From positions 1,922,001 through 1,986,000 of the forward strand of contig JAHQRK010000009.1 in the NCBI GenBank assembly GCA_019828595.1: DNA of 64,000 bases, written 5' to 3'. This document shows positions 1 to 64,000 of this stretch, one piece after another (within the stretch, counting starts at the first letter, position 1; the number at the start of each line of letters is the position of its first letter). A model generated the notes under the pieces. It was not told the origin of the DNA and did no database searches. It was given only the letters and a program-made list of their open reading frames with translations. Made by a program: the position numbers and the translations under genes. The stretch comes from Aphanomyces cochlioides. Lineage: Eukaryota > Oomycota > Saprolegniomycetes > Saprolegniales > Verrucalvaceae.

Positions 1-1055
1 ACGTCTTCAAATCCAGGCTGGAAGCTCCTACAACCGCACGGTCAACGCCGTCAAGATGGAGCGCTTCCAGACTTGTCGTTGGCTGTCAGCGCGACGAGAG
101 ATGCGAGATGCCCGCCAGCGGATTCCCCACAGACGACAATTTTACTACCGGCAGAGCGACGTCAGCGGCGACATGGAGGAGGATGGACGGCGTACGTGGT
201 GTCGGCTTGGAGACGACTGTTGCCAGCTTGACGCAAGTACGCCAGCGCCCGCTTGCAGTCGATCAAGAGGTCAGGAAACGTCACGAACGGCACTTTGCGG
301 TAGTCCATGGCGCAAAACAACCAGCCCTTCTTGCCCATCTAGTCCATCATGAGAGCGTCTGAAGCGGCAAGGACGACGTACCGCGTGGAGGAAGACCGAC
401 GGGATGAACGTTTTCGAGCCGAGGATCCATCCGCCGCCGTGGATAAAGAGCAGAATCGGAGGCATGGCGCCGCACGCTTCGTGGCGGTAGATGTCCATGC
501 GCAGAGGATGCGGATGGCGCTCGCCGACCCAGCCGTACGTGACGGTTTGGATCGTTCCTGGGAACGACAGCGAGCATGGAATCGGATTCCAGAGCACCCA
601 CCAGTCGGTCCACGAGCGAGCGCCGATCTTCTTGCGCGCTTCAGGAGGCGACACGAGGCCGTACTTGATCATCGCGCGCTGTAAATGCTGCGCGCTGGTG
701 AAATTCGACCGCACGGCTTGGACCAAAAGGCCCACGACCGCGAGATGAAGCGACGTCAAGCCCGCTTGCGTCCACGTTGCCGACGGCTGCTTAAGGTACT
801 TGGCGACAGTCGTAGAGAGTCCGATTGCATTGCCAAGGAGGAAAAGATGCGCGTATTCGCCAGTGAGCATCTGCCAGAAGAACCCTTCCATGCCCTACAC
901 GACCGACTGCAATCAAGATGGAGAAGACGTTGAATATGTACCTCGAGGACGGGCGATCGTCTCTGCGTTTTCTGGGCGAGCCGCAGCATGCAGACCAAGT
1001 AGACCAAGTAGATCGCATTCGACCGCGACACGGTCATGCTTGTCATGCTGCTCAA
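1..1055 (-). CDS. alpha/beta hydrolase (carboxylesterase/lipase-like), partial
   Basis: Alpha/beta-hydrolase fold-3 enzyme, probably an ester hydrolase. I read five exons: 1055-942, 894-382, 338-196, 144-73 and 27-1, separated by introns of 43 to 51 bp that all start GT, end TAG and keep the frame. The N-terminus (about residues 10-110) is hydrophobic with likely membrane segments. The oxyanion motif HGGGW lies near residue 190, followed by KKGWLFCAMDYR, and the nucleophile elbow GESAGG (Ser about 265) spans the fourth exon, then FQPGFED. These are the family's hallmarks. The catalytic Asp and His would lie beyond the left edge, so the gene is cut by the window. It is divergent from the START gene. 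The exact substrate cannot be read from sequence; confidence in the fold is high. Confidence 0.85.
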
Positions 1056-2296
1056 CCACTCTTTGTAAGTGCGGATTGGTCGGTCAAGGACTCCACTGGA
1101 TTACTTCCCAGCCAACATCCGACAGAGATTGCTTCAATGTCGCTGTTTAGAGCTGGAAGGAAGGCGAAACAACGCGCTGAGAGAGGATATAAAGGCGCGC
1201 GCGCTGTATTGGAATCACAGAGAGAGCGGTCCAAGTCGGCGCCTCTCGATGGCGTTGGCCAGTCGGAGGATCATTCTTGTATGATCACGGACATCATTGA
1301 GAGGACCAACAATAAAAATATTCCAAAATGTATTGCATTTGGTTCAAATTTTGAAAAATTTATTTCATTGCGAAGAATTCCATAGTGACATTCATATGAA
1401 TTCTCTCCAGTGCAATCATTTTGGCCTCCTCGATGCTGTCATGTTCTATCAGCAGAGTTCACAGGAAAGACTGAAATCCATCGACCGCGCCGCCGCCGCC
1501 GCCTCTTCTCTTCCATGGCTGAGAGGGGAAGACGATGGCAAATACTGTCTGTAGAATGGAATGTAAATGGGCGCCATCTAGCCACTCGTGGTGGGGAAAG
1601 CACTCGCTTTCGCCTCCAGGAGGTCGCACGATCACGAACTCTGGACTTGACAGTCTCGCCGTCCATTACTGCCTCGCTCCCCCGTCATGCTCGTGGCATG
1701 CCAAGTCTCTCTCTTGCTGAAAAGACGACGACGACGACGACGGGCTCCACGCCGCTCCTTTCGCCAACTTTCAAGTCGCCGCCAAAGCTGCCGTCCTCCC
1801 ATTTGTTACACCGGTGATGGATGACACATGGACATTGACAGCGGGATCGCGGCAGTGCACTCTCTGCTTGATTCAAAGAGGAGCAAGCCATGGTAGTCAG
1901 TCATGCGCTGCCTTGTCTATCCATCGGCATGGGTCTTCGCAAGTTGGAGCGCTCCTGGTACAGTGTAGAATGTCGAAATGGTACCGTAGATGGACGCATA
2001 CTGTGCACCGCTGGAATGGGTGATGGTTGCCACTCGTCGACAAAGATTTTGCGACCTTGAGAGACGACCGCCGCCGCTGCGCTCGTCCAGAGCGATGAAC
2101 GAGATGTATATACCTTTCAGAGCGCTCTCTCTGTGGCCCAGAAGCGTCGTCGTTCAAGTGTATGTCGACGGAGTGACAGCGAGCAGACGGCGTCGTGAGT
2201 CCGTTTCTGGCCCTTGACGGTCCAGTCTTTGTCCACTTGACGCAAATGTCTACCGAGGAGTGAGTGGGTCGAAGCATCATTGTTCCTTTTGCCGCC
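1056..2296. other. intergenic region between divergent genes, possible unassigned 5' exons
   Basis: No convincing gene seen. It contains short trinucleotide tracts (GCC near 1487-1502 and GAC near 1723-1742). Open frames here on both strands lack recognisable motifs. Part of 1990-2280 could hold upstream exons of the START gene, because that protein looks short at its N-terminus, but no splice join is compelling. Confidence 0.4.
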
Positions 2297-3376
2297 ATGG
2301 CTCCTCCTCTCTCGTATGCCAAGACGACGGCGCTTGTCCGTCTCGCCCGCACGAATGCCGTGGACCTCGTCCGCCGCACGCGATTGCTCCATGATCCAGC
2401 GCACTGGCAATTCGTCTCGATGAACGGCCCGATCTCAATCTTCAAGAGCGCGTCGTCAGCGCTGTCGTCGTGGACATTCTGCGCATCGATCCAAGTCGCG
2501 GGCACGATCGACCAAGCGAGCATGTGTGTGCGAGAAGTGCCCGACTCGTGCTTGTACACCCTCGCGACGGGAACACCGACCCATCCAACGCAGCTCATGC
2601 AAGTCATTTGGCTTGTCTTGCCGTCGTTCCTTGGACCGCTGGCGCGGCCGCGCGATGTCTGCGCCGTTGAGGTATTGCAGCAAGCGCACGGCAAATGTTG
2701 AAGTGTTGACTTGTAGAACCAGCATGAGTTTCAAATCGACGGCAAGCGCGGCTGGCTCCGCGTCGTCACGTCGGTCGAGATCCCCATCGTGTGTCCTCCC
2801 AGTCCGCGCCACGTCCGCGCGGATCTCGTCCAGTCGGGCTTTGTCGTGACGGAGTCCAAGCTGCCAGGCTTTGTCCAGATCAACTACATGGTCCAGCTCA
2901 ATCCGCGAGGGATGCTCACGCCTGGCCTCGCCGCGCTCAGCGTCAAAAGACTCTGCGTCTATCAGCTCAAAGCGGCGCTCCATCGCTTGCAGAGCTCGCA
3001 ATTCCAGTCGCCGTCCTACAGCCACACATCGCCAGTCGACTGCGACGGATGCTACAGCCTTGTCGACGCCAGTCGGCGGCGGTTGTGCCCCCATTGTTAC
3101 TCTCAAGTACGTCGCTTTCCCTCTGCCTTGACCTAACTTGTCTAGTTTGCTTCTGAGAGGAAAAGCAGCGTCGTGCTCGACAAAGTCCAAGTCGGCGTCC
3201 AGAATGGTGCCGTCCAACTCGGCCAGCTCGGGTCGATCCAACTCATGGCTCTGGCGACGGAGCGCACCACGCCTTGGGATCTCAAACTCTCCGACAGCAC
3301 CCGAGCCGCGGGGCCTCTCAGTCGCGCGGCATTCGACTTGGAGTACGTCGAGCAGTACAGCCAGAACGGCAAGTAG
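2297..3376 (+). CDS. START-domain protein with C-terminal zinc-binding motif
   Basis: Lipid-transfer START-like protein of the type greatly expanded in oomycetes. Exons 2297-2671, 2717-3106 and 3146-3376 (introns 45 and 39 bp) give 331 aa. The START region runs from about residue 40 to 225: it includes SSWTFCASIQVAGTIDQ, CLYTLATGTPTHP, RPRDVCAVE and, after intron 1, GKRGWLRVVTSVEIPI and GFVVTESKLPGF. After the domain comes CDGC...CPHC (about residues 235-255), a small zinc-binding knuckle like the degenerate FYVE fingers that often follow START in oomycetes. The start ATG at 2297 has a strong context (GCCGCC before it). The first half of the domain looks shorter than usual, so an upstream exon or a truncation is possible. 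Confidence 0.7.
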
Positions 3377-3976
3377 CAGCGCCGCCCCACAGTCGTCGGT
3401 CCTTCATATTCCTGTATCACTAATGTAAGAATGTCGAAATCTTCTCCAAACGACGCAGCGAGACTTCTTCCCTGCAGCAACGCGCTCTCAGTACGTCTGC
3501 TAGATGGCGTCGGAGCCTTCTCATTCAAGCTGCGAATCTACTGGAGCCCCCCATCGTCGGATTTCAACCCCAGTCGCCGAGGATTTTCACACGGACCTCC
3601 ATCAGCTTCAATGGGAAACTCTTCCCACCCCCGCGCTTAATTTTGCCGTCCCTCGGGGGTTCATGATGCAACGCATGAGCGCCGCCGTCGATCGGCCTCA
3701 ACTTCTCGTCGCCATGCCGTTGAAAGTGTGGTCTTGAGGCTAAAAACTCCATTTTGACGACAGTGACAAGCTTGATATTCGTTCCTGGACGACTAGACGA
3801 CGCCATGCGCAGGTCTGGACACTCTCCAAGCGTCATTTCAACGCGCCACGCCTCGGAAACGACCGCCGCCGCAGGTTCTTGGCCTCCTCGCCTGGTCCCC
3901 TAAACCTACTGGGCATCGCTGGCCAAGTGCAACATTCTCGACAGCATCGTGGACCGTCCGTGGCGGCGACGTTGCG
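3377..3976. other. intergenic region, nothing recognised
   Basis: About 600 bp between the START gene and the peptidase gene. Several short frames are open on both strands, which is expected at this GC content, but none shows a family motif or consistent splice structure. Confidence 0.4.
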
Positions 3977-6619
3977 ATGGATTTGGACTTGAATCGATGG
4001 AAAGGAAGTGCGGCAGACTACGCTCGAGCGAATTCTCTAGCAGATCTCGTCGGCGGGACGGTCTTGAATGAATATCTCCAGCCGTCGTGGAGCCGCGACG
4101 GGTCCAAGCTCTGGTTTGTCAAGAACGTCCGCGGCGGCGGCCAAGAAATCCACGTCGTGGACATCCACACCGGCGTTCAGGTAATCGACCACGACGCTCT
4201 CCACGCAGCATTGCTCTCATACTTGATCCACTCCGGCAAGGAAGACGTCGTCGCGATTCAATTCCACCAAGTCGAACCCGTTCAGGACGACTTGTCCGTC
4301 CTCCGCTTCCGACTCGACGCCGCTGTCGACTTGCCGTGGCTTCACATCGACCTCGCAACGTACAGTATCACTGAAGAAAACTCTACTTCGACTCCAGACG
4401 CTGCATCTTCGTCGTCGTCGGCGGTCAAGCCCATGGTGTCGGAATGGGGCGGCGGCGACACGACCGTCGAGTTTGTCAACGAATGTCCATATCCCCTCGA
4501 AGTTTTATGGATCGACGGCGACGGTACGGCGCTTCCTTGCATCTCTTCCAGCGCCCCCAGCTCAGCGTTTCCGTAGGCAAACCATCGAAATACCACGACG
4601 TGAAGCCGAGCAATCGCGTCGAGCAGCACACATTTGTCGGCCACGTCTGGTGCTTCCGCCACAGTTTGACGCGGCAGATCATCGCGTGGCACCGCGCCGG
4701 CAGCCTTGAGCGCATCCGCATCCAAGGCGTCAACTCGATTGAGCTCTCGGCGCTGCGTTCCCGCGCCGCCAAACCCGCGCAGACCAAGGACTTCAACCTC
4801 TTCCACGACGGCGTCCAGCTCACATTTGACGGCACCGCGGACGCGCGCTACGAAGACGTCGTCGTCTCCCCCAACGGCGCGTACATTGCGTGCTTCAAAG
4901 TCGTCGAGCCTTCGGTATTTCCATCGCCTTCTCCACGCTGAATGACGCGGCGATTCTGTAGGAAACGCGGCAATTGACGCTCATTGAGTATTGTCCGTCC
5001 GATTCGATCCACCCGAAAGTCCAGAAGAAAGACTACGCCAAGCCCGGCGACGCCATGGCGCAGATCCTTCCCATCCTGATCCACATTGAGGTACGTTCTC
5101 TCTCCGTCGCGGCGTCTCATCGGCGCGGCATTTCTAGTCCAAGCGGCAAATTCCACTCACGACAGAGCTCTGCGAGACGCCGTACAGCATGACGCAACTC
5201 GCCTGGCACGTCTCGAGCAACTATTTTACCTTTGTCTACAATCCGCGCGGCCACAAGTTCCTCCATCTCGTCGCCGTCGATGCCGACACGGGCTGCGTCC
5301 GCCTTGTCGTCGAAGAAACGTCGCCGACGTTCGTCTTCCACACCAACTGCTTCATCCACCACATTCCCGACTCGAATGAGCTCATTTGGACGTCCGACCG
5401 GTCGGGATTCCGCCACTTGTACCTCTACTTGTTGCCGTCGCGCTTGGACGAGCTCCAGGACGAGCCGCTTGTCGCGATGGAGCTCACTGCAGGCGACTTT
5501 GTCGTGCGCAAAGTCGTCGACGTCGACCACGACCGGCGCCGCCTCCTCGTTGCCGTCGCGGGCGCCCAAGTTGACGCCGAAGACCCATACCATCTCCACT
5601 ACATGTTTGTCCACTTGGACAAGAACGAGCCGATTCTGCTCACGTTTGCCGCCGCGTGCCACGACCCGCCGGCGTTCTCCCCCGACAAGAGCGTCTACCT
5701 CGATCGGTTTTCCCGCGTCGACTTGGCGCCCACGACTCAACTCCGCCGCGCGATCGACGGCAGCTTGATCTGCGTCCTCGACCAAGCCGACGTGTCCGCG
5801 CTCGTGGCCACGGGATGGAGCTTTCCGCAGCGTCTGGCGTTCCCAGGACGCGACCACCACACGCTCATCTACGGCATGGTGGTCTTCCCGCTCCACTACG
5901 ACCACACGACGCCGCTCCACCTCGTTGAGCACATCTACGCCGGTCCGCACGACGCCTTTGTCCCGAAGCGCTTTGGTCTCCACTTGGAGATGCTCAAGCT
6001 AGCCGAGCTTGGGTTTTGCGTCGTCCAGATCGACGGCATGGGCACGGCGCATCGCTCCAAGGCGTTCCACGACGTCTGTCATCGGAATCTCATCGACAGC
6101 GGCCTTCCTGACCGCAAACTTTGGATCCAGTCGCTCGCGCACATCTTCCCGCTCGACATTTCTCGCGGCGTCGGCATCTACGGCGGCTCCGCAGGCGGTC
6201 AGAGCGCTGTCGCCGCTCTATTGACGCATGGAGATCTCTACACGGTCGCCGTCGCCGACTGCGGCTGCCACGACAACCGCGTGGACAAACTCTGGTGGAA
6301 CGAACTCTGGATGGGCGTTCCCATCGAAGACGACGACGCCGTCTACAAGGCCAACGCCAATGCCACGCACGCCGCCAAGTTGATGCCCCACCAGCGTCTG
6401 CTGCTCGTCGTCGGCATGCTCGACGACAACGTCGACCCCGCGTGCACGTTCCAGCTCGTCCAAGCGTTCATCGACGCCGACAAGGACGTCGACTTGGTCT
6501 GTTTTCCCAAAGGCGGCCATGGCGCCGGCGGCAGTCGACACGGCACCCGACGGCGCCTCGACTACTTTGTCCGGCACTTGAAGCGCGTCGAGCCGCGGCA
6601 GACTTATAGCGCGGTGTAA
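3977..6619 (+). CDS. dipeptidyl peptidase IV-like serine peptidase (S9B)
   Basis: Prolyl-oligopeptidase-family exopeptidase expected to release N-terminal dipeptides. Four exons (3977-4523, 4577-4914, 4962-5090, 5138-6619) with introns of 53, 47 and 47 bp give 831 aa. An N-terminal eight-bladed propeller region (about 1-560, with repeats such as YLQPSWSRDGSKLWFV and DVVVSPNGAYIACF) is followed by the catalytic alpha/beta-hydrolase domain. The nucleophile is in YGGSAGGQSA (Ser about 689), the acid in GMLDDNVDP (Asp about 767) and the base in GGHGAGG (His about 799), so the triad is complete. No signal peptide or membrane anchor is visible at the chosen start, which suggests a cytosolic DPP8/9-like enzyme rather than a membrane DPP4; that is inference. 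It is convergent with the phosphatase gene, with 84 bp between the stop codons. Confidence 0.92.
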
Positions 6620-6703
6620 TGCTAATCCAGAGCCGTCCATGGCGTCTCGACGGTAGCGGCGGCGCTAGATAGCGCCAAGAACGATGAAAATACTCCAACA
6701 ACT

Positions 6704-8281
6704 TTAGATTATCACGGCGGCCAGCATCACCACGACGATGGACATCGCAGTCGGCGCTAGTGTCGAGCTACTGCTCTTTGCTGTAGTGGATGGCGTCGAC
6801 GCGCCGCCGCTGGATGGCGCGGTGGAGCCTCCAGCGGCGGTGTCATTTGACGATAAACTTGTCTTGGGTGCTCCCGTCGGGTCGGCGATGGCTTTTCCCG
6901 TGGGCACGGGATCCGCGACGTCCTTCTTTGCGAAATCCACCGAGTCGGCCAGCGTCCACACGGTCGTGGAAGGATTCATGCCGCCAGGAGAGTCCGTCGC
7001 CGCTTGGCCCCACGTCCAGGAGAGCTTGTCCGCCGCGACTTTGAGGTAGCCGTAGCCATACTCGTTGATGTTCTTGCGGAGTTTAAAGACGGGATCGAGG
7101 CCGACTTGCGACGGCGGGCGGATAAATTCGTTGTTGCCCGCCGCGCCTGTGATAATGAACGGCGGCATCGTGTACTTGCCGATCGGCGTCGCGTCGACGC
7201 TGTAGTAGGCATGTTCATGGCCGAAAAACATGAGATCGACGCTGTACTTGTCGAGGAGCGGGAGGATCTGCGCGGCGAACAAGTTGTTTGGCTTCGTGAC
7301 CGAGTTGGGGATATGGTTGGGCGGGCGGTGACCGCACAGGACGACGAACGGCGTCGCGCGGCGCTTCACGCGGCTTAAATCGTACTCGAGCCACGCCGCT
7401 TGGTCCTCCTGCGCCTTCTTCCGCGCTTCCTCCGATGGTTTCCAGAGGCCATCGTCGGCTTGCGTCATATACGCCTCGTCGCCGTACACTTCCGTGTCCA
7501 TGACAACAAAATGCACCAAGCCAGAGTTGAAGCTGTAGAAGCGATTCGACATGGAGCCGCTCGCCGCGCCGACGCCGCTGATCTGCCCCGCAAAGCGCTT
7601 GAGATAGTTGGGCATCGCGCCAAACGCCGCGTACTGCATCTCGTGCTACATGGACAAAGCGCTGAGTGCGATCAACGCGTGGGAACATGGACGTACGTTG
7701 CCAATCGTGGTCTGCATCGGCACGACGGACGTGATCGGCTCGAGCTGCTGCATGTACTGGTCGCCGTTCAACTCGACAAGCTCATACGCGAGATCGCCAA
7801 TGTTGAGAATGCCGCCGTACAAGTTGTTCTCCAAGTCCTGCTTGAGCGCCGTGAGTGTAATCCCCGACGCTTTCTTGAGCGCGGCAGTGCCCATGTCGCC
7901 AAAGATCACCCACGACGTGATCGCGACCGACGGCGTAAACGACTTGGCGCTCGACGAAGAGGACGTCAAGTCGTAGTACACGGGCGCACCGGGTTTCAAG
8001 TTGGACAAGCGCGCATTCCAGCACTGGACCGATGTGTTGGACGTCACGACAACGTTGCCAGAGGACGTGCCGGTCGCTTTCAGCGTCAGTTGGTCCTTGG
8101 CCGTGCCATAGTAGACGACCGACGCAGTCGCATCGACTCCAGTGACCCAGTCGAGCATGTAATCGCCTGAACCATCGCCAGCGAGACTGAGATGGAACTG
8201 CGGCGTGGTGGGACTTGCTCCAGCGACCACTTGGACGACAAAGCTCGCGGCGACAGCGGCAAAAACTGCAAGCAGCATCAT
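6704..8281 (-). CDS. purple acid phosphatase-like metallophosphoesterase, secreted, possible GPI anchor
   Basis: Binuclear-metal phosphatase, probably acting outside the cell on phosphate esters. Two exons (8281-7697, 7645-6704; intron 51 bp) give 508 aa. Residues 1-22 form a signal peptide ending near VVAGA. A fibronectin-like N-domain (about 25-115) precedes the phosphatase core with metal ligands GDMG (Asp 129), GDLAYE (Asp 163), GNHE (Asn 195/His 196, split by the intron), CGHRPP (His about 301) and GHEHAYY (His about 338 and 340). The set is complete. The C-terminus is a Ser/Thr-rich stretch followed by about 15 hydrophobic residues (SIVVVMLAAVII), which fits a GPI-anchor signal or membrane tail. 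It is the last gene of the GC-rich block; the neighbouring repeat begins 127 bp upstream. Confidence 0.92.
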
Positions 8282-8407
8282 GAGATGTCCGAATTACCTA
8301 GTGACGATAGCAACGTTGCGTCACCCAAGTCGAAAAAATCAAGTGCCAAAGCCACGCCTCTCCGTCCATGGCGTTAGCAACGTTCATTTGAAAGTTCCAG
8401 GCATATA

Positions 8408-8861
8408 CCGTATTTCCCGTAAGGTTGTCACCACGAATGATTTTCGAAAATGGTGACAAGTCCAAAGGAAATCAGATATCAAACGAGGTACATTTGATTG
8501 GGTAAAAATTAGACTTATTTACCAATCATATTACTACCATGAACACTTCGCAGTCGTATGTCGACTTTACGAGTGGCTGACTCCAGTTTGGGAGAATGAA
8601 AACCTGCAACGCTCATTTGGGTCCAGGTTTGTCGACTGCAACGCATGAACACGACAAATTTATGGCCCTGGTATCTAATTGAGCCATTGCATTTCTTCCA
8701 ATAAGATCTGACTGGTGACAACTCAAGGGGAACTCCGAAAAATTTCATCAGATTGTATTATAAATGTATACTATACATTTGTATGAATCATTTAAATAAT
8801 TATATCAGTGGTGACAACTCAATGGGAAAAAATAGTGGTGACAACCTTACAGGAAATACGG
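8408..8861. repeat. 454-bp repeat unit, left copy (own 27-bp terminal inverted repeats)
   Basis: The unit starts CCGTATTTCCCGTAAGG and ends with the near-perfect reverse complement CCTTACAGGAAATACGG. It is flanked by TA on both sides (8406-8407 and 8862-8863). The motif GGTGACAA, in either orientation, recurs at least five times inside it. An inverted, slightly truncated copy lies at 16545-16962 with only scattered differences. A 77-codon reading frame on the minus strand (8515-8748) is kept in both copies with only a few changes. It may be a MITE, or the long terminal repeat of the 8.5-kb element it bounds. Confidence 0.85.
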
Positions 8862-9316
8862 TATTGGACTTACTATAGAGTTTATCCTTAGGGAAAATGT
8901 CAAAATGTGTATTGTTTTTTTCACCCAATTTTGTATTTTTTACCAAAATCGAATTCGATTCCAAATCGATTCGATCATACTGAAGTCAAGTATAAATGGA
9001 AAGTATGGCACAAATTAATTACACGTGTGTCAGTGTGTGTTTTGCGTGAATTAGGTAAATACTCGATTCTGATTGGCTGAGCGATTTGCACATCGATTTG
9101 AAAAATCGATACATCGCACCCAAATGTGATATTCTTGTGTTTCTTTCACCATTAGGTGTGATTCTGGGGAATCACATTTTCCAAAATGTGAATTGTACTG
9201 TATTTGATTTAGCTTGATTTAAATATGACGTGTGTTTACACGTAGATTTCGAGTCAGATGTGATTTTCAATCATCATAGGCGTTTACAGCTCTGTGCTTG
9301 GCCATTTTGGGTTGAT
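8862..9316. other. AT-rich leader before the recombinase gene
   Basis: No gene seen. The stretch is AT-rich, with short palindromic pieces such as AATCGAATTCGATT near 8946 and CACATTTTCCAAAATGTG near 9172. It presumably holds the promoter of the recombinase gene. A diverged copy of the 8930-8980 part appears near 32800-32850. Confidence 0.4.
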
Positions 9317-11500
9317 ATGCCTCGAAAACGATCTGGGGAAGGAGCTTTGGGAGCAGAAGACGCAGCAGCCATAGCGGCGTCGTTGCGGGCAAAGCGTATT
9401 CGACCAAGCACGAAGAAGGCATATGACTCAAAGATGAATGAAATTCTGGCGTACGTCAAAACCAATTTTCCCGGTGTTTTCATGGATGACCAACCCCAAA
9501 TCCCGCTTCCTAAAGCTGCAATTTTATCATTCTTTGGCAACCTTGTAAAAGGTGCTCACGACTGCGATATGATGGACAGCTCTGTCGACAATCAAATCAT
9601 GTCGTTGTCTCATGTTGAAAGCTTTAGAAGTGCTCTTGTGAATTTCTACCGCAACAAGTCTATTGAGCTCCAACCTGATGTCAACGCTGAACTCAACTCA
9701 TTCCTTCAAGGTTATGCGAAAACAATCAATCAATTAAAGCAGCGAAGCTTGATAAAAGTTGCCGAAGGGAAAAGACATCTGAAGTCAAATGGATATTCAT
9801 TGATTGCCAATAAGCTCATGACACAAGTTCCATCATTGAAAGGTCAATCTTGGTCTGGAATCATTTTTTCTTGGAGTTTCTTCGTCATTATGTGGAATTT
9901 GATGAGTCGTTCAGATTCTATTGACAAAATTATGTTACAACATATTGAATTGTGTGAGGATGCATTGGTTATTGAAGAGCAGGGACACAAAGGTGATCAA
10001 ACTGGTGAATCCAAATACGGGATACACATGTATGCTAATCCTTATCAACCAGCACTTTGCCCTGTATTGGCTCTAGCGGTGCTTCTATTTGGTTATCCTG
10101 AACGTAGAAATGGTTTGTTTCAATTGTTTATTGGACCTGACAATAAATCACGTTTTGGCCGCAGCCTTCGCCAAGTTTTGTCAAAATTAAGCGACTATGA
10201 GCTTCAAGTGTTGGGTTGCCCCATCGGGGATATTGGAACACATAGCTTGCGCAAAGGGAGCAGTACGTTTGCTTTAGGACAAGTGAATGGCCCCAATCCT
10301 GTCTCTGTTTTTCTTCGAATGGGCCAAAGCCTCGGTCAACTGAAAGACAGATATATTCACGTCGGCGAGGGTGCCGATCAACTATGTGGTAGAATGGTTG
10401 CAGGATTGCCTTTCGATTCTGAGGAGTTCGGCGTATTGCCACCTCATTTCCCTCCAAGTCTGTCTGGCGAAATGAATCAGCAATATTGGAATCAAATTGT
10501 ATGCGGCTACGATCAATATCCCGCTGGAGCAAAAACCATCTTTCCATTTTTGTTAGCATCCCTTCTACATCATGAAGACTACTTACGAACAAATCTGAAC
10601 GAGAATCATCCAATATTTGTAGCCCGTGTGTTCACAAACAACCGACTTCTTCATCGTTTGCGTGGCCAAACAATCCTTGCCATTGCAGCATCTCCCATCG
10701 CTAATCTCAAAGCCACCGGCATACCGCCTCATTTGGCAATTGCAGGCAAAATAAAAAAATTGATTGAGACGCTCGGTTTGATGGAAACTCGGATTTGCAG
10801 TTTGGAATCCAGCTTGAAAATTGAGAGCGAGAAATTACTCCGTTCTATCAAAGACGATGTTCCCATTCTGGTCGCACAAGAGATTCGTAAGAGTTTAGTC
10901 GTTGAAGGTGCTGTGCCATTTTGTCTGCGAGATATGGATGGCCTACGTTCGGAATTATTTGCTTGCATTGATGCTAGGTTGACTGATTTCACGAATTGTC
11001 AATATCCAGTCCAAACTGCGACGTCTGAATTGAACGAGCCAGTCAACTTGGAGTGGAAGGCGTGGTGCTGGAACGATGGTTTGATTGCACACTGTGTCCC
11101 TGAGAATTGGGAATTTCCAGTCCTACTCACTGTTAAATCAATGTGGAATTTGTGGTTCTACGGCAACAAAACCTCTGGTATCCGTCCGTATCGATGCATC
11201 ACTAAGCGAGATTTGAACCATCAATATCATATGAGGCACACTAGAACGTCTATCGTTATGAAATCCTTGATTGACATTGCTGTAGAGAGAGCTCTGATTA
11301 GTGTTGGCCCAAAACGAGCTGCAAAAGCAATTTCCGATATGTCTATTGCAATGTCAGATGAACTCTTTGAAGCGGCGTACTCCGTGCTCATCCACAGGCT
11401 GTATCCCAGCTCTAATCCCAGTCGTGAGGAACATCTTACTTGCGGAACTATTTACAACCGCTTGGTCAAGTTCAAACGAAGCACGCAGCATCACTCATAA
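9317..11500 (+). CDS. Crypton-type tyrosine recombinase (YR) with GCR1_C-like C-terminus
   Basis: DNA-cutting and joining enzyme of Crypton transposons. It is 727 aa in a single exon. I take the ATG at 9317 (MPRKRSGEG); the frame stays open upstream without another ATG. An N-terminal SAM-like DNA-binding part (about 20-150) has RPSTKKAYDSKMNEIL. The catalytic domain shows the first Arg in LMSRSDS (Arg 198), the HxxR box in GTHSLRKGSS (His 309, Arg 312) and the nucleophile in LKDRYIHVG (Tyr 346), so all signature residues are present. Residues about 630-700 (ENWEFPVLLTVKSMWNLWF ... GIRPYRCITKRDL) resemble the GCR1_C DNA-binding domain that Cryptons share. Oomycete Cryptons belong to the CryptonS group by published classification; the assignment here is by motif only. 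Confidence 0.8.
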   Translation: MPRKRSGEGALGAEDAAAIAASLRAKRIRPSTKKAYDSKMNEILAYVKTNFPGVFMDDQPQIPLPKAAILSFFGNLVKGAHDCDMMDSSVDNQIMSLSHVESFRSALVNFYRNKSIELQPDVNAELNSFLQGYAKTINQLKQRSLIKVAEGKRHLKSNGYSLIANKLMTQVPSLKGQSWSGIIFSWSFFVIMWNLMSRSDSIDKIMLQHIELCEDALVIEEQGHKGDQTGESKYGIHMYANPYQPALCPVLALAVLLFGYPERRNGLFQLFIGPDNKSRFGRSLRQVLSKLSDYELQVLGCPIGDIGTHSLRKGSSTFALGQVNGPNPVSVFLRMGQSLGQLKDRYIHVGEGADQLCGRMVAGLPFDSEEFGVLPPHFPPSLSGEMNQQYWNQIVCGYDQYPAGAKTIFPFLLASLLHHEDYLRTNLNENHPIFVARVFTNNRLLHRLRGQTILAIAASPIANLKATGIPPHLAIAGKIKKLIETLGLMETRICSLESSLKIESEKLLRSIKDDVPILVAQEIRKSLVVEGAVPFCLRDMDGLRSELFACIDARLTDFTNCQYPVQTATSELNEPVNLEWKAWCWNDGLIAHCVPENWEFPVLLTVKSMWNLWFYGNKTSGIRPYRCITKRDLNHQYHMRHTRTSIVMKSLIDIAVERALISVGPKRAAKAISDMSIAMSDELFEAAYSVLIHRLYPSSNPSREEHLTCGTIYNRLVKFKRSTQHHS

Positions 11501-12037
11501 CACTCATGTATGCCATTTGTCTAAGGAATGTAGTGTCAACACAATGAGATTCATCTATCCATCTGACCTACTTGAATACAAGCAATCCCTTTTTGTTTTG
11601 AGCATGGCCATTTGAGACTCCACTTGTCCAAAGATACATCTCCTTGCTTGACATTTGATGAACTGGAGCGTGGATGTGGATTAACACACCGCAAAGCAAA
11701 CGACACAGACACAACTCCGCGGTTCAAATCATGATGAAGCTGCTTGTCTTGAACGAGAGGATCAACACACCACGGTGCTGACGTTCTTGATGTCACGCTC
11801 TGTTGATCAATACGATTTCTTTTGCCCACTCTGCACTAAATAAATACTGACCAATCATGTGTGGTTTTGGGAAGTGATTCCTTCATATCACATTCACCGG
11901 AGTTATATACATTTCGGACCCCCCTCATGAAATTGACAATATAATATTTGGAAATTTTTCATTTTTGTGTAAATTGAGGTTAGGGCAACATTGAACTTCA
12001 GACTCTGCAAATCGTGCCAACTACAGTGTATATGAGT
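11501..12037. other. intergenic, inside the composite element
   Basis: No gene recognised. Near 12011 there is a copy of ATCGTGCCA, a short motif that recurs downstream (12492, 12594, and as TGGCACGA at 12609 and 13321). Confidence 0.4.
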
Positions 12038-12478
12038 CACTATAATAGTGGTGTTCAATTGTGATTGATTGTTTGATTGATGAAAGAATTAATAATTTCA
12101 TTTTTGTCCAATAGTCTCTTTTCATCGAATTGTTGATGTGAAGACCAACTTGATTGATTGCATGGTGATGTTTAGATGCCGCAGAATACCGACAAGCAGC
12201 GATAGTCTGCTTTGTCCATGGACTTGAAGCTTGTTCACAATCTCCTGACACAGCTTTTCCATTAAGAGACCTAACTCCGATGCGCTTGGTTATCAATGGA
12301 AGCCGTTCATCAATCTCTCCCATCAACCACTCTTGAGCCGTCAACGATTTTGTTGACGGCCCAACGTTTGATTGATGGAACAAAAAATACCTAGTTTCGA
12401 CCAATAGAATTGATTTATTTAATTTTGCCATCAGTCAAGTGCTTTCATCAAGCATAATTGAACACCACTAATATAGTG
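12038..12478. mobile_element. 441-bp MITE with 23-bp terminal inverted repeats
   Basis: The left end CACTATAATAGTGGTGTTCA is matched by the reverse complement of the right end, CACTATATTAGTGGTGTTCA, and both continue into ATT. Subterminal TTGATTGATTG repeats occur at both sides. A minus-strand frame of about 130 codons covers most of it but shows no family motif. No clear target duplication is visible. It is nested in the composite element. Confidence 0.75.
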
Positions 12479-13505
12479 CCGTATTATGGAATCGTGCCAA
12501 CATTTTGTTCACTTTTTCACATTTCCTGACAGGAAATTCATTATTTTATACTTGAAAAATGTATGTAATATATTTCCAGTGCGAGAAACAAAAATCGTGC
12601 CACATATTATGGCACGACCGCTGATTTGCCAAAACTCATCCCAAAGCGATTTCTCGCTTGAGCGCCAACACCCCATTCAGCAAGCTGACGGATTCTAAGC
12701 AGTAATCGCATTGGAAAGCGCCTTAGATATAGCATCGTGCGTAGAATAAATCGAATGTATTTTTTGAGTCATACACAGCGTGATTTTATTAACACTGGTT
12801 TCACTTATATTTATCTGCGTAATCCGCCTTGGATTTAAATGCATGCTCGGACTAATGGCATCACTACAAAAAGCCTTGCACAGTTGTTCTTAGACTTTAC
12901 TCGGACAGGGATACCTGTGTCCCTGTGGACATCGACTTCGATGAATGTGTTCCCTCCATTGAAGTATACCAGCATATTTAGCTAAGCATCGCCAAGCAAA
13001 TGGTACTCGTGTGAATCACACTAGTGTCGTTTGCTTGGCGATATTCAGTAAAATATGCACACTGTGATTTTATGGAGGGGGCGAAACGAAACTATCGTTG
13101 AACTCGTGATTCTGCCTGACACCACTGTCATCAAATGCATCATAACGTTAGGTATTATTGAAAAGACCCAATATCCTCATCTCTTATTTTCGCCTCATTG
13201 CGAACGGCCTCAAGGTGCATATGAAATGCATGAACTTAAAACAAGGACATAAGAACATTTCATTGGTAGTAGTAAAGAATATTTGTCCAATTGAAAAGTA
13301 ATAAAGAGTGTGCCACTTTTGTTGGCACGAATTCTCGAGTTGAGTCAAGAAATTACTGACAACCATTCATTATACACTATTTGGCAGCCATTTACACATT
13401 TTGACATTTGCTTTCAAGACAACAACGAACTTTGAGAAAATTTCCGACAACGGACATCAAAGATCAAGCTATGGAGAATCACATGCAGGTGGGCATAATT
13501 CTGTT
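12479..13505. other. intergenic region with a large imperfect palindrome
   Basis: No gene seen. A palindrome is centred near 13015: ATCGCCAAGCAAA at 12988-13000 faces TTTGCTTGGCGAT at 13030-13042, and the similarity extends outward (GCATATTTA... / ...AAATATGC) to about 12973-13055. The loop itself contains GTGTGAATCACAC. Its position between the recombinase and SET genes would suit a regulatory or replication structure, but this is inference. Confidence 0.5.
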
Positions 13506-14594
13506 ATGGAAGAATTGCGACTGAGGGACGTCTTCAAAGAAGATAGTATCACGACTGTCCCAACATATGAGCAGAAGGAGCGGCTGTCGAAGAAGCAACG
13601 TGTGGGGAAGGCTGGTTACTCCAAGCCAAAGTCAAGAAAGAAATGCTACAAGGGAAAACGAGTGCCCGTGAGAGATTCAAAGCGCGTCTACCATGGTGGT
13701 GTGATGAAATGCTTGTACTTCTCTGATATGAAGGATGCCCCCAAGCCTCGACATGACACCAACGCAACAGAATTGCGACGATCCAACATCGTAGTTGATT
13801 CTCTTACTGATCTGGTTGTCTTGCACGGAGATCATGAAATCAGTTTGCAAGACGAAATTGGAGAAAGCGTCGTCAACGATGAAACAAGCCAAAATTTGAT
13901 GTCTTTGATGGATGAGTCTAGCCAGACCGATGAATCTCAAGCCAGTCAGTTGAAGGCTGTCGTCGCAACCGCATTAACCCCAGCGAAATGGCCCGCTAAT
14001 GTTTTGAGAATCAAACATACGTTGAACCCAAATGGCATCCCAATTCGAGATATCCAGAAGTTGTCGTGGTGTGAGTGTTCATCAAGATGCTTGATCGATG
14101 TTTGCCCAAATGCTTGCGAAAACATGTTTTGTGCAAACAATAACTGCGTCCTACAAAATTGTGGAAACCGCTTGCAGGATGTGAATGGTCTGGAACTGAT
14201 GATTGGGCACCTTGATTACACAGTCATGACAAGAAATTTTATTGTACAGGGAACCGTTGTTGGGGAGTATTCCGGTATTTTGACCACCCATGATTTTACT
14301 CTTGATAAAGGACAAGAAAACTCGTATGTTATGGCATTGAAAGCGAAGTCGAAGAATGGGAGAAAATTGTTCATCGATGCAAAAGACTGCGGCAGTATCA
14401 CCTGGTTCATTAATCACTCTTGTGATGCCAATTGTGGATTCTTTGAAGTCCAAAATCGTCGACATATTACAGTCGTTGTTGTAGCCATGAAGAACATCCC
14501 TCCGAACACGGAGCTTTCGGTCAACTACGGAGATGACTTGTGGTTTACATGTCAATGTGGCGCCAAGAAATGCTGCCACGCGATGTCAACTTAG
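13506..14594 (+). CDS. SET-domain protein, probable histone lysine methyltransferase
   Basis: Predicted SAM-dependent lysine methyltransferase of the AWS-SET-postSET class (ASH1/SET2-like). It has 362 aa from the first ATG at 13506; the frame is open further upstream without an ATG, so an upstream exon is possible. Residues about 1-190 are basic then acidic and lack known domains. A cysteine cluster follows (WCECSSRCLIDVCPNACEN, about 220-250), an AWS-type zinc motif. The SET core shows VGEYSGIL, then the cofactor/active-site motif FINHSCDANC and the ELSVNYGDD box. The post-SET CxC...C appears as FTCQCGAKKCCH at the end. All key SET motifs are intact. It lies between a recombinase and a transposase, so it is probably element-borne cargo. 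Confidence 0.85.
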   Translation: MEELRLRDVFKEDSITTVPTYEQKERLSKKQRVGKAGYSKPKSRKKCYKGKRVPVRDSKRVYHGGVMKCLYFSDMKDAPKPRHDTNATELRRSNIVVDSLTDLVVLHGDHEISLQDEIGESVVNDETSQNLMSLMDESSQTDESQASQLKAVVATALTPAKWPANVLRIKHTLNPNGIPIRDIQKLSWCECSSRCLIDVCPNACENMFCANNNCVLQNCGNRLQDVNGLELMIGHLDYTVMTRNFIVQGTVVGEYSGILTTHDFTLDKGQENSYVMALKAKSKNGRKLFIDAKDCGSITWFINHSCDANCGFFEVQNRRHITVVVVAMKNIPPNTELSVNYGDDLWFTCQCGAKKCCHAMST

Positions 14595-14675
14595 TGTGGA
14601 TCACTGCATAACAAATATACAAGCAACTTTTATAGACATTTACTGGCCTAATGTGCATCGCCTCTTATTGTGACC

Positions 14676-16427
14676 TCACTTGTTGCATTTAGAGCATCGA
14701 TACGACGAAATTTCACCAACTTCGCCATTACTTCGTATGCGTTTTGTTTTGGGTCGTCCCGGTTGACGACTTACAGCCGGAGGAAGGCAGGGACTGTCTT
14801 TGTCTCTCTTGGCCTCAATCTCCACTTCTGATTCTAAAGGTAGAAGAATAGCCTTGTTTTGGAAAGCTGCCGCATATGTTGCCACGAGGTAGCACTTTGA
14901 AAAAGCGTCATGGATCTTATCCAAATCGTTGCTTGAGTTCAAAGCTGCAATGAGATGTCGACAAGGAATGCCATATTGGTCCATGAATGGACACGTGCAA
15001 TTGAAACTGATTTTGTTCACGCGACGACGCAATCTAGTACTTGCAGAACTGTTCCAGACGTACGCAAACTCATCTGACGCATGCTGAACAGCGTATTGCC
15101 CAATGGAGGAGCTCTGGCGATCATACATTTTTCGAGCTGACGGCGTGACAATCAGTGCCAGGTCTACCCAGAGAGATGCTGCTTGGGATCGTTGGTAGGC
15201 TGAGTCAACCATGTTACTGCAAATAGCTTCAAAAAATTGGAGAGGTGCCAGGGCGCGCAATCCTTGAACCAACTGACTTCCAAACAGACTTTCAACAAAA
15301 TTACTTGTACGCCAGCCATACAAAGACTGCACTCCAATGTTAGCATGCAGGCACCAATGAATTGGAGCTATACCCTTCACATATTGATGAACTTCGGAGC
15401 CAACCTCAATTTCCAATGCTGTCATTGCAACGTTGTACTCCTCCACGCATTCAGCTGACTGTATTTGCCAGATGAGATTTGAATGTCGAGGAGTAAAACG
15501 AGTAATTTTGGTGCGAATATTTCGGATGATATGCTGGGTACAATATCGCAACTCTAGCCCCAAAGGGGCAGCGACAGACAGCAGAGCCGGGTGACGATTA
15601 CAAAACATTGGTACGCCAGAAAAGACAAAACCAGCGGTTACCAGATTGGAGAAGAACCACATGCAGCTCTCAATATCTTCTGCAGGAGCTAGGGCAAACG
15701 CAACAACTATGTTTCGGCAGTCACCATCTCTTCCAACCAATGCAATTTGTACGCCATTGTAATGAGGGCATTTACAGTGTGAGCTGTCAACCCCGAGAAC
15801 TCGTTGACAACCAATTGTGGCATCAAGAACAATCTTGGGAGCGAAGATAGCTCGCAAAAATCTTCCAGCGTCGTCTATGTCCATGGCGACCACACTATTC
15901 GGATTCATAGTTGACATTAGCCGAAGAAATGCGGGTAGCTTTTTGTACGATGCCAGGGCTGCTGCTTCATTTTTGCTTGCAATTTCGTCTTTGGCACGGT
16001 ATTCAGTTCTTTTGAATTGTGCTAACGCAATTCCGTCGCGTTTTTGAACTTGATCAATTAAAGCGGCAGCTGACACTGTGGAGCTGGACTGGACACCAAC
16101 CCGAAACGTTGGCATCGCAGATATTTGTCGACGGTTTGGCTTAGCTGGTGCGGTGCAGTTTTTGTGCTCGAGACACATCGATAATATGTACCATGACCTT
16201 GTCTTTTCGTAATTGACTTGTCTTCTGTATAAGCGCACAAACATACTGTAACCTTCAGTTGTGCATTTAAGCACTCTATGCACGCCGCTCCTCTTGGCAA
16301 CCCCCACTGACTTGCTCGTCACCAAAGCGTAATCCTGAACAGCTTGCACACCTTCGCTTGCTGACAGAAAGGTCATGCCAACATTCAAACCATTGTGGTG
16401 GTCATTCTCAGCACTCTCACCTTCCAT
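14676..16427 (-). CDS. MULE-type transposase with SWIM zinc finger, possibly catalytically impaired
   Basis: Mutator-like (MULE domain) transposase, 583 aa, single exon. The RNase-H-like DDE core has the first Asp in LGVDSSHCKCP, and the conserved CxxH after it in YCTQHIIRNI. The acidic third residue sits in TSNFVESLFG. A SWIM finger (CTCPFMDQYGIPCRHL) follows at about residues 490-510. At the place of the second catalytic Asp (family pattern S-D-R) the sequence reads FCNRHPALL, i.e. Asn for Asp, which would weaken or abolish strand transfer. The frame is otherwise undamaged over 583 codons. The C-terminus ends in a Cys pair (YRCSKCNK). It is convergent with the SET gene. Confidence 0.85.
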   Translation of the reverse strand: MEGESAENDHHNGLNVGMTFLSASEGVQAVQDYALVTSKSVGVAKRSGVHRVLKCTTEGYSMFVRLYRRQVNYEKTRSWYILSMCLEHKNCTAPAKPNRRQISAMPTFRVGVQSSSTVSAAALIDQVQKRDGIALAQFKRTEYRAKDEIASKNEAAALASYKKLPAFLRLMSTMNPNSVVAMDIDDAGRFLRAIFAPKIVLDATIGCQRVLGVDSSHCKCPHYNGVQIALVGRDGDCRNIVVAFALAPAEDIESCMWFFSNLVTAGFVFSGVPMFCNRHPALLSVAAPLGLELRYCTQHIIRNIRTKITRFTPRHSNLIWQIQSAECVEEYNVAMTALEIEVGSEVHQYVKGIAPIHWCLHANIGVQSLYGWRTSNFVESLFGSQLVQGLRALAPLQFFEAICSNMVDSAYQRSQAASLWVDLALIVTPSARKMYDRQSSSIGQYAVQHASDEFAYVWNSSASTRLRRRVNKISFNCTCPFMDQYGIPCRHLIAALNSSNDLDKIHDAFSKCYLVATYAAAFQNKAILLPLESEVEIEAKRDKDSPCLPPAVSRQPGRPKTKRIRSNGEVGEISSYRCSKCNK

Positions 16428-16544
16428 CTTTTGGCGGTGTTCCTCAGTCGCAAATTTGGTTTTTGTCGACTCACACCGCCACCAGTGGATGGAAGTGTAA
16501 CTGTTCTCTAACGTGCGTATTCGGATTTTTTCTCTTCCGCACTA

Positions 16545-16962
16545 CCGTATTTCCTGTAAGGTTGTCACCACTATTTTTTCCCATTGAGTTGTCACCACTG
16601 ATATATTTATTTAAATGATTCATACAAATGTATAGTATACATTTATAATACAATCTGATGAAATTTTTCGGAGTTCCCCTTGAGTTGTCACCAGTCAGAT
16701 CTTATTGGAAGAAATGCAATGGCTCAATTAGATACCAGGGCCATAAATTTGTCGTGTTCATGCGTTGCAGTCGGCAAACCTGGACCCAAATGAGCGTTGC
16801 AGGTTTTCATTCTCCCAAACTCGAGTCAGCCACTCGTAAAGTCGACATACGACTGCGAGGTGTTCATGATAGTAATATGATTGGTAAATAAGTCTAATTT
16901 TTACCCAATCAAATGTACCTCGTTTGATATCTGATTTCCTTTGGACTTGTCACCATTTTCGA
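16545..16962. repeat. inverted right copy of the 454-bp repeat, outer end missing
   Basis: Reverse-oriented copy of 8408-8861. It begins TA then CCGTATTTCCTGTAAGG at 16545 and matches through ...GTCACCATTTTCGA at 16962. The outermost roughly 40 bp seen in the left copy are replaced by unrelated sequence. The 77-codon frame lies at 16658-16891 on the plus strand with only a few residue changes relative to the left copy. Confidence 0.85.
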
Positions 16963-18399
16963 GTTAAATCCCAAATTATACACTATTTGTCACCAATATG
17001 ATATTACACAATTAGTGAAAAGAATGTTGGTCAATTATAAACATATTGCAAACATTTTACTCAATTTGACATTATTTTCATACATTATACACACTTTGAC
17101 ATTTTCTCTTGTCCTTATCCTTATAAGGCAGACTCTAATTTATTCTAGTTGGATAAGACGGAGGACTTGGAGATATCGACTGTTAAACGCATTGCATTAG
17201 AGTAACGTGACACTACTGTAGCTTAAAGCTATGGTTGACAGTCTTTATATAACGTTATCGTTGTAGAACTTTATTCTTTTCTGTAGTCGTGGTTAAGATT
17301 ATATAAAATTGATTGGCTAAAAATAAAAATTATTATCTAATCAAATACAAATATGCATATTTTATTTTATGCAGTCATCGATACCTTATCATTCACTAAG
17401 GAATGCCTTTCAGTGTTAGATTTTCTTGCTCAAGTCGCTTCAGGCATAATGATGCAGCCCGTGTTGTGGTTGATCCGACGACACTTCTGACAGAACGACG
17501 TTAATATGTTGAAAGTTGGATAAGGTCCAATGGATTCCTCGCTTGATCGTGCCCGTCTGGTGGATTTTCAAGCCCAAGATGGGACACATCGACGTGGCCA
17601 TTGCAAATACGACCTTTGAGAATGGAAATCCATCATGGAGATGGATGCACAGTCCAAGCCAGATGAAGAAATGATTTTTTTTGGAGAGTTCATAACTTTA
17701 CTGACGGAGACGAGATGGTTGTCAAGCTGTGCTTAAGCATGCGATGCGGTATCTCTAGGTTTTGCCCGTTTGGATTGACATTAGCAATAGCGAGGATGGA
17801 AGGTTGTTTGTTGTTGAGATCGTTGATTATGTTCTCGGACTAAAAATCCGTGATCTAGTTAACAAGGTGAATTGGATGAATTTGATTGACGCCTTGAACC
17901 GCGCCACAGGGAAAGTATGGCGATAGGCTTCTTTAAAGCGGGTCTGTCCTAGCTCTACAATTACTTATCATTAATTTCAGGCATTATGCATTGTTGTAAC
18001 GAGCAAAATTCAATGCGTCGTTCCTTTTAACCCTCTACACATCCAGGATTTGTGAAATCGCACATGCTGAGAAGTTAGTGAGCATTTTGCTCAGTCAAAA
18101 CAATTGGATCTTGTGTCACACGCTCCTTGCAGCTTCGTTAAGAGTAATTTGAATCATCTCGTCAGTCTGCACGAGCGGAAGAGCGTGGACAAACGAGCAT
18201 GATGATTCAGGCGTCTCGACATTGTTGTTAAACATTGACCAATCAAATCAAGTTAATTTTTATTTTTAACCAATCAGATTTTCATATCTTTATCTTATCG
18301 ACTTAAACAATGTTAAGATCGTCTTAAAGCCATATATCTGAACGAGCACAGAAAACTTTATTGTTTTGTAAACATCACGATGAATCCATTTAACAGAGT
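16963..18399. other. intergenic, possibly decayed coding sequence
   Basis: No intact gene. AT-rich to about 17390, with repeats of ATTATACAC and CCAAT-type motifs (17311 region, 18239, 18272). From about 17510 to 17920 the composition is more coding-like, with frames broken by stops every 20 to 60 codons, which suggests an eroded gene I cannot identify. Confidence 0.4.
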
Positions 18400-18768
18400 T
18401 TACTCCTCGTCGTTGGCGTCATTGCGCAAGTAGCGACCGCGGCCACGGAACGAGTTGACCGTGTCCATGACTTGCATACCAGTGTACATGGCGTTCTGCA
18501 CGGCGGGAAGAGCGTTCATGGCGGCATTGCCGACTTTCGAAGCAGCATGGCCAACTTTCTTGGCTCCCTTCTTGATTCCCTTCCACGCTTTCTTGAAAAA
18601 GCTTTGACGGCGAGCTCCAGTTTGTTGATATTGAGCGCCATCCAGCTCGTTGGCTTGTTGATATTGGCTCGCATCCGCGACTTCGTTGCTCTGGTGGTGG
18701 CGGCCGGCCGACGCAAAGACAGCCGCGAAGAGGACAAGGCAGACGAGGAGGAGGCTGGTCGATCGCAT
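18400..18768 (-). CDS. secreted cationic amphipathic peptide precursor, copy 1
   Basis: Small secreted protein, 122 aa. I place the start at 18768 because it opens a clear signal peptide (MRSTSLLLVCLVLFAAVFAS); the frame runs on upstream but has no such feature. A short His/Gln-rich pro-region (about 22-52) ends at a dibasic GARRQ site. A Lys-rich amphipathic stretch follows (SFFKKAWKGIKKGAKKVG, then SKVGNAAMNALPAVQNAM), as in membrane-active antimicrobial or cytolytic peptides. The C-terminus is basic then acidic (RGRYLRNDANDEE). No cysteines are present in the mature part. Two paralogues lie at 19815-20156 and 34142-34483; this copy is the most diverged (extra Gln-rich repeat, no RYMVN segment). 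The membrane-active role is inferred from composition only. Confidence 0.8.
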   Translation of the reverse strand: MRSTSLLLVCLVLFAAVFASAGRHHQSNEVADASQYQQANELDGAQYQQTGARRQSFFKKAWKGIKKGAKKVGHAASKVGNAAMNALPAVQNAMYTGMQVMDTVNSFRGRGRYLRNDANDEE

Positions 18769-19156
18769 GGCTCTGTCAAATTGAACAATGAACTCATGGG
18801 AAGTGCAGCCTGAGGAGATTGACAACCGACGACCTGCCCACCATCTGCATTGAGATGTAGCACACTCAAGTGGTTTACTTTGGCCAGAGTACGGCAAAGT
18901 GGACCTGTGAAGAAGTATTTTGACGACCGGAAATCCTTTTGTCGTTTGTCGTTCATGCGTATGCAACACAGCTGGCCTAGACGAGCAACGAACGGAGGGT
19001 TGGACTTCGCCAGAACCTCGGGATGCTGGCATCGCTGGCATGGAGTACAGTGTTTGGCTTCCTGAAACATGGCAATCGAAAGCTTTGTCGTTGCTGGAAT
19101 CAAGCTGATCAGGCTAGTATTGCGCGATCAGCTTGTTTTCGTGACTGAGTGTGATT

Positions 19157-19550
19157 CTGCGGTGGTAAAGCCTTTTGATTGCCTCACACAAGGAGAAAGA
19201 GCGGTATTCTGTCCGAAGCCTGGCCATACGATCGATTGCAGAACATAACCTGTGGCTTACTTGTCTGCTTGGGTATCGGTAAACGTGATGGTTTCACCTC
19301 TGTGACCCATTTAGAGAGCGGTCTACAACTCTGTGCAAAAGGCAGTCGAGCAATGCAAGGGAATAAACCACATCAAAAAGTTCTCGCTGACGGCCATTGC
19401 CGTGGACGTATTCGAAGGCTCAATGGACGGCATCGCAGTGCGTTGAAACTCGTCAATAACATTGTCCTGGTTGGGGCGGCGGTGAAACCTCTCAATTAAT
19501 ATATACTGTATAAATTGATAATTTTCAGAATATATTTTTAAGGAGTTTAC
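19157..19550. other. possible gene fragment
   Basis: No complete gene. A plus-strand stretch near 19312-19449 reads RAVYNSVQKAVEQ and then GINHIKKFSLTAIAVDVFEG without a start or splice context. It has protein-like composition and ends at a stop. I could not identify a family. Confidence 0.25.
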
Positions 19551-19814
19551 TTTAGAAATGAATGATGACTGGACTATTGAAAGCTGTGAACTTTGTCGTC
19601 AAATTGTGCTGCAGGGAGACCACTCTCGCTGTAACTCTCGCTGTCTGACATGACCATCTTCTTGTCTGTCTGTTGCTTTGGTGTCGATAGAATAGACCTC
19701 TCTTTCTTGATCGAGGTGATTTCTTTCGTGCATTTACGTTCATTTCATTCAGCCTGAAAAGAAGTGATGGATGACCGACGAGAGAAGATTCATCACACAA
19801 CAAACGATAGGAGT

Positions 19815-20156
19815 CTATTCTTCATCCTTAGCATCGCGCAAGTAGCGACCACGACGGCGGCTGCTGCCTCGCATTGAGTTGACCATGTATCGGCCTTGGT
19901 TGACAGTGTCCATGACTTGCATACCAGTGTACATGGTATTTTGCACAGCAGGGAGCGCATTCATGGCGGCATTACCGACTTTCGCGGCTCCATTCTTGAC
20001 TCCTTTCCACGCTCTCTTGATAAAGTTTTGGCGGCGAGCAGGCTTTGTTTCATACTGGCTGCCATCCACCTCGTGGCGAGATCCGTGGTGGCTGGCCGAC
20101 GTCAAGACGGCAGCAAAGAGGACAAGGCACACAAGGAGGAAGCTGGTTGCTCGCAT
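19815..20156 (-). CDS. secreted cationic amphipathic peptide precursor, copy 2
   Basis: 113 aa, start at 20156 set by the signal peptide MRATSFLLVCLVLFAAVLTS. The pro-region SHHGSRHEVDGSQYE leads to PARRQ, then the amphipathic cationic segment NFIKRAWKGVKNGAAKVG and a shared NAAMNALPAVQN block. The tail is SRRRGRYLRDAKDEE: an Arg-rich run, a RYLR tetrapeptide and an acidic end. It is very close to the copy at 34142-34483 in the pro-region and tail, and more variable in the cationic segment. That pattern is typical of peptides whose active part evolves quickly, although here only three copies can be compared. It is part of the duplicated segment. Confidence 0.82.
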   Translation of the reverse strand: MRATSFLLVCLVLFAAVLTSASHHGSRHEVDGSQYETKPARRQNFIKRAWKGVKNGAAKVGNAAMNALPAVQNTMYTGMQVMDTVNQGRYMVNSMRGSSRRRGRYLRDAKDEE

Positions 20157-21137
20157 GATACCAATTTGAAAATGAAGTGGCCGATGCCATGCGCCCAAAA
20201 CAACAAAAATGCCACAATCGACAACCTGCATGGGTGGCTCTCGCCATCTGCATGAAGTTTTTCTTGATTTCATTGGTTCGCCTCGATCAGACTTTACCCC
20301 TTTGGCCTCTTGGCGATGGGACAAAGCAGCCAAGAACCAATGAGAATCCATGTGTCGTAAGTCGTTCCTTCGTTTGGAAGTCAACAAGCGACGACCGACA
20401 GGATTGAAACATCCAAACATACCTTCAACGGAATACACGCTTGTCTAGCCACGGGGACGGACTTATGGGCGACAGAGAGCAGTGTTGTGAAGTCAATTCG
20501 AGGATTGCTTGTTTCGTGCCACAAGTTCACCGCATCGTCATCGATGGCACAACCCGCGACATGAATGGAGAATTTTCCACGACTTGTCGTTGCCCATACA
20601 CTACATGTTTGCTTGCCTGGCTCAGGGAAGACTCCAAGGTCAGCGCCGGTGTCGAATTATCGTCTTTATTGGCTTGCAACTTGTTCGCAGCAGATAAAGA
20701 ATACGACGCATCCCCTTGGACATTTATCTTGTTCAAACTCGAGGACGGATTCGACAGTTCTGCGTGGTTGACAAAGTAATTCTACTGGGAGTCCAGGGCC
20801 TGAACACATGATTGCAAAAGAACTTTCGCTCATGTTGAAGACTCTGCTCGATTTCCATGTGAAAGTCACCGACCTACCTTCGGAAAAGATCTCTAGTTGT
20901 TTTCGCTGGAGCTGCCGTCAAGAAATGCTTGACGAATTGTGATGTCTCAATGTGGAGGAAATCCAGCCAAGTCGACGCTCTTTGATAAATGCCAAAAGCG
21001 TCAACAAATAATGCAAGTGCGAATCAATGCCGATGCCATTTGACTGTTGAGAGCAATCGCCAGAGTAACTCAAATTTCCGGCGTGCATCCAGAATACCTT
21101 TTTTTAAATTTCATGCGACGTGATGGCAACTATCAGA

Positions 21138-21471
21138 GAATCCGAAAGAAAGCTGAAAAGTCAGATAAGTGTATCAAAAGTCAGAAGCGTGTCTCATGCC
21201 ACATGGGATGACTATTTGACTTGAATTAAGTATATTAAATGCGCTTCGCGCACCCAACGTTTACACGTCTTGCAAGCTTCGACCAGGTTTTCTTTTGCAA
21301 TGCCTGACCCTCACCTCACCGGTGAAACCCTTCGTGAAAGGGGTTTCACAATTGTTAACAGCGCATGCCCGCGCTGTCAACTGCGAAACCCTCGAGGACA
21401 CCCAGATAGGCACGTGTGTTTCTGACTTTTGATACACCTATCTGACTATTCAGCTTTCCTTCGGATTATTC
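21138..21471. mobile_element. MITE with about 45-bp terminal inverted repeats
   Basis: The left arm GAATCCGAAAGAAAGCTGAA continues into GTCAGATAAGTGTATCAAAA. The right arm is its reverse complement with a few changes (TTTTGATACACCTATCTGAC then TTCAGCTTTCCTTCGGATTA). The corresponding point of the paralogous segment (near 35385) has no such sequence, so it is an insertion after the duplication. The centre holds short hairpins (GCGCTTCGCGC; GGTGAAACC...GGTTTCAC). Confidence 0.8.
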
Positions 21472-21697
21472 ACATGATGCCTGCTCCAATGTCTTTCTCG
21501 CCTGTCTTGCTATTAGTAATAAGTGCCTTGCCAGTGTGTACCTACATGAAATATTTTCTGAAAAAGATTTTCTTGGTGTACAGTGTAGATGATTCAGTAA
21601 AAGAATGAGTGAATCTGATTGGTTCAAATATAAGGCATTTTAATTGGCTAAAAACATGAAAGAATTTTGATTGGCTAAAAATGAACAAACCTGAAAA

Positions 21698-22153
21698 ATG
21701 CCCCTAACTGGGGGCATTTTGGAACACCTAATGAGTTTGGGACACCTGATGCGCTCAAGAGAACACGACGAGGTCTGCCAAATTCGATGCACACTCTGTG
21801 GACTATTACGACACTGGTCGTCATTCATGGATGAAACAACGACCATCCCTTACAAGTCCTGTTTACTGTGCAGGATTAAGTGAGGACGACCAGCACATGG
21901 TTCCTCATTGTACGATCCTAAAATACGCTTCGTTCCTCGTGACTTTAAGAGTTTCCGAGAATTCGATATCAACCTGAAGCAATTTGTCCTGAACCACAGC
22001 GGTTACACCATTTTTCTCATGTGCTTACACGTCGAAGAACTCGCAATGGGGTCATCAGAAGAGCGACAATGTGTATTTGACCGCGTACGGAAAGCTTTTG
22101 CAGACGCATTTGACTACAAGTTCAGGTACAGAGTTACATATACCAGAGTATAA
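21698..22153 (+). pseudogene. unidentified reading frame split by one in-frame TGA
   Basis: One continuous frame of about 150 codons interrupted only by TGA at 21881-21883. The first part carries a possible zinc-binding pair set (CTLCGLLRHW ... YKSCLLCR). The second part is a plausible globular sequence (KIRFVPRDFKSFREFDINLK). I do not recognise the family. It may be a recently broken gene, an intron I cannot place, or a stop-codon change in a transposon-associated protein. CCAAT-type motifs lie about 20 to 80 bp upstream (near 21620, 21649 and 21672). Confidence 0.35.
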
Positions 22154-22801
22154 GACATTACTAGCAAACGCAGAAATGAGGAGAAGAGGGCTTTTCACGA
22201 TTCCCACAATGCATTTGTAATGCGCTATTAGTGTTCTCAGCGCAGCGACACAAGAGACCGACTTGTTCAAAGCCAGAAACGTTTGGACTTGACTGACCGA
22301 CCAGCAAAACGGAACAAGCTTTCTTTTCAGACATATGACTGTTTGGTGAGCTCAATACTGTGCTGTTTGGAAAATGGGTTTTTGTGTGCTTCCGTGACGA
22401 TGAGAACCACATGGTATTGAACACGCTTCACTCCTCATTCCTCAAGAGGTAATGATGTGCATTTGCATACAGAAAAACCTCCCATAAGGGGACGAAAATT
22501 TTGATCAAAAATATATTCATTTTCAAAGGAATAGAGTATTAAAGATCCTGTGAGAATTGAATATCGGTGAATCACGCCAGGCGTGACATTTCAAAAGTGT
22601 GAAATAAAACCCCAATCAGCTTGGAAACAACCCTAGCCCTACATATACTTTTAACCGAGTATAATTCTTGCGACTGAACCTTCTACTGATACAAAAACCA
22701 AGTGTAGAACACAAATCAAGCTTATTACACAGTAATTTCAAACCTCACGCTTTCAATAGTGAGATGTTGAGTGCATGCCATTACATCAAGCATATCGCGA
22801 C
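22154..22801. other. no gene recognised
   Basis: AT-moderate stretch with only short frames; nothing I can assign. Confidence 0.35.
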
Positions 22802-22993
22802 CTATGTTTGAGCTGCTTGGGATTGATTCAGTTGGAGAGCCCTTGAGATCGCTGATTTTGACGGCTGTGTCGGCAACAAGAAAGTTTCGTAGACCCACAG
22901 GCCAAGTTCCCCCAAAGTCATGGTTGGCTCTTCTTCATGGCGGAGTTGAAGATGCCATTTCTGCTTCAATGTCAGGAACACTTTTCGCGTCAT
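22802..22993 (-). pseudogene. pogo-like transposase N-terminal fragment
   Basis: A 63-codon fragment reads LGELGLWVYETFLLPTQPSK followed by SAISRAL. It matches in pattern the helix-turn-helix start of the pogo-like transposase at 61542-62771 (LNELCVWAYDKLKLPSIPSK). The rest of the transposase is missing, so this is a relic. Confidence 0.6.
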
Positions 22994-23489
22994 ATCGTCT
23001 TCTCGTCAGGATGTCTGTGTGAGGCACACGACCTGTTCAGTTCACTGACGTTTTTCAAAAATTCAAATTTCATATTGACTTTATCTCCAAACACAGATAC
23101 GAATAATTATCATTTTATAGAGGTATGTGTTTTGAGTGTGTCCCTTCAAGAGAGGTATTTCTGTATGTTCTTTGGTATTGGTACACGTGTATCAGTGGGT
23201 TGTCAATGGTACTATAGTATGTGTGTGTCATTATATGTAATCCATCATTAATACGTTTGTTCATGGTACATGGTATTCATACTGCTGTAGGTGCAGGACT
23301 TCATTAAACAAACAGCAAAGACACACACTGGTGGACTCCCAGAAATAGCACAAATCACAGATCTGTGTTATATTTATGTTCGTTATATGATTGGATTCTA
23401 CGTTCGGCATGTGTTTGAGTTCAGTGCGGATGCCATCCAAAAAACACAAAGCCAAATCCGGTGGCAACCAAACACATTGTCTTTGTCAG

Positions 23490-24745
23490 CGATGGCGGTG
23501 ACTAAATGGCTGTGGCTGTGCACTCACATATCATCAGAGATCGAAGAGCAGCAGAATCGTCTTCGTCTGGCTTGTATGCTGCGTCTGCGAATGACGACTA
23601 GAAGGCGAAACAAGGTTCGAACTCAGTGACATTCCATGGCATCTAACTTCACACACAGATTCATTCAACAGCTCATGCACATGGCTCATCAATTCCTTGG
23701 CATGTCATGTACGCCAGTAAACACAACGAGAGTTTCGTTGCCACAACAAGCTTGAATGCGGTCGCTTTTGAGAAACTTTTAAGCGTGTTCTCAAAGAAAT
23801 ACATTGTCAAGTCGGGTCCTGGTACTTCATACTAGATTAGAGTATGAAGTAACACAGCTAATAGGGAAACGAGGACGACCACCAAGATTTACTCACAAAC
23901 ATGCCGTTCAAGCTTGACTCTTGCATTCCTATGCGGCTTCAGTTGAGATCAAGACATTAAGTGAGCTCTTCGGCATCCCCCCCCTCAACAATGTCGCGTG
24001 TGATGTGCAGAAGCTGTCATGCTTGAAATTTTCCGTGAGATTCCACTGGCGAGAATTGAATTCCCTGACCATAATACCCAACAATCATGGGCTAATGCCA
24101 GTGCAGCGCGAGAACCAAATGCTCCCAAGATAGCGTTCTTCTTGGACGGCAAAAACTACGACGTTCAGGAGCCCACATCGAGCGACATTCAAAACGCTTA
24201 TTACAATGGTAGACGTAGATACAACATAAAGAACTTATAACATTATAGGGTGGTTGCATTCGACCTATGTGACTGGTGTATTGCTTTACGGTGTGGATGG
24301 TACATTAGTGTGGGGGCACCACAACTTCCCTGGTTCGTGGAACGACGGTGAAATGAGTAAACCTTTGCAGGAAATGCTTCAACAACCCGGAGTATTGGCA
24401 CCAGGGGTAGCGGTTGCGGCAGACTCTGCCTTCCCAGTTAGCAATGTGAATTTCCAACGTATTGTTACTCCGTTGAAGAAAGGAGACTTAGCCAGAGCGT
24501 CTCCACAGTATCGAGAAGCTATGATTGTTGTCAGCAACGCTATAACCTCCCTTCGACAAGCTGCGGAATGGGGGATGGGATCAGCCCCGAAAGTATATCA
24601 TACTTTAATGCTACCACTACCATTTGACCCTCAACTCAGGGCTCGCCGGCTAGCAGTGATATACCGCTTGTACAACTACCGAGTGAGAACTACAGAAATA
24701 AGTCAAATCCGTTCTGTCTTCCAACCAACTCAAGCTCTAGATTAG
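23490..24745 (+). pseudogene. PIF/Harbinger nuclease remnant
   Basis: Decayed relative of the nuclease at 53351-54493. Recognisable in order: a basic N-terminal piece (about 23500-23630), HVMYASKHNESFVATTSL then FEKLLSVFSKKYIVK (about 23690-23820), GKRGRPPRFTHKHAVQA (about 23870), FFLDGKNYDVQEP (24140), then an undamaged 163-codon stretch (24254-24745) with TGVLLYGVDGTLVWGHHNFP, AADSAFPVSN and LRQAAEWGMGS. Frames change several times and stops occur, for example after FTHKHAVQA, so it is not expressed as one protein. It is convergent with a broken accessory gene, the same arrangement as the 52.0-54.7 kb element. Confidence 0.8.
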
Positions 24746-24751
24746 ATTAAT

Positions 24752-25400
24752 CTAATTCGAATCACTGGGCATGTCCATTAGCTTTGACGTTAATGCCATC
24801 ATAAGCATATCATGTTTCTCTTCTCGCTTACGGCGCTCACGGTCTCTTTCTTCTTTGTCTAACATGTCTTGACGGTGTTGTTCAGCTTGTTCAACACGCC
24901 ACAGGTGATCTCTTTCGTCCATTTTCATCATCATGGCGAGAATCGAATCATTTGGCGCAGGAGAAGGTTGGGAACACAGTTTCCCTTGTCATGGAAGTTA
25001 GAACCATCTAGGTATAGGAGCTCACCAATTGCAGCATCAAGAGAGAAGCGACGTTGAGCCGCCATTGAGAAAGTTGTTGTCCCTCTGGCTTCAACGATAC
25101 AAGATTTTCAGGGGTAAGACCCAGTCGAGGAGTTGCACAAGGTGGTTCGAGGACCTCCGAGTCGGATAGTTCGCTTGATATTTCGTCATCGCCGTGAGCT
25201 TGGCTAGAATGAACTCCGTCATCTATATTACTGTCGTTAAGATCGATAGGCAACATGATCCCACATATTCTGCCCGAAAGGCTTGAGTTCCTCAACGAGT
25301 TCCAGCAGTCGTCTTGTTTCACCAGGAATGAAATTTCGCGACTTGTTGCAGGTCTTACGCTGTCGCTCCATGAACTGTCAAGCAAGAAGAATGGTGGAAT
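24752..25400 (-). pseudogene. Harbinger accessory (Myb-like partner) remnant
   Basis: The charged coiled-coil end (RRKREEKHDMLMMALTSKLM, 24752-24934) matches in character the end of the accessory protein at 52205-53026 (RRKREDRREELQLMMLTKFM). Further upstream, 25008-25385 encodes an acidic Ser-rich stretch (DDEISSELSDSEVLEPPCAT). Frame shifts separate the pieces and I do not find the Myb-like head. It forms the second half of a decayed Harbinger element. Confidence 0.55.
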
Positions 25401-25849
25401 GAGCTTGACTTTGCGATGTGCACATCTGCGACGGTGCCTATTACTGCTTTTTGTCGCGTGTGCCTATCTCTTGCACGCATAAATGTTTGATCCTGAAAAC
25501 AGACTAGTGAGATAAAGTCTGTGTATTGAAGGCGTTTATGGCGATTTTGTGTGAAAAGTTGATGCTTGGTATGTGTAACCTGTGTAACATTTTATTTGTG
25601 TTCATGTCATTTTTGGGAGTCCACCACTCCATCACATGTGTCGCGACTCGTCAGAGCAAAATTAAAAGGAAGTCCCCATGCTGTCCCTTCGTATCATCAG
25701 CAATTGCGCATATCTGCCGAATGGTGAAACTCCGTCTTTGCCTGGGTCACTCATGCTTAGGTTCTTCATGGTGAATTCAAGACCGATAGTGATCCCTACC
25801 TTTCAGCAATATCGTTTTGCTCAAATTTTTCTGACATTTCATTCGGAAT

Positions 25850-28050
25850 GATTGTGTCTCCAGCTGAAACGACAAGCAAGGCAGTTGAATGTTTTTATGT
25901 CATGCTGGATGGAATACTCAACGATTTCAATACTCAATTCGCGGCAAATGATCTGAAGTTCATGAAGGAGGTCTGCATTGATAGCACGCATTCGATAAAT
26001 ACGAGCTCAATTGGAGCTTTTCGCTCTCTTGATCAATTTCCGCGGAGAAGCGTATACTTTATCTTACATGTTTATTCAACAAAGCGGTGTGCTGTACAAG
26101 TACCAGTGTATATGTGTTTAACGCAAACTCATGTATTTAGGTACCAGTGGTGTCAAGCCTATCTATATTGCTGAGTGGTTGAAACGTGTGTCTGAGCAAA
26201 CCAACTTGCACCCTCAATGGACGAATATCGACAATGATGCTTCGGAAATATCCGCAGTGAAGTCGACATGGCCATCGAGTAAGATTCAGATGTGCCTATG
26301 GCATTTGGATCGAGCAATTTCACAACTCTTTTCAGACCAAAGTCGTCTCACAAACTGGAACCAGTACAATCCAAGCCACCACGTGTCCTCCTTGCCATCG
26401 TACAGTCAGACGTTTCCTCTACTACAATCAGGCGAGTTTGGACAACGGGTCGATCACTTGGCAAATATTCGAAAGCTTATGAAAAAGCATTTTAAGTGGC
26501 ATCCCATTACATGGCCTCATGTACGTATGTATAGACATATACAGTCAACATATATGTAGGAAGGTTTAGGTACACTAATGCAAGAGCAATTGTGCATGAA
26601 CTGATGTACTGTAATTGTAGAAACGAAACGCCTCTCTTGAAGAGCGTGCACAGCACATATACTTAGTCGCACTGGAAGAAGCATATGTATACTGCCTCAA
26701 TAGTCAGATCCATCATGTGTGGGTGTATTTATACAACAACTGGTATTCGTTGGAGATGTGGCCCCTGTGGGCTCAGTCCTCAAAAGTTGACGCTCTGTCC
26801 TGTTTTCGAACTTCTATGATTGCTGAAGCTCACTTCCACTGTGTCAAAGACTTTCACTTCAACGTAAGTGTAAATTCATGTATTATCTATGAACCCTATT
26901 AGACGCATGGAAAAACCCGGCTCAATCACATCTACTACAAGTTGGCGACTGATGTACAAGAGCATTTTCAGGAAAGATTTCGACGGGCAACGACTCACAA
27001 AGGAAAGGCTCCACTGAACTAAAAGACCCACGTGGTTCTGTAGGACACTATCCAACACCTTCATGGGAGAAGAGTTTCAACAAAGCTTGGAGAATGCACG
27101 CTGATAAACCGTTTGAGTTGAAACCTGAATATCCAACAAGCATCACTACATGGACATGTTGGTGTCCTGACAATGCTCATGACGAATTCTTGACTTGTAG
27201 GCATTTGGGAGTATGTATATTCTTCTCAACAATGAAGCCGGAAATCGACACGAGGTACTAATCATTTGACAGTCAGTCGATTGTATACATACATCTGCAC
27301 ATGTCTTGAAGATGTGTTCATGCACAAACTTAACGGAACACTTGTTTTACTGCTTGTTACGTAGAAGTTTGCCCCATACTGGAAAGTCAGAAGATACGAT
27401 CCACCGTTCTATGTGTTTCCACCGACATGCAAGGACATGATACGCATGGAATTGTCTAAGGGTGCGTCTGGCAAAATTTCAAAATCAATATGCCATTTTC
27501 AGCGAAATTGGGATCAACGATTTATGGCATATTCAAAATGGCATTTTGGGAGGCTCCAGTGAGTATATCCCAACCAAAAATATTGGATTTGGAGCAAAAC
27601 TCTTTGAGATAAACAAGTTCATATTTTGACCAAAATGATTGAATTTGGCCTCAAAATGGCATTTTGGGCCTATTTATTGTAATATTTTCGGTTGCCAGAC
27701 GGGCCCTAAATCAACCACAAGCCCAAGTCTAGTTGACGTGCAACACTCACACTACACCCGGTGTCTGGAAGGAGACACTTTCAACCTAGATTACAACATG
27801 CTTGAAGAGATTGACATGGCAGCTCGTCAGACCCAAGACGAGACGATGGCGCACTGCATCGATATCTTGGAGGCTATGCAAGCGTATCTTGACAAAGCTA
27901 GGTCAAGTGAGCATCAATTTCATGTTTGTACCAAACTGCTGCGCCCATTGGAATTATATCTAGAGAACATCAAGATGTGTGCCAACAGGAGGAAGCGCAA
28001 AGTCACTACCTCCAAAGACAACCCTCAGATGAGATATTACGATCAGAGAT
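25850..28050 (+). pseudogene. MULE/SWIM transposase relic with possible introns
   Basis: Pieces of a transposase-like protein in order: EVCIDSTHSINTSSIGAF (25968), SKIQMCLWHLDRAI (26280, the CxxH part of a MULE core), an exon-like stretch from 26621 to 26861, LNHIYYKLATDVQEHFQERF (26922), a SWIM finger CWCPDNAHDEFLTCRHL (27157) and a C-terminal region (27725-28040). Plausible intron borders (for example GTAAGT at 26862 and TTAG at 26902) suggest it was once a multi-exon gene. Single-base frame changes, for example near 27010, show it is broken. A MITE interrupts it at 27460-27706. Confidence 0.6.
27460..27706. mobile_element. 247-bp Harbinger-type MITE with TAA target duplication
   Basis: It begins GGGTGCGTCTGGCAA and ends TTGCCAGACGGGCCC, with TAA directly on each side (27457-27459 and 27707-27709). 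Taking it out with one TAA leaves a continuous coding frame across the site (MELSKSTTSPSLVDVQ) in the surrounding MULE relic, which confirms the insertion. Inside, CAAAATGGCATTTTGG palindromes occur. The 3-bp TAA duplication fits the PIF/Harbinger superfamily. Confidence 0.85.
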
Positions 28051-28340
28051 TTAATTCTATATTTATAGAAGCTGGATATCGATATACTGTACATGTTCAT
28101 CGATACGCTGAGTTTAGTGTCAATATATATACAATAGTATCAATACTAATGTTAATTGATACTAGTACAAAAGTATCAGTTCAAATGTTCATTGAAACAA
28201 TACTATCGATACGATTGTTATATGTGCAATAGATTCAATTCTAATGTTCACTTATACAATAGTATCAAAAGTAAAGTTCATTTGAAGTAGTATCAATGCA
28301 GATGTTCAGATACAATAATGTCAATGTGATAGGTACAATT
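28050..28340. repeat. degenerate tandem repeat, unit about 35-45 bp
   Basis: Variants of ACAATAGTATCAATACTAATGT (here split as ACAATAGTATCAA plus ACTAATGT) recur five or six times with AATGTTCATTGA-like spacers. The unit boundaries are blurred by mutation. No coding content. Confidence 0.6.
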
Positions 28341-28599
28341 TCATTATCGTTGAAACAGACTTTACTTGTTTTGACTAAATGTCATTCGAATTGCTATGTA
28401 CAGTTGTATTTACATTAATTAGATCACAAAATTTTCAATTAGAATATTACATGTAAAACTATATAGACACTGTGGTATTTACACGCTTGCGTTTAGCACG
28501 GGGGCTCCATTGCTTTCATCTTCAAGTTCGGCAGCAACCGCAGAATCGACGTTTTCTTGTTCAAGACCCATGGCTTCAAGATGACCCATTGATAGCGCG

Positions 28600-28997
28600 C
28601 TACCAATGGGTCGCGTCGCAAATTGCCATAATTATTGACATAACAAGCTCATCTTGTTTTTTATTGGGTTGACGGCGCAAAAATGCCAGAGTTTTCACGC
28701 GCTTTTCTTGTGAGCGGTTGGGGAACGACAGGAAACTTGTTTCTTCAAGGCAGTCGTCATCGCTGTCGTCAACGCTGTCTTTGTTTGAGTTGTCATCATT
28801 CGTAATAGTCGTCCCATTCTCTGGAAAAGGATGTTGCGCAGAAGGTCTCTCACCTTCTTGGTGAAATGTCGGCGGACAAGGGAGCTCCAAGGAAGATTCT
28901 TGTGTTGGTCATCAAAGTGACCCTTGATATACGTGGAAGAAATGGCGTTCTTGTTGGAACAGCCAGGGACGCAACAAAAGAACCGAGGTCGCACCAT
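28600..28997 (-). CDS. small zinc-finger protein, unidentified
   Basis: Likely 120 aa from two exons (28997-28854 and 28818-28600), with a 35-bp intron starting GTGAG and ending CAGAG. The N-terminus RFFCCVPGCSNKN...GHFDDQHKN gives a C2H2-type finger (CxxxxC or CxC pair, then HxxxxH). The second exon is strongly acidic (SVDDSDDDCLEE), then basic (KRVKTLAFLRRQPNKKQD). It may be a DNA-binding helper protein of a transposon or a small regulator. The splice is inferred from frame and composition alone, and the intron is slightly shorter than others in the window. Confidence 0.4.
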
Positions 28998-29266
28998 TGA
29001 CAATCTTAAAATGAAGGAAATCCATTACTTTGCAACAGGTATCATTTAAACAATTCACATACAATTGTATCGTATAATTTGTACAAGAATTCACGCTCCG
29101 TCAGCCTCTCTCGTAGCCACACATTGTCACTTGTTCTTTGGCGTTCGTAAAACAATTTGTTTAATTTCTACCAATAAAAAAATTGTTTTTTATATCCAAT
29201 CAGAAATGCAAATTCTTGGACCCAACCATGTAGTTTAACGGGGTCATTCCCATAGGGCAATTGGTA

Positions 29267-29292
29267 AGCAACGTCGCTATGAACGCTTGGCT

Positions 29293-29335
<43 letters not shown>

Positions 29336-29478
29336 AGCTTAAAATTCAAAAGAACTAAAGGATCGAGAGGCCACGCTTTCACGGTTTGTATTCATACTGA
29401 AAATCAAAATCAAGTAAGCTTTTACCCTTTTGTTCTACATGAGATTTCTGTTCTCATTGAGCTTACCTTAGGACACCT
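29267..29478 (-). rRNA. 28S rRNA gene fragment (pseudogene-like)
   Basis: Read on the minus strand, this is the highly conserved domain V/VI part of large-subunit rRNA. It starts AGGTGTCCTAAGGTAAGCTC, continues through TTGATTTTGATTTTCAGTA and GTGAAAGCGTGGCCTCTCGA, then AGGTGTCAGAAAAGTTACCA, CAGGGATAACTGGCTTGTGG, and ends ...GCGACGTTGCTT. Only about 212 bp are present and the flanks are unrelated, so it is a captured or retro-inserted fragment, not a functional rRNA gene. Several positions differ from the usual eukaryotic consensus (AT-shifted), which suggests age. Confidence 0.9.
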
Positions 29479-29578
29479 GTATAATCAGTATCAGAAACCC
29501 AGCACTCCCTGGCCGAAATGACATTGTGTGCGACTTTGGAGTGGAAATTTTTGACATTTTGGCTTGAACGCAGCATTC

Positions 29579-30154
29579 TTATTTGCTTGTTGGGTTGGTC
29601 AGGTTGTCCGGCGTCCACAAGCCAAAGACGTCGCACCTGCTGATTGCGGCCACAGGTAAGTGTCCAGCTCTTTGATGCCAAAGCTCTGACTGTGATATAG
29701 TGATGGAGGTCGCGTTGGCATGTGCAGCGCTGTCTGACGCCAGCTCCAGCATATGAATCTTGTTGGATGCATCGAGCGGCGCCTTGACTAAGGGTACTCC
29801 TTGGTGCTCGTTGAAGCACTCATCATTTCTGAAGGTAAGCTGACATTTTGGACTCTTTCTCATCATTGCAGCAACATACATTATCGTGCTTGTCATGCCA
29901 TCCACCACGAGCACCTCCTCCATGGCCAAGACCACCCTCAAGCTCGTTTTTACGTGCATTGTCCCCATCTTTGCTGCTTGCGTCTTGTCGCCGTTTGCAA
30001 GCAGGCATCCTCTCGGATAAGTCCTCCATTGGTTCCAGTTGCGTTCTTCAAGAAGTATGATATGAGTCTTCTGACTCATAAGGCTTGGGCTCATAACCTG
30101 TTGGAACGCGAGTTCCTTCAAGTGCATACACCACGAGACATCTACGGCAGACAA
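29579..30154 (-). pseudogene. Ty1/copia gag-pre-integrase piece, inverted
   Basis: The minus frame contains the GAG-pre-integrase signature LWHQRAGHLPVAAISRCDVF near its end, preceded by a protease/gag-like stretch. It points away from the downstream integrase/RT remains, which are on the plus strand. This indicates an inversion inside one copia element or two head-to-head partial copies. Confidence 0.65.
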
Positions 30155-32470
30155 TCAATGGTGAAATGGAATGATAGAGCGAGCTCACCGTTCATTGACG
30201 GAAATGGCGTTGGCGATGCTAGCTCACACTGTCTTGTCGAGGCGGTGATGGGCAGATGCGGTCAAAACCGCGTGGCCCACTGCCGGACCTCCGCTACCAC
30301 GCCAATCCATGCGTTTACCGGCCACCGCGCCAAGCTCGACAAGTTGCGCGTCTTCGGATGCATTGCATAAAATATGATGTAAGATCCACCACGCCGCGAG
30401 AAAACCGCACCGAAATCGTCAAAGCGCGTCTTCATGGGATATACTACCCCCGCAGCAACGCCGCGAACCAATCCAAAATTGAAAGCGATAGTACACAAGC
30501 GGGACGCGCAACACCCAATCTCCACTTTAAAACGCCGTTCAACAGCAGCAATCCGGCGCGCCAATCACTTCGTCTACTAGAACGAAATATGAGGAACGAT
30601 CAACCCAATTTTACACTTGGTGAACAAGACAGCACCTCAAACCCCATGATCTTGCTCTCTCGAGACCGCCTGCAGCCGCCATCACGATTCACAAGCGGCA
30701 TTGCTGACCGACGCCAAACGGGAATTGACCAAAACTTGGACATCCTACAAAACGAAATCACTGAGTCGATTTATGTAAGCGCGATGAATACTGCAACAGA
30801 ATATGACCACGACTTGACAACGTTGGCGATCAACGACCTCGAATTTGCCTTCTCGGCCATAGCACCACTGGACGACGTCCCCTAAAGCCACCGCGAGGCA
30901 ATGGCTTCGAAGGACCACGACGAGTGGGCTAAGGCCGAGCAACTCGAGGTACACCAGCTCCGTGAAGTCAAGACTTGGAAGTTGGTTGAACTTCCACCCG
31001 GTCCCAAAGCGATTGGAAGCCGCTGAACGTATGCCAAGAAAATCAATGCTGAAGGTGAAGTCGCTTGTTATAAGGTACACAAAATTTGCAAAAGGTTTAG
31101 CCAAGTCCAAGGGATTGATTTCCTCGAAACATACTCGCATGTAGTCAAGATGACGACCATCCGCACGTGCATGGCGCTTGTCGTCAACAAGTAGCTCGTT
31201 GTTCTCCAGGCCGACGCAGACACTATCCTTGTCCAAGCCGGGATGGAAAAGGTTGTGAGTATATACGTGGACCAACCGCCTGGCCATGGTGACCTAACAA
31301 ATCGAAAAATGATGCTCTTCAAGGTCTGAAACAGGCAGCGCTCGCGTGGTTTGATCATTGCCGAAAGATCATTCTTGGCTCGGGCTTTCGTCCTACCAAC
31401 CACGATCCATGTCTCTACACATGTGATGATCAAACAAACAAGTCGATGATCCTCACATACGTCGACGACTTCCTCGTCGTCGCAAAGGCGGGAGCCCAAG
31501 GCAACATAATAGCCGACATGGTTGAAGCCAAAATAAAGCTGAAGAGGCAAAAAGGATAAAATACTTCCTATTAATCAGGATGAATTATGATCAAGTGAAG
31601 AATGAACTGAGAATGACTCAAGAAACATGAAGATCTTGGAGTGCTTTGGAATGACTCACTACCACGGCTACAACACACCAGAAGTCGATGACCGAGACGA
31701 CCTATGGCATGACGAAAATCAAGCAACGGCACACCAAGACATAAATCACTCGATGGTAGGGTCACTCATGTACCTGATGGCATGCACGCGACCCAACATC
31801 TCCCAAGCCGTACACCGCTTGTCCCGCCATCTCCGTGATCCACGCGTGCCACACTGCGTTGGAGCCAAGAGAGTCCTACGTTATAGCAAGCGAACAATCA
31901 GTTATAGGCTCACCATAAAGAAGAACGGCACAATACTGACCGTTACTGCGACGCCAGCTGGGCCACTCGTCCTGACCTTCGCTCGACAAGCGGACTTCTT
32001 GTCTTGATTGACGATGCCGCCTTGTCTTGGAGGTCCGCGAGGCAACGAGTTGTGGTGCTGTCAAGTTGCGAGGCAGGGGATATTGCTCTGGTTGAGCTGG
32101 CCAAGGAAAGTCATGTGGTTGAGCGGCCTCCTAGGAGACATAGGGATGCGTCAAGACCAATCCACACACATACTATGCGATAGACCGTGCTTGTACAGGA
32201 CCATACTATGCGATAACAAGGCGGTCATTGCAACCGCTGAGTCCCTTAGAGTATCTAACTGGAGCAAGAATAGTGATGTCCGCCTCCACTTCGTGCGCTC
32301 ACTCGTTGCCGCCCGCACCATTGAACTCCGCCACGTCAGCACCGCCAACCAGCCTGCCGATGGCATCACAAAGGTAGGAACTCGAAATGCTCCTGAAAAA
32401 TTGAAGGCCCAAGTTATGGCAGTTGGATGTCTTGGTCAATCACAGATTGCCAATTCAAACACGAAATAAT
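30070..32470 (+). mobile_element. decayed Ty1/copia retrotransposon (integrase end, reverse transcriptase, RNase H)
   Basis: In order: the integrase tail (AFTGHRAKLDKLRVFGCIA near 30310-30367), a linker, then the RT domain with LREVKTWKLVELPPGPKAIGS (about 30960), GIDFLETYSHVVKMTTIRTC (about 31110), the catalytic box LTYVDDFLVVAKAG (about 31450), MVGSLMYLMACTRPNISQAV (about 31755) and the RNase H region with VRLHFVRSLVAARTIELRHV and STANQPADGITK (about 32280-32370). Stops and frame changes occur in every domain, for example TGA right after KAIGSR, so it cannot be autonomous. I cannot delimit LTRs. Confidence 0.85.
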
Positions 32471-34064
32471 GCCACCCTCACAGCCGCCATCGTTCTTCAG
32501 ATCCAACACAGGGGAGTCTTGAGAGAAGTTGGGCCCTTTCGGAGGATTCAAGCCTATGTACTACTTGCAACATATAGTGGACATGTTGATATATCAACTT
32601 CGAAAGGTCACCACCATAAGCCATGTGCTCCATTCATGTAGACGTGCTGCATGTTAACCATCAATACTCTTCAAGCGCAGAAATGAGTTGGTGGCTGTGA
32701 GGCCACGAGAACTTTTGAAGTGTAACTCGCATTCCAACAATGAGAGTATCGCTGAAGAATTTACTGTGTAGTATTGTCATTTTCAACAAAATTGTAGTTT
32801 TGACGAAAATCAAATTCATTTTCAAATCGATTTGATAGTATTATACGTATGTATATGCATTCGATTCCAAATTGGACTGGGCTGTCGAATCGAATCGACT
32901 TGCCAGAATCGACTAGCAATCGACTAGCCAATCATATATCAGTATTTTCAATATTTTGACCAATCAAATCACATGACTTGGGGAAAGGCCATGATGGACG
33001 CTGACTCGCGGAAGATACGCGCGGCGTCTTGCGCTTCATAGCGAGGTTGTATTGGGCGTAGAAATCATGCATGAGGTATTCTGGGATGCAGGTACCATTG
33101 CCAGGAAGAAATTGTACTTAACTTTGTATACTATACGATATTTCATATTAAATTAAGTATAGTCGATTAATATGCGATTTGGCCAATGACCTGCCAAGTC
33201 CACATTTCACTGAAAAGGACAATATGAATCAGGAGCAAGTTTCAACTTCTGATTTGCATGCTAGAGTTTGGCTTGATTCAGCCTGACAAGAGCCAACTGC
33301 ACTGAGGTGCTGTCCATGAGTCTATAAACAAGACGAATGCTCCAGTTGAATTCAATATATTGCACCGAGTTGTGTGGCAAATTTATGCCACCTTTAACAG
33401 CCGAAGACGTCAATTCACTCAAGTTTTACACGAGGGGCCTTGTTGTGTTGGGTCCACTACACTAGCAAGCAGTAGGAACAAAGACCTTGGGCTTTAGATC
33501 ATGGATAATGGAGTTGACTAGGAAGCCTCTCGCGAAATGTCCTCTCGTGTGCTCTCTTAGCAATCAAATATTGTGACGCCTGTTGTGTCGATGATCTCTT
33601 TGTTGGATAGCACAGGCAGAGCATGGAGGAACGGCTCAGTGCTCAGTTGTTTGGTTCGAGCTCTGTGTAATCATTCGTCGAGTTCTGTAAAGATACAATC
33701 ACGAACTCTAGCCTTGCTAGATTGCAGTTTTATATACCAATGCCCACTCGCTCATTCGTATCAAGGTGTCTTCAGTCAAGCTTCTATGCGTGAACGTGTT
33801 TGCCTCGCATCGTTGAGTACAGATACTCCATCACAACTATTAGCTTGGAAATTAGGACGCTCTTTGCTAGCGGAGATCTCCCCCTCATCTGTGACCTCAT
33901 CAAAACCAGGCAGAATATGTGTGGCCCAGGTATGCCAAGATGTGTTGCTGAGAGAACTCTCTCTCCACTTCTCACTACCTGGCATGCTTTACACAACCAG
34001 TATGTCGCTTTAATATCGATGGAATGGAACTCTCTTTGTGCTCGACGTGATTTCATTCATCAGC
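32471..34064. other. intergenic, nothing recognised
   Basis: AT-rich to about 33200, with a stretch near 32800-32850 that resembles 8920-8980. A frame at 33573-34013 is open for 146 codons but its sequence resembles no family I know and a similar-size frame is open on the other strand. Confidence 0.4.
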
Positions 34065-35450
34065 ATTAACTTTCATTTCGTTCACGTTCTAAGTGGTGGA
34101 TGACTGACGAGAGAAGCTTCATCACAAAAAACGAAGAGGGTCTATTCTTCGTCTTTTGCATCACGCAAGAAGCGACCACGACGGCGGCTGCCGCCTCGCA
34201 CTGAATTGACCATGTATCGGCCTTGGTTGACAGTATCCATGACTTGCATACCAGAGGAGACTACATTTTGCACAGAAGGGAGCGCATTCATGGCAGCATT
34301 GCCGGCCCTCTGGACTCCATGCTTAATTTTCTTGACCCCTCTCGTGATAAAGTTTAGGCGGCGAGCGGGCTTTTGTTCATACTGGCTGCCATCCACCTCG
34401 TGGTGGGATCCGTGGTGGCTGGCCGACGTCAAGACGGCAGCAAAGAGGACAAGGCAGAAGAGGAGGAAGCCGGTTGCTCGCATGGTTTCAATTTGAAAAT
34501 GAAGAGAGGGCGATGGCATGCACCCAAAAGTGAAAACGCCACAATTGACAATCTCCATGGGTGGCCCACGCCATCTGCATGTTGATATTCTTGATTTCAT
34601 TCGATCAGACTTTACGTCTTTGGCCTCTTGGCGATGGGACAATACAGCCAAAAAACACTGAGAATCCATGCGTCGTAAGTCGTTCCTTTGTCGGAGACAA
34701 CAAGCAACGACCGACAACGATTAAATATCCAAACATGTCAGTTTGTGCAGTCTCGTTAGCTGGCATACCTTGAAAGGAGCACACACTTGTCCAGCCATGG
34801 TGACGGAGATCAGGTCAACCAATTCGAGGATTACTTGTTTCGTGTCACAAGTGCACGACAAACGTCATTGTTGGAACAATTCGCGACATGAATGGAGAAC
34901 GTTCCACGACTTGTGAATTGCACCCATGTTCCTTGCTTGACTCAGGGAAAAAATGGTGGCTTCAAGGTCGACGAAGGGGTGGAATTATTGCCTTTGATGG
35001 CTTTCAGCTTGTTCGTAGCAGAAAGTGAACACGGCGCATAGCCTTGGGCATTCACCTTATTGGAAATCAACGACGGATTCAGTGGATTTGCGTGATTGAG
35101 ATAACGAGTACATGACATGCAATAGAAATTTCGCTTGTGTTGAAGACTGTCTTCTCGGTTCCCACGAGAAAGTGACTGGCAACCTTCGGAAAAGTCACAA
35201 GGTTTGCATTTGGTGGATCGGACTGCAAGAAATGCTTGAAGAATTGTTATCACAGGGCTGAATGCTTAGGAAATCCAGCCAAGTTGACGCTCTTTGATAA
35301 ACGCTGACGCCCTTTGACTGTTGAGAGCAATCGCCAGAGTAACTCAAACATCCAGCGTGCATCCAGAATACCCTTTTGTTCATTTCATGCGTAGTCCCTA
35401 TGTCTTTCTCGCCTGTCTTGCCTACATGAAATATTTTCGGAAAAAGATTT
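34065..35450. repeat. segmental duplication, copy B (pairs with 19735-21565)
   Basis: It carries the third secreted-peptide gene and the same 5' leader as copy A, and ends just before the 3' end of the strumpellin gene (stop at 35490). It lacks the MITE seen in copy A. Confidence 0.8.
34142..34483 (-). CDS. secreted cationic amphipathic peptide precursor, copy 3
   Basis: 113 aa, start at 34483 set by the signal peptide MRATGFLLFCLVLFAAVLTS. The pro-region SHHGSHHEVDGSQYEQ and dibasic PARRL match copy 2. The cationic segment is changed to NFITRGVKKIKHGVQRAG, followed by NAAMNALPSVQN. The tail SRRRGRFLRDAKDEE keeps the R-x-L-R tetrapeptide and acidic end. Precursor ends are conserved while the amphipathic part varies, consistent with a defence, competition or host-interaction peptide; function is inferred, not shown. 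Confidence 0.82.
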   Translation of the reverse strand: MRATGFLLFCLVLFAAVLTSASHHGSHHEVDGSQYEQKPARRLNFITRGVKKIKHGVQRAGNAAMNALPSVQNVVSSGMQVMDTVNQGRYMVNSVRGGSRRRGRFLRDAKDEE

Positions 35451-35489
35451 GTCATGAGAAACTTTGCTGTATAACAAGCTTCCATCAGT

Positions 35490-38400
35490 CTAGAGAGACA
35501 TTGCGTCGAAGACATAAGCCGGCACATGGCTGTGTAAGATCGACGGCTTCATGTGGGTCACACGCGCGAATTGTTGCAAAAAGATGAGAACGTTGAGCAC
35601 TTCAGGAGGCAATTGGTTGTCTTTGGATTCGCTAATACGACTGCGAACGTATTGACCCAAGTACGAGACAAATTGCTCAGTAAAGCTGGGATGGAATTGC
35701 TTGAAGATGGTCGAGAGACCCAAAACCAATGGTGCGCCATCGACAGGATTCTTTCCAACCTAATTTTGTTGATTAAATGAACCGAGAGAAGAGACTGCGA
35801 CTTACTCGCTTTAGTGCACCAAACTGGTCGTCGTATTGAAGTTTTGGCATGTACGCAAGTACGAACAAGAGGAAAAGAGCCGACAATTTCTCGAGTGGTT
35901 CGTTCATTGTGATGAAAATTTTGGAGTAAGGGTCGTTCGATCCCATCGTCTCCAAGTACTTGTTCAACTCCACCAAAACTGGCGCAGGGGGATGAGGGGC
36001 TGATTCACTCGATCGATAGTGGGATCGAATGTCATTCATCATACTCTTGTCGAGTGTACCAACACTGCAGGAGAGCAAATGAGCATCCAATTTCGACGAG
36101 AAAGCCAATTCAGATGCGATTGCTTTTCGGAGCAAAGCCGCTTGTCCAATAATAAGAACTGCTTTGAGCAACTTGCTCATTACTTTTTCAACCTACGAAG
36201 GCTCTGAGTTACATTTTTTGTATTGTGTCGACAACGTACAGATTTCAATGCTACTTCGTACAAACGAGAGGCATTTTCTGGGATCTTCCACGTTGGTTCC
36301 ACTGCCGTCGTGAGCTGATCCAGTAGAGGCAAGTAAGGTGTAATTGTTGTGCCCCAAAATTTGATCAAATTGTTTAAAGTGTGTACCTAGTGGGGCATTG
36401 TGAGGAGTGTAGAAGATATCATACGGTACAATGCGGAAGGAAAGCATTCTATCAACACCGACAAGACCAAGAAGACTAATACTTTGATGCAGCACGCCGA
36501 AAGTACTTAAACCAGCGACTTCGACGCCTTCTTCATTGAACCAAGTCAGACACTGGAAAGAATACACAGTTTCGTGGGGGTCTGTCATCAAGAACAAAGC
36601 ATGCATCAATCTGCAATACGTAGTCAGCAATTCATGATCAAGCATTGCTATCGTACCGGCCCATAAAATTGATGCTCGTGTCATCCTTTGGGGGTGAAAA
36701 TCGAGGAATGGGGATCGCTCGGGATTGGTATTGAGACGTGCGGTCGTACACTTTTTTCTTGAGATAGCGATTGCATTCAGCTTCAACGTTATAGTTAATC
36801 ACACGACTCAACTCCTCATGCCACATTCGCAGGCCATAAATTCTAAGAGTCATGATAAAGGTATGCGTTCGGCTGTTACGGCGTACCCGACGTAGTCTTG
36901 AATGTACTCGAACGACAATCTATATGCCTGGAGTGTACTAGCCAAGTTTTGGAAGATTGCAGTGCATTCTTTTGGAGTTGTAGCTTCAGCTTGAGGAAAT
37001 TGCAAAATGTCATGGTAAGCTCGACTGACCTAAGATTGAAGTTAAGACTTGCCAAATCACAATTTTCATACTCGATAGACTAGTTCCTTACGCAATCCTT
37101 CTTCCAAGACTTGTCGAGGATCCACTTCCAAAATACCCAACAGCGTCTTCTTCATCGCCAAAATGCCTATGCAAAAATGAGTTACCACAACTGCATTTTA
37201 AGGTGCCAACCTTCTGTGTATTTTGACACTTCATTCGTTGCACGAGCAAGACGATATCGCTCGTTTAACTGTGCATGGTTCTTTAGGTAGTTCGCCTCAA
37301 TTTTCACTGGAATCACTTTCATATGATCTATCATATATATTTACAACAACTCATTCAAGAATTTTTCTGTACCAGTTTGCAGCTTGATAATGCCTGCTAA
37401 GATACGAAAAACGCTTTGGGGAATAATTTCCATCACGCGGCGGACATAATCGACAATTTCGCCTGAATAATATTCAGCGACGGAAATCACATCTGTCGAG
37501 TTGCACTGGTAAATGCGCGTCAATGGAACATCCAAAATTGATGCCAATTTCAAAAACAGAGCCTACAAACACAATCAATCAAATCAATCAGCTAGCGAAA
37601 ATACCCGAAGCAAGATCACGCATGAGGGGTCTTTTTTGACTCGAGTGTGCAAAATGCTCATAAAGTCATTAATAACTTCCCACGCATAGCTCAAATCGGA
37701 CACAGTTTCGATGATGCCCATAACTTCTTGGCGCACACGAACAGTGCGTACCTTTGGAAATGTCAAAAATCTATCTCGTGCAATCGTACCATCTCGGTGA
37801 GATATGCGCGACATTCAGACAAGAATGCCTTGACTTGGAGTGAAGTGTCAATTTGGTCAAACTGTTCGACATGACCAAGGGCTTCAATAAGGCGTTTAAT
37901 TCTTCGACCAGCTTTGACGTGGTCCACATAGTCCAAGCTATTCACCTAATCTCTTACATGTCGTATACTTAGTTGGTACTGAAGTTACCTTTGCTGCGGT
38001 GTCGGCAAACCATTTGACAAGATCGTCGTTTCGCTCGACCCGAGTGAGAGGTTTCTCGCCCGTGAAGTATTCGCTCAATTCACTCAGGCGGTCACTCGTT
38101 TCTTTCATGCAGTGTTGCCAACGTTCTTCTTTTGATGCAAGGAGGAGCTCAAACATTTGTTTAAGTTTCCACTCAAGTTGTGAAGCTTGGAGCAAGAGTG
38201 TCACAAGTCTGTCAGGATCTGTCCCTTTGTCGAATACGATGCGCTGTTCCCTTGAGTTGTTCATCATTGGTATCTCTTCTTGCATGCGACTGTGAAGAAT
38301 TGTCCATCGAATTGTCACGTTTGCAGCTCTGATGCAATCGAGGAGCTTGTCAATGTTTTCCAGCACATATTGTTCAGTCAAGACACCTTCTGTAAGGAAA

Positions 38401-39509
38401 TGCGATAATGTTTCAATCGATTTCGAGGATGATTTCATCTTGGCTTTGACAATATCAACTATATTGGCCACTTCCAAAGTGTTGGCAAGGGCCGTGCGAG
38501 CTGCAGGGTAAGGAGCCCATTCCTGCAACCATTAGAGAGAGAAAATAAAATCCTCCTACCAGCGAGAGATCTGCAACGTTGCCCATATACGTTGTGATGA
38601 TAAAGTTGTCATTGAAATGACGGTCGACAATTTCTCGCATCGTCGCTTTCTCGTGAATCAAAATATCTGGGGCAAAGTATAATACGACGTAGAGGACACT
38701 GGCTTGCGGAGCTAGACGCGTGCTACGATGATCTCGATGGGGAAAAGCGGGTTCTTGCAAATAAACATCGTCTGTTTGAAGCTTTCCGATAACCATGCTC
38801 ACAACCTAAAAAAATCGAATTTCGTGATCTGTGAGAAATATATCAATACCTCCTCTGGAGGGGCAAATCGTTTGAAGAAACGTTCAGGATATTGCGCCGG
38901 CTTAGGCATTCCTGGTAAATAGCCCGTTACACGGCACAATTTGCACACTTCATCAATATTTTCCAGCGCGCTTTCGCCCTTGTTGCGGAAAAAGGCAATC
39001 ACCATGCGCTCACGGGCTGGTCCGGGAATGCGTTGATCAAGGAGAAGAAGCATGACACCGTACAGGTAGAGCGCCTCACACATGAGCTGAGCTCCATCGG
39101 TATCAAGGAGAATATTGGCAAGGTTGTGTTGAATGAAGAATCCCTTCTCGAGCTGGTCGCAAAACGCTAAAAAGTCGTGAATATACTTGTAGATCGAGTC
39201 GAACAATTGATAAAATCGGTCGAGAATGTCTTCGTGGTTGCCCATGAATTCATCATCAATGTCGAGCAATTCTGTATCGCTATTCACGCGGTTTTCAAAC
39301 TCTTCTGGGTTCTTTAGGTAAGCGAAATCAAACAAGATGTCCAAGTATTTTTTCTGTTCCGGGTCTTCCACAAACGCCGAGCCGAGGAACACGCCAGGGA
39401 TGTTATTCGACAGACGGAGCAGTTCTGCAATGATGGCAGATCCACGACTGACTAGACGCAGCAAGGACTGGCCGCAGTCGTTTTCTTCAGCAAGGAATCC
39501 GAGCTCCAT
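35490..39509 (-). CDS. WASHC5: WASH complex subunit 5 (strumpellin)
   Basis: Core subunit of the WASH complex, which activates Arp2/3 on endosomes. I assembled 14 exons: 39509-38850, 38805-38560, 38522-37989, 37945-37790, 37751-37605, 37562-37373, 37327-37211, 37166-37072, 37029-36887, 36842-36657, 36610-36430, 36386-36240, 36192-35806 and 35759-35490. All introns are 37 to 47 bp, start GT, end AG and keep the frame, giving 1152 aa, almost the animal length (about 1159). Landmarks recalled from the family: [20 protein letters not shown] near the start, [80 protein letters not shown] and PAYVFDA at the end. The start at 39509 ([14 protein letters not shown]) aligns with the usual strumpellin start. 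The gene looks intact and constitutive. Confidence 0.95.
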
Positions 39510-40130
39510 CTTCTCTTGCCACGGCAATCTTCTTGCTCTCGACCTCGCACTTTAGAAAATGACCGATCAAGAAAGTACGAATTACAAAACGTTACATCGA
39601 GTATACTTTAATCCATATAAAATTTCACCACATCAAAATTGCACATGCATTCTTGTCCCCAGAACGCGCGCTGCTGGGATCACTGGTTGCATGTTATGAG
39701 CCTCAGAAAGCAGCGAAGGTCACAACAGGGAGAAAACAACCAGAAAAGACTATAGGAAAGCTCATGGATCTCTACAAGCGGCGGTATACATCTACGGAGA
39801 AGGCCTGCGCCACAGATTTGTGGGCTGTAGAGCATCGCGTCAGCGGACGAGATTTTCCAACACATTCCCCAGGCACTCAAATGATGAATTTTCCTTCACA
39901 AAGAGATCTCGAATGTAAATGTTGAGAGCAAAACTGCCATTGGTACCACAATTCGATGTCATGCCACGGATGTCCACTATGGCAAAGCATGTGCTACATG
40001 TCGATGTGATTCGTCATCGTGCTTCAAAGATGGCGATTCCTCGTAGGAGGTTACTGTCATGCCATGATGCTTAAAATGCTCTAATGGAAGAGACAACATC
40101 AATGGTGTTCGATGGGTTACGTTAAGATAA
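39510..40130. other. intergenic between strumpellin and the HA-domain gene
   Basis: No gene seen; a 90-codon frame at 39653-39925 is unrecognised and probably fortuitous. Confidence 0.35.
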
Positions 40131-41410
40131 TTAGTTGTCAGTTTTGATTGCATCTGGTAGAGGAAATTTCTTGTCAGCATCGGCATTGGTATTTTCCATG
40201 GTCATGAACCGCTCCTGCACCTCCTTCTTAATGCTTTGCAGATCAAACTTGATATCCAAGAGAACTTTAGCCTCGAGACGGAGTTCTGGATAATCCCATA
40301 TGAATCCCATCTCTTCCAGTTGAGCTTGTCGTTCTCTCGACATAGTGTCAACACGAAAACGCATATTTGTCACTGCTTGGCCTAACGCACCGATGATCAA
40401 TTAGACGGATTGAAGGATTGAAATACTACCGAGCTTCATTTTCCAAATGCGCTCAGGCCATGGCGCGACTGATGGCACAACAAAATCTTGTGGGATTAAG
40501 AGCGACCCGAATTCCTTCTTGAATATTCGAAGCGCATGAAGTTTCATATCCCAATTGAGCTCATGGCTATCCCAGACAAACCTACATCGAGTAGATCAAT
40601 GCCACTGAGACGAGAGAAACACACCCTAGGGAGTCGAGGACTTTGCGGCGACCGGGTAATAGATTGTCGCCACGACATCGCAAATCATGCACGGCGCGAC
40701 CTAGTTTAAGCTTCCAGCATCGTGATGGCCATGCAGGGTCGTTGTCTGGCACTTTGAATTCAAACGGAACATGGATCTACGAAACATATCAGCAAGGCGA
40801 TCTTTTTCGTAAGGGATTACATGTCCATGGAGATTTTTGTATGTCTCGAGCGCGAGTACTTTGATGTCAAACGTGAGTTCATGCGAATCCCAAACAAACT
40901 CCAAGGCATCCAGGGACGCTTTTCGATCAGGCGTCAATACTTCCATTCGGGATCGGATATTTGTGACTGCGACACCCAATTTGCATCCCCATAGATCTTT
41001 TGCCCATCTATAATACACATAAAATCAGTCGTTGTCGTCTTCTCGGTAGATACGTACGGGGCTTCGGACGGGACAGTGTATTCATACGGGACGAGCAAAC
41101 TGCCATGGATCTCTTTGTACGTCTTGAGTGCAGCCACACGGAGGTCCCAATTGTGTTGTTTTGCGTCCCAGACAAATCCAAGGTTATCCAAGGTATCGAC
41201 AACATCTTGAGGTAATGTTCCGTCCTTGTACTGTTTGCGCACTTTCGCGACATGGATCGTCTTCCCTTGAAGAGATGAAGGCCATGGAGTCATCGACGGA
41301 ACCGTAAACCGCGCTGGGAAGTTTGTGTAGTCTGAAGTATGGGCTTGGATATCGCGGGCTATCCTTACCACTTCAAGAAGCATCGCATGGGATGAGCTCA
41401 TGCGCGCCAA
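40131..41410 (-). CDS. helicase-associated (HA) domain repeat protein
   Basis: 364 aa in five exons (41410-41058, 41007-40821, 40776-40625, 40581-40430, 40381-40131), introns 43 to 50 bp. The protein consists of three to four copies of the HA domain: each runs KLG..V..IR.....L....LGFVWD, then a Trp-containing helix and a HGS-type turn, then VP..F.VP....WP. Examples are DTLDNLGFVWDAKQHNWDLR, SLDALEFVWDSHELTFDIK and DSLGFVWDSHELNWDMK. HA domains are thought to bind nucleic acid and occur attached to bacterial helicases. In oomycetes and other stramenopiles they occur alone, as here, with unknown function. The C-terminal repeat is degenerate (GFIWDYPELRLEAK) with a charged tail. A CCAAT motif abuts the start codon. 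Confidence 0.8.
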
Positions 41411-41486
41411 TCACTCGAGAACAAAATGTGTGAACTGAAAGCTCGCTTGGGAATGGCATTCACCAATCACAGCAGGCGACACATCC

Positions 41487-42692
41487 GGATAATGTAATTT
41501 ATCCGGAAGATCGAACTTCGTATCCGGTTAATGTGTTCGTCTGGATTGTTGAATCTCTCATCTGCACTCCGCCTGTCATTGAAATTACATCGAATTACCT
41601 CTGTTCAAAGGCAGGATTTACTAAGTGCCCTTGGAAGCATGGAAGAGCTTTCGTGTTTGCTCCTATCCAGGATAATATGTGGATACATCCGGATATGATT
41701 CAGATGGTTGTCATCCAGCAAAATTTGAAATGTTGAAGGCGTTATCCGGATCGTTCGGTCGTCTAATGGTCTGGGAGTGGACTTTAGCTTGTATAAGGGA
41801 GTCGAAGTCGTTGGCCGCGCTTGATCTCGTGAAGGGCTTGCTGGGAACAGACCGATCTACCATGAAGAGATAGCATCCATCGAGAGCTAGGTTAATGTTG
41901 AGGTATTGGAATAATCGAAGCGACTATTCTATCGCGACTTGGGCGAAGAGATTTTGGATTTGACCGGATAAAAAGCTTGGTGGAAATCATTGGGTATACT
42001 ACTCTGGTCCGCAAAAAATGCTACACTGTTTTATCTTGATTTGAGTATGTCCGGATATGAGGATATATGGGTTTTTGTATTCAACCTCAAAAACGTATAT
42101 AAAATTTCACAGGATGTCCAATATTTTTATTCAAACAGCACTGATGTCCCGATGACACAGGTCTCTCTGTGTTCATCTTGCTTGCCCAGAACAGAAATAG
42201 CGAAGTCTAACGTCAGTATAATGTCAGTTATGTTATAGCGCATGTCAGGTGTGGCTATTAGCGGCTCTCATCGCGAGAGCGCTATGTTTGACAGTCATCT
42301 CTAGGTTTGATAGGTTCCAGCCTTCTGACGACCTGCAACCGGGCTATACACCAAGAACCAGCAGTGTTGCTATGTTAACACCATCTATCTTTGATGTTGA
42401 ATCTAGATATGTAATTAAATTGGGCTCAATTCCTACAGTGAACCCACAGCGAAAAAAATGTGATCTATCCGCCTGGTCGGTCAACTTTGACACACCATAT
42501 CTCGCCAACGGAGACGAATTGCAGTTTCCACAAATTAACCAATCAAAGAGGAGATCCTAAGCTGTTTACTGAGCCAATCAGCGTTGAATATTTCGATTAT
42601 TTTTGAAAAAAAATTCTGCAGAGAATGTAACTGTAGCAATTATTTCGGACCAGAGTAGTATTAAATTCCGGATAATTTGGAGTTATCCGGAC
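41487..42692. mobile_element. possible 1.2-kb element with palindromic TCCGGATAA ends
   Basis: Both ends carry a small palindrome of the form CCGGATAA...TTATCCGG (left 41489-41510, right about 42666-42688), and TATCCGGAT-like copies recur inside (41540s, 41690, 41740, 42040). The interior has only short unrecognised frames. Whether this is a foldback element or a cluster of binding sites cannot be settled here. Confidence 0.4.
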
Positions 42693-43216
42693 AACGTAAA
42701 TGATCTCAACGATGGCAGCATGCAGGTACAATTGAGTTCCTGAGATGGGACTACGCAGCGATTCAGTCCCCCTCGCCTCAAGAAGATCTCAAGGCTATAG
42801 GCAGTGGACTTTGTGAATGGCAAAGAATGCAGGAAGAGCTTTGTAGTTCAATGTCTGGCTGATTGGATCGCAATGACAACGTCTTCATAGACGTCGTGGT
42901 TCGACTCATAGGGTGGACGAGACGTTTGTCATACTCTGCGCGCAAGACCAGAAGAAATTGACCATAGACATGAGTAGGCAAAGTTCTTCTCGACGGAGAT
43001 CACGTTTGTGGGAGGGGCCAGATCCCCAGAATGTGTTATGACCAGAATCGCACCTGGTTCTGTCGATGGGAAAAAGGATCAAACGTTGGATGAGCTAGGC
43101 ACAGTTGTCGACGCAAAAGGAGGATACGTCAAATATTCTCTTCTTGCTTGTGGTCTCTCGGGAAGCGCTTGATGGAATGCATCACGAGGACAAAAATCAG
43201 ACCAGTAAGCTGTGTA
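42693..43216. other. intergenic, nothing recognised
   Basis: About 520 bp downstream of the glyoxalase gene with no supported feature. Confidence 0.35.
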
Positions 43217-43698
43217 TTATGCTGATGTCACTGATTCCATCGTGTTGGATTCGTACAAACCAATCATTGTACCATCAGGAGAGCGCACCGCGGCCACTTT
43301 TCCTACAAATATCAGCAGTCAATGCAAGTATGCGATGACCAGCGAGTGTACCGAAGGCAGGGTATTTGATCGGACCATCCATGGACGCTCCGAGTGTAAT
43401 CAGCCTTGGAATCGTCTCCATCATGTCCTCGACGTCAAAATTCAGGAATGGCGAATAGCCCGCACTGCACACAGCTTCCCTAGCGAGCATTTCAACAGTT
43501 AGAGGATGGACGAACGTGAGGACTTCCATACCCATGGGCTTGTTTGATACTGAGCGTGACGCCAGCTTGTAGGTCAAACTCACTGAAGCTGTCTGACTGT
43601 CGAATGAGGGGTAAGCCAAGTCCTTGCTGATAAAACTGCGTGCTCTTGGCGACATCGCGGCTCAGCACCATGAGCTGTCGCAGTCGTGCTGATGCCAT
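43217..43698 (-). CDS. VOC-superfamily (glyoxalase/bleomycin-resistance fold) protein
   Basis: Small metal-binding VOC-fold protein, 126 aa. Exons 43698-43532, 43479-43352 and 43302-43217; introns 52 and 49 bp. It starts MASARLRQLMVLSRDVAKST, a typical beta-strand followed by helix with SxFY (TQFYQQGLGLPL). The second half, GYSPFLNFDVEDMMETIPRL then TLGASMDGPIKYPAFG, ends KVAAVRSPDGTMIGLYES. Only one beta-alpha-beta-beta-beta module pair is present, so it should act as a dimer like most of this group. Substrate cannot be inferred. CCAATCA lies about 20 bp upstream of the start codon. Confidence 0.85.
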
Positions 43699-43992
43699 GG
43701 CTCGCTGTTTTCTTTTTGACCAATCAATCACGATGAATCATCTGCGGTCATGTCTGTGAGAGCTGCTGCGTCTCTGGAAGCTCGGCCTGCGTCTTGCTTG
43801 GATCTCCACAGCTGAACTTATTGCGCCCAAAGAATACTCTTCCTCTTCGACTCAGTTGCCATTCAGGGCATTCCAGGACTGCTTACCATGCATCGAGGGC
43901 CTGAAAGACTACCGAGATTGTCGTGGAACTCCACCATCGTTCTCTCTTCTCATCAATCTCATACAAGGACGCAACATCTTCGCGTTAATAGT
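43699..43992. promoter_or_regulatory. promoter of the VOC gene, with CCAAT box
   Basis: On the minus strand TGATTGATTGGTCAAAAAG sits directly before the VOC start codon. The same ATTGG(T/C)(T/C)AAAAA type of sequence recurs near other genes of the window. The rest of the interval shows nothing else. Confidence 0.4.
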
Positions 43993-45183
43993 TCACTGTG
44001 CTGCGATGATGGATCTTAAATAGGCAACAACTTCACGGTGGGGATTCTCCACTTGATCTCTGTCAACCAGAGCTTCCATGGACCATCCTTCCTGCCGGTG
44101 TTCATGCAAGAATCGCACAATTTCCAGGTGGCCGCTTCTTGCTGCTAATGTCATTGCGGCTTCCGTCGCGCCTTCCTGGCGGTGTTCGTGCAAGAAACGA
44201 ACCACGTCGAGATGGCCACGACGTGCCGCACCGTCCATGGCCCGCGTTGTACAGCCTTCGTGTCGTTTCAAGTGCAAGAACTTTACGACTTGCAAGTGGC
44301 CATACGTCGCTGCGTTGTCCATCGCAGCCACAGTGCAGGGAGCTCCACGGGCTGTTAAATACTCGACGACAGCCAAATGACCGTTGCCAGCAGCGCCGTC
44401 CATAGCTTGAACAGTGCATCCTTCCACATTGCGGTCTTCCCACAAGAAGCGGACAACGTCAAGATGTCCATGGGCAGCAGCACCGTCGATAGCTTCGGTG
44501 GTGCCGCCTTCGCTTCGATTCTCATGGAGAAACTTGACGACTTGAATGTGTCCAAAAGTCGCCGCCCAGTCAAGCGCTCCAACTGAACATGCTTCCGATC
44601 GATTTGCATGGAGAAAAGCAACAACATCAAGGTGGCCGCGGCGAGCTGCCCACGTCATCGCATTACGAGTCGCTCCGTCTTGGGGTCGTTCAGCATGGAG
44701 AAAGCGAATGACATCGAGATGGCCACCATGCGCCGCTGCATCCATCGTTCGAGATGAAAAGCCAGAGGTTTTACGGGCATGAAGGAAGCGAATGACGTTC
44801 AGATGGCCTTGGAGTGCCGCCGTGTCGACAACGAACCTTGTAGATTCAAGAGCTTGGTGGTTCTCAAGGTAGTTGATGAGGTCCATGTTGCCGACAAAGG
44901 CGGCGTAGGCACTTAGAATGATATGCATCGGTCTTCCTTCCTGGTTGAGGAGATGTCGTAGGCCTGCATAGCCGTAGATGGCAAAGCCCGCTTGGAACAC
45001 TTGGTCAAAGCGACGGAGCGGCTCTGGTCCCATGTGCTTGACATAGTACCAGTCGTCAACCGTGAACGTCCGGTAGTCGATGCAGCACGAGAGGAGCGGC
45101 GCCAAGTGCGGATATTTGCCTTGCTGGTACTGACACACTTGGATCACAAGCTCTGGCACGCGGAAGACAGAGAGCGACGCCAT
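43993..45183 (-). CDS. ankyrin-repeat protein
   Basis: 396 aa, single exon, with start at 45183 (MASLSVFRVPELV); a longer open frame upstream is possible but adds no feature. The N-terminus (about 1-90) resembles the unnamed F-box-like head of oomycete ankyrin proteins (ELVIQVCQYQQGKYPHLAPL). From about residue 95 to 385 there are some nine 27- to 31-residue repeats of the form GHLDVVRFLHEHRQEG(A/C)T..AMD.AA, a variant ankyrin pattern typical of large stramenopile families. They are probably a protein-binding scaffold. Neighbouring repeats are very alike at DNA level, which suggests recent repeat duplication. No membrane segment or signal peptide is seen. Confidence 0.85.
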   Translation of the reverse strand: MASLSVFRVPELVIQVCQYQQGKYPHLAPLLSCCIDYRTFTVDDWYYVKHMGPEPLRRFDQVFQAGFAIYGYAGLRHLLNQEGRPMHIILSAYAAFVGNMDLINYLENHQALESTRFVVDTAALQGHLNVIRFLHARKTSGFSSRTMDAAAHGGHLDVIRFLHAERPQDGATRNAMTWAARRGHLDVVAFLHANRSEACSVGALDWAATFGHIQVVKFLHENRSEGGTTEAIDGAAAHGHLDVVRFLWEDRNVEGCTVQAMDGAAGNGHLAVVEYLTARGAPCTVAAMDNAATYGHLQVVKFLHLKRHEGCTTRAMDGAARRGHLDVVRFLHEHRQEGATEAAMTLAARSGHLEIVRFLHEHRQEGWSMEALVDRDQVENPHREVVAYLRSIIAAQ

Positions 45184-46565
45184 TCCCTTCGAATCTCGAC
45201 TGCTAAAGTAATGTTGATGCGCCCGCTCGGTCACTCTGCCAGAGACAAGTTATCCGGCCCATCGAATCTCCACACCCCACCAATATCAGATGCTAATTCA
45301 ACCAGTAAACTTGACGTCAAGTCTACTCTACTCAATCTATTTGAAGTATTTTCAGCCAATCAATATGGAAAACTTGGAAAAGTGTTTTCCATGGCAGAGA
45401 GTACTGATGACTTTTAGAGTTATGTAGCTCTAAGTCTACAGTGAAGTATATTTACTTTAGCAGACTTTAGGATTAACTTTAAGTTTGTAATTTCCTGAAT
45501 CGAGCCAATGTCTGCTTGATGGCAGTGAAGTTAGCTGTTCATTCGAGTATTAAAGCCAATAATAGATAAGCTATCAAATTATTAACCAATCAAAAGCATT
45601 TATTCTGACGGAAATCGTTAACAGCTTATCGAAACAAGGATAAAACACCAAATATATGAACTCCTCATGTGCTCAAAAAGAATACAAAGTAGGCCGGCTA
45701 GTAAAGCATAAGTTGGGGATTCGTGCTCGCTTCCTCGACGACAGAAACACGAGACGACAAATCGAAGAAATGGCAAAATCGTCAGAAATGCGACATAGAA
45801 GTTACGAACTCTTCCACATTCAAGCCATGTCGGTTGTTACATGGACAGTTCTGATATTCTCATTCGTGACTTGTCTTTCGCAGTTAATTGCACGAGCACG
45901 TTGCTTGGCTTTGCGCAAACCGTGAATTCAACTTGTCCAAGTTTCAATTCTGTGTGTTTCTCCGCAGGTTGCAAAGATATACTGAAAACCACTTTACCGT
46001 AAAGTCCTCGCATGTTTTTGAGTTATCGAATCGACTGCGAAATTCGCACACTGATGATGTCGCAAACAGGATTGAGACATGGGTGGCGGAGCAGCGACAA
46101 AGCTCTCGACAGCATCGAAGCAGATATTTCTATTGGCAAGCCAACGAGGCTTTCTGTTAGGTAGTTCATGGCTTCAACCCCTGCCACAGGACTGCTCCCA
46201 TCGAAAATACCAGAAAAGAGCGACAGAAAAGCTTTGGGGGATCTATGAGATCCTCTTGCGCTCGGTGCATGTACAAATTGAACCCCCCAAGTCCGTCTTC
46301 AACGGGAGGACAAGGGCTCTTAGCCTTCACATACGTCCGACCATTGTTTGCAATATCTCGACGTGACAGTGCAAAGGATTGAGGATGTGGAGTTAGCCAG
46401 GGCTTGATGACGAAATACCGGTAGATTCTCAAACCAATAGCCCCTCCAGTCCCCCATGCCCCCCTCAGTCCATTTAGATCTTTGAGCCGAAGATCTTAGT
46501 GTTTCTCCTGAAAGCCTGCCCGGGGACTGGATTGAGAGCGGAATAATTTCATTATGACTTGGACG
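45184..46565. other. intergenic, nothing recognised
   Basis: Contains CCAAT-type motifs (45354, 45587) and short frames only. A frame at 45656-45925 with one hydrophobic segment (VTWTVLIFSFVTCLSQLI) is open for 89 codons but has no other support. Confidence 0.35.
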
Positions 46566-47597
46566 TTAAGGATCTGGTAGCTGGCGGATATCTAGCTGGA
46601 CTCGAGGAAGCTCAACTCCCCATTCATGGATTACGTCAAGAGCGACTCGACAACAAGCCCACACTCGTAGATGCCGAAGTCGACCTGAGTTCTTCACTTG
46701 ATGCCGCAAAAGAGTCAAGAGCATGTCATTGGTGAGCCAAGTGCAAGCAATGAGACTGAGCGATTCCAGTGGTGGAGGTAAATGCTGAAGTAAGTTGGCA
46801 TCCACAGCATCGAAATCCGAGCAGCCAAATAGACTCAAGCTGGTCAATGACGAACATTCCCTACCGATATGCATGAGCCAAGAGAGCAGCAGGAGCCATA
46901 CGAAAGGAATGCAATTGAAATTTGGTGACACTGGTAGAGCTCCAAGTGCCCCAGAAGCGGACACCCAGACCATTCGGACGTAATATCTGTGATTTCTTCC
47001 CATGAATCTGCGGTGTCTTCATTTCCATACACTCTTGGTGCCACGTAATCAACGATTGCGTCGACATTGAGCTGGCCAAGGCAAAGAGATTCAGTCCACG
47101 GTGTGCAGAAAAAGATGGTCGTCTCAGGAGTGCTAGTGCCATACCATGTGCTCAAGATGGACAATCGATGGAGATTTTCCGGGTGTAAGTAGTGCATAGC
47201 GTCGAGGACATCGTCAGTGATAGGATATCGATCCAAATGTTGGGCCAAAGTTCGAAGACACCTTTAGATCTTAACATCAGCAAAAATGTATCAGCAACTT
47301 TTACCTCTCGATAAGTGTTGAAGGCTTGGTATTGATGCGATGCTCTTGTGCAAAGAGTTTGCGAATTTCCTCTGTCGAGAGTGTATTCGCAACTTTTGGA
47401 GGTGGGTTCGAAACTGCAACAGAAGATCCACGCGGCAAAAGTCTCAATGGGATCCGAACTGGAGTTGGTCGCGATTCCGACGCATTTTGACGTCGTTCGT
47501 AGCGAATATCAGAGATCGCAGAGGAGACCTCGTACTGCAGGGATAGATTGCTCTTGTATCTACACGCCATGTTTAGCACATCTTTGCTTTTTCCCAC
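46566..47597 (-). CDS. leucine-rich-repeat protein (F-box/AMN1-like)
   Basis: 315 aa from three exons (47597-47305, 47261-46902, 46860-46566), introns 43 and 41 bp. The first exon is polar and basic. The second and third hold irregular LRRs of the cysteine-containing type: LHRLSILSTWY, CPLLGHLELYQCHQIS, SSLTSLSLFGCSDFDAVDA, LESLSLIACTWLTND, LRHLRVWACCRVALD. This pattern suits an F-box/LRR substrate adaptor or a DNA-damage-checkpoint AMN1-like protein, but no F-box is obvious. The start could also be the second Met at 47570. Two CCAAT-type motifs lie about 60 to 90 bp upstream. Confidence 0.7.
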
Positions 47598-47853
47598 AAT
47601 ACCGTTCGAGTTTGTTGGACCGCTTTCCTGGTCTGGATTTCCATCCCATTTTCATTTTGCCAATCAAGGAATTCTACATTCTGATTGGTCAAAAAATTTA
47701 TCCGAATAAAGAATCAGTCAAAATAATTTATAATACTTTGCAGTCTGAATACAAATAATACATTTAAATGATACGCAGTACATTTTTCAAATTTAAATTA
47801 ATTCCCATTGAAAAAATTAATTCACTGTCAAGTAATTATTGTCATTTTCAACC

Positions 47854-47971
47854 AAATTTGCGGACTCTTGCCAAAAGTGGGGACTATTTTACTAATTTTA
47901 CCAAAAGTGGGACAATTATTGGGACAATTATATTAATAGTAGTTCCCACTTTTGGCAAAAGCCCCAAATTT
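47854..47971. mobile_element. 118-bp inverted-repeat MITE
   Basis: Left arm AAATTTGCGGACTCTTGCCA then AAAGTGGGGACTA. The right arm is the reverse complement with few changes (TAGTTCCCACTTTTGGCAAA then AGCCCCAAATTT). The middle repeats CCAAAAGTGGG once more. Almost the whole element can fold into one hairpin. Confidence 0.7.
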
Positions 47972-49517
47972 GCAGTTTTGATGAAGAGTGGCATGAATCT
48001 TATCCTCCGGCGCTGTTGATGTTGTGATGGGATGACGCGATGATTTGTCTGATCTGTGGCCATCAAGTCGCCATTGAAGTCCCACATGCCCTTCGATGGT
48101 TGTCTTGACTTGAGGCTTCTCACAGTCTCCTTCGTCCACCCGCCGGAGTGTCCACCATCCCTTCAAATCAATCTAAAGAACGTGCTCGAAGTCAGTCCGA
48201 CACCCGATCCAGCGACCGCTGCTTGGGCAAAGCATGGTAATCAAGTCGAGTGGCTCGTTCTCATCGGAATCACAATATCCTGGCGACCGCAAGACGAACC
48301 TTCTCGCTTCTGGACTGTCAATTCGCCTCAGTCGTCAATTGCAAACCCTGTCCATCCCACACATCATGTGACCCATCCCATCCACCTCTCGGCAATGAGC
48401 CCGTCCTTCCACATCGGCGATGACAGCGCATCCAGTCTCCCTTCTTGCCATCATCGACATGAGCAGCTCGCACCGCTTAACACACTTTTCATCTGCTGAG
48501 AACGCAGCTTTCAAGCCAAGTGTCCCATGGGCCTTCAAGTTGGTGGGAGAGATGGCGCAGCGCCTTGTTTTGTTTATGCTTGGTGATTGCTCGTCTAATC
48601 ACGGCGATTCCGTAGGGCTTTTCCCACCGCGAGCAAGCAGCTGGACATCCGGACGCTTGTTGACGCACCGATCAGCCGAGTGGACATAATCGCCAAAACT
48701 CAGCACAACTCCAAGGGAAAAGACTCGACGCAGTGGATTCGGCGCTTTGTAGAGTCCACTACAGGACGAATGCTTGGAGAGGATGTGCCCTCGAGGAAGA
48801 GCGTGCTGGTGACGTGTCCGGTTGAGGGTTCGGTCGGAGTTGGAGGCTTGGTCTCCGTCCCACTCTTATCGTGAATCCACATGACGAATCCAACCCTCCA
48901 CCGAATTAAAAAATATTCTCCAAAAGTTTATATATTAAAAAGTCCAAGTATTCATTGCCACAGTCAGGATGACCTGTTCTCTCAAAGTCATGGAACTCGC
49001 ATCATAGCGTCGACTTTGAAACAGCCACGAAGTGACTAGTTGAAAGATACATTTAATCCCGACGTGGTTTTTGTGGTTTGAACTGTAAAACCTGGCGAAG
49101 AAAAAATGTTCACCTGGAGAATGTTACAAACGATTTTCTTGTTATCCAAGGGCTTGTTCGAGCTCAGCTTCAATCTATCAATTCCAATATGAAGAGATAA
49201 TAGAATCGCCAAGACTGTTCTTACAACAGCCTCATAGCATTGCCAAACGCGTCAATCCAAGGGAGTCCAACTGGTCATTACCTGCAGTAAAGGCTCATGT
49301 ACTTTTTAATTTAATAATTGATAAATATACTACTTGACAGGTATTCAATTTTAGAGTTTTCTTGAGATCGCTGTAATGTATGAGAACTTCCTTCTTGTAG
49401 GGCGAAAAGCCCTAAAGAAGCTGCACCCATCGATGAGAAAGAGCAGCATTTCGCAATTTTCCACCAAGTGGACAGACCCATCTACCGCATCTCCCTCCCC
49501 ACGAATAAAAGTCATCA
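47972..49517. other. mostly intergenic upstream of the first HSF gene
   Basis: Apart from the possible exon at 48640-48874 I see no feature. 48890-49380 is AT-rich and probably includes the promoter of the HSF gene; pieces such as TGTTCACCTGGAGAATG near 49110 loosely resemble heat-shock elements but are too imperfect to call. Confidence 0.35.
48640..48874 (+). CDS. possible coding exon, unidentified
   Basis: A frame reading LDIRTLVDAPISRVDIIAKT then QWIRRFVESTTGRMLGEDVP and SRKSVLVTCPVEGSVGVGG ends in TAG or TGA at 48872-48874. The composition is protein-like, and an AG acceptor-like site (GCAAG) lies just before it at 48638. I cannot find its upstream exons or name a family. Confidence 0.3.
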
Positions 49518-50225
49518 ATGAGCGTAGCCGTGTTTCTTCAGAAGACGTACGATTTGATCGAATCCACTCCGACGGATATCGCAGAATGGTCCAACGAAGG
49601 CCGTGCGTTCGTCGTGAAAAAGATCAAAGAGTTTGAAAGCCAAATGTTGCCGCAATACTTCAAGCATAGCAATTTTGCGAGCTTCTCGCGCCAATTGCGC
49701 TTCTATGGCTTTGACAAGTCGAAGAAACACGATATTCGCATCGTCTTGGACGCAAGCGATGCTGAATCTTGCCAAGGATGGTGGGAATTCTCGAATCCCC
49801 ACTTCCAACGTGACGCTCCTGAACAAATGGTTCACATTCGTCGCAAGACGTACTCGGAACCTACGACGGCTGCGTCCTCTACGTCGTCGGAATCGTCTGA
49901 AGTGAATCAATTGAAACGCAAGATGTCAAACCTCCAAACGCAATTGACCGATTTGACCAAGCAGATCACCATGCTTTCGTCTGTCGTTCAAGCGTATTGC
50001 CAATCTGAATGCATGACTTCCAGCGCTCCTTCCAGCCCAGTGCCTATCAAGAAGCAAAAAGTGGAAGTCTCCTCTCCCTTGGCCGTGTCTTCGCCAGTGT
50101 CCATTTCCAACTTGGTCTGGTACGACGACATGATGAACTTTGATGCCGATGCTGAAATTGATTCGACGATTTTGGACACGCTGCTCGATTTCCCAGCGTT
50201 TCCAACCAACCTCGTGGAACTCTAG
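49518..50225 (+). CDS. heat-shock-factor-type transcription factor, copy 1
   Basis: 235 aa, single exon. The HSF DNA-binding winged helix occupies residues 1-115: AVFLQKTYDLIESTPTDIAE, then the recognition helix region SNFASFSRQLRFYGFDKS, and WWEFSNPHFQRDAPEQMVHI followed by RRK. After it comes a heptad coiled coil (about 130-165, VNQLKRKMSNLQTQLTDLTK), expected to trimerise. A Ser/Pro-rich part with a basic KKQK possible nuclear signal follows, and a short acidic-hydrophobic end EIDSTILDTLLDF that is nearly identical in the paralogue at 54800 and may be the activation motif. Oomycetes have many such short HSFs. A conserved hairpin follows in the 3' region (50388-50411). Confidence 0.92.
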   Translation: MSVAVFLQKTYDLIESTPTDIAEWSNEGRAFVVKKIKEFESQMLPQYFKHSNFASFSRQLRFYGFDKSKKHDIRIVLDASDAESCQGWWEFSNPHFQRDAPEQMVHIRRKTYSEPTTAASSTSSESSEVNQLKRKMSNLQTQLTDLTKQITMLSSVVQAYCQSECMTSSAPSSPVPIKKQKVEVSSPLAVSSPVSISNLVWYDDMMNFDADAEIDSTILDTLLDFPAFPTNLVEL

Positions 50226-50387
50226 ACGCCTTGTTGCGTCTAGTTACCCGCGGGTTTTTTCCAAAGCGCTCTGCATCATGCTCCTTGGAGCATTATGCCC
50301 CGGCTACTTTGGAAGCTCGACTAGTTCTTCTGCGCGATACTCGAGACGGGCTATTTCCCATATCCTGTCCGGCGTGGCTTTTGAGAT

Positions 50388-50411
50388 GCTTACCTTTTCC
50401 CAAGACTAAGC
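50388..50411 (+). promoter_or_regulatory. conserved 3'-region hairpin after HSF copy 1
   Basis: GCTTACCTTTTCCCAAGACT followed by AAGC can form a stem GCTTA/TAAGC with an inner CTT/AAG. The same 24 nt with a single change occur at 55632-55655 after the other HSF gene, at a similar distance from the stop codon. Little else of the 3' region is conserved. Confidence 0.6.
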
Positions 50412-52004
50412 CCAATCCATGCCAGTATCTTAAAACTAATCCAGATTGACCCCGCGTGGCGTTTTTCTTGTCTATCCTCGAGTTCACGAGCGTTCCTTCA
50501 TTCTTGAGCACGACTTTAGAGTAGACGGAACTTGGGGAAATACCAAGCATCAATTGGCCCATCCTTATGCCATTGGAGGCCCAAGCCAGTGCAAGGAAAA
50601 GCGTCATGACGAACGCCAAACTTTCCTCTCCGTGGGATTGAAATGCTAGGAACTCCCATATGACTTGAAGGTGGCTGCACTCCATGGGGGAACGAAGGGG
50701 GCGACCTTCTTGGAGCTCTTTCGCCGACGATTGCCTGCAGCCCGTCGAAGATCAGGTTATCTCAACTGGGTAAATTGCAGAGTTAGAAAGCGCCGATATC
50801 GACTTGACTAAAATGGGCATGACGGTGTTGGTTTGGATTCCTGTGCAGAGGATGACGCTGCAGTGATGTAACAAGGAAAGATTCTGCAAACGGCCGCCAG
50901 CGATCGAATCAATCTACAGTAGTTGACTCGCATTGGAATAAAGATTTTCGCCGTGTCCTGCCAGATATGTGGGGTGATTATCCCTGGGGACCCTGGCTGC
51001 AATCTGATTGCCCATGGGGAAGAATCAACGCTAGTTCCATGCGACTTGCTACGAACGACGTCTGACGTTCAGTCTTTTCCCTGTCCTTGCCAAGCCAGAT
51101 GAGCTTTGCAATCGAGGCACGCCTGTCGTCATGAGCCTGCCGACGTACTTTGATCCAGGGGGAGCTCCCATCGGCGTTTCGACCACTTCTGCCTGAAGAC
51201 TTGGTGTTCATGGTGGAGCGGTGGACTTGGTGCTTCCCTCAGCTTTTCTACCTCCTCTATCTCCCCCAAATTCGCTGGTTTGCGTCAAAGTTACTCTTTG
51301 CTTCCCTTTACTGTCGTCTTGGCTTCGAGTTCTGTACCGCATGCGGCAGAGTCGTGAATAGCTTTAGATGCCGACACGATACACGGCGAGAATTGCAGTA
51401 CCTTGGATGAAATCACACTCAGTACCTTGAAGATATCGCCCCTGTGCGATGCCCTTCTGTCTTTCCACTCATGGCTTCATGAACCCCCTACTGCTTCATC
51501 CCAGCATGTTTTCACCTAGCGATGACTGTAACCCCATCAGAAATGACGAGACTGTACTACACTACTGCTTACGCTCTTCCCGTTCTCTTCCCCCTCCACT
51601 TTCACATCATGCTCCTTCCACCCACTCACTCCTTTCTTGGTCATGCAAAAACGCCCCCTCAGAGTACATTTCGCTGGCCAAACGCGAGCATGCCATCACT
51701 GAAACTTGCATCAAATGCTTTCTCTATCTCCCAATGAATTCTGCGCCGCGCACGTTGGACACTGGTGCGTTCAAAGCTCCATTACAAACGACGACACCAT
51801 CTTGATTGAATAATCCACCCAACAATTTTACACTTGATTAAATTAAACTGGCCAATCAGGCAGGATCTAAAAATAGTGAATCTTGCGATTGTTCGATAGT
51901 TTTTCACTTGATTTAAGTACACAAAGTGGAGTTTGGTCCGACTTGGACATTTTTTCATCTCCAAATCAAACGACCACGCGAAGAAAGTCGACCAGTGAGT
52001 GGAT
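50412..52004. other. intergenic between HSF copy 1 and the Harbinger element
   Basis: Several frames of 60 to 130 codons are open on both strands, but none has recognisable motifs or a consistent splice model. Nothing supported. Confidence 0.35.
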
Positions 52005-52204
52005 GGCTTCCAAAACCTTCGCAGTCGCAATTTGCTACTGTTCGCAAATGAGACATTTTTCAAATAAAAATACAATTCGCAAATTGCTCAGACCAAAAAA
52101 CAGTCTCAGCAATTTGCGAAATGCGAGCAAAAGACCTTTCTAAACGAGTACAAATTTGTGCGGTTTTTTGTGAGTGGATATAAGTCGGCCGTTTCGTGAT
52201 TGAG

Positions 52205-53026
52205 ATGACCAAGGGTCGAGGAAAGGGGTGGTGCAGCGTCTCTGTCCATCTATTGCTGGATCAAATCGAGCAGATATTGCCCGCTGGGCAATTAGAGTGG
52301 GCCAAAGTTGAAGAGGCCTACAACCGTGCGGCAAGCCAGTTCCCTTCACGAGATGTTGATGCACTCAAACGAAAGTTTGCTCTTCTGAAGAACCACCCGA
52401 AGAAAACTGGTGAGCCTGATTGCCCCTCGGACGTGCGTCGTGCAAAGCGCTTATTTACCGACATTGAAAATCGAATGTCAACGCTTTACATGACGCAATT
52501 TGAATCGGAGAAAGGTACACGAGGACATGCAATGAATTCAATGATCCAATTCTTTAGAGGATGACAGCGAGGCAAGCGACAAAGAAAACGAAGAAGAGAT
52601 CAATATAAATCAAGAAATAAATGTTGTTTCACAGGAAAAACCAAATCGAAGTGGCCTGAATCGTAGTGAACTCAGCGAGCTCAGCCAAATGCTTGGAAAA
52701 AGAAAGCAGCCATCGACTTCAGGCTCGTCGTATGTTGCCAAAAACGACAATCCTTGGGCAAATTCATTGAAAGTGCCGCTTCAGCAGACACCAAAGCAAC
52801 CACAGATCTCTTGACTGTATTCATGATGATGCATGCACGAGCGGCTGAGCGAGAGGAAAGACGATATGAGCGTGAGCTGCAGTGGCGCATGGAACAATCT
52901 GCTCGAGAGGCGAAGCTCATTGAAGACCGACGCAAGGAAGACGATGAACGAAGAAAGCGTGAAGATCGACGAGAAGAATTACAGCTGATGATGTTGACAA
53001 AGTTCATGGAAAGACACTCGTCGTAA
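52205..53026 (+). CDS. Harbinger accessory (Myb-like) DNA-binding protein, apparent frameshift
   Basis: First exon 52205-52514; intron 52515-52557 (GTACAC...TTTAG, 43 bp); second part from 52558. The N-terminal half resembles a SANT/Myb-type fold: GQLEWAKVEEAYNRAASQFP, DVDALKRKFALLKNHPKK, and DIENRMSTLY. The middle is acidic (EDDSEASDKENEEEININ). The C-terminus is a long charged helix (RAAEREERRYERELQWRMEQ onward), probably a coiled coil. Around 52725-52760 the frame must change by one base to reach the LGKFIESAASADTKATT part. No GT-AG intron repairs it, so I infer a frameshift or a sequencing error. Its partner is the nuclease downstream. Confidence 0.7.
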
Positions 53027-53350
53027 ATTTAGGCATATGCGATTTGATAAGTTGCATAATATATGGATAATGAAGCCGAATTTTCTACTAAATAGATCAG
53101 ATCAGTTCCCATTTAGATCAAAAACTAGTTTAAAACAGGTAGAGTGATCTAATTAGGATATAAATTTTAGGACTTTAACAAAAGCGACAGAAATTGAATT
53201 AAAATGCCATTTCATATATCGAAATTATATGAAATTATATCTTTTTATTCGAAGTGTGCAGAGGTTAAGTACTTCCAGAGGCCAAATCTAGGACAGATTA
53301 GGAGTCTACACGATTATTACTGACAATTATGAGATACAATTTTGACTATT

Positions 53351-54493
53351 TTAGACATCAAATACGTTCTTGATCTGACTTATGCCCGTCGTTCGAACAC
53401 GGTAGTTGTAGAGTTTGAAGACATTCTTGAGGCGGACACGCCTAGTATCTGGTCGATAGGGCAAAGGGAGCTGTAGCTGTTTATACACCTTTCCAACGGC
53501 ACCCATGCCCCATTCAGCTGCTTGCCTGAGCGACGTGATGCAATCACTCATCGCTTGTAGTCCGCGTCGACACTCCATCGGCTGACGTTCCAGGTCTCCA
53601 CTTTTCAAAGGGGTCACAATACGGCCAGCGCACCTTCCGTGTATCGGAAAAGCAGAGTCACAGGCAATCTTTATTCCCGAATCCACAAGCAACGGGTTGA
53701 CTAGGATATCTTGAAGGCCGCGACTCATGTCACCATCGTTCCATGAGCCAGGACAGTTGTGCTTGCACGAAATGAGCGTGCCGTCGAGACCAAACCACAG
53801 AACACCAGTGACAAAAACGCAATGTAGCCAACCTAGACGCCATAAGCTCGGGATAATTGCATTCATACCATTATATTGTGCGTTTTGGAGCTCAGTATGA
53901 GATGGCTGCTGGACTCTGAGGTTCTTCCCGTCTGCAAAGGCAAAGACGCCCGTCACGAGAGGCTCTCGTGCATTTGACTTGGACGCCCAGTATCTTTGAG
54001 TCGCCTTCGATGGCCATTTGACAGCGGATTGTGGCAACTTGTCCAGTGCCCGTGAGAGAGCATGTTCAGCCTTATTGATTATTCTTGAGAACGTGCTGGG
54101 AGGGATCGCAAACAGCTCTTGCAAAGTCTTAGGCTCTACTGCTGCCGTGTAGAAATGGAGAAGCATGCCTAGTACAGCGTGTTTGTATTGAATTCGCGGT
54201 GGACGACCACTTTTTCCTTGTTTAGCCTTAACGATATACTCGACACTGAAAACGCGAAGAAGTTCATCGAAGCCTTCAGGTGTCAACGACACGGTTGTGA
54301 GGAATGAGGGTGTGTTGCGCGACGCGTACAGTGTGTACCATGGAGATTGTTGTTGTTGCTTGAGCAGCGAAACGGCATGAACGAAATTTCGTTCCTTCAG
54401 CGCCGATCTCAGTCGAAGGGCTGTTGCTAGCCTACGCTGGCGTTGCCGGTGCAGCCAAGTGAGTATGATCATGATGGCTTCCTTTGCTTGCAT
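53351..54493 (-). CDS. PIF/Harbinger DDE nuclease (HARBI1-like)
   Basis: 380 aa from the ATG at 54493; the open frame extends nine codons further without ATG. A basic N-terminal region is followed by GKSGRPPRIQYKHAVLGMLL and a helix-turn-helix-like IPPSTFSRIINKAEHALSRA. The DDE_4 nuclease core has GVFAFADGKNLRVQQP (first Asp), IACDSAFPIHGRC (second Asp) and LRQAAEWGMGAVGKVY (Glu). All three acidic positions are kept and the frame is undamaged, so the nuclease may be functional even though its accessory partner appears broken. A decayed relative lies at 23490-24745. CCAATGAAA is found shortly upstream. Confidence 0.88.
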   Translation of the reverse strand: MQAKEAIMIILTWLHRQRQRRLATALRLRSALKERNFVHAVSLLKQQQQSPWYTLYASRNTPSFLTTVSLTPEGFDELLRVFSVEYIVKAKQGKSGRPPRIQYKHAVLGMLLHFYTAAVEPKTLQELFAIPPSTFSRIINKAEHALSRALDKLPQSAVKWPSKATQRYWASKSNAREPLVTGVFAFADGKNLRVQQPSHTELQNAQYNGMNAIIPSLWRLGWLHCVFVTGVLWFGLDGTLISCKHNCPGSWNDGDMSRGLQDILVNPLLVDSGIKIACDSAFPIHGRCAGRIVTPLKSGDLERQPMECRRGLQAMSDCITSLRQAAEWGMGAVGKVYKQLQLPLPYRPDTRRVRLKNVFKLYNYRVRTTGISQIKNVFDV

Positions 54494-54799
54494 GCCAGCC
54501 AAAATGGAGATGAAAAACACTCAATGTTACCAATTTATAGCCAATGAAATAGCTTCAAATAGAATAATATGCGAAGGTTTTGGTGGCTTCACTTTGTCAT
54601 TTGCCTTGCATTTTCAAGTTTGTCGAATAAAAATATAATCATTATCCGGATGCGAAATGCGATTTAAATGGGTTTTGCGAAGGTTTTGGAAGCCTTCCAG
54701 TGAAAAGTCGTCTGAAATATTTTGCCCCCCCCCCCTGGCGACAACTTGTCATACAGCTCATTTTACAACTGACGACAGAGAGAACGAACTCTGCAAACG

Positions 54800-55456
54800 A
54801 TGCAGACCGCGGCGGTGTTCCTCCAAAAGACGTACAACATGATCGAGAGTTCCCCCGTCGATGTCGCGGAATGGTCCAACCAAGGGCGATCGTTTCTTGT
54901 CAAGGATATCAAACAGTTCGAGACGGTCATGCTCCCCAAGTACTTTAAGCACGGCAACTTTGCAAGTTTTTCACGCCAATTGCGCTTCTACAGCTTTGAG
55001 AAAGCGAAAAAGTACGACAATCGCATTGGAGATACGTGCCTCTGTTGGTGGGAATTCTCGAATCCACATTTTCAGCGCGATGCGCCGCATGAAATGGTCC
55101 ACATCAAGCGCAAAACGTACGCCGATCCAGCAGCATTTGCAAAGCCGCGCGACGATGCGAATGATGCCAAAGACGACGATGTGGGCCAACTCAAACGCTC
55201 CATGTCGACCATGCAATCGCAACTTGACGACTTGGCCAGCCAGATTTCGAAACTGACATCGGTTGTTCAAATTTGTTGCGGCCATTATCTCGACAACGAA
55301 GAAACGAAAGTGTCGTCCAAGAAGATCAAAATGGACGTGAGTCCGTCGCCTTTGGACGACTTGGCTGCTTCAAATACATTGGCAACGGACGAAGAAATCG
55401 ATTCGACGATCTTGGACTCGTTGCTCGAATTCCGCTCGACGACGATTCAATTGTAG
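54800..55456 (+). CDS. heat-shock-factor-type transcription factor, copy 2
   Basis: 218 aa, single exon, starting about 100 bp after the Harbinger terminus. HSF domain residues 1-110: AVFLQKTYNMIESSPVDVAE, GNFASFSRQLRFYSFEKAKK, WWEFSNPHFQRDAPHEMVHI. A coiled coil follows (VGQLKRSMSTMQSQLDDLAS). The end EEIDSTILDSLLEF matches the copy at 49518. Compared with that copy, the loop before the WWEF strand is shorter by several residues. The two genes are tandem paralogues in the same orientation, now about 4.6 kb apart with the transposon between them. The upstream region contains a run of ten C (about 54727-54736). Confidence 0.92.
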   Translation: MQTAAVFLQKTYNMIESSPVDVAEWSNQGRSFLVKDIKQFETVMLPKYFKHGNFASFSRQLRFYSFEKAKKYDNRIGDTCLCWWEFSNPHFQRDAPHEMVHIKRKTYADPAAFAKPRDDANDAKDDDVGQLKRSMSTMQSQLDDLASQISKLTSVVQICCGHYLDNEETKVSSKKIKMDVSPSPLDDLAASNTLATDEEIDSTILDSLLEFRSTTIQL

Positions 55457-55631
55457 ACCACAAGTGTCTACGAAAGCCATGCTATTTCCCATCGCATGGC
55501 CGCTGCGTTGTCTTCTAGGTGACATCATGCTCTTGTATTATGTCCCGTGGATGATGCAGCAAATTTGAAATTTGTCCCTTTTGTACGGCAGGATATGATT
55601 TTCATCTTCTGCCTGACAACCTCTTGGTTTA

Positions 55632-55655
55632 GCTTACCTTTTCCCAAGATTAAGC
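55632..55655 (+). promoter_or_regulatory. conserved 3'-region hairpin after HSF copy 2
   Basis: GCTTACCTTTTCCCAAGATT followed by AAGC; partner of 50388-50411, one base different, same potential stem. Possibly an RNA stability or processing signal (inference). Confidence 0.6.
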
Positions 55656-55893
55656 TCCTAGAGTTGTCAACAAATTGAATCTTTCTTCTCTTTTATTTTT
55701 GCTGGAAATCTGCATGGAAGGGAGGCGCCAAGTGGGCAAAGGGGTACTTGAGGGAGACAACAGGCGGCAAGACGCATTGTAGCGGACTCAAAACTTGCAT
55801 CTGTTTTGGGCTGGTATCGTGCGTTCAACAAATGTCTAGGAGCTCACGGGTGGCCTCTGAGTGATAAATGGACTGGAGTGACTTCGCGGAGTC

Positions 55894-58800
55894 TCAATGT
55901 AAGTATTGCGGGATGTACAAATTCCGTTTTTTGGGTTCGATTGGCGTCGTTTTAGTAGAGGGCGTTGGTGGGACAGCTTGACTCAGGTCCAATTCTTCGA
56001 CAACTTGCCAATCCTTGTCGTTTTGATTCGCCGTGGATGGTGGGGGAGCCTGTGTCATGTCAAAATGAACATCATTGTCGAGGACAATAAAATCAGGTTT
56101 GTTGTTTTTGTTGTCTTGAATCGTCTTCATGACACCCTGTCGTTGAAATTGCAGCAAGTTTTTCAAGCCAAACAATTCTCCTTGCTGGCTTTTCACACCT
56201 TGAATGGCTTCGAAGTACCGCGGCGCTGTCTTTCCTTCCAGGGTTGTATCTGACATATGCTGCTTATAAATCTAGACGCCAAATTAGACGAGCGACGGCA
56301 ATTCGAAGTACTTGACGCGCATAAATCATTTCTTCGATCGTTCCAAGTGTAATCAAGCGATACACATGAACATCTTTTGTCTGGCCGATGCGATACGCTC
56401 GATCTTGCGCTTGACAATCATGCGCTGGATTCCAACTCGGGTCAAAGACCACGACATTCGTTGCGCTTGTAATATTTAAGCCCAGACCACCTTGCACACG
56501 TCAATAGAATCTTGAACTTAAGGAAATATTCGTACCAGCTTTCGTGCTAATTAAGAAGACACCAAGTGATGGATCCTTGTTAAATTGCTGGACAAGTTTC
56601 AGCCTCTCATCAACTTTGGTACCACCGTCCAAGCGCACATAATCCAAGGCTTTCGAGATCATAAACTAGAGGAGTTACAACGTGAACTTTCAAGCCACCA
56701 GTATACTAGTATGGACTTACAGACTGTAAAATATCCAACATTCGCGTATTTCTGCTGAAGATCAACGCCTACAACGTCATTAAACATAATTTCAAACTGG
56801 ATTTCGTTTACTTTTTCACGCTTGCGACGCCATCTCTCCAGTAATTCGGCTAACACTTGCATTTTGCCACAGAGCGACGCGTTCATTTTTTCAAACAAAC
56901 CGCTCGCTTGATCGACGCCACCGACTTCGTCCTAAGTATCACAGTTGGTAAACTCTGAGCTGCAATTAATGTCGTACGAGATGAGGGCCAAATGCGACTT
57001 TGGCAAACGCTTTCGTCGCTTCTTGTTGTTCTTTCGAGTCACTTGGGTTGACGCGGATTAAGTCCAAGTGGTTCGCGATTTTCAAAAGCTAATCCGTCAA
57101 ACTTCACAGGGACCTAACGAAATTACCTGTGTCATTGCTAGAAACTGAAGACAAATCAATGGGCATTGTGCACATTTTTCTCCTGTGGGGTGAACATGAT
57201 GCCACAAAACGCCAGGATCGACTTCTTTCGTCTAAAAAATGCATTTTTAGCGATCCTACTGCTGTAAATGAACTTGAAAATTACCTCAGGGTCCATTAAA
57301 GCTTCGTATTCTGGTAGTGACGTAACGCGTTCATAAGCAGCGCGTTGTAAACTTGTCAGCGGGCACAAAACGACTTGGTCGTGTTTACGAATTTGTTGAA
57401 ATTGAGGATTGACTCTACTTCAGGGTCAAATATCTTGAAGAATTGATAGAATGTGTACTCTTTATCTCGGCGGAGATAGTAAGGCTCTAGCAGCTGCCGC
57501 AGATGGCGTTCTTTTGCTTCGCTTCTTGCAATGGCTTGAGGTGCGGCAGATTTTTTTCGGGCTAGTTTGATGTCGTCAATATAAAATGCGCGGAAATCAA
57601 CTAGAGTTCCGAGCTACAATTGGTATTTTAGTTGCAAAAACGATGGAAAGACGTACACAGCCAGATTGAATTGTATCCAAGACGCAGTGTAATTCATCGG
57701 CATTGTTTTGCATCAAAGTTCCACTCAAACCGAGTTTTCGCTTGCAAGCAAGCCGTTGCACAGCTTGAGTGATCTTGGATTCTGGATTTTTCAACAAATG
57801 CATTTCGTCCATAACAATGAGAAACCAAGAAATCGCTTGCAAGTCGCTCAAGTGGACTTTAAGCATGTCGTAGCTGCAAATGACAATCTCAAATCTAGTC
57901 AAAATCACGATAAATCATCTGGAATATTGCTTCTGATGTGGATTACGATGGAATGGACTCTAGAATTTCCAAACGATCTTTTGGCTTGCCTTGAAGTACA
58001 ACTAGCGATGCGCAGAGCCAAACTTTGCATTCTAATTCCCAATTTGCCACGAGAGATGCTGGCACCACAATCTACATGAGCAAATGTGTAAAGTTCTTGA
58101 AATTTCACTTGAGTTGACTAACCAAAATGGGACTTGATGGCGCATTTTCACGGCGCTGCTTATCTCGAAGCGTTCCATCTTTGTGCAGAACAGCAGAGAG
58201 AAGTGACAGAAGCTGGACAGTCTTTCCCAAACCCATATCGTCGCCTAGAATGGCGCCACGGCATTCATTCACAGCTTGAAATAAAAATTGAACGCCTTCT
58301 CGTTGGTAACTCAGCAAGTAATCATTCAATCGACTGTGAACTTGGACAGTTTGCTCGGGGGTGTCAAGGAGAACGAGTGGGCCATTCGATGGCGTGTCCT
58401 AGAGAGCCATTAGTGATCAATGATGACTTGAAACAGACCGCAAGAGAGGGGAGTTGCGGCCAGTAGACGGTTTTATCTTGAGAGATTTCGTCGAGTTCAA
58501 CGCTCGTCAGTGGCTTCGGAAGCGGTGGTGGATTTTTGGTGTCTGTCAGTGGTAATTTGGGAAGTTTAGGGACATCAAGCGGCTTCTTTCTATGTTGCTT
58601 TCGTCCAGTTACCGTGGATTTCTTTGAAAACGACCGACTTGGCTCTTCGTCTTCGATTTCGTCGCTGAACCAGTCGTCCTCAATCGATTTATCAGGCACA
58701 GAGAGTCTTCGCCGTGGAGGAGGCGGGGGCATACCATCAGCTGCTTGTTTCTGACGGCCAAATGGCGAAATATATACTGGAGCAGGAGGCGGAGGAAGTC

Positions 58801-59341
58801 GAGGTGCCACAGGCGTCGTATGTGCTGGTAACTCGGGAGATCGAGGCCGTTTCTTGGTAAAAGTCTTCGGTGGCTGTATAATCGATGGAGAGGATGAAGG
58901 GGATTGTGATGTAACGGGCGTGGATTTCAATTCCGGTGATCGATTTGCTGGTTTGACCGGCGACGATGCCCTTTTTGGTTTCGGTGGAGACGTTGGTGGA
59001 GGTATCATCCGTTGAAAGACAGGTAGGTTTCTTGCATTGGCGTTGATTTTCAAGAGGTATTCAATAGCTGAGATCTTCGTATTGTCGCTGGACGTGCTAG
59101 TAGACGCAGGAAGGGTTTCATCATCGCTGGAATCGCTGCTGGAAGACAAACAAAGCTGAGGTCTTGACTTAAATGCTGGCTGAATTGCATCTGTCTCTTC
59201 GTCCTCGTCGCTACTAAACGCTGCTTTTGTAATTGGCGTGGATCTTGCATACTGGGATACGGCTGGGGTTTTGTACAAGAGGCCGTAGGAAGAGGATATA
59301 GCCGCATTGTCCTCCTCGTCGCTGCTGGGAATGAGGTCCAT
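55894..59341 (-). CDS. SNF2-family DNA-dependent ATPase, ERCC6L2-like
   Basis: Chromatin/DNA-repair translocase. Thirteen exons: 59341-58439, 58398-58123, 58071-57947, 57894-57657, 57613-57459, 57414-57285, 57231-57127, 57088-56978, 56931-56812, 56768-56721, 56665-56536, 56490-56312 and 56271-55894. Introns are 38 to 55 bp and all in phase, giving 965 aa. The first 300 residues are disordered and Ser/Pro-rich, with a DEDE-type nuclear region. The helicase core shows [14 protein letters not shown], Walker A DDMGLGKT (about 353-360), Walker [12 protein letters not shown] (about 463-472), [76 protein letters not shown]. The downstream [20 protein letters not shown] block is characteristic of ERCC6L2. 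The start at 59341 ([11 protein letters not shown]) is the most natural. It is convergent with HSF copy 2. Confidence 0.9.
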
Positions 59342-60115
59342 CGCCAAGAAGCGCCAAAAATTTACGCCATCATTCCGGTCAATGACACTACAGAATGATG
59401 GTACATTTTTTATGGAAATGGTAAAAAATGTGAAAAAATTGAGTTTTTGATAAAAACTTTTGATAAAAACTTGAATAATTTGATGATTTTGTGTTTTTAT
59501 AGGAAAGCGGGAAAGCATCCAGCGAATCAAGGGCGGGAATTTTGACAGACCGATTTGGGTGCGACGGCGGCGAATCTCTCCGCACTCGAAGATATCTGAC
59601 CCACAAACTGCCCATGAATCCACCGTATTGCTCATGTGTCCCACGATATAGCTGCACCCCCCCTCGTATCCACTCTAAATCAAGAATTCATTTATATCCG
59701 ATGACGCCACGTTAAAGATATAACTTTTCTCGAAATCAAAGCAGGGATTGTCAAGCGAAACTTTAGGTATATCTTATGGAACTGTTGTTGTGAAAGACGA
59801 AGACTATCATGATCAAAAGCGATTGTGTCTGTGAGAAGGTATTGAAATATCGAGATTGTTGCGTTCACTCCATGAAACCACACTCCATGTGCATATCGTT
59901 TTAAGTGATTTTGATTGGTTGGTATTGTCCAATCACAGGTGATTGAACCCATACAACCCGTATGTCACACAACAACGAAAAGTTGCGATTCATGAGATTT
60001 GGACAAGTGCGTTCGATTCAGTAGACGGCGGGGACAACGAAGAAGCAACAAGCATGAAAGAAGGAAACACGTAGCTTGTATTATTGGTTAGAAACCTTGT
60101 GAGTACACGGTTTGA
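59342..60115. other. upstream region of the SNF2 gene
   Basis: No gene seen. Runs of TTTTTGATAAAAACTTTTGATAAAAAC near 59444-59473 form a short direct repeat. CCAAT motifs in both orientations lie at 59910-59935 (GATTGG ... CCAATCA). Confidence 0.35.
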
Positions 60116-61336
60116 CTACGAGTCGCGATCTGCATTCAAACGCTCTTGTCTACGTTCGAGATGACGCCGGCGACGCTGGTTGACCATATTCAGGCGGTCG
60201 TCCGCCATTCCATGATATCTAGCCAAAACAGACGTGTAAAAACCTTGATCTTCGGCACGCAAAGGATTGAGGCTCACATGGAAGTTGGTGAGGGCAAAGG
60301 TCAAACGTTGAGTCACATCGTACTTCCCCTCAGACCACTTAAATGTCGCATATGATGCTTTCCACAACTTGCAGGTACGACCAAACATATTTTCAACGAG
60401 AACACGATCCGAGGAGACACGCTCGTTTCTCTCCAACTCCTGCCTCGTGAGGATACCACCGCGGGGCTTCTTTTTCGGACGGATGCTGCGAATGGCCTCG
60501 TCGACGCCTTCATAACCCTTATCCATGATGACAGCCCAATGTCGTGGGAACGTGGCCGATCCTTCACCATCATCATGACAGTTTCTTTCCGTAGAACTCT
60601 TCAAGAGACGTTCACGATGGATATCCAGGCGATTAATGAAGATGGTCAGATCGGACACGGAACCAGGACTATGGCCAGAAACAAGGACATGCACGCCACG
60701 AGGTGCGACGGACGCTTCGATCTTGAAACCATACAGCTTATGTTTCCCGGAAAAGTAGCGCTTCGCATCAGCAAAAGATCCAGTTGGACGATGCGCTGGT
60801 TGGAATTTCACGTTGTTGCATACAATGCTTCGTCATAGGTTCTGAACTTCTTCCCACTGTTCCGTTGAGATTCCATGGTTACGGGGCGCACAAACTGCTC
60901 AGACAGGATGGGTTCGACGAGGGCAATGATACGCATAATGAGTTTTCCAAACGTCGGAGTCCGGAGACGGAAGTCGAGTGCGTGCTTCTCCCATGTGTGA
61001 AAGTGTTTGAGTACGCAAAGCATAATAAAGAACGCATCCTTGGAGCTAGCGCGGCTCGCCCGCGCCCCTCGTACCACGCCTCGTTGACGTGCTCTTCGCA
61101 TACACCCCATAGGATGTGAGCTCCGTTAGGGTGAAATTCGTGAGCGTAGCGATTGCATCGACTCCAGCATCAAGAAAGGTGTCCATAATTGGTGTGTCGT
61201 ACGGGGACGGCAGGTCTTCTACGTTGGCGTCTTCAACTTCACGGACCGTATCTTCAAAGAGAAGGGATGGACGACGGAGGTTGCTGCTTTCCTCGTTTGA
61301 AGCTGCAAAGAGGCGGGCGATAACTTCACGAGACAT
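60116..61336 (-). pseudogene. DDE_Tnp_4-like transposase, broken by frameshifts
   Basis: Transposase of the IS5/Harbinger-like DDE type. The first part (61336 to about 61110) is acidic (DTFLDAGVDAIATLTNFTLT). Next comes, in a shifted frame, LWGVCEEHVNEAWYEGRGRA, then another frame with SSKDAFFIMLCVLKHFHTWE. The catalytic half (60116-60811) has FADAKRYFSGKHKLYGFKIE, VIMDKGYEGVDEAIRSIRPK and VLVENMFGRTCKLWKASYAT. At least two single-base frame changes (near 61100 and 60811) break it, and no short intron restores the frame there. The DDE residues in the second half are intact. Confidence 0.75.
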
Positions 61337-61541
61337 TCAAATGAATTATACCTGAGTGCTTATGAGACTTTTACAAGTCTTGTGCTTTGATTCATAGCCA
61401 TTTAAATTGCATGGATTTTCTGCATGATATGTATGGTACATACACTAATTTTCTGACGTGTCAATTTCCTCACAAATTTCAGAGGGTGAACATTGATTTT
61501 TAGAGTTTATTAATTGACATTGGCATACATGTGATGCACCA

Positions 61542-62771
61542 TCAATTCAACATGAATTGAATCGAGCTCGTTTCAGCCATGTCAGAATTGATGATGTTGA
61601 CATGACTCCAGCAGTTTGAGATTGTCGTCTCTGTGACTTCAGCCCAAGCATCTTCCGCCCATTTTACAGCGACATGTGTCTCTACGACAAACAGACTCGA
61701 CCTCTCTTTTGATGTTGGCCTTGTTCCCATCGACTTGTGTTTTGATCTCAAGGCATTCAGCTTCGACAAGAGCGCCAGTGTCTTGCGTTGCTCGATCTTC
61801 TTTTTGAACGCGGCAATTATTCCAGCATCCAAGGGCTGCAAGTAGGAGGTTGTGTTTGGGGGTAAAAAGCATAACGACACGTTGGAAAAGCATTGCCTCA
61901 ACCGATGGAGTGAAGCGTTGTCAACCAGCAGGAGTACATTACGATCACTTTCACGCATCTCATCATTGAAGCGATGGAGCCAAGTTGAAAAAACGGACGA
62001 GGTCATCCAACCCTTTGCAGTGCCAGTGTAGTCCAAAGCTGGTTCCATCGAATTTCGTTTCGAAAGCCATCGTGGTTTAACGGCGTCACCAAGGATCTTG
62101 AGTTGACGTTTGTCAGTACCACATGCATTAACAGCAAGCGCTATGGTCAAACGTTTCTTGACGGCCTTTCTTCCCTTGAGACTTTTCTTGCTGATGCTAT
62201 ACTTCGGATCCAAGCAGTAAAAAAAGGCTGTTTCATCGAGATTGTAAATATCTCGGCTGGCAAAATTCTTCGTCACTTCCATCATTTCGTCGCGACCGGT
62301 CTTCACAACCTCGGGATCAACTGATGCCGCTTCACCATAAACTCCACGACGCTTCATAGATCGACGCGACAAGAATTTGCACAACCACCCTTGCGAGAAT
62401 TTTAGTTTGGCGCAATGTTCACAGTCGGTTGCGATGTCGGCAGCTTGTGCCTTGATGGCTTGATATGACAAACTGATTCCATACTCCTCGCAATCGTCTA
62501 TCCATGCATCAAGCTCAGTCTCCAATTTAGAACACGTCACTGGTCGAAGCACTTTCATGTTTGGACGAAGCTTGAGAGACTTTTCGTCCACACGTTTTTG
62601 CATCGCTCGACACATTGATGCCTTGGATGGAATAGAAGGTAGCTTGAGCTTGTCATATGCCCATACGCATAGCTCGTTGAGCGTCATGTTTGGATGTTGT
62701 TTGAAGTGTAATAGCACCCGCGCCTTCATTTTAGTTGTCATAAAGAGCTTCTTGTGTCGAGCCTGTTGCAT
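61542..62771 (-). CDS. pogo-like transposase (CENP-B/Tigger type, Tc1/mariner superfamily)
   Basis: 409 aa, single undamaged exon, ATG at 62771. N-terminal helix-turn-helix (LNELCVWAYDKLKLPSIPSK, then SMCRAM) and a second CENP-B-type HTH (LDAWIDDCEEYGISLSYQAI, KFSQGWLCKFLSRRSMKRRG). The DDE_1 core has IYNLDETAFFY (Asp 1), LLLVDNASLHR (Asp 2) and FLPPNTTSYLQPLDAGIIAAF (Asp 3), i.e. a complete DDD triad. This suggests a potentially active or recently active element. I could not recognise its terminal inverted repeats or TA duplication. A fragment of a relative is at 22802-22993. Confidence 0.88.
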   Translation of the reverse strand: MQQARHKKLFMTTKMKARVLLHFKQHPNMTLNELCVWAYDKLKLPSIPSKASMCRAMQKRVDEKSLKLRPNMKVLRPVTCSKLETELDAWIDDCEEYGISLSYQAIKAQAADIATDCEHCAKLKFSQGWLCKFLSRRSMKRRGVYGEAASVDPEVVKTGRDEMMEVTKNFASRDIYNLDETAFFYCLDPKYSISKKSLKGRKAVKKRLTIALAVNACGTDKRQLKILGDAVKPRWLSKRNSMEPALDYTGTAKGWMTSSVFSTWLHRFNDEMRESDRNVLLLVDNASLHRLRQCFSNVSLCFLPPNTTSYLQPLDAGIIAAFKKKIEQRKTLALLSKLNALRSKHKSMGTRPTSKERSSLFVVETHVAVKWAEDAWAEVTETTISNCWSHVNIINSDMAETSSIQFMLN

Positions 62772-63853
62772 GCTCCTAACATAGATCGAATTGTAATGTG
62801 ATAGTCAGTATGGGCTCCTTCATTCTTGAACTTATTCAAATATTCAAATCTGGTGGCCCAAGAAATCGCGCGGGAATCGCGCGAGTACGATTGCCGCCGC
62901 AAAGAAGGTGGCGTGAGGACCAACATGAAGTCACGAGAGCGTGTTGATTGATCCACCATGCATTTGCCTATACGAGAAGATCAAAGTTGAGATTGTCCAA
63001 ATTGCCGAAATACAGCATACTCGTGAGCTGAGGCTTCTATCGCACGGTTGGCGGCTTGACTCGTCTTTGGCCTCGTATGATATGAAGTCAACTGAAGTGA
63101 CTTCGTGATTCCAAGAAGTCGGTTCTTCCACAATTGATATGACATTAATTTTGAAGGAATATAAGGTGCCATTGCGTTTCTTCGAGAGAGGCTATACTGT
63201 ATATCTCAAGAAATTGTGACATATATGCGTTTTTGACATATGTCCTCATTTTTGCGAGAGAGGTGCGTTTTACATTGAGAATGTAGGTATTGAACGATAG
63301 CATACCTTGAAGTGAGAGTTGTGAGGGTATATTGAGGAGTGCCTGGTTTTTGCTCATGTACCAAGCTTTTGATTTAGAGTTCTATTGTTGAGCAGACCAT
63401 AATTCTGCTTGGTTGAGCCCTACCAGTGACCACTGACAAGGAGTCGTGTAACCGGGCGCAGAGGATATCAGGCGCGTGTGAACTGCGACTGAAGTGTAAG
63501 AGTGAGTTAAAGCAAACTAAGTCTTGTTCCTATGTTGTTTCTCGTTGGCTATCGCACAGCCTCGCTAGGAGCTTCAACTTCTGTGGCCTCCCAAGGCCAG
63601 TCGTTCACACAGCAGAGCGCGGGGAACCGCTACTGCAGGTCGCCAGGTCTGTTCACAGACCGCGCCTTCATCTTATGTACCTGCCAGACATGGCACGGTT
63701 ACATCCTCCCACACTTAGGGCGAAAGCCCGTAAGCTTTGCAGAGATGCCTCCCTCGCTGGAGGTAATCCCTTCACAGTCCCGTCTGAACTGGGACTGGTG
63801 TGTTCCAACTATCACATTGGCTCTCGCTGAGCCAATCAGGAACATTTTCAAAA
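62772..63853. other. region upstream of the terminal ORF, possible LTR or promoter
   Basis: No gene recognised. From about 63540 the composition becomes GC-richer; GAGCCAATCAGGAAC lies 14 to 28 bp before the ATG at 63854. It could be the leader of an LTR retrotransposon, but I see only one side and cannot test for a repeat. Confidence 0.35.
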
Positions 63854-64000
63854 ATGTACGCCGACGAAGAGGTCGACTACGAGTACACGCCGCCCTCGCC
63901 CGATCTGGGCAGTCGCGAGCAAAGCGCAGCGCCGGCGCAGGGGCGACCCAAATACCTTGAGAACCTTTGGATCCGTGAGGGCCAAACTCGACTTGGCGGA
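63854..64000 (+). CDS. N-terminus of an unidentified protein, cut by window end
   Basis: 49 codons open to the right edge: MYADEEVDYEYTPPSPDLGS, then a Gln/Ala/Pro stretch and YLENLWIREGQTRLGG. It is acidic and Tyr/Pro-rich at the start, with GC-rich codons. A CCAAT motif is immediately upstream. The family cannot be named from this length; gag-like proteins of retroelements can begin this way, but that is a guess. Confidence 0.4.
   Translation, partial: MYADEEVDYEYTPPSPDLGSREQSAAPAQGRPKYLENLWIREGQTRLGG

Follow-up and report, generated by a model that had tools for sequence, protein, structure and literature searches.

We found that the region 8406-17117 is very probably a nest of independent mobile elements, stacked inside each other, and not one mobile unit. 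This region lies in a window of 64,000 nucleotides of Aphanomyces cochlioides DNA (contig JAHQRK010000009.1, positions 1,922,001 to 1,986,000), and the features are collected in Table 1. The first layer is a MULE bearing a SET gene that is convergent with its transposase gene; it was identified from the element ends. The second is a T-MITE of ~250 bp, inserted at a TA within the left inverted repeat of the MULE. The third is a Crypton, inserted at ATACAT within the T-MITE. The interior of the MULE also holds a 1.3-kb insertion and one 450-bp MITE, and the other 450-bp MITE lies outside the MULE.

An earlier note on this DNA had suggested a single element that joined a tyrosine recombinase (YR), an AWS-SET protein and a MULE transposase. 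The three long frames (727, 362 and 583 aa) were all present, and their AT-rich composition was confirmed (GC 0.39-0.47 vs about 0.60 to the left). They had been called intact, and the MULE frame is indeed open, but its residue 277 is Asn instead of Asp. As for the families, we recovered SET (by Pfam), a SWIM-type MULE and a tyrosine recombinase (by catalytic residues and fold); the AWS label obtained no Pfam confirmation.

Table 1. Positions of the elements, genes and repeats in the window
Feature	Position	Strand	Details
Left 450-bp MITE	8406..8864	+	complete, 459 bp, outside the MULE; own ~30-bp inverted ends
Left target-site duplication of SET-MULE	8882..8890		TTATCCTTA
SET-MULE including all inserts	8891..17108		22-bp inverted ends and 9-bp duplication
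SET-MULE left terminal inverted repeat	8891..8912	+	GGGAAAATGTCAAAATGTGTAT; last TA (8910-8911) is the T-MITE target
T-MITE left part	8912..9114	+	both parts together 98.2% to L106
ATACAT, left Crypton direct repeat and T-MITE insertion site	9109..9114	+	
Crypton element	9115..11912	+	ATACAT at both ends; independent of the MULE
Tyrosine recombinase gene	9317..11500	+	727 aa; R198, K225, H309, R312, Y346
ATACAT, right Crypton direct repeat	11907..11912	+	TTATATACATTTCGG; C89:1933904-1933922
T-MITE right part	11913..11939	+	ends GACAA; TA copy 11940-11941
Extra insertion upstream of SET	12001..13344		missing from other copies; holds 440-bp MITE 12038-12478
SET-domain gene	13506..14594	+	362 aa; Pfam SET 1.1e-15
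MULE transposase gene	14676..16427	-	583 aa; D214-N277-E379
Right 450-bp MITE	16544..16962	-	inside SET-MULE, without outer 38 bp
SET-MULE right terminal inverted repeat	17087..17108	-	two mismatches to the search pattern
Right target-site duplication of SET-MULE	17109..17117		TTGTCCTTA

The Crypton and its site in the T-MITE

The catalytic R-K-H-R-Y set of tyrosine recombinases was complete in the YR protein. R198, K225, H309 and Y346 were invariant in 28/28 aligned sequences, and R312 was kept in at least 90%. The fold matches were Flp/Ndc10/Cre, the match to Ndc10 spanning about residues 154-454 only; the second fold comparison does not by itself exclude a family that it did not list. No Pfam match was obtained for this protein at E<=1. 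Among the 28 YR sequences, none matched GCR1_C, the domain at the C terminus of CryptonF proteins, at E<=0.1, and four matched Phage_int_SAM_1. The terminal direct repeats of the Crypton have 6 bp here, within the 4-6-bp range of Cryptons, and most other YR copies examined had TAYAT-like ends. The Crypton would move as a circle, which the tyrosine recombinase would join to a short matching site.

We observed the YR element without MULE at L010, L011, L017 and L029. Its body was 98.6% identical between our locus and L010, where there is no T-MITE. None of the other YR matches (at least 63) was seen by eye within 80 kb of the other 19 SET-family loci; the match counts are lower bounds, as 61 of 729 candidates were scored.

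T-MITE 5' ends were detected 306 times genome-wide (control, 0). In a sample of 60, both ends were found in 41, and 36 of these 41 had TA also on the 3' side (the 5' TA belonged to the search pattern). It was absent there in L100, L116, L118, L136 and L144. The remaining 19 had no 3' end, and seven of them turned into Crypton-type sequence directly after ATACAT. In the 40 sites used for motif analysis (L146 was left out, its flank being too short) there was no target motif longer than TA, except that G never followed TA.

The ATACAT site of the T-MITE was occupied up to 54 times (44 at <=1 mismatch) and empty 136 times, as counted with different patterns, and reversed controls gave 0. Six Crypton end types were present at this site. 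The T-MITE parts of our locus and of L011 represent different subtypes (88.5%) and the Crypton bodies are 98.1% identical; therefore, two separate Crypton insertions hit one site. Other YR subfamilies occupied the same site in L017 and, on its 5' side, in L029.

Further, we fetched ten composites of T-MITE and Crypton derivatives and compared seven of them, as the 5' end was unrecognised in L150, L152 and L153. Identity of the T-MITE left parts was 92.7-96.2% within insert type I (6 pairs) and 92.8-97.2% between types (14 pairs). The parts were thus no more alike within type I than between types, which is what one would expect if integration had occurred repeatedly, each time into another T-MITE. 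Two head-to-tail arrays, one on C67 and one on C26, had 17 and 20 copies, with units identified by position only. The 20-copy array, about 18 kb long, begins at a T-MITE left junction, and its T-MITE right junction lies at C67:2165327. Among 34 type-I loci (grouped from the 72 of 369 rows at <=1 mismatch), 18 had the T-MITE left junction. The other 16 were without it, which means that sites other than that of the T-MITE are targeted as well. Part of the occupied sites may be T-MITE and Crypton copied as one piece.

We lean slightly towards reading the T-MITE as a Crypton landing pad, at which Cryptons would land recurrently. One ATACAT in a MITE of about 300 copies would take several subfamilies and non-autonomous derivatives, repeated circle integration would build the arrays, and the T-MITE may carry Cryptons to new places, including SET-MULE ends.

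It is possible, but rather unlikely, that the two inserts came to our locus in two steps, the Crypton entering a T-MITE elsewhere and the transposase of the T-MITE then bringing the 3-kb block into the left end of the MULE. The outer ends of this block are flanked by TA, and the flanks differed among the ten composites. PMC3212892 also offers a precedent, MarCry-1_FO, a mariner-Crypton composite with TA duplications. However, such travel is unnecessary at this locus, as T-MITE and Crypton each also insert separately. The independence of T-MITE parts from insert types in the seven compared composites argues against joint copying, and the T-MITE subtype of the locus was not found again with this Crypton among the fetched loci.

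The MULE and its SET gene

The 22-bp terminal inverted repeat of the SET-MULE was found at 62 sites at <=3 mismatches (reversed-pattern control, 0), and in L042 the left terminal site was uninterrupted. The 9-bp target duplication matched at 8/9 or better in 10 of 12 large end pairs and in 0/132 mispairings; the two mismatched large pairs were C9:1456679 and C89:681089. Among six small end pairs, one matched and five did not. The duplication at 8882/17109 matches at 8/9, not 9/9. In L041, L042, L044 and L058 position 12000 joins 13345 directly, within about 3 bp, and the 440-bp MITE within this extra insertion has its own inverted ends.

When positions were compared by eye, MULE sequence adjoined 17 of 20 SET-family loci (>=42% identity). 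Therefore, the sequences support SET and MULE as belonging together in one element. There was no MULE match near C89:682044, C89:2173139 and C15:621473, and no SET match near at least three MULE matches of 58-79% identity (C1:2692774, C45:677496, C15:775206).

The MULE protein of the locus was assigned to SWIM by Pfam (8.2e-8). SWIM was present in 13/15 aligned members and PF10551 in 12/15; the protein of the locus was without PF10551. Its top fold match was the ISCth4 transposase, which is of IS256 type (E 3e-5; TM-score 0.24 when normalised to the length of the query). The catalytic D-D-E was not complete in this copy, as residue 277 is Asn. Asp was found in all ten other fetched genomic copies covering that place, and at the second catalytic place in 11/14 aligned relatives. 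Judged from its sequence, the lineage is that of a MULE, and the copy at this locus is probably inactive. Since the second catalytic Asp is replaced by Asn and 3 kb of inserts interrupt the left end, this copy is probably also immobile. The MULE would move by cut and paste via its DDE transposase. Among the relatives of the MULE, P0025 and P0026 are from Phytophthora and came with no genomic context.

Insertions of T-MITE type (TATTGT...ACAATA ends) were held by 5/62 SET-MULE ends. Three of the five were members of the T-MITE family; the remaining two came from different families with similar termini. One insertion lay 2 bp off. Three T-MITEs in SET-MULE ends, among 306 insertions, compare with about 0.01 expected by chance from TA sites. 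Without this locus, the probability of at least two such T-MITEs was between about 5e-5 and 7e-5; with just one tenth of the genome open, it would be about 0.005-0.007. These values, from a small sample, are suggestive of T-MITE insertion in SET-MULE ends beyond chance.

The closest solved structures of the SET protein were those of G9a/EHMT2 (2.4e-14). SET would methylate histones near the element and would in this way limit silencing of the element. Its dN/dS, reported solely for pairs that had pS <0.6 and shared 60 codons or more, was 0.33-1.44 within subfamilies. Since most recent comparisons were near neutral, they argue only weakly for a conserved function of SET. The same range, as well as stops in, or fragmentation of, many copies, would be expected if SET were a captured host gene, a passive passenger that decays together with the element and has no role in its life. 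We consider this unlikely. SET stays with the MULE through subfamilies that are ~50% diverged in protein, NHSC was kept in 14/17 fetched copies covering it, and dN/dS was 0.40 for a deeper pair, the locus copy and L058. In addition, a relative of the same architecture, P0002, was found on another contig (38% over 94%).

The 450-bp repeats and other candidate ends

We rejected the TATTGTC...GACAATA block as the end of the YR element; the T-MITE is a separate element. Some YR loci do share T-MITE parts, as they would if the T-MITE were the Crypton's own terminal sequence and the Crypton targeted the MULE end directly. This is highly improbable, as L010 and 12 other YR loci had no T-MITE at the ends examined (L018 was short of the true 5' end, and the outer flank of L019 was not visible) and the relationships of T-MITE and Crypton were discordant between our locus and L011.

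The inverted arms 8444-8866 and 16540-16962 were 99% complementary over 423 nt, so that two inverted copies of a repeat of ~450 bp do enclose the three frames, as the earlier note had stated. The 450-bp repeats were ruled out as element ends: each is a copy of a scattered MITE with its own inverted ends, and of the two the left one is complete. We found this MITE at no fewer than 40 genomic places, the two of the locus counted in (40 of 72 candidates were scored). The left copy was 100% identical over 458 bp to C89:1876493 (L002, 54 kb away), 98.8% to the right copy and 98.0-98.5% to six other fetched copies. In L054, 16544 is joined directly to 16962. The flanks, compared by eye only, lent no support to an inversion between the two copies as the cause of the arrangement.

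That YR, SET and MULE travel jointly between these repeats as a composite transposon is scarcely credible: the frames do lie between two arms of 98.8% similarity, but the left repeat is nearest to a third copy, the right one is shortened at its outer end and absent from L054, the MULE ends elsewhere with its 9-bp duplication, and YR is found in separate elements.

The nest of independent elements retains part of the joint unit that had been proposed. SET and MULE make up a single element. The YR gene is located physically within the bounds of this element but is not part of it, having its own element and termini. The earlier note had allowed for a chance cluster, to be recognised by a repeat scattered as a MITE and by genes that occur elsewhere only separately. 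This largely agrees with what we observed, as the repeat is such a MITE and the YR matches scored lie away from the other SET loci, but SET and MULE are united.

Known systems and biological meaning

MuDR elements with a SET gene have been described before in Phytophthora: PMC12730594, after Repbase Reports 2014, mentions families of MuDR (MULE) that contain a gene for a SET histone methyltransferase. Like the element studied here, these are, by description, oomycete Mutator-superfamily transposons with a SET gene; the host differs, ours being A. cochlioides. The same paper lists HarbingerS, a DNA transposon of Phytophthora with a SET methyltransferase gene (PMC12730594). HarbingerS has a Harbinger transposase, whereas our element is a MULE with 9-bp duplications. 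The VANDAL MULEs of Arabidopsis have a sequence-specific anti-silencing protein, presumably the one named VANC, in contrast to the predicted SET domain protein here. Their extra gene acts on the silencing of the element itself, according to PMC5735166 and PMC12730594.

The Crypton studied here resembles known Cryptons, those of the CryptonF group in particular, in its YR, its 6-bp terminal direct repeats without long inverted repeats, its oomycete host, its Flp/Ndc10-like fold and its non-autonomous derivatives (PMC3212892). It differs in the recurrent use of one site within a MITE and in long head-to-tail arrays. In bacteria, IS4321/IS5075 also insert into transposons of another family, at their terminal inverted repeats; the inserts in MULE ends here are TA-target MITEs, in 5/62 ends, with no motif beyond TA. 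The main text of PMC3212892 did not use the word 'head-to-tail', and its single use of 'tandem' was in the title of a reference. A literature search of titles and abstracts yielded no description of Crypton landing sites, nesting or arrays.

In summary, an apparent composite of three enzymes becomes a readable nest of elements. Aphanomyces joins the oomycetes whose MULEs carry SET; in such a system the chromatin of a transposon may be edited by the transposon itself. If the landing-pad reading is true, an element with a recombinase may travel on one that moves by cut and paste. The recurrent site is a natural substrate pair, the MITE site and the Crypton ends with arrays as the product, for assaying the chemistry of Crypton integration.

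The SET-MULE and its nested insertions

We searched the genome of Aphanomyces cochlioides, an oomycete crop pathogen (76.2 Mb, 94 contigs), with the SET protein and the MULE protein. SET-family loci were counted by eye at 42% identity or more. MULE sequence adjoined 17 of the 20 loci and was lacking at three, which supports the two genes as companions; at least three MULE matches (58-79% identity) stood without SET.

Coordinates of the features (positions without a contig name are window positions; G000 is the genome searched, C its contigs)
Feature	Position	Strand	Remarks
Window	G000:C89:1922001-1986000
SET-MULE terminal inverted repeats	8891-8912 and 17087-17108		flanks TTATCCTTA and TTGTCCTTA
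Left 450-bp MITE	8406-8864		459 bp, full element, inverted ends ~30 bp
Right 450-bp MITE	16544-16962		outer 38 bp missing
T-MITE, ~250 bp	8910-8911		inserted at this TA inside SET-MULE left inverted repeat
Crypton	9115-11912		interrupts T-MITE at ATACAT
1.3-kb insertion upstream of SET	12001-13344		ends resemble GACTC..TCGTGCCAAC, inverted order (by eye)
440-bp MITE	12038-12478		inside 1.3-kb insertion
87-bp near-palindrome	12972-13058		inside 1.3-kb insertion
Two adjacent small genes	18400-19041 and 19815-20420	-	85% alike over 95 nt
Array, 20 copies	C67:2146969 to 2164410		type-I derivative, steps 917-918 bp, copies located by position
Array, 17 copies	C26		type-I derivative, steps 936-937 bp, copies located by position

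The uninterrupted left end of the SET-MULE reads GGGAAAATGTCAAAATGTGTAT followed by AATATTAGG or AACATTTGG (genomic copies L042, L040), and the right end of copy L054 is the inverse of this left end. With at most three mismatches this end pattern was present at 62 genomic sites, and the reversed pattern at none. Flanking 9-bp duplications matched at eight or nine positions in 10 of 12 large pairs and in 0 of 132 mispairings; among small pairs the duplication matched in 1 of 6. The SET-carrying unit is a MULE, because the best fold match of the transposase model (pLDDT 81) was the ISCth4 transposase (E 3e-5) and PF10551 was matched in 12 of 15 aligned members; PF10551 was not found in the window MULE protein itself. 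Among solved structures, SET was closest to G9a/EHMT2 (2.4e-14), with KMT2A, NSD3, SETMAR, ASH1L and others lower.

The earlier note had suggested that the tyrosine recombinase (YR), SET and MULE may form one unit between two inverted ~450-bp repeats. These repeats are two independent MITE insertions and bound no unit, because copies are scattered over at least 40 places in the genome, the window's two among them (40 of 72 candidates scored), the left copy is nearest to a third copy, and L054, a copy of the surrounding SET-MULE, lacks the right MITE (16544 is followed by 16962). The left copy was 100% identical to one 54 kb upstream, 98.8% to the right copy and 98.0-98.5% to six further fetched copies. 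YR is likewise no part of the unit; it belongs to its own Crypton, present separately at loci L010 and L011. At G000:C16:1091816-1112605 at least four 450-bp MITE copies lie ~6.9 kb apart from one to the next, which suggests that the MITE is part of a large, tandemly repeated unit.

The three frames described as intact are all open; MULE residue 277, however, is Asn in the window, and Asp in all 10 of the other genomic copies that were fetched and include this position (Asp also in 11 of 14 aligned relatives). The left end of the window SET-MULE is interrupted by 3 kb and its right end has two mismatches. It is unlikely that this copy would move autonomously.

Several other elements were seen in and around such nests. 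The sequence at 17887-18279 is a 77-81% relative of a ~650-bp fold-back element with ends TATTGTG..CGACAATA, which occupies the left end of SET-MULE copy L044. At L041 (G000:C11:855060) the SET-MULE appears inserted in the end of a MITE of the 440-bp family seen at 12038-12478, and its own left inverted repeat holds another element with ends TATTGTG..CGACAATA. L045 (G000:C67:756056) presents the reverse nesting, a SET-MULE inserted near a T-MITE 3' end with TAGAATGAA duplicated either side. By eye, the two small genes have signal-peptide-like stretches and lysine-rich later parts, and look like a local gene family coding for small, seemingly secreted proteins.

Repeated use of one T-MITE site

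We observed the layers and their ends directly, as well as repeated use of one T-MITE site. The T-MITE 5' end occurred 306 times in the genome. Both ends were obtained in 41 of 60 sampled copies, and 36 of the 41 also had TA on the 3' side (the 5' TA belonged to the search pattern). The window's Crypton recurs at L010 (98.6%) in a site without T-MITE, and at L011 within a T-MITE whose parts are 88.5% like those in the window (5' part 86.0%). Since the L011 Crypton is 98.1% alike and the T-MITE subtype is different, the two Cryptons represent two integrations at one T-MITE site. Other YR subfamilies occupy this site at L017 and, on the 5' side, at L029, where the 3' part is incomplete. In total, 4 of 17 distinct YR loci with inspected ends, window included, lay in the T-MITE site.

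Genome-wide there were up to 54 left junctions of T-MITE/Crypton type (44 with at most one mismatch), a count that leaves out the window's own Crypton end type, and 136 empty sites, counted with a different pattern; reversed controls gave 0 for both. Six Crypton end types were distinguished by eye at this site.

Ten composites of T-MITE and Crypton-type sequence were fetched, with inserts of ~0.9 kb in nine and ~0.4 kb in one. We compared seven of them and saw no sequence coding for YR in any; their inserts fell into three types, and in five the final 28-40 bp matched the L017 Crypton at 85-93%. Type-I inserts were 96.8-98.0% alike among themselves. Repeated integration into different T-MITEs is favoured by these comparisons, because the T-MITE left parts were no closer in the 6 type-I pairs (92.7-96.2%) than in the 14 pairs of unlike type (92.8-97.2%). 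Copying of T-MITE and Crypton derivative as one piece is less favoured, as left-part similarity did not depend on insert type. Among 34 grouped type-I loci, 18 had a T-MITE left junction and 16 had none.

Head-to-tail arrays

The type-I derivative also forms head-to-tail arrays. The C67 array starts with a T-MITE left junction and is followed by a right junction at C67:2165327; for the C26 array a T-MITE junction was matched on the right, at C26:425763, but none on the left. Another type-I array, with a step of ~926 bp, was seen by eye on C7 among the matches listed. YR-gene matches are regularly spaced on C8 (at least eight, ~2.25 kb) and C45 (at least six, ~2.51 kb, one gap). If a Crypton circle integrated site-specifically at ATACAT and the site was restored at each end, head-to-tail arrays would be expected; unequal crossing-over could also have produced or extended them. 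At G000:C41:57654-66864 four type-I derivatives lie at steps of exactly 3070 bp, larger than the element, and the array starts with a T-MITE junction.

Role of SET and relation to known elements

The MULE would move by cut and paste, and SET may modify chromatin to the element's benefit. Whether SET has kept a conserved role is supported unevenly: its dN/dS was 0.33-1.44 within subfamilies and 0.40 in the deeper pair of the window and L058 (MULE, 0.27-1.05), and the database relative P0002, on another contig, has an N-terminal stretch in common.

Since Phytophthora MuDR and HarbingerS elements are stated to carry SET genes (PMC12730594, citing Repbase Reports), the SET-MULE adds a member to a known kind. 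Cryptons with 6-bp direct repeats, their non-autonomous derivatives and a mariner-Crypton composite are already described in PMC3212892. Repeated Crypton insertion at one MITE site with arrays was not found in the titles and abstracts of the open-licence papers listed. The relation between Crypton and T-MITE is the new part, as a variation on known Cryptons.
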